A stretch of DNA of 35,022 nt from positions 1-35,022 of the forward strand of contig JAGABS010000018.1 of the NCBI GenBank assembly GCA_017614525.1, written 5' to 3'. The DNA is from Alphaproteobacteria bacterium (lineage in GTDB: Bacteria; Pseudomonadota; Alphaproteobacteria; UBA3830). Below, piece after piece: positions 1 to 35,022 of this stretch. The notes under the pieces are model-generated. The model searched no databases, was not told the origin of the DNA, and was given only the letters and a program-made list of their open reading frames with translations. Made by a program: the position numbers and the translations under genes. The first letter of the stretch is position 1, and every line of letters starts with the position of its first letter.

Positions 1-33
1 AGATACGAAACAAAATCGATGAAGACGGAAATT

Positions 34-109
34 TGGCGTCCCCGACGAGATTCGAACTCGTGTTGCCGCCGTGAAAGGGCGATGTCCTAGGCCTCTAGAC
101 GACGGGGAC
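34..109 (-). tRNA. tRNA-Glu (UUC)
   Basis: Read on the minus strand this forms a complete cloverleaf. The 7-bp acceptor GTCCCCG pairs with CGGGGAC, the discriminator is G, and CCA is encoded at 36-34. The anticodon loop CTTTCAC gives anticodon TTC, so the tRNA carries glutamate. The T-arm has GTTCGAAT. The gene supplies the sole tRNA-Glu seen in the window and stands alone, divergent from mutS. Confidence 0.97.
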
Positions 110-118
110 GTTGTAATC

Positions 119-147
119 CTTTTAATATATCATGACGAGAAAGTCAA
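119..147 (-). promoter_or_regulatory. Putative promoter of tRNA-Glu
   Basis: On the minus strand a TTGACT -35 (147-142) is followed after 17 bp by TAAAAG (124-119), which ends about 9 nt before the first base of the tRNA. The -35 is good and the -10 is mediocre; an overlapping TATATT lies at shorter spacing. This is inferred from consensus only. Confidence 0.4.
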
Positions 148-237
148 CAGAATTTTGTCGGTTCTTTGGGATTGTGCAACGGACGTACCGCGGTTTGGTT
201 CAGCGTGATTCAAGAAGTGTTTATCCGTGGAATAAAC

Positions 238-266
238 TTTAAAACCTGCGACATTTTTTTTATACT
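238..266 (+). promoter_or_regulatory. Putative promoter of mutS
   Basis: TTTAAA (238-243) and TATACT (261-266) are separated by 17 bp and lie just upstream of mutS. An AAGG Shine-Dalgarno sequence (282-285) sits 7 nt before the ATG at 293. Consensus match only. Confidence 0.4.
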
Positions 267-292
267 TGGTAGGTTCGTATTAAGGTAGTAGC

Positions 293-2902
293 ATGGAAGA
301 TAACATCCTTTATTATAAAGCTTTGAACGATTCGACTCCCATGATGTCCCAGTATGTGGCGGCGAAATCTGAGTGCCAAGATTGCTTGCTTCTGTTCCGA
401 TTGGGGGATTTCTACGAGCTGTTTTTTGAGGATGCGAAGGTGGCTTCATCTGTGCTGAATATTGTGTTGACTCACAGAGGGAAGGTGAAGGGAGAAGATA
501 TTCCCATGTGCGGAATTCCCGTTGCAAGTGTCGACAGTTATGTCAGCAGGTTGATCAAGGCGGGGCACAAAGTTGCTGTTTGCGAGCAGATGGAGGATCC
601 GAAAGAGGCGAAAAAAAGAGGATATAAGGCGGTCGTAAAAAGGCAGATTACGAGGATTATTTCAGCGGGAACTTTGGTCGAAGAAGATTTGCTTACATAT
701 AACAAAAATAACTATTTAATGTCGCTGGTTCCGATTTGCAAAAAGAAAAAGGATAAAATCGATCAGATAAGTTTCGCTCTGATTGATATTTCCACCGGTG
801 AGTTTTTAGTAAACACCGTGGATTATTCGGAGATTAGTTCTGTGTTGGAAAATTACTCTCCGAAAGAGATTTTGATATCCTCTGATTTTGAAGATCTCGT
901 GAAATATATTAATAAATTTACCGAGGCGAGCATAACAAAATTGCCACCGTCTAAGTTTAATCCCAAAATCGAAAAAGCTCGGTTGGAAAAATATTTCAAT
1001 GTCTCTGCCTTGGACAGCTTTGAGTTGGGGTATGATGCGGAATTGGCTTGCTGCGGTTCTGTTCTGGAATATTTGATTATTACCCAGAAGGATAATTTGA
1101 GTGTTCTTCCGATTCCGAAGAGAATTTTGATGAACAATTATCTTGTTATCGATTCAGACACCAGCAAAAGTTTGGAAATTATGAGTACCAACGGAACGGA
1201 ATCGAAATATACCCTTATTCAGTCTCTGGATAAAACCAAAACGGCGTTCGGAGCGAGGATGCTGGCTTCTCGTGTGTCAATGCCGATAGTCGATATTGAA
1301 CTTCTGAAGAAAAGACAGGAATGCGTGAAGTTTTTCATCGAAAATAAGGAATTATCGGATAATTTCAGAGAAATTCTGGCGCAATGTCCTGATTTTGAGA
1401 GATCTGTAAACAGGATAAGATTCAATAAATTTTTCCCCAGGGATATGGAGAACATTCGGGATGCATTAGTCGTCAGTGAACAGATACGCGAGATAGTGTC
1501 TGATAAAAATATCCCGTACGAAGATGGTTATGACTTTAAAAATCTTCATGATTTTTCAGCATTGAGAGACCGTTTGATAAGCGCGATGGTAGAAAAATTC
1601 CAGCCGAACGGAGATCTGATTGCGGAGGGATATTCTCCTGAGTTGGATAAACTGAGATACATTAAAAATCACAGTGAAGATCTGATAATGCAGCTGCAGG
1701 ATAAATACATTTACCAGACGGGAATAAATACGTTGAAAATCCGCAATAACGCGATAATCGGCTGGTATATTGAAATTCCTCAGTCTCAGAGGAACAAAAT
1801 ACTTCCGGAATTTATGCACCGCCAGACCCTTGTCAATAATATTCGATATACGACCGGGGAAATTCTGGATTTGCAGGACAAGATATTCAAAGCCTCCGAA
1901 GATTTCAACCAGTTGGAGCGCTCCGTCTATAATGAATTAGTTGAGGTTGTTCTGCAGAATTATGAAAAGATCTCTGAAGCCATAAAACTTTTGGCTTTAC
2001 TGGATATATATACGAATTTTGCGCTGATTGCGTCGGAACGTGACTATATTTGTCCTGAGATTGTGGCTGAACCTGTGCTGGAGATAGAAAATGGGCGGCA
2101 CCCCGTGCTTGAACTTCTTACGAATGATTTTACCGGCAATGATTGTGATCTGACGACTGATTCTCGAGTTTGTTTGCTTACCGGACCTAATATGGCCGGA
2201 AAAAGCACATATTTGAGACAGAATGCTTTGCTCATTGTAATGGCTCAAATCGGAAGTTACATACCTGCGAAAAAAGCGAAAATCGGGGTCGTTGACAGGT
2301 TGTTTTCTCGCATAGGAGCATCCGACGATTTAGCCCGCGGACGGTCGACTTTTATGGTTGAGATGATCGAAACGGCGACAATTTTGAATCAGGCCACTGA
2401 GCGTTCTTTTGTTATTTTGGATGAAGTGGGGAGGGGGACATCTACCTATGACGGGTTATCTATCGCATGGGCGGTAATAGAAAGTCTCTATAAGAATAAC
2501 AAATGCCGAGTGTTATTTGCCACCCATTACCGAGAATTGACGGCGTTGAGTGAGAAATTTCAGAATATAAAATGCAAAACCCTGAAAGTTCAGGAATGGG
2601 AAGGAAAAGTGATATTTTATCACCGCATTATCGACGGAATTGCCGATAAATCCTATGGCATTCACGTTGCGAGTTTGGCGGGAGTTCCGAAAAATGTGAT
2701 AAGGCGCGCCAAGGATCTCCTAATTAAGTTGGAATCCAAAAGCGGGACTCAAAATTTGTCGATTGAGCCTTCAGACCAAATAGAACTGAATTATTCGCAG
2801 GTATCTCCGGTGGAAGAGAGGCTAAAGGCCGTAAATTTGAACGAGTTAGCACCTCTGGACGCGCTTAATTTATTATTTGATCTGAAAAAAATGATAAATT
2901 AA
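293..2902 (+). CDS. mutS: DNA mismatch repair protein MutS
   Basis: MutS recognises mismatches and small loops in newly replicated DNA and recruits MutL. At 869 residues it is close to the usual MutS1 length. The N-terminal mismatch-reading motif GDFYELF (residues 38-44) has the stacking Phe at 40 and Glu at 42. The ATPase domain has Walker A GPNMAGKST at about 631-639 and Walker B ILDEVGRGTSTYDG, followed by the ATHYRELT segment. The C-terminal part has the usual AGVPKNVIRRAKDLL helix. The ATG at 293 has an AAGG ribosome-binding site. It stands alone on the plus strand. Its stop codon is part of the CtrA-like box that serves the next gene. All key residues are present, so it should be functional. 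Confidence 0.98.
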   Translation: MEDNILYYKALNDSTPMMSQYVAAKSECQDCLLLFRLGDFYELFFEDAKVASSVLNIVLTHRGKVKGEDIPMCGIPVASVDSYVSRLIKAGHKVAVCEQMEDPKEAKKRGYKAVVKRQITRIISAGTLVEEDLLTYNKNNYLMSLVPICKKKKDKIDQISFALIDISTGEFLVNTVDYSEISSVLENYSPKEILISSDFEDLVKYINKFTEASITKLPPSKFNPKIEKARLEKYFNVSALDSFELGYDAELACCGSVLEYLIITQKDNLSVLPIPKRILMNNYLVIDSDTSKSLEIMSTNGTESKYTLIQSLDKTKTAFGARMLASRVSMPIVDIELLKKRQECVKFFIENKELSDNFREILAQCPDFERSVNRIRFNKFFPRDMENIRDALVVSEQIREIVSDKNIPYEDGYDFKNLHDFSALRDRLISAMVEKFQPNGDLIAEGYSPELDKLRYIKNHSEDLIMQLQDKYIYQTGINTLKIRNNAIIGWYIEIPQSQRNKILPEFMHRQTLVNNIRYTTGEILDLQDKIFKASEDFNQLERSVYNELVEVVLQNYEKISEAIKLLALLDIYTNFALIASERDYICPEIVAEPVLEIENGRHPVLELLTNDFTGNDCDLTTDSRVCLLTGPNMAGKSTYLRQNALLIVMAQIGSYIPAKKAKIGVVDRLFSRIGASDDLARGRSTFMVEMIETATILNQATERSFVILDEVGRGTSTYDGLSIAWAVIESLYKNNKCRVLFATHYRELTALSEKFQNIKCKTLKVQEWEGKVIFYHRIIDGIADKSYGIHVASLAGVPKNVIRRAKDLLIKLESKSGTQNLSIEPSDQIELNYSQVSPVEERLKAVNLNELAPLDALNLLFDLKKMIN

Positions 2903-2980
2903 CTTTTTTTTAATTTTCTTCTTCTAAAATGTGATGGAAGTTAGGAGATTAGCAAATTTTTAATTTTACTCTCCTAAAAT
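2899..2980 (+). promoter_or_regulatory. Two tandem CtrA-type promoters before the SIMPL gene
   Basis: Box 1 is TTAA-N7-TTAAT at 2899-2914, followed after 10 bp by TAAAAT at 2925-2930. Box 2 is TTAG-N7-TTAAT at 2949-2964, followed after 10 bp by TAAAAT at 2975-2980. The alphaproteobacterial CtrA consensus is TTAA-N7-TTAA(C), typically covering the -35 region of activated promoters, and the spacing here fits that. Box 1 overlaps the mutS stop codon. Binding by CtrA is inference. Confidence 0.5.
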
Positions 2981-3006
2981 GAAATAGAAGTTAGGAGATT
3001 AGCAAT
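2907..3006 (+). repeat. Imperfect 50-bp tandem direct repeat (2 copies)
   Basis: Unit 1 (2907-2956) and unit 2 (2957-3006) match at most positions. Each has a T-rich start, a TAAAAT hexamer, and the run TTAGGAGATTAGCAA. In unit 2 this run is the ribosome-binding site and runs into the ATG at 3005. In unit 1 the corresponding bases read AAA, so no start codon remains. This looks like a duplicated promoter plus leader. Confidence 0.85.
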
Positions 3007-3742
3007 GGATAAAACGGTAAAGGTCACTTTTATTGTTGGGTTATTTGTCTCTGTAGTGTTCTTATGGGGATTTAAGACCATAAGCAAAGCAATAAAGAGT
3101 ACCAGTCAACACATCAGTATTTCAACATCGGGTTCCGCTGAAAAGATAGTGAAGTCCGACATAGTTGAGGTCAAGATAGCGATTAAGAACAAGGATGAAG
3201 ATTTTTCGAAGCTGAACGAAAAGCGAATAGCTGATAAACAGCAGGTTTTGGATTTCTTAAGGACCTGCGGTTTGGATGAAAGAGATATAGTTTCGATAAA
3301 TATAAAGACTGAAAACAGAGGTGAAAGGCAAAATTCTTGGGGAGGGATAAAGATTTCCCACAAAGAGCAGGCTTTTGCGGCTGAAGATACCATTTTCATC
3401 CGAACCAAAAATTTTGAAAGCATAGATAACATGAAAAAACAGATTATGCAGTTGGCGTCCAAAGGTTTGATTATTTCATACGATTGTGTTTACAAAATCT
3501 TGGATTTGGAGAAAATAAAAGCCGAATTAATGAAGGAAGCGGCGAAGAACGCGGAAAGAGACGCGAATGTCTTGCTTTCTCCTTTTAACAAGAAAGTGAA
3601 AAAACTTCTCTCGATATATGGTTCATCTAGCCCGGATGTAATGGATGAGACGGCTGAACACAGTTGGCAGTCAAATAATGGAGAGAGCTCTTTGATGAAA
3701 AAGGTGAAACAAAAGGTCGCAGCAAGTTTTTCTTATGAATAA
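3005..3742 (+). CDS. SIMPL-domain (DUF541) membrane-anchored protein
   Basis: This 245-residue protein has one N-terminal membrane segment (about residues 7-25) followed by an exported SIMPL/DUF541 domain. The family is recognised by the order: conserved GSAEKIVKSDIVEVKIAI strand, a helix with the ERDIVSINIKTE segment, and the late AAKNAERDANVLL helix followed by a K-L-L-S-I strand. SIMPL proteins are periplasmic or surface proteins whose molecular function is mostly unknown; some have been linked to oxidative stress (BP26/YggE relatives). The start is fixed by AGGAG at 2993-2997. Two tandem CtrA-like promoters precede it and a terminator follows, so it is monocistronic. The C-terminus is lysine/serine-rich. 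Confidence 0.85.
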   Translation: MDKTVKVTFIVGLFVSVVFLWGFKTISKAIKSTSQHISISTSGSAEKIVKSDIVEVKIAIKNKDEDFSKLNEKRIADKQQVLDFLRTCGLDERDIVSINIKTENRGERQNSWGGIKISHKEQAFAAEDTIFIRTKNFESIDNMKKQIMQLASKGLIISYDCVYKILDLEKIKAELMKEAAKNAERDANVLLSPFNKKVKKLLSIYGSSSPDVMDETAEHSWQSNNGESSLMKKVKQKVAASFSYE

Positions 3743-3767
3743 ATGATCGCAGATGTTGATGTTTAGG

Positions 3768-3801
3768 AAGGAGCCACGACTTTTGTCTTGGCTTCTTTTT
3801 T
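3768..3801 (+). terminator. Rho-independent terminator of the SIMPL gene
   Basis: The stem AAGGAGCCA/TGGCTTCTT (one G-T pair) is extended inward by GAC-TTTT-GTC after a single mismatch. A T run follows at 3796-3801. It lies 26 bp after the stop at 3742. On the minus strand no T run follows, so it acts for plus-strand transcripts. Confidence 0.85.
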
Positions 3802-3889
3802 GCATTCAACTTTCCGAGATTTTTCAGGATTAAATTTTTCTCCAGACGTGATGGGTACGGCATAGCGCAAATCAGCCGAGTCCGAATTC

Positions 3890-5161
3890 CTATTTCGACG
3901 AGATGATCACGGTACAGCGAAATTTTGGTTGCTTAATCTTATTCAGAATTTGTTGATAAATTTCATCGTCGCAGTCCGAAAACGGCATAGACAAAAAATT
4001 TAAAGAGCTGTGTACGGAGCGCAGCGAATACATTTTGCGGTTTTGTTTTTCAACAAAGTAATTTTGAGATAATTCCAAGTTTTTCAGCTGTGACACATCC
4101 AACTCAGACAGGAAATCGTTAAGTTTTTTCACAAATCCGTTGCAGTCTTTTTGGTGAACAAACGACGATAGAATTAATACGGTAGAAAGTTCACGATCCT
4201 CAATTGTGTAAGAAAAATCCGTCGGACATTCATCGCTACGGAAATTCCCGTCGTCGCGATTAAACAGAGTGTCCGCAACAACTAAGAGTGTGGCTTTTTC
4301 TTGCTTTGAAAGATTATCCATGCGTATGCCGGTCATGACACCGCAAATGTCGCGTATATTGTTGTTTGAAATTTTTTCCTCGGAATTATCGACAGCTATA
4401 TTTTTCAGATCAGGAATTTTGCGTTGATTCGATTTTTTCGGCAGAAATTTTGAAAGTTCGTCGATCAGGATTTTCAATTTTTCCTTAGAATAGCTACCGG
4501 TATAATAAATTTTTAAATTATCCAATGCAAAATTATTTTTTATGAAAAGATTAATATCATTCAAAGTGATTGTTGAAATTGCCGATGAAGAACCCGTGGA
4601 GTTTTTTCCGTATATGTGGTTGGGATATAATTTTTGATAAAGCTTATCGAGCAAGATGTCATCAGGATGGGAGTTTTCCGAACTTATCTGGACAGGGAAA
4701 AACTCTTTTGAGAAGGTCAAATCATTTTCCGAAAATTTTTTATTTAACCCTGAAATCAAAAATTTCACAGCGGATTCAAATTGCTCCTCTATTATGCTGA
4801 ATGAAATTATAAAATCGTCGGTTGTTCCTCTCGTAAATAAGTTGGTGATACCCAACTGCTGAATTTTTTCTTCAGTTTCTTCCGCGGACAATTCTCCGAT
4901 TTTTCGGAACAAAAGTTTTGAGACCAGCGCCGATATCCCGTGTTTATCTTCCGAATTATGGAATACTCCTGCATTTTTAAATTTCAAAGTTAAATATATT
5001 TGGCGGCTGTTGGGTTCGTTAAAAATGGCTGTTTCGCAGGGAGTTTTTAGGTAAATCAGAGAGTGAGGCCGCCGAATTTTTTTGTCATAAATCCAGAAAG
5101 CAAAAAAAATCGTGAGAACGATAAATATTGTGGATAAAATTATGGGTAGAATCTTTTTCAT
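3890..5161 (-). CDS. M16-like protein 4, inactive, membrane-anchored
   Basis: This last gene of the M16 operon encodes 423 residues from the ATG at 5161. An upstream in-frame start at 5209 would overlap gene 3 by 47 bp and has no ribosome-binding site. From 5161 the protein opens with a classic anchor (MKKILPIILSTIFIVLTIFF), then the M16 fold. The motif position that should read HxxEH is replaced by HGISALVSKLL, so zinc binding and peptidase activity are not expected. The C-terminal half keeps M16-like strand and helix order but weak similarity. M16 enzymes often work as active/inactive pairs, as with MPP alpha and beta. A structural or substrate-presenting role is inferred. The family call rests mainly on position and the N-terminal pattern. 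Confidence 0.7.
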   Translation of the reverse strand: MKKILPIILSTIFIVLTIFFAFWIYDKKIRRPHSLIYLKTPCETAIFNEPNSRQIYLTLKFKNAGVFHNSEDKHGISALVSKLLFRKIGELSAEETEEKIQQLGITNLFTRGTTDDFIISFSIIEEQFESAVKFLISGLNKKFSENDLTFSKEFFPVQISSENSHPDDILLDKLYQKLYPNHIYGKNSTGSSSAISTITLNDINLFIKNNFALDNLKIYYTGSYSKEKLKILIDELSKFLPKKSNQRKIPDLKNIAVDNSEEKISNNNIRDICGVMTGIRMDNLSKQEKATLLVVADTLFNRDDGNFRSDECPTDFSYTIEDRELSTVLILSSFVHQKDCNGFVKKLNDFLSELDVSQLKNLELSQNYFVEKQNRKMYSLRSVHSSLNFLSMPFSDCDDEIYQQILNKIKQPKFRCTVIISSK

Positions 5162-5162
5162 A

Positions 5163-6365
5163 CTAATTTTCTGCCTTATGTTGTGTAGATATTTTAGCAA
5201 CGAAACCATTTTCCAAAACTTGCTCGACGAAGTTTTTTATGTCGCTCGATGACGTTTTTAAGATTTCATCGGAAACATTTTTTTTGATTTGGGAATGTAA
5301 AATATATTGATTTCTGATCATTCGGTATTTTGCGTTGAGGTCTTCATCGATATCGATTTCTGAAAATTTTTCAAGTTTTGATATCAATTCTGATTTTTCT
5401 CGAGAGAGTTTTGTTTTTTTGAGACGAGAAAAAAGATTTTTAAGGTCAAACTCGAAAGATTTTTTTGATGTATCTCCTTTCAGCCTAAATCCTAACATAA
5501 ATAAATTTGGTTTCATCAAGTCTGTTATGAAAAAATCATCAATCAATTGCGAATATTTTTTGAGATAATTAAAGATCTCATGACTTAATATCGAAAAAAT
5601 AGCGTCTCGTTTTTCTGTAAGCTCGAGGGGGACTATTTGATATATATAGCGCAAGGAACGCCCGAAAAATTTACTTCTTGACTCGACAGTCCGTTTCGGA
5701 AAATCGTAGGTTGCGCATGTGTCTGTATTGGTGCCGGCATAAGATGATGGTTCCAAATGAAGATTCTCGATTAGTCGTTTTGTATCGGATTTTCCGCAGA
5801 TAATAATTATGTCCATGCGAGCTTTGCTATACTTATCCAGGGAATTTTTCAGGTCATTCTCACTAATATCATCCAAAATTGATTCGTTGAAAATATACCG
5901 GGGATTTATTACTGCATAAATCTCTTTGCCGATGAGATTTGTCTCAAAATAGTCGGACAGCTTGTGCTTGATTTTTATTTGATTTTTTATCAATTGCAGA
6001 TTTTTTGTATCGGGCTTGTTCTCCAGCATAATTTTAGCGATATCCGAAATTTGTTTGCTCGATACGATTGCGCAGACTTCGGAAAATTTATCATGTACGC
6101 TGAAATTAATATCAGTTCCCAATTTTTTTGCGGATTTTTTCGAAGCTTTGCTTAAGAAGGTTTTTTCAATCATTTCTGCTTCACAAATATTTTTTAGTTG
6201 ATTCAATCCGACAGAGTAAACTACTCCGACCTTAGCAACTGGGAGGAAAAAATCATCGCAGATAATTACTCGTATATTGTTTAGTTTATATTCCTGAATT
6301 GTAGCTGATATTTCCTGAAAACAGAAAAGCAGAGAACTCAGCAACGAAAGCAATAAAATTTTCAT
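5163..6365 (-). CDS. M16-like protein 3, inactive, exported
   Basis: This protein has 400 residues. A signal peptide (MKILLLSLLSSLLFCF...) is followed by a divergent M16 domain. Where the zinc motif should lie it has EAEMIEKTFL, without the HxxEH histidines, so it should be catalytically dead. Its start ATG at 6365 overlaps the stop of gene 2 in an ATGA arrangement and has a strong AGGAGG six bases upstream, so it is translationally coupled. Its stop (5163-5165) lies directly before the start of gene 4. It is the most diverged of the four, and the M16 call is supported largely by operon context and secondary-structure pattern. Confidence 0.68.
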   Translation of the reverse strand: MKILLLSLLSSLLFCFQEISATIQEYKLNNIRVIICDDFFLPVAKVGVVYSVGLNQLKNICEAEMIEKTFLSKASKKSAKKLGTDINFSVHDKFSEVCAIVSSKQISDIAKIMLENKPDTKNLQLIKNQIKIKHKLSDYFETNLIGKEIYAVINPRYIFNESILDDISENDLKNSLDKYSKARMDIIIICGKSDTKRLIENLHLEPSSYAGTNTDTCATYDFPKRTVESRSKFFGRSLRYIYQIVPLELTEKRDAIFSILSHEIFNYLKKYSQLIDDFFITDLMKPNLFMLGFRLKGDTSKKSFEFDLKNLFSRLKKTKLSREKSELISKLEKFSEIDIDEDLNAKYRMIRNQYILHSQIKKNVSDEILKTSSSDIKNFVEQVLENGFVAKISTQHKAEN

Positions 6366-7657
6366 TCGTTTCCTCCTATAACGATGAAGGGAATATTTTT
6401 TTCATCCAAAGTTTTTTGCGCAAGTGAGTTTACCTGCTCCAAGGTGACCGCATTTATTCCTTCCAAAAATTCTTCTAATGCTTTTGTGGAATATCCCTGC
6501 AGTTTTTTCGTCATATAGAAGTGACATAGATCCTCCGACGTCCTCAAATTTACCAGAAACGTTCCCTTGATATTGCTTTTTGCAAAATCTAATTCTTCTT
6601 GGGAAATACCATCTTCTTTTAATTTTTTTAAAATGAGCTTTATTTCGGAGATTGCGATATCCGTTTTTTTGTTTGAAGTTTGTAAAACACCGGCTGAAAA
6701 ACAAGAGTGTCTATGTTCAATTTTATTAATACCTCCACTGTAAATCAGTCCGAGTTTTGATCGAAGTTTTTCCATGATTTTGCTTTTGAAATGTCCTCCA
6801 CCCAAAATTCGGTACAGAATGGCAGTAGCGAATTTTTGTTCTGAGTTTTCCAAAACGTTCGGTAAAGTGAAAAGCACGTAGCTTTGCGGTCTTTCAATAT
6901 GATATTTTTCGTTAAAATTTTTTAATGAAGGTTCAACGTTTGGAATATTATCTTGCACTTTTTTTCCTTTCGGAATAGAAGATAAAATTTGATCCGCCAG
7001 TTTTACGGCCTCCGTTTCCGAAATATCTCCGAATATACAAAGCTCGATATTGCTGCACACAATGTATTTTTTATGGAATGCTTTTAAATCATTTCTGTTT
7101 AGCTTTAAGACTTCTTCGGAATTGCCAAAACCGTCTCCATACGGATGATTTTTAAATAAAACTCTTGGCATCATAACATACGCGTACCAAAAAACGGGGG
7201 AATCTTGATAATTTCTTAACCGATAGGATATGTAAAATTTATTTTCCTCGACTTCTTTTTTTTCGAATTTCGGAGAATTTAAAGCAAGAAGTAATAAGTT
7301 TATTGCTTCATCTGAAACGACTTTGGGATATTTACAAAAAAACATTACATCATCGAAGTTATCGCCACAGTAGAGTTTTACGGAAATATTCTGAAGTTTT
7401 TCTTGAAATTCTTCTTTGGAATATTTTCCGCTGCCACAAAGTGCCGTACTCGTGTATAGGTAGGGAACTGATCTTTTGGTCGGGCTCATGTGCGCCGCAC
7501 CACAATTTCGAAAAGCAACGGCAATATTAATTAACGGAGTACTGTCATCTTGATGATACCAAAATTTTACTCCGTATGAGCTGGTTAATTCTTTTACTTC
7601 CGCCGACGAAATTGCCGATACCAAAAGCGAAATTATACACAAAATTTTTTTAATCAC
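6362..7657 (-). CDS. M16 family protein 2, zinc site lost, exported
   Basis: This protein has 431 residues: a signal peptide (MIKKILCIISLLVSAISSA) and two M16 half-domains. The first half has the normal pattern (KFWYHQDDSTPLINIAVAFRNCGA), but the HxxEH position reads PYLYT. The second half keeps the family's substrate-side Arg...Tyr pair in EKLRSKLGLIYSGG. This is the pattern of the non-catalytic partner in heterodimeric bacterial M16B proteases and mitochondrial MPP alpha. The start is GTG at 7657 with AAAGGA seven bases upstream, and it overlaps gene 1 by 8 bp. It is the likely direct partner of gene 1. Confidence 0.9.
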   Translation of the reverse strand: MIKKILCIISLLVSAISSAEVKELTSSYGVKFWYHQDDSTPLINIAVAFRNCGAAHMSPTKRSVPYLYTSTALCGSGKYSKEEFQEKLQNISVKLYCGDNFDDVMFFCKYPKVVSDEAINLLLLALNSPKFEKKEVEENKFYISYRLRNYQDSPVFWYAYVMMPRVLFKNHPYGDGFGNSEEVLKLNRNDLKAFHKKYIVCSNIELCIFGDISETEAVKLADQILSSIPKGKKVQDNIPNVEPSLKNFNEKYHIERPQSYVLFTLPNVLENSEQKFATAILYRILGGGHFKSKIMEKLRSKLGLIYSGGINKIEHRHSCFSAGVLQTSNKKTDIAISEIKLILKKLKEDGISQEELDFAKSNIKGTFLVNLRTSEDLCHFYMTKKLQGYSTKALEEFLEGINAVTLEQVNSLAQKTLDEKNIPFIVIGGNE

Positions 7658-8957
7658 GATCGTATCCTTTCGGCAAAGTTTTCATAACAGATATCGGGGA
7701 TGTAGAGAAGACTTCTTTCAGTACGTCATTGCACTCCTTTGCGGTTATCGATTGGATCATACTATCCAGGGATAAAATTTCTTTCACAGACAGTCCCGAT
7801 ATCAGATGCCATCCAAAATAATTGGAAATTTGTTCTACATCCTCTTTTTCATATGCCAACGAGATACGTTCCTTTCTTTTTATCCTTTGTAATTCAGTTT
7901 CATTGATGCATCCATCCATTATTTTTTTTCTAAAATATTGCCAGTTGTCGTTTGCTTTATCTGGGTTATCAATTTCATTCGTATAGAAAACAAAATCTAA
8001 AATGTCGTATTCATAAACTAATTTCGTATATGAAAAACTTATACCTGAAACAGTATTTGTCATCTGTTTTAGTATGATATTTATGAAAGACGACGGCTGT
8101 TCCAAAATTTCCAGAGCCAAAGATAACGCTATAGACTTTCTCAAGTTATCTTTAGCTAGAAACGGCACTTTATGAGTATATTTTATTTTTGATATCGAAC
8201 CGTTTTCTGCAGATTTGCATTCTATGGATTTTTTACTCAAAGCACTTCCTTTGAGAGAACGATTTTCGGGTAGTTTTACTGGAGGAATATTCTCAAAGTA
8301 TTTTTTTATCAATCTTTCTGCCTCTGGTTTTTCAAAATCTCCAACCAAAATTATCGTGGCATTGTTTGGAACGATCCATGTTCTATAGAAGGCTTTCAGA
8401 TCTTCGATTTCTATGGATTCTATCTCATGCTTCCATCCGATTACTTCAATACCCCCTGTCTGTCTGTTAAAAATATTTGATAAAAACACTTCATAATATT
8501 TTCCCAAATTACTAGAATCTACCCTCATTCCTCTTTCTTCTGAAATAGCTTTCTTTTCGTTTTGAAAAACTTTGTCTTCGATTTCTAAACTTTTCATTCG
8601 TTCAGATTCAAAAGATAAAACTTTTTCAAAACAGTACTTCGGAAAAATTTCGTAAAAACAAATGGTATTAACAGATGTAAAAGCGTTTTTTTCGGCGCCG
8701 ATTTTATCCAAGTAATTACAGAACTCCCTCTTGTGATTTAAAAACGCAAGATGTTCAAGAAAATGCGCGACTCCAGACTTAGAGAGCATGTCGCATTTTG
8801 AGCCGCATTTGTACCAAACAGAAAGTGAAATAACCGGTGCAGATTTTCTTTCTACCATTATTACTTTCATTCCGTTTTTAAGAGAAAACTCATCTACTTT
8901 GAAATTTGCATTTGCAGTGAATATCGAAAAAAATAAAAAAAGTAACAATTTTTTCAA
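7650..8957 (-). CDS. M16 family zinc metallopeptidase 1 (active), exported
   Basis: This is the first gene of the M16 operon and the only one with a full active site. HFLEH supplies two His ligands and the catalytic Glu, and KKAISEERGMR about 70 residues later supplies the third ligand. M16B enzymes are zinc endopeptidases that degrade or process peptides, here in the periplasm. The start is uncertain. GTG at 8987 gives 445 residues but would sit at the predicted transcription start. TTG at 8957 has AGGA upstream and yields a clean signal peptide (LKKLLLFLFFSIFTANA), so 8957 is preferred (435 residues; HFLEH then at 65-69). Genes 2-4 follow with overlaps. Confidence 0.92.
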   Translation of the reverse strand: MKKLLLFLFFSIFTANANFKVDEFSLKNGMKVIMVERKSAPVISLSVWYKCGSKCDMLSKSGVAHFLEHLAFLNHKREFCNYLDKIGAEKNAFTSVNTICFYEIFPKYCFEKVLSFESERMKSLEIEDKVFQNEKKAISEERGMRVDSSNLGKYYEVFLSNIFNRQTGGIEVIGWKHEIESIEIEDLKAFYRTWIVPNNATIILVGDFEKPEAERLIKKYFENIPPVKLPENRSLKGSALSKKSIECKSAENGSISKIKYTHKVPFLAKDNLRKSIALSLALEILEQPSSFINIILKQMTNTVSGISFSYTKLVYEYDILDFVFYTNEIDNPDKANDNWQYFRKKIMDGCINETELQRIKRKERISLAYEKEDVEQISNYFGWHLISGLSVKEILSLDSMIQSITAKECNDVLKEVFSTSPISVMKTLPKGYDRD

Positions 8958-8992
8958 AATTTTCCTCAAAAACTTTTGATCGCACACCCCTC

Positions 8993-9022
8993 ATTATACT
9001 AGTGAGGTCAGAAAATTTACAA
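8993..9022 (-). promoter_or_regulatory. Promoter of the M16 operon
   Basis: On the minus strand TTGTAA (9022-9017) and a perfect TATAAT (8998-8993) are separated by 18 bp. The start of transcription would fall near 8986, which argues for the TTG start at 8957 rather than GTG at 8987 for the first gene. Confidence 0.7.
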
Positions 9023-9117
9023 TAGATTCTGTTGAAAGGTGGAGGAGGGGGCGGTCTTGTATAAATGATTCATATATGGTACTGGAGAGAGTAAGTTATT
9101 AGATGTGTTGGTGGAAA

Positions 9118-10662
9118 ATGAGTTTAGTTAAAACTGTTGCTACGGTCGGTGGGTGGACGTTAGTATACCGATTGAGTAGTTTTGCGCGGGATATTCTTCA
9201 GGCAAGATGCCTAGGGGCCGGGATGTTTGGGGATGTGTTTGCGTGTGCTTTTAAATTTGCAAACGTACTGAGAAAGATATTCGCCGAAGGGGCGTTCAAT
9301 GCGTCGTTTCTGCCGATTTTTTCCAACACACTGAAGGATAAAGGTGAAGAAGAAGCAAGGAAGTTAGCTTCGCAGACATTCACGTGGTTGATGTTGTTTG
9401 TTTCGTTTCTTATGATTTTGTGTTTGATCTTTTTCCGAGAAATTATGTCAGTTTATGGTAGAGGGTTTGAGCCAGGAAGCGAGGGAAGCGAGCATCTGAT
9501 TGTTGTCGGTCGTATTTGTTCTTCATATATTGGTGCGTCGTTTTTAGTCGCGCTGTTCGGAGGTATTTTAAACACGCTCAATCGTTTTGCCATGCCGGCT
9601 GCTGTTCAGGTTGTATTGAATTTGTCGGTGATAGTTGCCCTTTTTGTAGGACCTCTTCGGTTTCCGAGTGTTGCATACACTATGGCATGGGCGACATTTT
9701 TTGCTGGATTCGTTCAGCTTGTGATTTTGTGGTTGAACGTTCGTTACTGCGGAATGAAAGTTTGGTTTGATTTTTCTCCGATGATGGAGGGAGTGAAAGT
9801 ATTTTTCAAAAAATTGGTTTCCGGAGCGATTGGAGCCGGAGTTTGGCAGTTGAATGTCGTGATTGATTTTTCCGTTCTTACTTTATTGCCGACGGGGTCT
9901 GCTACTTACTTCTATTTGACGGACCACGTGAATCAATTCCCGATAGGAATTTTGGGAATCGCTTTCAGTACGGCGTTGCTTCCTCCTTTAACCAGGGCTA
10001 TCCATGCAAATGATAAAGAAGGCGCTCAAAAACAAATGGGACTGGGATTGCTTTTTGCTTTTCTGTTCACTTTGCCAGCGGCGGTGATTTTGATACTTTT
10101 GAGTGAGCCGATAACGGGTGCGATTTACGGACACGGTAAGTTTACGGCCGAACATGTAGCGGCAGCAGCTCCGGCGCTGACGGCTTTCGCCTTTGGACTT
10201 CCGTCTTACATGATGACAAAGGTTTTTTCGACGACGTTTTTCGCTCATAAGGATACCAGGACACCGTTGATTGGCGGAATGATTTCTATTATTTCCAACT
10301 TATTGTTTATCTTGGTGTTGGTACCTTACATGAAGCACGTTGGCGTGGCTTTGGCGACTTCATTATCTGCGTGGTGTAACGGGTTGTATTTGATATTCAA
10401 GCTGAAAAGTTTGGAGACGGTAAAAATTGAAAAGTCCGTAGTTTTAGAGTGCGCAAAACAGCTTATAGTTTCCGCCGTGATGCTATGTTCCATATACGGA
10501 ATGAATACTTTTGCGAAATCCTATTATATCCAAGGCGGGGAGCCGAGAAATTTGGCGGTGATTTGCGTTGTCAGTGCAAGTATTGGTGTGTTCTTTGTGG
10601 TCGGCAAAATTTTCGGAATCTTTAAGTTCCTCGATGACGTTAAAACGCTAAAAGAGGATTGA
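9118..10662 (+). CDS. murJ: Lipid II flippase MurJ (MviN)
   Basis: MurJ flips lipid-linked peptidoglycan precursor across the inner membrane. About 514 residues with roughly 14 hydrophobic segments match the family. The N-terminus shows the family signature: TVATVGGWTLVYRLSSFARD, then DVFACAFKFANVLRKIFAEG and AFNASFLPIF. The ATG at 9118 (MSLVKTVATV) aligns with typical MurJ starts and has GGTGG just upstream. An ATG at 9103 would add five residues, and GGAGAG lies 11 nt before that one. It is divergent from the M16 operon and only 3 bp from the next gene. Presence of MurJ implies that peptidoglycan synthesis is retained. Confidence 0.96.
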   Translation: MSLVKTVATVGGWTLVYRLSSFARDILQARCLGAGMFGDVFACAFKFANVLRKIFAEGAFNASFLPIFSNTLKDKGEEEARKLASQTFTWLMLFVSFLMILCLIFFREIMSVYGRGFEPGSEGSEHLIVVGRICSSYIGASFLVALFGGILNTLNRFAMPAAVQVVLNLSVIVALFVGPLRFPSVAYTMAWATFFAGFVQLVILWLNVRYCGMKVWFDFSPMMEGVKVFFKKLVSGAIGAGVWQLNVVIDFSVLTLLPTGSATYFYLTDHVNQFPIGILGIAFSTALLPPLTRAIHANDKEGAQKQMGLGLLFAFLFTLPAAVILILLSEPITGAIYGHGKFTAEHVAAAAPALTAFAFGLPSYMMTKVFSTTFFAHKDTRTPLIGGMISIISNLLFILVLVPYMKHVGVALATSLSAWCNGLYLIFKLKSLETVKIEKSVVLECAKQLIVSAVMLCSIYGMNTFAKSYYIQGGEPRNLAVICVVSASIGVFFVVGKIFGIFKFLDDVKTLKED

Positions 10663-10665
10663 TAA

Positions 10666-11745
10666 ATGGCGATTGTATTTGTGCTGGTCGCGATTTTACA
10701 AGTATTAGCGGGGTATTTTTGCGCTAAAGTGGTACAGTATGTAACCAAAAAAGCATGGTTGGGGGTTCTGGCCATGCTTTTTACCATTGTTCCGGTCATG
10801 TCTATTTATCTGAAAAAATCATTGGGGCATTGTGAATGGTTCACAAACGGATTTTGCTATCTCGGATATGTTTACTTGGGATTTATTTTATATTTTCCGA
10901 TGTATTGCGCCGTGGCGTTTGTATTTCGTAAATTTTATAAAAAAGTCAGATTAAAAAAACTTTTATCGGCGGGTTTTGTTTTAATTCCGATTCTTTTGCT
11001 TGGCGGGTATTTAAATGCGATAAATCCTCGATTGAAAACTATAAATATTGAGTCGAATTATAGAAATGTTGGAGAGAGTTCCGATCTGAAAATTTGTTTT
11101 GTGTCGGATATTCATGTCGGATGCATTAATACAAAACACATATTCAACAGAGTTGTTGACTGCATAAACAGAGCGAATCCGGATGTCGTTATTTTCGGCG
11201 GAGACGTACTGGATATAGAAGCGTTGAAGGTTTACGAGAAAACTTTTGTGGACATAATGCGTGATAAAATAACGTCAAAATATGATACCTACACGGTGAT
11301 CGGAAATCACGAAATTTATGCCGGGGTGGAAGACTGCGTAAGGCTTCTGAAAAAAGCGGGAGTGAAAATTTTGATCGATAAAGTTGTTGAAGTGAAGGGG
11401 GTTAGTATCGCCGGACGACTTGATCGAACGGTCAGATCGAGAAAATCTTTATCGCAAATTCTTTCGGGCAACGAAAAAAATCTGATTGTCGTCGATCACA
11501 CTCCGTCGGCTATCGAAGAATCCGCAAAGCATGGCGCTTTGCTGCATTTGTCGGGGCATACTCACGGCGGTCAAACCTTCCCGATGAATCTTTTGGTTAA
11601 TTATCTGTTCGGACCCACCGGCGATTTGAGAAAGGTTCAAAATACCCATGCTTATATTACCTACGGGGCGGGTTTTTGGGGGCCTCCGTATCGCATAGGA
11701 AATGTTCCGGAAGTTGTTTTAATAAAAATTTCTCGTCATAGATGA
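10666..11745 (+). CDS. Membrane-anchored metallophosphoesterase (YkuE/YaeI type)
   Basis: This protein has 359 residues. The first 120 or so contain several hydrophobic segments and the rest is a calcineurin-like phosphoesterase domain. Motifs appear in order: DIHVG (D148, H150), GGDVLD (D180), GNHE (213-216), and SGHTHGGQ (296-303). These are the ligands of a two-metal centre. Relatives such as YkuE and YaeI are membrane-associated phosphodiesterases; the substrate here cannot be read from sequence. It starts 3 bp after the murJ stop, so it is cotranscribed with murJ, and a role in cleaving lipid-linked phosphates is a reasonable guess. Its 3' end nearly touches convergent galE. Confidence 0.9.
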   Translation: MAIVFVLVAILQVLAGYFCAKVVQYVTKKAWLGVLAMLFTIVPVMSIYLKKSLGHCEWFTNGFCYLGYVYLGFILYFPMYCAVAFVFRKFYKKVRLKKLLSAGFVLIPILLLGGYLNAINPRLKTINIESNYRNVGESSDLKICFVSDIHVGCINTKHIFNRVVDCINRANPDVVIFGGDVLDIEALKVYEKTFVDIMRDKITSKYDTYTVIGNHEIYAGVEDCVRLLKKAGVKILIDKVVEVKGVSIAGRLDRTVRSRKSLSQILSGNEKNLIVVDHTPSAIEESAKHGALLHLSGHTHGGQTFPMNLLVNYLFGPTGDLRKVQNTHAYITYGAGFWGPPYRIGNVPEVVLIKISRHR

Positions 11746-11748
11746 CTT

Positions 11749-12729
11749 TCATTTCTTTAGCCAGTTATAAGCAGTTCGGATGCTGTCACCTAATGTTTTG
11801 CTCGGTCTCCAATCCAAAATTTTCTCGGCTTTTGCATTGTCAGCGACCAAAATTTTCGGATCTCCGTTTCGGCGCGGATTAATTTTCAAATTGATTTTTT
11901 TCGAAGTAATTTTCTCGCAAACTTCAAAAACTTCCTTTACCGTACTTCCGTTTTTGGTTCCGATGTTGAAGCAGTCGGACTGATTTTTTTCTGTCAGATA
12001 TTGCAGTGCCGAAACATGAGCGGATGCAAGATCTTCAATGTTTACATAATCTCGTATACAAGTTCCGTCTTTTGTATCGTAATCGTCGCCGAATAAGTTA
12101 AAAACTTTTTCAGAGTCTTTTGCCGAAGCCAAAATATTCGGGACTAAGTGAGTTTCAGGCCGATGAGATTCCCCGATGCGATTTTCGGAATCAGCTCCGA
12201 TGACGTTGAAATATCTCAGCCGAATGCTTTTTAAGCCGTACGCTTTGTCGTAATCATCCAAAATTTCTTCTATCATAAATTTTGTTTTCCCGTAGGGATT
12301 GACCGGCTGTTTCGGGTGATTTTCGTCTATGGGAATGTATTTCGGTTCTCCGTAAACTGCTGCTGTCGACGAGAAAACAATTTTTCTCACATCATGATCG
12401 AGCATTTCGTTAAGCAGGTTTACTGTCCCGATCAAATTGTTTGCATAGTATTTTCTCGGGTTTTGCACGGATTCTTCGACGCAAATGTATGCAGCAAAGT
12501 GAATGACGGAATTTATATCAAAATTTTGAAACAAGTTTTTCAGATCATTTTGATTTTTCAAATCACCTTTCACGAAATCGAAATCGCGGACGGACTTTAA
12601 AGTTTCGATTGCAGACAGATGTCCGTTTTCAAGATTATCGAAAACAACTATCTTGTGGTCACTCTCCTCCAGCAACCTAAGTACGACATGACTACCTATG
12701 TACCCGGCTCCGCCCGTTACCAAAATCAT
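11749..12729 (-). CDS. galE: UDP-glucose 4-epimerase GalE
   Basis: GalE interconverts UDP-glucose and UDP-galactose for cell-surface glycans. The 326-residue protein has the NAD-binding motif TGGAGYIGSH (5-14), the catalytic Ser/Thr in VFSSTAAVYG, and the Tyr146-x3-Lys150 pair in NPYGKTK. The family's RYFNVIGA and IRDYVNIEDLA segments are also present. The ATG at 12729 has AGGAG six bases upstream. The stop lies 3 bp from the convergent phosphoesterase stop. It may be cotranscribed with the YbjN-domain gene, whose stop is 79 bp upstream. Confidence 0.96.
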   Translation of the reverse strand: MILVTGGAGYIGSHVVLRLLEESDHKIVVFDNLENGHLSAIETLKSVRDFDFVKGDLKNQNDLKNLFQNFDINSVIHFAAYICVEESVQNPRKYYANNLIGTVNLLNEMLDHDVRKIVFSSTAAVYGEPKYIPIDENHPKQPVNPYGKTKFMIEEILDDYDKAYGLKSIRLRYFNVIGADSENRIGESHRPETHLVPNILASAKDSEKVFNLFGDDYDTKDGTCIRDYVNIEDLASAHVSALQYLTEKNQSDCFNIGTKNGSTVKEVFEVCEKITSKKINLKINPRRNGDPKILVADNAKAEKILDWRPSKTLGDSIRTAYNWLKK

Positions 12730-12808
12730 TTATATCTCCTGTTGTCTCTCTCTTTCTTCCCCGTACTGCTTTTGCATCCGTTTTTGTATTAGTTTTCGTA
12801 TTCGTTTC

Positions 12809-13282
12809 TCATGCTTCTCCGACTGACTCCTGAAACAAAGTGCTGATTGAAAAATTCGGAATTTGTTTATCGGAAAGCAGCATTTTAAAGTAATGATAAA
12901 ATCTGTCGGACTCTTCGCAGATCAGGTCAATCAAGGACTCGAAATTATCTTCATCAAACAGAAAAGAATGCGCAAAAGGAAAACTCAGGCTGTAAACCAA
13001 GCGATTGTCTGTGGATATCAAATCGAAATGTCCGAGCCAAATTCGCTCATTTGCTTTTATGATAGAATCTTCAATTACTGCCAGTCGTTCGTCGGGACAA
13101 ATTAAATCCAGATCATTTGAAAAATGCAGGATGTCGTATTCCGGTTTCAGGAAAACAGACAGACTGTAATTCGGAGGCAAAGATACAGCTAACTCGTTTT
13201 CATCTACGCGGCTGAAATTGTAGTCCAGCTTTTCAAAAGTTTCTTCAGCTATATCGATAATATTATTCACGTTAAGTTCCAC
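12809..13282 (-). CDS. YbjN-domain protein
   Basis: This 157-residue acidic protein lacks a signal peptide. The segment with ANERIWLGHFDLIS and VYSLSFPF matches the core of the YbjN fold, which resembles type III secretion chaperones. Family members have been described as sensory or regulatory factors, but the biochemical role is unsettled. The start is GTG at 13282 with GGGA four bases upstream. It is divergent from lgt and lies upstream of galE on the same strand. Confidence 0.75.
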   Translation of the reverse strand: MELNVNNIIDIAEETFEKLDYNFSRVDENELAVSLPPNYSLSVFLKPEYDILHFSNDLDLICPDERLAVIEDSIIKANERIWLGHFDLISTDNRLVYSLSFPFAHSFLFDEDNFESLIDLICEESDRFYHYFKMLLSDKQIPNFSISTLFQESVGEA

Positions 13283-13371
13283 AATTTCCCGCTAGAGATT
13301 AGCATAAAACTATTCATTAAAAAATCAGTTTGTTTTAAAATGTCAATAGGTCTTTGGTAAAAAGGATTTGT

Positions 13372-14178
13372 ATGGTTTGTAATTTTTCTCCGGTAGCATT
13401 TCGGGCTTTTGGTTTTTCGGTTTACTGGTATTCTTTTGCGTACATTTTTGGAATCGTTTTTGCTTTCAAGTTGACGGAATTTTTGATGAAGAAGTCAGGG
13501 TACAACGTCGAGTCGAAATTGATGGATGATTTCATCGGTGTCGTGGTTTTGGGGATCATTTTCGGAGGTCGAGTCGGATACGTGTTGTTTTATGATTTCG
13601 GTTTCTACTTTCATAATCCGCTGGAGATTTTCAAAGTTTGGAAGGGCGGAATGTCGTTTTTCGGAGGATTTATCGGAATCGTTGCGGCGACATATTGGTT
13701 CTGTAAAAAGCATCATTTGAATTTTTTTAGTTTCATAGATCATTGGGCAGTCGGAGTTCCGATCGGATTGTTTTTCGGCAGAATAGCCAATTTCATAAAT
13801 GGGGAATTGTTGGGGAAGCCGAGTTCAGAAGTTGCTTGGTTCGTAATTTTTAAAGACGGAGTTCCCCGCCACCCGTCTCAGATTTACGAGGCCATTTTGG
13901 AGGGAGTTCTTCTGTTTCTGATAATGGTTTTTGCGTTTTACAAAAAGCAATACAAGTTTAGCGGGCGGCTGTCGGGAATTTTTTGTTTGGGGTACGGAAT
14001 GAATCGGTTTATCGGAGAATGCTTTCGTGAACCGGATTCGATTTTTAGTTGGAATCTGTTTTTCAGTACGGGAATAAATTTGAATCAGTATTTTTGCTTC
14101 GCGATAATGTCGCTTGGCGTGTTTTTGATATACAGAAGTTCGGCAGATGAGATCGTCACAGGCAGCACAAAAAATTGA
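13372..14178 (+). CDS. lgt: Prolipoprotein diacylglyceryl transferase Lgt
   Basis: Lgt attaches diacylglycerol from phosphatidylglycerol to the lipobox cysteine of lipoproteins. It is a polytopic inner-membrane protein of 268 residues from ATG 13372, which has AAGGA six bases upstream; an in-frame TTG at 13354 lacks support. The Lgt signature GRIANFINGELLGKP is present, as are the GGMSFFGGFIG segment and HPSQIYEA. Substrates in this window include MlaA and the small lipoproteins at 17925 and 25460. It is followed by recG. Confidence 0.96.
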   Translation: MVCNFSPVAFRAFGFSVYWYSFAYIFGIVFAFKLTEFLMKKSGYNVESKLMDDFIGVVVLGIIFGGRVGYVLFYDFGFYFHNPLEIFKVWKGGMSFFGGFIGIVAATYWFCKKHHLNFFSFIDHWAVGVPIGLFFGRIANFINGELLGKPSSEVAWFVIFKDGVPRHPSQIYEAILEGVLLFLIMVFAFYKKQYKFSGRLSGIFCLGYGMNRFIGECFREPDSIFSWNLFFSTGINLNQYFCFAIMSLGVFLIYRSSADEIVTGSTKN

Positions 14179-14254
14179 TCAGGAATTCAACGCGAGATCA
14201 GAAGTAGAGGTTGATTCGAAGTTTGATCGGGGATTCGGTACGGAATCGAAAGAG

Positions 14255-16294
14255 ATGTTCTGGAGTTCGAATAGAATTCTTTTGTTGCCGATCCGCCAGT
14301 TTATTCAGCTTTCGCCTTATACGTATAAGTTACTGAAAAAATGCTGCGGAGGTGATCGGCTTGTTGATATATTGCTCCATTTTCCGTCAGGTTTATCCAA
14401 ACGTACTTCTGACGAAGATTATTTTAAAGACGGAGAAAAATTAACGGTCGTTTTAACTGTGTTAAAGCATGTCGTTCCGAGATATAAAAACAGTCCTTAC
14501 CGAATTATTGGACAGACTGATTTAGGAAATTTTGTTACGATAATGTATTTCCATTACAGGACTCCTTACTTGCGGAGAATTCTGCCTATTGGCGGAACTT
14601 TTACGGTTAGCGGAAATGCATCGCGTGAGTTGGACGGAATAAAAATTATTCATCCGGATATAGTCGCCCCTCCTCATCAGGCGAAATATTATGTCGGAGC
14701 CGAGCCGATCTATCCGTTGGTTGGGAATCTGTCTTTAAAAACTTTGCGATATGTTATATCTTCAGCGTTAAAATTGATTTCGAAATTGATTCCGAAAAAT
14801 TCAGACTGGATACCAAATGATTTAAGGGACAAGTACGGATTGGCCGATTTCGCCGATGCTTTGCAAGCTGTTCATTGTCCGAAGTCTGAAGAAGATTTGT
14901 TGATCACAAATGAGTTTCGTAAGAGGATAGCTATAGATGAACTTTTAGCGAATCAGATTCGATTGAAGCAAATAAAAAAGAATCAGCAAGAAAGAAAATC
15001 GGTTGTTCTGAAACCAACAGGCGAAATTTTTCAAAAATTGAAGTTGCCGTTTGAACTGACGGAAGATCAAATGAAATGTTTCGAGGATATAAAAACGGAT
15101 TTAGCCTCCGGGACCCCGATGAATCGGTTAATCCAAGGAGATGTCGGTTCCGGGAAAACCATTACAGCCTTTTTGGGGATGTTAATCGCTCTGGAGAACA
15201 AATTACAGGCGGTTTTCCTCGCTCCTACTGAAATTTTAGCTTGGCAGCATTTCGAGACGATTCAAAAATTATCGGAAAATCTGAATTTGGAAATCGATAT
15301 AATGCTGAGCAGCAATCGTAAAGCAAGGAAAAGACAGATTCGCGATCTCCAGGACGGCACTACGCAAATTTTGATCGGAACCCACGCAATTTTGGAAGAC
15401 AACATCGAGTTCAGAAACCTCGGGTTTATTGTTATTGATGAACAGCATAAATTCGGAGTGATGCAGCGTTTGAAACTGATAAATAAAAGCAGGTATCCGA
15501 ACATTTTGTCCATGTCGGCTACGCCGATTCCTCGAACTTTATTGTTGGGATGTTACGGAGATATAGACGTTTCTACGATTAAGACAAAACCAAAAGGGCG
15601 TCAGACTGTGGAAACGGCCGTTATCGGGACGAATAAAATTGAAAGCCTGGTTGAGAGATTAAAAACGACAGATTCTCAAATTTTTTGGGTCTGTCCCGTC
15701 ATTGAGGAATCCGAAAGTTTGGTGGATGTAAACACTCGCTGTGAATATCTGAAAAAAGCTTTTTCGGGAAAGGAAGTCGAAGTTTTGCATGGGAAAATGA
15801 AATCGTATGAAAAAGACGAAATCATGACTCGCTTTAAGGAGAACAAATTTAGGTTGTTGGTTTCCACGACAGTGATAGAAGTCGGCGTTGATGTTCCAAA
15901 CGCGAATGTTATGGTTATAGAACACGCGGAAAGATTCGGACTGGCTCAGCTGCACCAGCTGCGGGGCAGGGTAGGGCGAGGAAGCGAAGCGGCATACTGC
16001 ATATTGCTTTATCATCTTCCGATTTCGGATGTCGGGCGCCAACGGCTTAAGTTGATGAAGGAAACTACGGACGGATTTTTGCTCAGCGAACAAGATTTGA
16101 AGCTCAGGGGTGCAGGGGATATTCTGGGGAGAGATCAAAGTGGGTTTGATACTCTGAGATTCAGTGATTTTTCCGATAATTATCATTTGGTGGAAGCTGC
16201 GGACGAAATATCTGACCATATGGATTTAGGTTCTACTCAGACGGCCGATTTGTGCGATATTTTTAAACGAGTTTCAGATGAAAATATTGTCTGA
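14255..16294 (+). CDS. recG: ATP-dependent DNA helicase RecG
   Basis: RecG remodels stalled forks and branched DNA. From ATG 14255 it has 679 residues, close to the family norm. The frame is open back to an ATG at 14147, inside lgt, but the 36 extra residues are unlike RecG. The wedge/OB domain lies in the first 240 residues or so. The helicase core has Walker A GDVGSGKT (295-302), DEQHKFG (about 395-401), SATPIPRTL, and the QLRGRVGRG motif (about 569). The C-terminal DLKLRGAGDILGRDQSG is the RecG-specific segment. The usual GVGP motif of the wedge is replaced by LSPYTYKLL, a minor oddity. Confidence 0.96.
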   Translation: MFWSSNRILLLPIRQFIQLSPYTYKLLKKCCGGDRLVDILLHFPSGLSKRTSDEDYFKDGEKLTVVLTVLKHVVPRYKNSPYRIIGQTDLGNFVTIMYFHYRTPYLRRILPIGGTFTVSGNASRELDGIKIIHPDIVAPPHQAKYYVGAEPIYPLVGNLSLKTLRYVISSALKLISKLIPKNSDWIPNDLRDKYGLADFADALQAVHCPKSEEDLLITNEFRKRIAIDELLANQIRLKQIKKNQQERKSVVLKPTGEIFQKLKLPFELTEDQMKCFEDIKTDLASGTPMNRLIQGDVGSGKTITAFLGMLIALENKLQAVFLAPTEILAWQHFETIQKLSENLNLEIDIMLSSNRKARKRQIRDLQDGTTQILIGTHAILEDNIEFRNLGFIVIDEQHKFGVMQRLKLINKSRYPNILSMSATPIPRTLLLGCYGDIDVSTIKTKPKGRQTVETAVIGTNKIESLVERLKTTDSQIFWVCPVIEESESLVDVNTRCEYLKKAFSGKEVEVLHGKMKSYEKDEIMTRFKENKFRLLVSTTVIEVGVDVPNANVMVIEHAERFGLAQLHQLRGRVGRGSEAAYCILLYHLPISDVGRQRLKLMKETTDGFLLSEQDLKLRGAGDILGRDQSGFDTLRFSDFSDNYHLVEAADEISDHMDLGSTQTADLCDIFKRVSDENIV

Positions 16295-16344
16295 GTCAGT
16301 GAAAAAATGATAAGTATATAATGTAATGATTTGGAGTTTCTGTT

Positions 16345-17793
16345 TTGCATAGTAAGTTCGTTCGAAATTTGAGTTATCTGATTTTGATAATTTCGTTGGC
16401 GATGATTGGCTGTTTGATATTCAAAGATTTGAATTGGGTATTGGGTGACGACGAGTTGTTCTTAAGAACGACAATGATCGGAAAACCGAGTCATGCTTGG
16501 ACGGGACGGGGCGGGTTTTGGCCTCTCGGATTGTGCGATTACTCCATCTTATTGTTACTTCCGCAAGCAATCGGTCAGACCATAGAGGCGCACTTTGCGT
16601 ACAACATAATCATAATGTCGATTTCCGTTTTTATCCTCTATCATTTTTTCAATAAGATCGACGAGAAAAACTACGGACTTAGTCTGTTTTTCATTTTGAT
16701 TTTGTTCTGCGTTTCGAGTTTTTTGCAGATCCACAACAGTTGCATTTATCCGGAAAGAATGATGTTCTTCATGCAGGTGCTGTTTATGTATTTCTGGCTG
16801 AAGGGATATCAGAATCGGTCGATGATGTTTTATCTGCTTTCCTGGATATTTTGTACCTATCTGATTTTTTCGAAGGAGCCAATTTTCGGAGCTGTTCTGG
16901 TCATAGCTCTTACCAATTTGATTTTCGGATGGAATCAATTAACCGAAAAGGATCGCTCGTTTCATTTTTTGCAGATTTTTTCGGCTTTAACATATCTCGG
17001 AATTTATATTTACAGATATTTTTACAGAAACGGCGGAGAGTCTCTGTATAACGGGGGGAATTTTGCATTTTCGCAAGGTGTGGATGCGTTAAATACGGTG
17101 AAGGCGATATTTGTCGGCGAGCCTTTATTAGGATTGATTTTTTTGTTTGCCCTGGTTCGCGCTTATTTTGTATTTGTAAAATCAGACCGCAGAACTTTGT
17201 TTATTGACAGCTTGCTTTTCGGAGCTGCCGCTTATGCGATTGCGTACATAATACTTTCGTTCACATCTTCTTATTATGTGTTTCCGTCTTTAGTATTTGC
17301 GTTTCCGTCTTTGGTGTTTTGGACAGATTACTTGTGGAAGGAAAATAAATTCGCTTCCATTTTGATTGTTTTGCTGTGCGGAGGTGCTGCTTATTTATCT
17401 TTTAATATTTCTAAAGATTTCGCTCAAAACGCATATAAGTTAAGAAATAATGATATGAAGGTTGTAGATTTCATTGCAGACTCGTATATGAAGGGTAAGT
17501 ATGTTTTCTTTTTTATGGATGGGGAGCCTTTGTCGAGATTCAATACTAGCATGAACGGCAAAAATGTATGGGAATTTAATGTATATTCCCATTTTACGAA
17601 TTACGTTTTGAAAAAGAAAAATTATTTGCGTGATAAAAACATTTTGAGACCATTGGAGAAGTTAGAGTATATTTTCGATGATAGCATAGTTATGTGTCCC
17701 GTGAATATGGAGCAAAAATATAAGAAATATTTAAATAGTCGAGGATTTAGAGTATTGAGGAGCGCGTATAATATCGACGTTTACGGGCAGTAA
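16345..17793 (+). CDS. Polytopic membrane protein, GT-C glycosyltransferase-like
   Basis: I do not recognise a named family. The 482-residue protein has an N-terminal membrane segment, then a loop with GDDELFLRTT and GGFWPLG, followed by about ten hydrophobic helices and a soluble C-terminal tail of about 110 residues. An acidic pair in the first extracytoplasmic loop followed by alternating helices is typical of GT-C glycosyltransferases, which use polyprenyl-linked sugars. The start is TTG at 16345 with GGAG eight bases upstream. A TATAAT lies at 16316-16321. It follows recG after 50 bp. A role in surface glycan or glycolipid assembly is inferred. Confidence 0.7.
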   Translation: MHSKFVRNLSYLILIISLAMIGCLIFKDLNWVLGDDELFLRTTMIGKPSHAWTGRGGFWPLGLCDYSILLLLPQAIGQTIEAHFAYNIIIMSISVFILYHFFNKIDEKNYGLSLFFILILFCVSSFLQIHNSCIYPERMMFFMQVLFMYFWLKGYQNRSMMFYLLSWIFCTYLIFSKEPIFGAVLVIALTNLIFGWNQLTEKDRSFHFLQIFSALTYLGIYIYRYFYRNGGESLYNGGNFAFSQGVDALNTVKAIFVGEPLLGLIFLFALVRAYFVFVKSDRRTLFIDSLLFGAAAYAIAYIILSFTSSYYVFPSLVFAFPSLVFWTDYLWKENKFASILIVLLCGGAAYLSFNISKDFAQNAYKLRNNDMKVVDFIADSYMKGKYVFFFMDGEPLSRFNTSMNGKNVWEFNVYSHFTNYVLKKKNYLRDKNILRPLEKLEYIFDDSIVMCPVNMEQKYKKYLNSRGFRVLRSAYNIDVYGQ

Positions 17794-17865
17794 TGCCGAC
17801 AAAGGTGCTTTTTCCTTATCTGAAAATACCCAAATCAAAATTCAAGTAGCCAAAATGTTAAAAAA

Positions 17866-17897
17866 TTAACTTTTTGTTAACATGTCTCTTATATACT
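17866..17897 (+). promoter_or_regulatory. CtrA-type promoter before the 17925 gene
   Basis: A perfect TTAA-N7-TTAAC box (17866-17881) is followed after exactly 10 bp by TATACT (17892-17897). The -35 position falls inside the box, as in CtrA-activated promoters of other alphaproteobacteria. Transcription would start near 17904, about 20 nt before the ATG. Regulation by CtrA is inference. Confidence 0.6.
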
Positions 17898-17924
17898 CAA
17901 ACACGATATATTAGGGAGAAAGTC

Positions 17925-18542
17925 ATGAAAAAAATAGCCATGGTCACGTGTCTTATTGCTGGATGTTCTTATGGGATGAATTTTCCGAAAGAATTGGATG
18001 CAGCTTCTGGAGGTTCAAGCAAGATTATATGCGATATAAAAAACGCGGGTAGTTCGGATGAATCCATGCATAGTGCGCGAGAGGAGCCAAATGCATCCGA
18101 ACCTGTAAGCGATGTACAGACGATAAAAGGTTTGGACAGGGCAGTAAAGATAGATGTTGCCAATTCGGATTTGATAGGTCAGTGGCAAGACATTACTGAA
18201 GTCTTCTCCGACGATGAAACAGATGATAATGTTTTTGAAACATCGGCATCTACGTACAAAGAGGGGCGTTTTTGGACAATAGTGAGAAAGGTGTTCCAGC
18301 CGTTGCAGATTACCACCAGTGCTTCTACGATGGTGTTGATAACAGCGTCGGAAGCAGTTAAAAGTACCCATCCGTCAGTTTCTACTGGACTGTCTTACGG
18401 AGCCTTGGGGAGTGCGGTGACTTCAGGAGTTTTGTCGCTGTTTATCGCGAAAATGAACAGCAAGATTAACCAGCTGAATAAAAGGTATAAGGCGAAATTG
18501 GCTGCGGAAGGTAGGGATATCGATGTTGGGCAAGAGGGGTGA
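17925..18542 (+). CDS. Putative lipoprotein of unknown function
   Basis: This is an unrecognised protein of 205 residues. ATG 17925 has GGGAGA six to nine bases upstream. The frame is open to 17874, but the added residues precede the signal sequence and overlap the promoter. The N-terminus MKKIAMVTCLIAGCSYG resembles a short lipoprotein signal with Cys14 in an I-A-G-C box. It could also be an ordinary signal peptide. The middle is acidic and serine-rich. A hydrophobic region (about residues 130-183) that may hold two membrane helices is followed by a lysine-rich tail. A CtrA-type promoter precedes it. An exported, possibly lineage-specific product is inferred. Confidence 0.7.
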   Translation: MKKIAMVTCLIAGCSYGMNFPKELDAASGGSSKIICDIKNAGSSDESMHSAREEPNASEPVSDVQTIKGLDRAVKIDVANSDLIGQWQDITEVFSDDETDDNVFETSASTYKEGRFWTIVRKVFQPLQITTSASTMVLITASEAVKSTHPSVSTGLSYGALGSAVTSGVLSLFIAKMNSKINQLNKRYKAKLAAEGRDIDVGQEG

Positions 18543-18734
18543 TTTCGCGAGGACTTTCCGTCAATTACTGCGTATTAGTATTTGGGGTTGCTCAAAATAG
18601 AAGTCTAAACCAATGCATCCAGTGATCTGTAATTATTTTACCGGAGTTTACGCGTGGACTATTTTGTGTTAGCGGAGAGCGAAAAGCAACGGTTTGTTTT
18701 CTTTCGTAGGTTGATTTTTAGAAACAGCTGTTGT

Positions 18735-19220
18735 TTAAGCTTGAGTTTTATTTAAAAAATCCAAAACTCCCTGCAGAATGTAGACCGAGGCGCTTTTATC
18801 CACGACTTTTTTTCGCTTTTTTCTCGAAAGGTCAGCTTGCAACAGCACATTGGTGACAGCGCAGGTTGAAAGTCTTTCATCCCAGTACGAAAACGTTACA
18901 TTTTCAAAGTAACTTCTCAATTTTTCCGCGAATTCCAGAGTTTTCTCACATTGCGGACCGGGTTTTCCGTTCATCTGAACAGGCCATCCGAAAATTATGG
19001 CTCCGACATTATAATTTTTCACCGATTCTTTCAGTTTTACAAAATCTTTTTCGGAACCGTCTCGCGCGATTGTCGTGATTCCGCTCGCGATTCGTATCCG
19101 CTTGTCTGAGACGGCAACCCCAATGGTTTTGTCTCCGATATCCAGTCCCGCAATCACGGAATGATTCGCTAAAAGTTCGGCGACATTTATATCTTTCGGT
19201 TCACAAATAAAATTTTTCAA
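18735..19220 (-). CDS. ruvX: RuvX/YqgF RNase H-fold nuclease
   Basis: RuvX is a putative Holliday-junction resolvase with a reported role in pre-16S rRNA 5' maturation. The 161-residue protein has GLDIGDKTIGVAVSD (catalytic Asp near 27), an IIFGWPVQMNG strand, the WDERLST motif, and a late DKSASVYILQ acidic helix. The N-terminal extension of about 20 residues before GLDIG is common in alphaproteobacterial RuvX. The start appears to be TTG at 19220 with AAGGG upstream. It stands alone on the minus strand. The 192 bp between it and the 17925 gene hold nothing I can assign. Confidence 0.93.
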   Translation of the reverse strand: MKNFICEPKDINVAELLANHSVIAGLDIGDKTIGVAVSDKRIRIASGITTIARDGSEKDFVKLKESVKNYNVGAIIFGWPVQMNGKPGPQCEKTLEFAEKLRSYFENVTFSYWDERLSTCAVTNVLLQADLSRKKRKKVVDKSASVYILQGVLDFLNKTQA

Positions 19221-19224
19221 ATTC

Positions 19225-19257
19225 TTAACCCTTTTTTAAAGAGAAACTACATAAAAT
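19225..19257 (+). promoter_or_regulatory. CtrA-type box between ruvX and the 62-aa gene
   Basis: TTAA-N7-TTAAA at 19225-19240 is followed after 11 bp by TAAAAT (19252-19257) on the plus strand. It points at the gene starting at 19290. The box also lies just upstream of ruvX, which reads the other way, so it could affect both. Consensus evidence only. Confidence 0.42.
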
Positions 19258-19289
19258 TACCATAATTTTATAGATGTTGGAGAAAAAAA

Positions 19290-19478
19290 GTGCTATCGAA
19301 ACAGTCCTTGGATATCTTAATAGATTTAGTGGAAATCAAACTCAGCGCAATACTTATTCAAGATAAAGATGATTTGCGTGAGGTCAACAAACTTAAACAC
19401 TGCAAGAACGAGCTTTTGGATTTTAAAAAATCATTCAGCAAATTGCGTTCGGCAGCGCGAGCAAGAAGCGTCGTATAA
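19290..19478 (+). CDS. Small helical protein, unknown
   Basis: This is an unrecognised 62-residue protein starting at GTG 19290 with GGAG seven bases upstream. It has no signal or membrane segment and appears fully helical: a leucine/isoleucine-rich first half, then a charged stretch (KDDLREVNKLKHCKNELLDF), ending in a basic tail (SKLRSAARARSVV). The clear ribosome-binding site, coding-like composition and CtrA-type promoter make it a likely real gene. A small nucleic-acid-binding or adaptor role would be a guess. Confidence 0.6.
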   Translation: MLSKQSLDILIDLVEIKLSAILIQDKDDLREVNKLKHCKNELLDFKKSFSKLRSAARARSVV

Positions 19479-19546
19479 GCATTTGCGATTATCGTTGATC
19501 TGAATTTTCTGAATTGATGTCGTAACGTAAAGACGAAAGGTATTTT

Positions 19547-20140
19547 ATGAGATTTTTATTTGTTCCTCTGTTGGTTTGTAATGTTTTTTCGGTTCACGCT
19601 GATGTGGTGTGGCCTACGGTATTCATTGCTGCGAGATGGGTAAGTATTCCTGTTATTGTTTTAGGCTTATTGATAGAAATCGGATTCGTGAAATATTTTA
19701 CAAAAGTTGGTTGGAAGAGAGCAATTATTGTCGCGACCGTGATGAACGCGGCTTCGGCTACTGTCGGAACTATCTTGACAGCGGTAATCGGAGGAATTGT
19801 TGGATTATCAATAATGTTAAGCATAGATTGGGGATCAATACCTTATATAAGTGTATGGGGTCCTTTTGTTTTTTGGTTATATGGATATATTTTCGCGATA
19901 CTTATGAATATATGGATAGAAGGGGGTATTATTCAAATGATGCAGAAACTACCTTTTTCAAAAACCTTCCATTGGTTATTTTTTGCAAATGCCATCACTG
20001 TTGGAATGTGTATGCCCGCCTTTGCCCTTGATTCGCATTCTTGGTTATCCATCACACAAGCGATAGCAATCCCGATATTGGTAATAAGTGTCTACAGTAC
20101 GTATTTGGTATATCGTTATCGTAAATCTATTTTCAAATAA
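19547..20140 (+). CDS. Polytopic membrane protein, unknown
   Basis: This is an unrecognised 197-residue protein. It opens with a signal-like segment (MRFLFVPLLVCNVFSVHA) and then about five membrane helices (roughly residues 28-48, 59-88, 104-126, 143-160, 167-187). There is a conserved-looking VGLSIMLSIDWGSIPYI loop and a short basic tail. ATG 19547 has AAAGG six bases upstream. Its 3' end overlaps convergent trmB by 25 bp. No catalytic motif is visible. Confidence 0.72.
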   Translation: MRFLFVPLLVCNVFSVHADVVWPTVFIAARWVSIPVIVLGLLIEIGFVKYFTKVGWKRAIIVATVMNAASATVGTILTAVIGGIVGLSIMLSIDWGSIPYISVWGPFVFWLYGYIFAILMNIWIEGGIIQMMQKLPFSKTFHWLFFANAITVGMCMPAFALDSHSWLSITQAIAIPILVISVYSTYLVYRYRKSIFK

Positions 20141-20865
20141 TAGCACTTCGACCCTTTCGACAGAGCTTTTTGCTCGTAGCGGGTGCTGAGGAACCAATCG
20201 GGCTTTTGCGACAGCGTTTCGATATCGTTCGGGGCGGGAATTTTTAATTGACGGAGATTTTCCAAGACGCTTTCCATATATTCCTTGCAGTCGGTTGCGA
20301 CGACCAGCTCTTTTGTCCGATTTTTTCGAAGGTTGTCGATGAATTCCGCGGACAAAATTCTGCGTTTGTGATGTCTTTTTTTGTGCCATGGGTCGGGAAA
20401 CAGAACATAGACTCGGTCTATTGTACCTTTCGGAAATTTTTCCAGCAGCAGGCGGGCATCTCCCTTATATATGCGGACGTTCTGCAAATTGTTGACCTGA
20501 ATTTCCTTCAGTGTCGCGGCAACTCCGTTTTCGAAAGGTTCGCATCCGATAAAACCAATTTTCGGATTTTGTATAGCGTTCTGTATCAAATGTTCGCCGT
20601 GTCCGAAACCAACTTCGACGAAAATCTTTTCGAACGAAGTGTTAAACAGCGTTTCCAGAGAGACTTTTTTTTCGGAAATTTCTATTCCGTAAGTTTTGTA
20701 TAAATGCACCAGATTGTTTTTTTGAGTTTCGCTCAGTCCTCTCGCCCTTTTTCTCCCGAAGGACGGAAGGTATTTCATTTCCGCACAGTCCCTATTACAA
20801 TCATCTTTTCTTTCCGATTCTCTTTCAGAAGAAGGAAGATTGTTCGTATTCCGCATATCCAGCAT
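20116..20865 (-). CDS. trmB: tRNA (guanine-N7-)-methyltransferase TrmB
   Basis: TrmB methylates G46 in the variable loop of tRNAs using S-adenosylmethionine. The 249-residue protein has the SAM-binding EVGFGHGEHL, the acidic ILE-end at GCEPFENGV, and the family signature LFPDPWHKKRHHKRR, followed by ATDCKEYM. The ATG at 20865 has GAGGA upstream. The N-terminal 40 residues are polar and probably disordered. It is divergent from efp, with 87 bp between starts, and overlaps the membrane protein gene at its 3' end. Confidence 0.95.
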   Translation of the reverse strand: MLDMRNTNNLPSSERESERKDDCNRDCAEMKYLPSFGRKRARGLSETQKNNLVHLYKTYGIEISEKKVSLETLFNTSFEKIFVEVGFGHGEHLIQNAIQNPKIGFIGCEPFENGVAATLKEIQVNNLQNVRIYKGDARLLLEKFPKGTIDRVYVLFPDPWHKKRHHKRRILSAEFIDNLRKNRTKELVVATDCKEYMESVLENLRQLKIPAPNDIETLSQKPDWFLSTRYEQKALSKGSKCYYLKIDLR

Positions 20866-20895
20866 AATATCCTCGTAAAAATTTCACAAACACTA

Positions 20896-20924
20896 TTGGA
20901 AAAACACCGCCGACATCGTAAATT
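20896..20924 (+). promoter_or_regulatory. Putative promoter of efp
   Basis: TTGGAA (20896-20901) and TAAATT (20919-20924) are 17 bp apart, about 30 bp before the efp start. Each matches four of six consensus bases. Confidence 0.4.
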
Positions 20925-20952
20925 AATATCCGTAGAATTAAAAGGGTGTTTC

Positions 20953-21516
20953 ATGAAAATCAGCGCAAATGAGCTTAGAATCGGGGCGTTAATCGAGTAC
21001 AAGGGCAAGTTGTGGACCGCATGCAAACTGCAGCACGTAAAACCCGGGAAGGGCGGAGCCTTCGTTCAAGCGGAGCTGAAAGAAATCAAAAACGGAACAA
21101 AATTGAACGAGAGATTTCGTTCGGATGAGACTTTGGAAAAAGTTTCGCTGAATGAAGAGGAGTATCAGCTGCTGTTCCGAGACGGAGATGTTTTCACTTT
21201 CATGAACAGCAAAACTTTTGATCAGATTCAGATAAATAAGGATGTTATCGGCGAGTCGGTGCGCTTTCTGCAGGACAATATGACGGTCACGATCACTTCG
21301 TACGAGGGAGAGATAATCGGAGTTATGCTTCCTGATACGGTGGTTATGGAGATTGTTGAAGCGGAGGCTGTTGTTAAGGGGCAGACTGCGTCAGCGTCTT
21401 ACAAACCCGCGATTTTGGAGAACGGTGTGCGTATTTTAGTTCCTCCGCATATTGATGCGGGCACCAAAATTGTGGTAAATACAAATGATGGTACTTATGT
21501 AGAAAAAGCTAAGTGA
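20953..21516 (+). CDS. efp: Translation elongation factor P
   Basis: EF-P relieves ribosome stalling at polyproline stretches. The 188-residue protein has the three beta-barrel domains expected. The tip loop HVKPGKGGAF carries Lys33, the residue that many bacteria modify. The C-terminal signature appears as VPPHIDAGTKIVVNTNDGTY. ATG 20953 has AAGGG upstream; the frame is open further 5' into trmB, but the family N-terminus starts here. tRNA-Leu begins 8 bp after the stop and no terminator is visible, so efp, the tRNA and rnd may share a transcript. Confidence 0.97.
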   Translation: MKISANELRIGALIEYKGKLWTACKLQHVKPGKGGAFVQAELKEIKNGTKLNERFRSDETLEKVSLNEEEYQLLFRDGDVFTFMNSKTFDQIQINKDVIGESVRFLQDNMTVTITSYEGEIIGVMLPDTVVMEIVEAEAVVKGQTASASYKPAILENGVRILVPPHIDAGTKIVVNTNDGTYVEKAK

Positions 21517-21524
21517 CGTCAAAT

Positions 21525-21611
21525 GCCCAGATGGCGGAATTGGTAGACGCGCTAGGTTCAGGTCCTAGTCCGCGCAAGCGGGTGGAAGTTCGAGTCTTCT
21601 TTTGGGCACCA
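21525..21611 (+). tRNA. tRNA-Leu (CAG)
   Basis: This is a class II tRNA with acceptor GCCCAGA pairing with TTTGGGC (one G-T pair), an anticodon loop TTCAGGT giving CAG, a long variable arm (TCCGCGCAAGCGGGT), and T-arm GTTCGAGT. CCA is encoded at 21609-21611. It lies between efp and rnd. Confidence 0.97.
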
Positions 21612-21648
21612 TTTTCAAAAAATTCGGAGAAAGTTCAGAGAGGTATCA

Positions 21649-22257
21649 ATGAATCTTTACAAAAATGATTTGCCAAGCAATGTGTTTTTCAAAGACAGTG
21701 TCGCCATCGATACGGAAACCATGGGGTTGATGACTAAGCGTGACAGGCTGTGCCTAGTGCAGATGTGTTCCAAGGACGGCGAAGTCCACATGGTGCAAAT
21801 CGAAAAGGGGCAACAGCACAAAGCGGTGAATCTCAAAAGAATGTTGGAAAATCCGAAAATTCTGAAGATATTTCACTTTGCGAGATTCGATATCGAGATA
21901 CTGAACTATACTTTCGGAATCCGAGTTAACAATATTTACTGCACGAAGATTGCATCGAAGTTGGTCCGCACTTACACGGATCGACACGGGCTGAAAAATT
22001 TGGTGAAAGAAATTCTCGGAATTGAGATTTCGAAGCAGGAGCAGTCCTCAGATTGGGGGAGGGAAGGACTTTCTGACGAGCAGCTGAAATATGCGGCAGG
22101 AGATGTCCTATATCTGCACGATCTGAAGAAGAAGTTGGATTACATGTTAGCTAGGGAAAATCGGACAGAAATTGCAAACAGATGTTTCGAAACTCTGCAA
22201 TTGGTTTCTGATCTGGATTTGCTTGGTATATGTCCAGAGGAACTTTTTGTTCACTGA
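21649..22257 (+). CDS. rnd: Ribonuclease D, short form
   Basis: Rnd is a 3'-5' exonuclease that trims tRNA 3' ends. At 202 residues it has only the DEDDy exonuclease domain and no HRDC domains, as is common for short alphaproteobacterial forms. Motifs are AIDTETMGL (Exo I), HFARFDIEIL (Exo II), and YAAGDVLYLHDL (Exo III, with the Tyr and Asp). ATG 21649 has GAGAGG upstream. It follows directly on tRNA-Leu, a fitting partner for a tRNA-processing enzyme. Confidence 0.92.
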   Translation: MNLYKNDLPSNVFFKDSVAIDTETMGLMTKRDRLCLVQMCSKDGEVHMVQIEKGQQHKAVNLKRMLENPKILKIFHFARFDIEILNYTFGIRVNNIYCTKIASKLVRTYTDRHGLKNLVKEILGIEISKQEQSSDWGREGLSDEQLKYAAGDVLYLHDLKKKLDYMLARENRTEIANRCFETLQLVSDLDLLGICPEELFVH

Positions 22258-22276
22258 AAATTGTCTCTGTTTTTGA

Positions 22277-22301
22277 TTTGGATTCCGAATTCGGATCCAA
22301 A
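22277..22301 (+). promoter_or_regulatory. Hairpin between rnd and bioB
   Basis: TTTGGAT (22277-22283) pairs with ATCCAAA (22295-22301). A one-base bulge and a second CCG/CGG stem enclose an AATT loop. Only three T follow, so it is a poor terminator. It lies 34 bp before the bioB start and could be an rnd terminator relic or a leader element of the bio operon. No BioR-type or BirA-type operator consensus is visible. Confidence 0.45.
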
Positions 22302-22334
22302 TTTAAGTTCAAGTTCGAATAAGGAGAACCTAAT

Positions 22335-23291
22335 TTGATTAATCAGTTAAGGCAGAAAGTATTGCGAGGCGAAAAAGTATCAAAAGACGAAGCCTTGCAA
22401 TTGGTTGAGTCAGATCTCGAAAAATTATGCGAGGCTGCGAATGAAATCCGTCAGAAATTTTGCGGAGATGAATTCGAGATTTGCACCATTGTGAATGCGA
22501 AAAGTGGGAGATGTTCCGAGAATTGCAAATTTTGCGCGCAGTCTGCTCATTATAAGGTCGAAGTCGAAAAATATCCGTTGATGGACAGCGATGCGATCTT
22601 GGCTGCGGCAAAACATGATGATGCGGCGGGTGTACAAAGATTTTCTCCCGTGACTTCAGGACGGAGATTAACAAAATCTGAGCTGGAAAGCCTTTGTAAA
22701 TCCATGAAGGAAATAAGAGAGAACACGAATTTAAAAATCTGTGCGTCTTGCGGGCTGCTGGATTCGGATGATTTGCAGAAACTAAAAGAGTCGGGACTAT
22801 CCCGATATCATAACAATTTGGAGAGCTCCGAAAATTTTTTCAAAACAGTTTGCTCGACCCACACGACGGCGGATAAAGTGAAAACAATTGAAGCCGCGAA
22901 AGCGCAGGGACTTGAAGTTTGCTCCGGCGGTATCATGGGGCTTGGGGAATCGTGGGAGGATCGCATCGACATGGCCTTTATGGTACGCGATTTGGGAGCA
23001 GTGTCGATTCCCGTGAATATGCTCAGTCCGATTGTCGGAACACCTTATGAAGATAATAAGGTTTTAGGTGTAGATGAGATGCGACGGATTTGTGCGATCT
23101 ATCGTTTCATAAATCCTAAAGCATTTATCAGATTGGCGGGAGGTCGTGGTTTGCTCAAAGACAAAGGCCGCAGCTGTTTGCAGTCGGGAGCAAATGCTCT
23201 GATTTCAGGGGATATGCTGACGACGGCGGGAATTACCATCGAACGCGATTTACAAATGATCAAAGAGCTTGGATATTATGTCGCAAAATAA
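22335..23291 (+). CDS. bioB: Biotin synthase BioB
   Basis: BioB is a radical-SAM enzyme that inserts sulfur into dethiobiotin. The 318-residue protein starts at TTG 22335 with a full AAGGAG eight bases upstream. The SAM cluster motif is CSENCKFC (Cys60, 64, 67). Of the second-cluster ligands, Cys136 and Cys196 (VCSGGIMGLGE) and Arg266 are present. The position of E. coli Cys97 is Ser103 (QRFSPVTSGR), and an extra Cys139 lies near Cys136, so the auxiliary cluster may be ligated differently. It is the first gene of bioB-bioD-bioA and overlaps bioD. Confidence 0.96.
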   Translation: MINQLRQKVLRGEKVSKDEALQLVESDLEKLCEAANEIRQKFCGDEFEICTIVNAKSGRCSENCKFCAQSAHYKVEVEKYPLMDSDAILAAAKHDDAAGVQRFSPVTSGRRLTKSELESLCKSMKEIRENTNLKICASCGLLDSDDLQKLKESGLSRYHNNLESSENFFKTVCSTHTTADKVKTIEAAKAQGLEVCSGGIMGLGESWEDRIDMAFMVRDLGAVSIPVNMLSPIVGTPYEDNKVLGVDEMRRICAIYRFINPKAFIRLAGGRGLLKDKGRSCLQSGANALISGDMLTTAGITIERDLQMIKELGYYVAK

Positions 23292-23970
23292 AGGTGTTTT
23301 TGTCGTAGGAACAGGAACAGATGTCGGTAAGACATATGTTGCGGCGTTGTTGATCAGGTGTTTGAGACAGGAAGATATCAACGCGAATTACTATAAAGCG
23401 GCAGTAAGCGGAAATGCTCGCGTAGGCGGAAAACTCGTTCCCGGGGACGCTTTGTTTGTGAAAAATTTCGCAAATTTGGATACAGATCTGTCGGAAATGG
23501 TGTCATATGTTTATGAAGAACCTTTGTCTCCTCATTTGGCAGCTCGAAAGGAAGGAAATTTTGCAGATGTCAGAACGATAAAGGCTGCTTTCCGAAAGAT
23601 TTCAAGGAAATCAGATTTTGTTGTAGTCGAAGGCAGTGGCGGAGTATTGTGTCCTTTAGTTTATGATGATAAATCCAATATTTGGCTGGAAGATATAGTT
23701 CGGATTCTGCGATTGTCTGTAGTTGTCGTCGCCGATGCCGGGTTGGGAACGATTAACGCGACAGGTCTCACTGTTTGGTATTTAAAGCATAATGATTTCG
23801 ATGTGAAAGGAATTATTCTGAACAATTTTGATGAAAATAACCTTATGCACGTTGATAACAAGTACGTAATAGAAGATATAACGAGAATTCCTGTGATAGC
23901 TACAGTGAAAAAATCTTCTGAGATTTTGGACGGATTCGATTCGCGTATTCTGTATGAAAGAGAGGGTTGA
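23278..23970 (+). CDS. bioD: Dethiobiotin synthetase BioD
   Basis: BioD closes the ureido ring of dethiobiotin from DAPA, CO2 and ATP. From ATG 23278 it has 230 residues, the family norm. The P-loop is GTGTDVGKT (11-19), and VVEGSGGVLCPL carries the Mg/ATP-binding Glu-Gly-x-Gly-Gly. An in-frame TTG at 23269 is less likely. The gene starts inside the last codons of bioB and ends 2 bp before the bioA start, so the three genes are translationally coupled. Confidence 0.95.
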   Translation: MSQNKGVFVVGTGTDVGKTYVAALLIRCLRQEDINANYYKAAVSGNARVGGKLVPGDALFVKNFANLDTDLSEMVSYVYEEPLSPHLAARKEGNFADVRTIKAAFRKISRKSDFVVVEGSGGVLCPLVYDDKSNIWLEDIVRILRLSVVVVADAGLGTINATGLTVWYLKHNDFDVKGIILNNFDENNLMHVDNKYVIEDITRIPVIATVKKSSEILDGFDSRILYEREG

Positions 23971-23972
23971 AA

Positions 23973-25304
23973 ATGGATAACCTGGTCGAAAAAGATCTGA
24001 AATATATTTGGCATCCTTGCTCTCAGATGAAGGATTACGAGACTCTTCCTCCGATGATTATTAAGCGCGGGAAGGGGATCTATCTCTATGACATTCACGG
24101 GAAGAAATATATGGATATCATCAGTTCGTGGTGGTGCAATCTGCTGGGACATTGCAACGAGGATATAAACAACGAGATTAAGGAGCAGTTGGGCAGTCTC
24201 GAGCATGTTATTTTTGCGAATTTTTCTCACGAACCCGCGATAAAGTTGTGCGAAGAATTGCTGAAAATTCTTCCGAAAGGTTTGGTGAAGTTCAATTTCT
24301 CCGACAACGGTTCGGCATCTGTCGAATGCGCTTTAAAGATGAGCTTGCAATATCAATATCAGACGGGAAACTCGAAGAAAATCAAATTTATGTGCCTGTC
24401 GGAAGGGTATCACGGAGAAACCATCGGTGCGCTGTCGGTGGGTGGGCTGGATCTCTATTCCAAGATTTACAAACCGATGCTGATGAACGGCATCGTTCGT
24501 ATTGATTCTCCCGATTGCTACAGATGTCCTTACGGAAAATGTCGAGATTGTTGCAGTGTTGAGTGTTTCTGCAAGGTCAAACAAGCTTTCGAGGAATTCG
24601 CTGATGAAACCTGTGCGATAATTGTCGAACCTCTTCTTCAGGGAAGTGCCGGAATGAGAATTTATCCGCCGACCTATCTGAAAAAGCTTCGGGAAATTTG
24701 CGATCAGTACAATGTACTTTTGATTGCGGATGAAATTGCTACAGGATTTGGCAGGACGGGGAAGATGTTCGCTTGCGATTACGCGGAAATCAGCCCTGAT
24801 ATAATGTGTTTGTCAAAAGGACTGACGGGAGGGTATTTGCCAATGTCGATTACAGTTACTTCGCAGAAAATTTTTGATGCGTTTTACGACGACTATAACA
24901 AAGGCAAAGCATTTATGCACAGCCATACCTATAGTGGGAACCCATTGGGGTGTGCGGCGGCCTTGGCAGTGCAAAAAGTTCTCAGAGAACAAAATATTTT
25001 GGAAAATGCTAGAGAAACAGCTGCTTACTTACACGAAAAGTTGTCCGAAACTTTCGAAAATCATCCAAATGTCGGAGAAATTCGGCATATCGGTTTAATC
25101 AATGCAATCGAGCTTGTGAAAGATAAGAAAACAAAGGAATCTTTCGATCCGCGGTTACGCCTTGGATATCAAATCTATAAAAAAGCTTTGAATTTGGGAT
25201 TAGTCCTGCGTCCTCTTGGAGACGTGATCTATTTCAATCCGCAGTTAAATATTACAAAAGCTGAGGTGGATGAAGCGGTGAGGCTACTCATACAGGTTCT
25301 ATAA
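23973..25304 (+). CDS. bioA: DAPA aminotransferase BioA
   Basis: BioA is a PLP enzyme that converts KAPA to DAPA using SAM as amino donor. From ATG 23973, with GAGAGGG upstream, it has 443 residues. WHPCSQMKDYE is the typical BioA N-terminus. DEIATGFGRTG holds the PLP aspartate and CLSKGLTGGY the PLP lysine (Lys282). A cysteine-rich insert (CYRCPYGKCRDCC and following residues) matches a BioA subfamily that carries CYRCP. The 3' end overlaps the convergent small lipoprotein gene by 6 bp. Confidence 0.96.
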   Translation: MDNLVEKDLKYIWHPCSQMKDYETLPPMIIKRGKGIYLYDIHGKKYMDIISSWWCNLLGHCNEDINNEIKEQLGSLEHVIFANFSHEPAIKLCEELLKILPKGLVKFNFSDNGSASVECALKMSLQYQYQTGNSKKIKFMCLSEGYHGETIGALSVGGLDLYSKIYKPMLMNGIVRIDSPDCYRCPYGKCRDCCSVECFCKVKQAFEEFADETCAIIVEPLLQGSAGMRIYPPTYLKKLREICDQYNVLLIADEIATGFGRTGKMFACDYAEISPDIMCLSKGLTGGYLPMSITVTSQKIFDAFYDDYNKGKAFMHSHTYSGNPLGCAAALAVQKVLREQNILENARETAAYLHEKLSETFENHPNVGEIRHIGLINAIELVKDKKTKESFDPRLRLGYQIYKKALNLGLVLRPLGDVIYFNPQLNITKAEVDEAVRLLIQVL

Positions 25305-25460
25305 AACTGGAAATATTTCCCGCATTTCTTCCTCCAGTTGCTTTTGTTGCTGCAGGACTTGATCGTAAGAAAATGACTGCCGATCTATCGGAGGGAGGGG
25401 CGGAGTATTAATTTCGCATCCGCATAACATTACAAGTAAACATCTGAAAATTCTGTTCAT
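25299..25460 (-). CDS. Small lipoprotein, unknown
   Basis: This 53-residue protein starts at ATG 25460, overlapping the stop of the polyamine-binding protein gene as ATGA. The N-terminus MNRIFRCLLVMLCGCE resembles a lipoprotein signal, with Cys13 or Cys15 as lipid site. The mature part is proline- then glutamine/glutamate-rich (PPLPPIDRQSFSYDQVLQQQ) and probably helical at its end. Tight coupling suggests it accompanies the binding protein. A longer upstream reading would erase the signal sequence. Confidence 0.6.
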   Translation of the reverse strand: MNRIFRCLLVMLCGCEINTPPLPPIDRQSFSYDQVLQQQKQLEEEMREIFPVL

Positions 25461-26602
25461 TTCTGCGACTTTATTTTTGTTAGCAATCTTGTTCTCAGGG
25501 CTTCGATATTCGCCGAAGCGGGCTTTTCTATGTAACATTTTTTTATGAAATCCAAGGAGGGATAGATATTCTCATCGGAAATGATTTCTTTTTTGACATA
25601 TCCGTCGGCTGCGGTAACGCAATTAGCTCGATATGTGCGGTTCGTAATTTCCGCTATGACTTTCGGATTCAATAAAAATTTGAAAAATGCGTACACATTT
25701 TTGAGATGTCTTGCTCCCGCGGGAATTGCTGCGACATCTACCCACAAAGCAGTTCCCTGTTTCGGGTAGAAGAACTTAACATTTGTTCGTCCCGTATCTT
25801 TTCGAACTTTAATTATGTCTCCAGAAGTTCCCAGTGTCAGAGTAGCATTTTGCGAAGACAAATCTTCAAATCCGAATTCAGTAAATTTATATATGTACGG
25901 ACGGATTTTTTTCAAATGATCTGCCGCTTTCTGGATGTCTTCCTCATTCATTGTTTCGGGATTCAGTCCCAAGTAGCATAAAATCAGCGGGAATAGTTCT
26001 CCCGCTGAATCGTAAACGCTGAATCTTACCTTAGCCAATTTTTCCGCGTTTTTCGGATCGAGGAACATTCCCAAATCGTGTTTGTCGGCGTCGGGAAATA
26101 CTTTTTCAATGACTTCTGTGTCCATACCCATTCCCGAAATGCCGTATTGATAAGGAATTCCGTAGAGATTTTCTTTGTCGCACGAGTCTAATTTTTCCAA
26201 AATAATAGGATTGAATTTCGCGAAGTTTATTTTTTCGTGATCAATCGGCTTGTAAACTTTTGCGGTTAATTGTCGAGAAAAATGCGGCCAGGCCGTGGGG
26301 AAGACAATATCGTATTGGCTGCCTCCTGCAAGCAATTTCGCTTCCAAAATTTCATTTGAATCGAAAATATCCACCTGAACCTTTATTCCCGTCAGGTTTT
26401 CGAACATCTCAACAAACTCGTAAGGCAAATAGTCTATGCCGATTATTATATTGAGTCGTTTTTCTCGATCAAAAGGCCTGAAATCTTGTTCTTTCAATTC
26501 CCGATACAACGGCGACTTTAAACGACTCCGTTCCTCCGAGTCGGAAGAGTGGAACACATATACCAAACTCAAAACGATGATCAGCAGAAAGTATTTCTTC
26601 AT
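25457..26602 (-). CDS. Spermidine/putrescine-binding protein (PotD/PotF type)
   Basis: This 381-residue protein is the periplasmic substrate-binding component of a polyamine ABC importer. An N-terminal anchor or signal (MKKYFLLIIVLSLVYVFHSS) is followed by LNIIIGIDYLPYEFVEMFE, DIVFPTAWP, YGIPYQYGISGMGMD and VDVAAIPAGARHLKNVYAF, and the PotF-like ITNRTYRANCVTAA. No ATPase or permease genes (potABC/potGHI) lie nearby, so it must pair with components elsewhere. It is ATGA-coupled to pssA upstream and to the small lipoprotein downstream. Choice between putrescine and spermidine is not readable. Confidence 0.88.
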   Translation of the reverse strand: MKKYFLLIIVLSLVYVFHSSDSEERSRLKSPLYRELKEQDFRPFDREKRLNIIIGIDYLPYEFVEMFENLTGIKVQVDIFDSNEILEAKLLAGGSQYDIVFPTAWPHFSRQLTAKVYKPIDHEKINFAKFNPIILEKLDSCDKENLYGIPYQYGISGMGMDTEVIEKVFPDADKHDLGMFLDPKNAEKLAKVRFSVYDSAGELFPLILCYLGLNPETMNEEDIQKAADHLKKIRPYIYKFTEFGFEDLSSQNATLTLGTSGDIIKVRKDTGRTNVKFFYPKQGTALWVDVAAIPAGARHLKNVYAFFKFLLNPKVIAEITNRTYRANCVTAADGYVKKEIISDENIYPSLDFIKKCYIEKPASANIEALRTRLLTKIKSQK

Positions 26603-27699
26603 TCTTTTGCGGTTTCAGAAACCTTTCCTGATGCTGCTTTGCGGGATGACGATCTCTTCCGAGTCCCTGACAGTCTCTTGGACGCTGGCACTGATGCTTT
26701 TTTTGTCCAAACGGGTTTTGACGATTCCGTCGTTTCTTCTGCCTCCTCTTCGGACACTGCCGCTTCCTCGAACACTGTTTTATCGAACTTCGAGATTTTT
26801 TCCGAATCCTTTTCTAAAGCCTTCGAGTACTCATAAACCCCGCAAGGAATCAAAAGCATGTAAGACGAGACCAACAACGAAAGAGACAGCCATAATCTGG
26901 TAGTCAGACAAATTATTACAAAGGCTATGATTGTCAGAGCGATCCAGGAATTTGTATTGTTTATCTCGACAATTTTCGACGAAAATGTTTTGATCGTGCT
27001 GATCATTAAGCACCCTGAGAACACCAGGAAAAACGCCACATAGAAAGGCTGAACGATTACAAGACTGTCAGTTTCAAAGAATAATATCAACGGAAACAAT
27101 GCCATCAGTGCCCCTGCCGGTGCCGGGATTCCCGTGAAATACTTCCGGTCCAATTCCGAAAGTTCTTTGCCGCAAGAATGCACGACATTAAATCTCGCCA
27201 ATCTCAACGCGCAGCACACCGTATAGAATATGCAAATACCCCATCCGATTCTCCCGAGCTGCTGCATGGAGGCCAAATACAAAACCACGGACGGAGCGAC
27301 TCCGAAACACACCATGTCCGACAGCGAGTCCAACTCAAGCCCGAAGGCGGTAGACTGATCCAAAAACCGAGCAATTTTTCCGTCAAACATGTCAAGCAGA
27401 GCCGAAACCAAAATGCAAAGAACGGCATACTCCCACTCGTTGCACTGGGCAAATCGAATCGACGATAATCCGAAACACATTGCGGTAATGGTGACGGCAT
27501 TCGGCAAAAATTTCGCGAGGGTAGAGGTCTTCAGCACCTCCTTTTTGGAAGGCTTCAACCCCTCCGAGCCGAACACTTCCGAGTCCTCCCAAAAACCACC
27601 GACTTCTTCTCCATCCGTCTTCCCGACATCATTCTGTCCGGCTTCGAAAGACTTCACTTCCTTCGAATCCTCTTTACCTAATCTTTTTCTGCTTTTCAT
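26599..27699 (-). CDS. pssA: CDP-diacylglycerol-serine O-phosphatidyltransferase
   Basis: PssA makes phosphatidylserine from CDP-diacylglycerol and serine. The CDP-alcohol motif D-x2-D-G-x2-A-R-x8-G-x3-D-x3-D is complete (D103, D106, G107, A110, R111, G120, D124, D128), within several membrane helices. At 366 residues it is long for the family. It has about 58 extra acidic residues before the first helix and about 75 hydrophilic residues (Glu/Ser-rich, then Lys/Ser/Arg-rich) after the last. The start is firm: AAGGAG lies upstream, inside psd. It overlaps psd by 26 bp and the binding-protein gene by 4 bp. Confidence 0.95.
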   Translation of the reverse strand: MKSRKRLGKEDSKEVKSFEAGQNDVGKTDGEEVGGFWEDSEVFGSEGLKPSKKEVLKTSTLAKFLPNAVTITAMCFGLSSIRFAQCNEWEYAVLCILVSALLDMFDGKIARFLDQSTAFGLELDSLSDMVCFGVAPSVVLYLASMQQLGRIGWGICIFYTVCCALRLARFNVVHSCGKELSELDRKYFTGIPAPAGALMALFPLILFFETDSLVIVQPFYVAFFLVFSGCLMISTIKTFSSKIVEINNTNSWIALTIIAFVIICLTTRLWLSLSLLVSSYMLLIPCGVYEYSKALEKDSEKISKFDKTVFEEAAVSEEEAEETTESSKPVWTKKASVPASKRLSGTRKRSSSRKAASGKVSETAKE

Positions 27700-28414
27700 T
27701 TCTCTTCTCCTTCATATTACGATCAGCTGACTTTTTTTCCTTTTTATTCTCTGATTTATCGTAACTATCTGAATAATTGGCCAAAATCGTTTCACCCGCA
27801 ACGGTAATTTGACCTTCCTCGACCAACACCGAGACATCCATCGGCAGATAAACATCGACTCTGCTTCCGAAACGAATAATTCCGACACGCTGACCTCTTG
27901 CCAGCTCTTCGCCTTCTTTGATGTCGCACCTTATTCGACGGGCAATAAGTCCGGCAATCTGAACAAACACCAGCTCCATGCCGTCCTCATTTTTCATGAA
28001 GGTAGCTTGTCTCTCGTTATATTCGTTTGCTTTGTCCAGAGTTACATTGAAGAATCTTCCGGGAACATACAAAATCTTTTCGACGATACCAGCAATAGGA
28101 GTTCTGTTTACGTGAACGTTTAACACGCTCATAAATATACTGATCTTCTTTCTTTTTCCCTTTAACTCCAACTCAGCGGGAGGCTCTACGTCGGCAATTT
28201 TCAAGATGATACCGTCTGCGGGACTGACCACGACACGGCTCTTGCTCGGAGGAATTCTTTCGGGATCCCTGAAAAACAACAGACAGGCAAACCCTATCGC
28301 AACCCCAATCCACCAAACGGGCTCGCTGACATGTCCTATCACAAAAGCAACAAGCCAAATCACAAAGGCTGCACGCCAACCGTCCCTATCGAAATAAGGC
28401 AACTTTATTTTCAT
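27674..28414 (-). CDS. psd: Phosphatidylserine decarboxylase, short form
   Basis: Psd converts phosphatidylserine to phosphatidylethanolamine. The 246-residue protein has an N-terminal membrane region (about residues 12-48), SPADG (64-68), HVNRTP (101-106), and the self-cleavage motif RFGSR, where Ser184 becomes the pyruvoyl group. The C-terminal tail of about 35 residues is almost all Lys/Glu/Asn/Arg. The ATG at 28414 has AGGAG upstream and a good promoter. It is first in the psd-pssA-binding protein-lipoprotein operon; with pssA it forms the whole PE branch. Confidence 0.95.
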   Translation of the reverse strand: MKIKLPYFDRDGWRAAFVIWLVAFVIGHVSEPVWWIGVAIGFACLLFFRDPERIPPSKSRVVVSPADGIILKIADVEPPAELELKGKRKKISIFMSVLNVHVNRTPIAGIVEKILYVPGRFFNVTLDKANEYNERQATFMKNEDGMELVFVQIAGLIARRIRCDIKEGEELARGQRVGIIRFGSRVDVYLPMDVSVLVEEGQITVAGETILANYSDSYDKSENKKEKKSADRNMKEKRNEKQKKIR

Positions 28415-28440
28415 CAGTACTCCTAACTACCACCCGAGCG

Positions 28441-28469
28441 ATTATATTTTATTTTTTTGATGATTTCAA
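28441..28469 (-). promoter_or_regulatory. Promoter of the psd-pssA operon
   Basis: On the minus strand TTGAAA (28469-28464) and perfect TATAAT (28446-28441) are 17 bp apart. The leader runs about 20-25 nt to the ATG with AGGAG at 28424-28420. Confidence 0.8.
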
Positions 28470-28577
28470 TTTTTCTGATGACTCATTTGGAAGGCCATGA
28501 ATTTGTATGAATTTTTAATTTTTTTTAATAATCGATAACCGTCTATCCCGCGAGCTCACCCTGGGCGTGGCAACATG

Positions 28578-28618
28578 AAAAGGTTAAGATCCTTCTCTGT
28601 GTTTAACCTTTTATTAAC
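28578..28618 (+). promoter_or_regulatory. CtrA box within a 10-bp inverted repeat
   Basis: A perfect TTAA-N7-TTAAC box lies at 28603-28618. Its first part also forms the right arm of an inverted repeat, AAAAGGTTAA (28578-28587) against TTAACCTTTT (28603-28612), with a 15-nt spacer. A weak GAGAAT follows at 28629-28634 (10 bp spacing) and a better TATAGT at 28642-28647. It precedes the ORF at 28671. Confidence 0.5.
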
Positions 28619-28670
28619 CATTTCCTGCGAGAATGATCCCGTATAGTTTTTGTAATAAGGAGCATGCATA

Positions 28671-28712
28671 ATGAACTGGTTTGCCAAAAAGGTATTTGAC
28701 GGGGGGGGGTAA
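28671..28712 (+). CDS. 13-codon ORF ending at a G9 tract
   Basis: ATG 28671 has AGGAG eight bases upstream (28658-28662) and reads MNWFAKKVFDGGG, then TAA at 28710-28712. The last three codons are a run of nine G (28701-28709). If the run had eight G, this frame would continue without a stop into the TadE-like frame through to 29697. It may be the true 5' end of that gene in an OFF state, a leader peptide, or a sequencing-length error. Confidence 0.5.
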   Translation: MNWFAKKVFDGGG

Positions 28713-28809
28713 GGACCTAAAAAATCGAAGAAAATCAAATAATTATCTTTGTAAAATCTTTAATTTTGTAAAATTCTGTATAAAAAAAATCTTAACAGAA
28801 AAAACGAGT

Positions 28810-29697
28810 ATGCTATCGGATAGGTGTACTCAAAATACTGAGTCCAGTGTCACGCTGATTAACGAAAAATTAACTTTTTCGCGATATAATAGAGTAGGGG
28901 GAAGAGCATCTCGCGCCGCCCGTTTCTTTGGAGCAAAAATTCAAAAATTACGCCTGCGCGCCACCAATTGCGGAGCAATACTGATCGAGTTCGCGATCTG
29001 CATGCCAGTTTTGATTATATTGCTGTTTTATATTCATGATTTGGTGAAGATAAAGAGATACTATTCGCAAACTGAGTTTGTGGCACAGCAAATGGCGAAT
29101 ATTTTTCAGAATATCTCACAGAAGCGAGAAGGTGCGAAAAGAAAGATAAATAAAAATGATATTAGACACGCTGCTTCGCTGGCTCATTTGACGATTTATC
29201 CTGGAAAAACAATGTATGCCGATGGAAAAAGAGGAGGTTTTAGTCATGAACTTTCTCATATGCCTTTTTTCTTCATTTATTATGTGGAAGGTTTATCGGG
29301 GGGAAGGGCATCTGTTATATGGTCATATGTTAGTTATTGTTATAATGCCGTTAATCCGGCAGGTTGGCTCGTTGATCTTGACAACAGTAATTACGGTGTG
29401 GTAAGGAAAAAAACAGATGTTTCCCCGACAGATATTTATCCGACACTAAAAATAAACGAAGGAGAAGTTAAGATCATAATAGAATGTCCGCTGTTTTGCC
29501 GAGAACGTACGATGAGTTTAGATGCATATGTAGCATCAGATAGCCAAGATACTCGAGCAAAAAAGGCTTTTAATTGCAGATTAGTGACTCCAAAAGCTAC
29601 TTATAAAACCAGTCAATATGGTTTTTATTTCAATTCCGTTGTCATATTCACTCCCAAACCGGGATTATTTGACAGAACACCTCCAGCTGATTCATAA
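28810..29697 (+). CDS. TadE-like pilus/secretion pseudopilin-type protein
   Basis: The core is the TadE/TadG N-terminal pattern: basic residues, then GAILIEFAICMPVLIILLFYI and a helix with YYSQTEFVAQQMANIFQNI. About 210 residues of exported domain follow, including the CPLFCRE cysteine pair. TadE-type proteins belong to Flp/Tad pilus assembly. No other tad genes are in the window. The start is unresolved: ATG 28810 (given here) lacks a ribosome-binding site. ATG 28671 would need one G fewer in the G9 tract. ATT 28939 has GGAG five bases upstream and fits the promoter at 28859 and the usual TadE length before the helix. It ends 2 bp from the convergent PPTase gene. Confidence 0.65.
   Translation: MLSDRCTQNTESSVTLINEKLTFSRYNRVGGRASRAARFFGAKIQKLRLRATNCGAILIEFAICMPVLIILLFYIHDLVKIKRYYSQTEFVAQQMANIFQNISQKREGAKRKINKNDIRHAASLAHLTIYPGKTMYADGKRGGFSHELSHMPFFFIYYVEGLSGGRASVIWSYVSYCYNAVNPAGWLVDLDNSNYGVVRKKTDVSPTDIYPTLKINEGEVKIIIECPLFCRERTMSLDAYVASDSQDTRAKKAFNCRLVTPKATYKTSQYGFYFNSVVIFTPKPGLFDRTPPADS
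28859..28890 (+). promoter_or_regulatory. CtrA-type promoter inside the TadE-like frame
   Basis: A perfect TTAA-N7-TTAAC box (28859-28874) is followed after exactly 10 bp by a perfect TATAAT (28885-28890). This is the same geometry as at 17866. Transcription would start near 28897, inside the open frame and about 40 nt before an in-frame ATT preceded by GGAG. Confidence 0.6.
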
Positions 29698-29699
29698 TT

Positions 29700-30395
29700 T
29701 TAAATAGGAAGAATCGCAAAATTCAAGGACGGAGTAACTATTGCCGTCGCATATTTGCCGTCGGCTATTGCGATTCCCGAAAACGAAGGGAAATTTTTGA
29801 AATCGCAGCAGAAAAATCCGTTTTCGTATCTGAAATTTGCCGTATCATATCGTTGGAACTCCTCAACGATTCCCGTACGCAAGGCTTTTCCGAGAGATTC
29901 CTTTAATGTCCAGAGCGCGGTTAAGTCCGTGACGTTCTGAGATTCCGCGCAGACTTCCCCGCTCATTTTTTTTAAGGCTGAAATTCTTTTCGGATTAACC
30001 CACTCGATGTCTATTCCGACCGCGTGTTTGCCGACAGCTGCAATTGCCGCTCCGTGAGAATGTGAAACGGATACGAAAAAATCGGAATTTTCAATAAACG
30101 GAGAGCCCGTCTCGGTATTCAATACGGAAATGGAAGAGAACTTTTCAAAACAATCCGCATTACACTCTGAACATTCTTCTTTTTCCGAAGTTATCTTGAA
30201 GAAAGCTTTTTTGCACGCAATCCTCCCTGAAACAAACTCGCGCTGTCGCTTGCAGGAGGTGAACTTCGAATAAATTTCCAGCTCTTTCGCAGACAAGACC
30301 TCGAGATTCGGACGAACATCTGAATCAAAAAGATCAAAAGCCGAACTGATGCCGAGACTCTCAGAGACAGAGACAAAATTTTTCAGCAAATCCAT
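29700..30395 (-). CDS. 4'-phosphopantetheinyl transferase (Sfp type)
   Basis: This 231-residue enzyme transfers phosphopantetheine from CoA to a carrier-protein serine. The Sfp-superfamily motifs are present: FVSVSHSHG, VGIDIEWVNP (Mg-binding Asp/Glu), and ALWTLKESLGKAL (W-x2-K-E-S). The double-domain length marks it as Sfp/EntD-like rather than AcpS-like. It lies 17 bp after fabG at the end of the gatC-greA-fabG operon, which suggests activation of the fatty-acid acyl carrier protein, standing in for AcpS. The ATG at 30395 has only a weak GAGA upstream. Confidence 0.88.
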   Translation of the reverse strand: MDLLKNFVSVSESLGISSAFDLFDSDVRPNLEVLSAKELEIYSKFTSCKRQREFVSGRIACKKAFFKITSEKEECSECNADCFEKFSSISVLNTETGSPFIENSDFFVSVSHSHGAAIAAVGKHAVGIDIEWVNPKRISALKKMSGEVCAESQNVTDLTALWTLKESLGKALRTGIVEEFQRYDTANFRYENGFFCCDFKNFPSFSGIAIADGKYATAIVTPSLNFAILPI

Positions 30396-30412
30396 GTCTC
30401 AGATAATCTGCC

Positions 30413-31150
30413 TCAAACCATTGCCAATCCGCCGTTGACGTGAAGAACATGTCCAGTGATATAAGACGCTTCTTCACTGGCGAGGAATCCGACTGCCGAC
30501 GCGATCTCCTGCGGATTTCCGATTCTTCCGACAGGAATTCTCTTCCGCAAAGCGTCTTTCATTGCCTCGGGAATTTTATCCGACATAGGAGATTCGATAA
30601 ACCCGGGAGCAACGCAGTTAACGGTGATATTTCTCGACGCCAATTCCAACGCCGCCGACTTCGTTAATCCGAACAGCCCCGATTTGGACGCGGAATAGTT
30701 AGTCTGCCCGGGATTTCCCACAGCTCCGACAACTGACGAGATATTGATAATTCGTCCCCATCTTGCACGAATCATTCCTTTGGAAACTCCTCTCATCAGG
30801 CGGAACGGAGCCTCTAAATTCACGGTTATCACATCTTCCCAATCTTCATCGGACATTCTCATCATCAGATTATCACGAGTAATTCCCGCATTGTTCACGA
30901 GGATGTCGATTTTATCGAAAAACCTTTCAGCGTTATTGATTAAATCTTGGATTGCTTCCGCTGAATTCAAGTTGCACGCGAACAACTGAACACGATCTCC
31001 CAATTCTTTGGCGAGAGATTCCAGATTGGACACTTTCGTTCCCGACAGCGCCAAAGTCGCTCCCATTTTGTGAAGAGTCCTGGCAATTGCTCCGCCGATC
31101 GCGCCCGTCGCGCCTGTTACAAGAGCTACTTTTCCTCTAAGATTAAACAT
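30413..31150 (-). CDS. fabG: 3-oxoacyl-ACP reductase FabG
   Basis: FabG performs the NADPH-dependent first reduction in each fatty-acid elongation cycle. The 245-residue SDR protein has TGATGAIGG (cofactor), NNAGITRDNLMMRM, the catalytic Ser in INISSVVG, and Tyr-x3-Lys in NYSASKSG, ending GHVLHVNGGLAMV as in FabG. AGGAGG lies four bases before ATG 31150. The usual neighbours fabD, acpP and fabF are absent; it follows greA by 21 bp and precedes the PPTase. Confidence 0.96.
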   Translation of the reverse strand: MFNLRGKVALVTGATGAIGGAIARTLHKMGATLALSGTKVSNLESLAKELGDRVQLFACNLNSAEAIQDLINNAERFFDKIDILVNNAGITRDNLMMRMSDEDWEDVITVNLEAPFRLMRGVSKGMIRARWGRIINISSVVGAVGNPGQTNYSASKSGLFGLTKSAALELASRNITVNCVAPGFIESPMSDKIPEAMKDALRKRIPVGRIGNPQEIASAVGFLASEEASYITGHVLHVNGGLAMV

Positions 31151-31171
31151 TTTTCCTCCTACATATACTTG

Positions 31172-31645
31172 CTACACATATTTGACTTCTAAAATTTCGT
31201 ATTCTTTCGTTCCCGAGGGCGTGCTGAGCCTTATTTCGTCTCCGACTTCCTTCCCAATCATTGCCCTGGCCAGCGGAGCCCCGACGGAAAGCAAATTTTT
31301 CTTCACGTCTGCTTCGTCGATTCCGACTATCTTGTAGGTAACTTCTTCATCAGTGGATTCATCGCAGACAGTCACCGTGCATCCGAATTTTATCGAAGTT
31401 CCGCTCAATTTAGTTATATCGATTATTTCCGCGCGAGACAGCTTCGATTCCAATTCTCTGATGCGGCCTTCGATAAATCCTTGCTTATCCTTCGCATAAT
31501 GATATTCCGCATTTTCCGATAAATCTCCCAGGGCTCTGGCCTCGGCGATCGCCTTCACTACTGCGGGGCGTTCCTCGAACTTCAGTTTTTTCAGCTCCTC
31601 TTCCAAAATTTTGTACCCTCGAGGAGTCATGTATACCTTTTCCAT
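31172..31645 (-). CDS. greA: Transcription elongation factor GreA
   Basis: GreA rescues backtracked RNA polymerase by stimulating transcript cleavage. The 157-residue protein has the N-terminal coiled coil with ARALGDLSENAEYHYAKDKQ (the acidic tip) and the C-terminal domain ending in VGDEIRLSTPSGTKEYEILEV. ATG 31645 is fixed by GGAGG six bases upstream; an in-frame ATG ten codons earlier is not needed. It lies 44 bp after gatC and 21 bp before fabG. Confidence 0.97.
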   Translation of the reverse strand: MEKVYMTPRGYKILEEELKKLKFEERPAVVKAIAEARALGDLSENAEYHYAKDKQGFIEGRIRELESKLSRAEIIDITKLSGTSIKFGCTVTVCDESTDEEVTYKIVGIDEADVKKNLLSVGAPLARAMIGKEVGDEIRLSTPSGTKEYEILEVKYV

Positions 31646-31689
31646 TATTTCCTCCGTTTTTTCAGAATATTTCAATTATTCAAAAACCT

Positions 31690-31968
31690 TTACCCTAAAA
31701 CTTTAGGGACCACAAACATGTTGCACTCTTTTTCGGGTGCATTATCCATTACATCAGGATCCGTTTCTTCCACGATGTCTGCTCTTTCGTGAAGCTTCGC
31801 TTCATATTCCACAGAATCGTCTATTCCGGAGCAATCAACTTCAGACAGTTGCTCGACAAAATGAAGAACTTTGTTCAAATCATTCTTCATCTTTTCGGCT
31901 TTCTCTTTGCTGACACTTATCTTAGCCAAATGAGATACCTTTTCTATATCTTCTGCAGTCACAGACAT
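31690..31968 (-). CDS. gatC: Asp/Glu-tRNA amidotransferase subunit C
   Basis: GatC is the small stabilising subunit of GatCAB, which converts misacylated Glu-tRNA(Gln) or Asp-tRNA(Asn) to the amide form. The 92-residue protein has IEKVSHLAKISVSKEKAEKM, the LNKVLHFVEQLSEVD core, and a C-terminal MDNAPEKECNMFVVPKVL, all typical. ATG 31968 has GGGAG upstream; an in-frame GTG at 31974 is less likely. gatA and gatB are not next to it, which is unusual; greA follows instead. Confidence 0.95.
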   Translation of the reverse strand: MSVTAEDIEKVSHLAKISVSKEKAEKMKNDLNKVLHFVEQLSEVDCSGIDDSVEYEAKLHERADIVEETDPDVMDNAPEKECNMFVVPKVLG

Positions 31969-31982
31969 AAACACACTCCCAA

Positions 31983-32002
31983 TTATCGATCTGTTTATCG
32001 AT
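31983..32002 (-). repeat. Direct repeat TTATCGAT x2 upstream of gatC
   Basis: Two copies of TTATCGAT (31983-31990 and 31995-32002) are separated by four bases and lie 14-34 bp before the gatC start. They could be an operator. No recognised regulator consensus fits, and the spacing of 12 bp is not a helical turn. Confidence 0.35.
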
Positions 32003-32057
32003 TGATTACCCGAACAGCTTATTACAAACCGCGAAAGAAGTCTATAACCTGATTTAT

Positions 32058-32443
32058 GAGATGTCTCATTGCAAACACGAATGTGCGTATCAAACCCGAG
32101 ATAGGTCAGCTCGTCCGGTTAGCATCAACCTTATCTAGGAGTTCACTTTTGTGATGTTTTAGTTCATCACTGAAACTGCGTGTCTATTTTCAGCTCCATG
32201 ATACTTTCTTAAATGGAGCCCACATCGCCGCTTTTGTCGATGGAAGGACAAAGGCATCTGGGAAAAGCTGACGGAACAACTTATAGGCGAACACAAGCCG
32301 GAATGGACTATGCTCGACGCGAGCCATGTCAAAACGATTCTTCGAAGTTAAAACGATGGCGTGGAGTCGCTACCGGATATTACGAAAACTAGTTTTCTTG
32401 CTGCCGTTCAAATCGGATGCTTGGCTGTCTGTGAAAACGTCTC
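32058..32443 (+). mobile_element. Decayed IS5-family element
   Basis: A transposase remnant lies between imperfect terminal inverted repeats. The left end at 32058 reads GAGATGTCTCATT and the right end, reverse-complemented from 32443, reads GAGACGTTTTCAC. The element is about 390 bp, far below the 800-900 bp of an intact IS5-type element, so most of the interior is lost. It occupies most of the 532-bp gap between gatC and phaZ. No clear target-site duplication is visible. Confidence 0.6.
32202..32430 (+). pseudogene. IS5-family transposase remnant, internally deleted
   Basis: One frame gives FLKWSPHRRFCRWKDKGIWE followed by EWTMLDASHVKTI, which is the N-terminal region of IS5-type DDE transposases and includes the first catalytic Asp (M-x-D-A-x-H-V-K). 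It then reaches a stop at 32351. Immediately after, another frame reads KLKRWRGVATGYYEN and a third reads SFLAAVQIGCLAV, matching the protein's C-terminus. So the middle of the gene, including the other catalytic residues, was deleted and the rest is frameshifted. A TGA sits where a Trp codon (G-A-P-W) is expected upstream. It is not functional. Confidence 0.8.
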
Positions 32444-32455
32444 GCGACGACAGAC

Positions 32456-32495
32456 CTGGGGACCTTCCGAGATGAAGGTGCCCCAGCCTTTTTCT
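32456..32495 (+). terminator. Strong rho-independent terminator
   Basis: CTGGGG-ACCTT (32456-32466) pairs with AAGGT-G-CCCCAG (32475-32486): eleven pairs with one bulged G and an 8-nt loop, then CC and five T (32489-32493). It points rightward, away from the IS remnant and against phaZ, whose stop is at 32501. No T run follows on the minus strand. Confidence 0.8.
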
Positions 32496-32500
32496 AAAAA

Positions 32501-33751
32501 CTATTTCTTTCCTTTTTTGTAAAAGGATCCCAGCTCCTTGTCGAACTTAAAGATGAATTCCTCGATTTTCGGGGCGACAAAAGCTCTCCATTTGCTGCCG
32601 GAGAATACTCCATAGTGTCCGACTCCCGGCTGCAAATAATGGTCATGCATTTCTGCCGGCAAGTTGGAACATAATCCGTGAGCAGCATAGCTTTGCCCCG
32701 GAGCCGAAATATCGTCTTTTTCCCCTTCCACGGTCAGCAGAGGACAATGCTTTATCTTCTTCAAATCTATGGTGCGTCCTTTGTACTTCATGACGCCGCG
32801 CGGAAGTTCATAGGTCTGGAACACTTTTTCCACGGTCTGCAAGTAGTAAACATCGTCCATGTCCAACACAGATAGATATTCGTCGTAGAACTCAGCGTGT
32901 TTCTTTATTCCTGCGACATTATTGAGAATTTTATCTTCCAAAAATTGGATATGAGCCCTGTAGTGAGCGTCCGGATTCATATTGATAAACGCCGTAATTT
33001 GGATAAATCCCGGGTAAACCCTTCGGCCCGCTCCGATGTGACCTTCCGGAACTACGGTCAGGAAATTTCTTTCAAACCAAGATAAAGGATATGTTTCCGC
33101 CAGTTCGTTGACCTGAGTTTTCTTTACTCTAGGATCAATCGGACCTCCCATCGGAACTATGGTTGCAGGCATGCACGGATCGTTATCTTCGTCCATAATC
33201 GCGGCAAGTGCCATAATCTGGACGGCCGGCTGACATACCGCCATCACATGGGTATTCGGCCCTATATGATGCATAAAATCGATCAAATATGAGAGATAAG
33301 TATCCAGATCAAAACTTCCTGCTTCCAACGGAACATCCCTCATGCTCTTCCAATCAGTAATATAAACTTCGCACTTCTGCAGCATTCTTTTAACGGTGTC
33401 GCGCTGGAGTGTCGCAAAATGCCCGGATACAGGAGATATAATCAAAACTTTCGGTTCTTTTGTCTCCACTCCAGCTTTTTTGAATCGCAATAAGTTGCAA
33501 AAATCCTTTTTCAATACAGTTGTCTGATAAACAGGAAATTCCTTTTCCCCGACTTTTACCGAATCTATGTTAAATTCCGGCTTCTTAACGTATCTGCTGG
33601 TGCGTAGAAACATATCGGCCAGCCCTTCGGCGAAACGCCCCGCACCTAAGTCCATTGCAAACGAATTTTTTCTCAAAGAAGACCGAAACATCTGCGCCAG
33701 TCTTCTGGATGGCTCCAACAAATATGAAGCTGTATCGTACATTGTATACAT
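32501..33751 (-). CDS. phaZ: Intracellular polyhydroxybutyrate depolymerase PhaZ
   Basis: PhaZ mobilises stored polyhydroxyalkanoate granules in the cytoplasm. The 416-residue alpha/beta hydrolase has the nucleophile elbow VMAVCQPAVQ with Cys173, the cysteine typical of intracellular PHB depolymerases in place of serine. It also has Asp in GEKDDIS (346/347) and His379 in GVGHYGVFSG. No signal peptide is present. The start at 33751 has no clear ribosome-binding site, and Met4 (33742) is equally possible. It stands alone and is divergent from mlaA. Its presence suggests a PHB cycle, although no phaC is in the window. Confidence 0.94.
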   Translation of the reverse strand: MYTMYDTASYLLEPSRRLAQMFRSSLRKNSFAMDLGAGRFAEGLADMFLRTSRYVKKPEFNIDSVKVGEKEFPVYQTTVLKKDFCNLLRFKKAGVETKEPKVLIISPVSGHFATLQRDTVKRMLQKCEVYITDWKSMRDVPLEAGSFDLDTYLSYLIDFMHHIGPNTHVMAVCQPAVQIMALAAIMDEDNDPCMPATIVPMGGPIDPRVKKTQVNELAETYPLSWFERNFLTVVPEGHIGAGRRVYPGFIQITAFINMNPDAHYRAHIQFLEDKILNNVAGIKKHAEFYDEYLSVLDMDDVYYLQTVEKVFQTYELPRGVMKYKGRTIDLKKIKHCPLLTVEGEKDDISAPGQSYAAHGLCSNLPAEMHDHYLQPGVGHYGVFSGSKWRAFVAPKIEEFIFKFDKELGSFYKKGKK

Positions 33752-33792
33752 CAGTTATCCCCATTGTCTGCCATTATTATGGGTAAAAATAG

Positions 33793-33824
33793 TTAATTTA
33801 GAGTTAATATTTCAAAAATAAATA
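33793..33824 (+). promoter_or_regulatory. CtrA-type promoter of mlaA
   Basis: TTAA-N7-TTAAT at 33793-33808 is followed after 10 bp by TAAATA (33819-33824). Transcription would start near 33831, leaving a leader of about 42 nt with GGGAGG (33858-33863) before the ATG at 33873. The geometry equals that at 2899, 17866 and 28859. Confidence 0.5.
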
Positions 33825-33872
33825 TGAATTCCTTTGAAAATATTCTACAATAACCCCGGGAGGATGTTGTAT

Positions 33873-34568
33873 ATGAAATTCAGATTCATTCCTTTGTTCT
33901 TGCTTGCGGCGTGCGCCTCAAGCCCGGAGGATCCTGATCCTCATAAGTGCTTCAACAAAGCGATGTTGGAGGTGAATCTATCTCTCGATGAAAATATATT
34001 AAAGCCGGCATCCCACGTTTATGAAGATGTGACGAATGAGCCTGTGCGGCTGATGTTTTCAAACTTTTTTGATAACCTGAAGGAGCCATTTTATCTGGTA
34101 AACTACACAGTGCAGACCGATGGCGAGAATATGGCCTCATCGTTTTTCCGGTTCCTGATTAACTCAACTTTCGGATTTTTCGGGCTTTTTGATATGGCCG
34201 AACTGCTGGGAGTTCCGAAGCATTCCACGGGGTACAAAGATACTTTGCACAAGATGGAGGTTCCTCACGGGGACTACATCGTGCTGCCTGTGTTCGGATT
34301 TTCGTCAACTCGAGATACCATCGCCGAACCGATCTCCTGGTTTGCCGATCCCGTTAGCTATTTCATAGGATGGCCGCTGGCCGTCTCGAAAGCAGCTTTG
34401 CAAATGGTAATCGATCGATCTGAAAATTCGGAAATGATTGATTCCATGATAAGTGAATCCGAAGATCTTTACTCCAAAACTCGCAGCATGTATTTGCAAA
34501 AGTACGGAGTTGGAGACGATGTTCCTTTTGCAGAGGACGGCCCTTCCCCCGATGATGAAGCGGAATAG
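33873..34568 (+). CDS. mlaA: Outer-membrane lipid asymmetry lipoprotein MlaA (VacJ)
   Basis: MlaA removes mislocalised phospholipids from the outer leaflet and hands them to the Mla pathway. From ATG 33873 it has 231 residues with a lipoprotein signal MKFRFIPLFLLAAC (Cys14). The VacJ core is clear: FNKAMLEVNLSLDENILKP, VRLMFSNFFDNLKEP, FRFLINSTFGFFGLFDMAE and YIVLPVFGFSSTRD. The tail is acidic. GGGAGG lies nine bases upstream; the open frame extends to 33834, but this would bury the signal. No other mla genes are nearby. A CtrA-type promoter precedes it. Confidence 0.95.
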   Translation: MKFRFIPLFLLAACASSPEDPDPHKCFNKAMLEVNLSLDENILKPASHVYEDVTNEPVRLMFSNFFDNLKEPFYLVNYTVQTDGENMASSFFRFLINSTFGFFGLFDMAELLGVPKHSTGYKDTLHKMEVPHGDYIVLPVFGFSSTRDTIAEPISWFADPVSYFIGWPLAVSKAALQMVIDRSENSEMIDSMISESEDLYSKTRSMYLQKYGVGDDVPFAEDGPSPDDEAE

Positions 34569-34968
34569 CAGGCAATGTAACGCTGCACCTGGTGTTGCGA
34601 AGTGCTTCAGTCAGTATTGTTCTATCGAACGATATGAGCAAACGGTACCATGTTTTGTCTTCGTGTTGGCATGCGTTACAGTTAAAGCATGTATGATAAG
34701 AGCCATGACATGCCGTATCAGATTCTGCCTCACCTTTTTCTCTTCTTAATTTTATCTTTGTCATTGTAAGTACCTCTATTTATTAATGCTTAAATACAAC
34801 TACCGATGTTTGCACAATCTGTTCTCCGTCTCCAATTTCATATCTCTAATTTTTTCTATTCCTATTTTTCCCAAATTCACGAAGATGGCTCCGTTTTTTT
34901 TCTCTGATATCAAACATCAGCCGAACGGAAAGTTTTTCACGTCGTTTTCCATGCAAAAAAATTAATTT
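34569..34968. other. Unassigned 400-bp region after mlaA
   Basis: I see no gene I can support. A minus-strand frame starting at ATG 34764 with GAGG upstream runs 133 codons. It is Cys/His-rich near its start (HTCFNCNACQHED), but it overlaps the 3' end of mlaA by about 200 bp and is probably spurious in its second half. The right part is very T-rich on the plus strand. No terminator hairpin for mlaA was found. Confidence 0.5.
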
Positions 34969-35022
34969 TTATTTTGGTTTTTGGGATTGACCCCAACGAA
35001 TATTCGGTTTATCGTAACACTG
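34969..35022 (-). CDS. Possible 3' end of a gene entering from the right edge
   Basis: On the minus strand a frame is open from the window edge to a TAA at 34971-34969, giving 17 residues (QCYDKPNIRWGQSQKPK). It is too short to assign. It could be the C-terminus of a gene that lies beyond the window, or chance. Confidence 0.2.
   Translation of the reverse strand, partial: QCYDKPNIRWGQSQKPK

Follow-up and report, generated by a model that had tools for sequence, protein, structure and literature searches.

Why should a symbiont-like alphaproteobacterium keep four genes for M16-type proteins in a row, if the HxxEH zinc-binding motif is found in only the first of them? The question is raised by positions 3890–8987 of the window (the whole stretch of 35,022 nucleotides analyzed here), where a check of the open reading frames revealed four closely packed minus-strand genes, p1 to p4, all encoding M16-fold proteins predicted to be exported. 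As stated in the original prediction, p1 and p2 overlap by 8 bp, p2 and p3 share an ATGA (4-bp overlap), and p3 and p4 are separated by 1 bp. For p1, we used the GTG start at 8987; alternative TTG starts lie at 8969 and at 8957, the latter being the one chosen previously. The start of p4 is the ATG located 1 base past the p3 stop, and the ATG at 5209 in the ORF list lies farther upstream in the same frame, inside p3.

The first two genes have the features of an active pair. The 445-aa product of p1 (7650–8987) features a signal-peptide-like N terminus ending in TANA followed by NF, matches PF00675 (E 4e-15) and PF05193 (E 7.7e-17), and finds as top PDB-sequence matches over its full length 4nnz (3e-56) and 3amj_C, the “zinc peptidase active subunit” (1.1e-55). 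Its zinc-binding motif HFLEH (8751–8765) reads HFLEH or HYLEH in all 32 covering relatives, and a downstream Glu-Glu (8535–8540; invariant columns E150/E151, EE in 33 of 33 covered sequences) is the candidate third zinc ligand. The predicted exported protein p2 (6362–7657, 431 aa) matches PF00675 (E 6e-6) and PF05193 (E 1.2e-26) and, again over the full length, 3gwb (5.6e-29) and 3amj_B, the “zinc peptidase inactive subunit” (2.4e-28). In the alignment, YLYTS (7448–7462) takes the place of HxxEH, which is absent from all 34 p2 relatives, while the pair R299…Y306 (6740–6763), of the LR…GLIY type, is kept in 34/34; no such R/Y pair occurs at the equivalent place in p1. In every relative covered, zinc motif and R/Y pair are divided between p1 and p2 in this way, and p1/p2, encoded as two separate two-domain subunits of ~50 kDa, is, as far as sequences tell, an ordinary bacterial M16B heterodimer whose two halves would be expected to pair. 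The initial view of “one live and three dead” members consequently holds insofar as HFLEH and the downstream Glu are confined to p1, but p2 is no surprising dead member; it is the standard R/Y partner, and since a half without HxxEH is expected in such a heterodimer, only p3 and p4 are surplus. An assignment of p1 to the MPP/RPP type was likewise dropped, as the MPP-like gene of this genome (C28) forms a clade apart from p1–p4 in the trees.

Are p3 and p4 then M16 proteins at all? For p3 (5163–6365, 400 aa, signal-peptide-like N terminus), the single sequence gave no Pfam match, including PF00675 and PF05193, and no phmmer match among PDB sequences. Its family profile, however, aligned with the p1 family at E 5.5e-16 and with the p2 family at E 1.4e-5 (hhalign) and reached M16 in an HMM search of PDB sequences (E 2.4e-8). 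The AF2 model of p3 (pLDDT 79, pTM 0.58) found 3ami_A, an M16B subunit, as top PDB fold match in Foldseek (TM 0.73/0.70, E 3.9e-18, full length). In the case of p4 (3890–5161, 423 aa), Pfam matches were borderline (PF00675, E 1.4e-4; PF05193, E 2.7e-4), the family profile pointed to the p2 family (E 2.2e-20) rather than to the p1 family (E 2.6e-7), and the AF2 model (pLDDT 82, pTM 0.70) superimposed over its full length on the inactive subunit 3amj_B (TM 0.77–0.78, rmsd 3.6). Both models also had further bacterial M16B heterodimer subunits and the bc1 core proteins among their fold matches. Judged by these models, p3 and p4 thus each adopt the M16 two-domain fold over the full length, as had been proposed. 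At the aligned HxxEH position, p3 reads EMIEK (6162–6176) and p4 ALVSK (4916–4930), so that the motifs quoted earlier for p2, p3 and p4 were correct to within 1–2 residues, and the predicted conservation of the loss was borne out by the relatives (HxxEH in 0/35 p3 and 0/31 p4). While p3 is a doubly degenerate p1-side paralogue, p4 is a degenerate p2-side one, in which the R/Y pair is gone in the window’s genus by loss of the R; a shortened R…Y is left in several termite-gut relatives.

A further feature of p4 is its hydrophobic N-terminal helix (5090–5152; residues 5–30 of the model), which lacks an evident cleavage site. A hydrophobic segment is present in all 30 p4 sequences covering the N terminus, in line with the suggestion that the last protein is membrane-anchored, and we regard it as a probable anchor; the charges on either side of the helix are compatible with either topology.

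Among the 41 genomes examined from a single GTDB family, which comprises rumen and termite-gut MAGs, about 35 carry the cluster, and the order p1p2p3(p4) with overlapping or 1–2 bp junctions recurs across this family, which confirms the gene order expected for close relatives. Other alphaproteobacteria examined have the M16 pair only, without p3/p4. Homologues were classified with profiles from A1–A4; early iterated HMMs of p3 and p4 had absorbed all M16 families and were dropped. Within the family, no p1p2 was seen without p3 where the contig extends far enough, and those genomes of the window’s genus that have no p1p2 have no p4 either. In a few relatives p4 is missing after p3 (G011, G015, G021, and L015) or located on another contig (G010). 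The fixed stoichiometry previously deduced from the tight junctions is thereby weakened, and p3, having no strict need for an adjoining p4, may pair with p1 or p2. None of the three outcomes speaking against the original prediction (no M16 fold in p3 and p4, an intact HxxEH in their relatives, absence of the cluster from close relatives) was encountered. Apart from the cluster itself, no neighboring gene was consistently linked to it across genera; synteny is limited to the genus level, e.g., mutS and an H+-pyrophosphatase gene nearby in the rumen genus, or one common upstream ORF in some termite-gut relatives. Respiratory genes did not recur near the cluster in a comparison of neighborhoods across relatives.

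In principle, p3 and p4 could be functionless duplicates decaying in a reduced genome, considering the fast divergence of p3 between genera (18–26% identity to termite orthologues) and the loss of p4 in some relatives. However, dN/dS values of p3 (0.15–0.24) and p4 (0.08–0.15) are far below 1 and similar to those of p1 (0.11–0.17) and p2 (0.09–0.21), about 35 p3 and 31 p4 genes from at least four genera have open frames with persisting invariant residues, and dead genes are normally purged from 1-Mb genomes. On dN/dS and conservation, we dropped the pseudogene reading, which appears very improbable. Sequence comparison hence indicates that the dead sites of p3 and p4 are fixed and that both genes are nevertheless under purifying selection like p1 and p2. 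Two more M16 genes lie outside the window in the same genome, namely the active MPP-like C28 and p5 (C71), a fifth dead p1-type protein, which sits at the ancestral ileS-lspA-M16-pgi locus throughout the GTDB family; this occupancy is described here for the first time. The family thus has a single dead p5 at the ancestral site and the active pair elsewhere, together with p3/p4. Genomes of this lineage measure about 1 Mb and still keep five or six M16 genes, which suggests that the system is probably important for host-associated life.

With p3 related to the p1 side and p4 to the p2 side, p3/p4 has the appearance of a duplicate of p1/p2. In the trees, p4 is placed with the p2-type lineage (SH-aLRT 95–99) and p3 on the p1-type side (94–95). 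AU tests rejected p1+p4 (p 0.007), while p1+p3 (0.463), p2+p4, and also p2+p3 (p 0.146) were not rejected. The branches of both proteins are about 2 changes per site from p1/p2, that of p3 being very long. A history of stepwise single-gene duplications, or descent from an older M16 copy (p3, for example, might stem from the line of p5 at the ancestral site), would lead to the same present proteins and has to be taken seriously, even if we do not favor it: p3 is about as near to p5 (hhalign 4.2e-17) as to p1 (5.5e-16) and falls outside p1+a1 in the trees, but p3 and p4 follow each other in the same p1-type/p2-type sequence as p1 and p2, and the p1+p3 clade withstood the AU test.

We propose, with a probability of roughly 50%, that the quartet is a duplicated M16B pair. 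In this model, p1 with its zinc site and p2 with its R/Y pair would form a normal, active clam-shell endopeptidase on the outer side of the cytoplasmic membrane, and p3 and p4 would derive from a copied pair that lost the zinc site and, in the window’s genus, the R of the R/Y pair, being retained as a catalytically dead clam-shell or as a pair of pseudo-subunits. The N-terminal helix of p4 would serve as inner-membrane anchor for all of them. Most likely, the dead pair would capture or position peptide substrates for p1/p2, or regulate the active pair by docking or subunit exchange. A four-chain, membrane-tethered exported machine, with p3/p4 as substrate receptor or gate for p1/p2 and the orphan p5 as a possible further part, is a tentative extension that we consider rather doubtful. 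The larger periplasmic assembly suggested in the original prediction is likewise an inference.

Two other arrangements have to be weighed against the duplicated-pair model. As alternative pseudo-subunits, p3 and p4 might swap into p1/p2 (p3:p2, p4:p1) and yield inactive or retargeted heterodimers by which the protease is regulated, without ever forming a p3/p4 dimer. Their p1-type and p2-type sequence relationships are kept, so each could fill the corresponding half, and p3 persists without adjoining p4 in the four cases named above. Swapping is nevertheless unlikely, given that p4 carries a predicted membrane anchor and p2 none, and that the extreme divergence of p3 and p4 includes regions of the would-be shared interface. 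Still less likely is a role as non-proteolytic scaffold of another membrane complex, merely co-transcribed with p1/p2, for which the predicted anchor of p4 could speak and for which the bc1 core proteins 1 and 2, M16 pairs without HxxEH and R/Y, provide a precedent (PMC12731061) that also appears among the fold matches. Against this, p3/p4 stay coupled to the active pair and to no other gene across genera. Moreover, the core proteins are matrix-facing, whereas p1–p3 are apparently exported.

Dead halves are already known in M16 heterodimers; an operon in which selection maintains an entire dead pair next to the live one did not turn up in the literature searched (open-licence PMC papers), in which we found no description of such a four-gene cluster. 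The retention of this pair by selection suggests a structural, capturing or regulating job, and if both pairs touch, the locus could serve as a tractable system for what pseudo-peptidases do. Among known systems, SPH2681/SPH2682 of Sphingomonas sp. A1 (PDB 3ami, 3amj) resembles p1/p2 in having zinc motif and R/Y pair on separate subunits, but is a single pair, whereas here another pair, devoid of catalytic residues in both halves, comes after p1/p2. Pseudomonas PA0371-PA0372 (4nnz), Thermus TTHA1264/1265 (7v4y), AlbE/AlbF and YmfF/YmfH are likewise two-gene bacterial M16B heterodimers (PMC12731061); the papers found contain no four-gene form with a second, dead pair. The single alphaproteobacterial pair at ileS-lspA-M16-M16-pgi-mutL (e.g., L019-L028) consists of direct homologues of p1/p2 with HxxEH in the first gene only, and comprises just two M16 genes instead of four in the cluster plus a dead p5 at the ancestral site. 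MPP and the bc1 core proteins, in turn, are mitochondrial, located on the matrix side, and have no adjoining active sister pair in an operon. These M16 pairs have given up some or all of their catalytic capacity, with one role turning structural (PMC12731061, PMC9291397), and if the two pairs of the cluster do touch, the locus would represent a bacterial parallel to this mitochondrial path from M16 proteases to structural core proteins.

The cluster, on contig C9 of an assembly totalling 1.04 Mb in 88 contigs (81% complete), comprises four minus-strand genes, numbered from the promoter-proximal end: p1 (7650–8987), p2 (6362–7657), p3 (5163–6365) and p4 (3890–5161). p1 and p2 overlap by 8 bp, p2 and p3 by ATGA, and p3 and p4 are separated by 1 bp. 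The N termini of p1, p2 and p3 resemble signal peptides; p4 begins with a long hydrophobic helix in which a cleavage site is not evident. HFLEH (8751–8765, minus strand) and the downstream Glu-Glu (8535–8540, minus strand) occur in p1, and the HxxEH position reads YLYTS in p2, EMIEK in p3 and ALVSK in p4. Coordinates, junctions and motifs thus bear out the original prediction of a four-gene operon with HFLEH and downstream Glu in p1 alone. Neighbours of the cluster vary from genus to genus; here, MurJ lipid II flippase (9103–10662, plus strand) is encoded divergently, and a SIMPL/DUF541 domain protein with a hydrophobic N terminus (3005–3742, plus strand) between mutS and the operon.

Among solved structures, p1 lies closest by sequence profile to 4nnz and the active subunit 3amj_C, and p2 to 3gwb and the inactive subunit 3amj_B. 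The M16B active site is completed by an R/Y pair (review PMC12731061), which is kept in 34/34 p2 sequences; p1 has no such pair at the corresponding position. All p1 sequences that cover HxxEH and EE retain both. Consequently, p2 appears to be the required partner; judged by sequence, p1/p2 is an ordinary M16B heterodimer, whose catalytic competence is strongly implied by motif conservation. The proposed “one live, three dead” arrangement holds insofar as p2–p4 lack HxxEH, but is better described as one live and one dead pair.

Pfam clearly matched p1 and p2, placed p4 at the cut-off and returned no match for the single p3 sequence. Family profiles (hhalign), however, aligned p3 with p1 (E 5.5e-16; p2, 1.4e-5) and p4 with p2 (2.2e-20; p1, 2.6e-7). 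AlphaFold2 models (pLDDT 79 for p3, 82 for p4) match M16B subunits end to end, with 3ami_A as top match of p3 (Foldseek E 3.9e-18) and 3amj_B, the inactive subunit, among many M16 chains matching p4 (TM 0.77/0.78). Profiles and models together show both to be M16-fold proteins, as predicted.

p3 and p4 resemble a duplicate, now dead, of a p1/p2-type pair. HxxEH is lacking in 35/35 p3 and 31/31 p4 sequences; an R...Y loop persists, shortened, in several termite-gut p4s but is devoid of R in the window genus. In trees, p4 joins p2-type proteins (SH-aLRT 95–99) and p3 the p1-type side (94–95). In AU tests, all involving long branches, p1+p4 was rejected (p 0.007), p1+p3 was not (p 0.463), p2+p3 was disfavoured, yet not rejected (p 0.146), and p2+p4 was not rejected, the constrained tree being slightly better. 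Since the p3 branch is long and p3 is equally near p1 and p5, a fifth M16 protein encoded elsewhere, a single duplication of the whole pair is likely, though not proven.

The order p1-p2-p3-p4 recurs in MAGs titled Holosporaceae, which, judging by isolate names and MAG series, stem from rumen and termite gut. All close-relative genomes are MAGs, so that gene absences may reflect incompleteness; by our own count, the cluster is present, whole or partial, in about 35 of 41 genomes of the GTDB family, and p4 in 31. In the window genus, p2 and p4 are missing from 4/9 genomes, two of them 96–97% complete. p3 follows p1p2 wherever the contig continues; p4 was not found after p3 in G011, G015, G021 and L015 (MAGs, possibly incomplete), and in G010 stands alone on a separate contig (L160:4954–6333), apart from p1p2p3 (L013). 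These cases weaken the fixed four-way stoichiometry suggested by the tight junctions. In f2, f3 and f4, further families of this order, and in all wider alphaproteobacterial loci examined, the pair occurs alone. G031, from a different family of this order, has a second M16 pair (L122) that is interrupted by frame breaks on its short contig; the ORF translations listed for it show no intact HxxEH, and it is possibly a decaying or mis-assembled duplicate.

The best-supported reading is an active p1/p2 clam-shell endopeptidase beside a catalytically dead p3/p4 sister, which p4 would anchor and which may capture, position or regulate; p3:p4 pairing, export, topology and contact between the pairs are what we infer. 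Rival explanations are subunit swapping and a bc1-core-like scaffold. A third, non-functional decay of p3/p4, is largely excluded by reading frames open in all relatives and by dN/dS (Nei-Gojobori, rumen relatives) of 0.15–0.24 for p3 and 0.08–0.15 for p4, near those of p1 (0.11–0.17) and p2 (0.09–0.21).

The genome also carries a separate MPP-like, active-type M16 gene with HFLEH (G000:C28:2564–3835, L129), which forms its own clade apart from p1–p4. p5, predicted to be exported, is nearly universal in the GTDB family (own genome, G000:C71:3752–5074, L200:3752–5074, minus strand; further loci, L177:4097–5416 and L124:4830–6167), is nearer p1 (3.9e-25) than p2 (3.3e-14) and lacks HxxEH in 32/32 sequences examined. 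Other alphaproteobacteria have the order ileS-lspA-M16-M16-pgi-mutL, with the M16 pair flanked by lspA and pgi; here, throughout the GTDB family, that site holds the single p1-type p5 (ileS-lspA-p5-pgi-dapF-rlmN, with pgi identified by Pfam and dapF and rlmN presumed from sequence appearance). The family has therefore retained a dead gene at the ancestral site, with the live pair and p3/p4 sited elsewhere.
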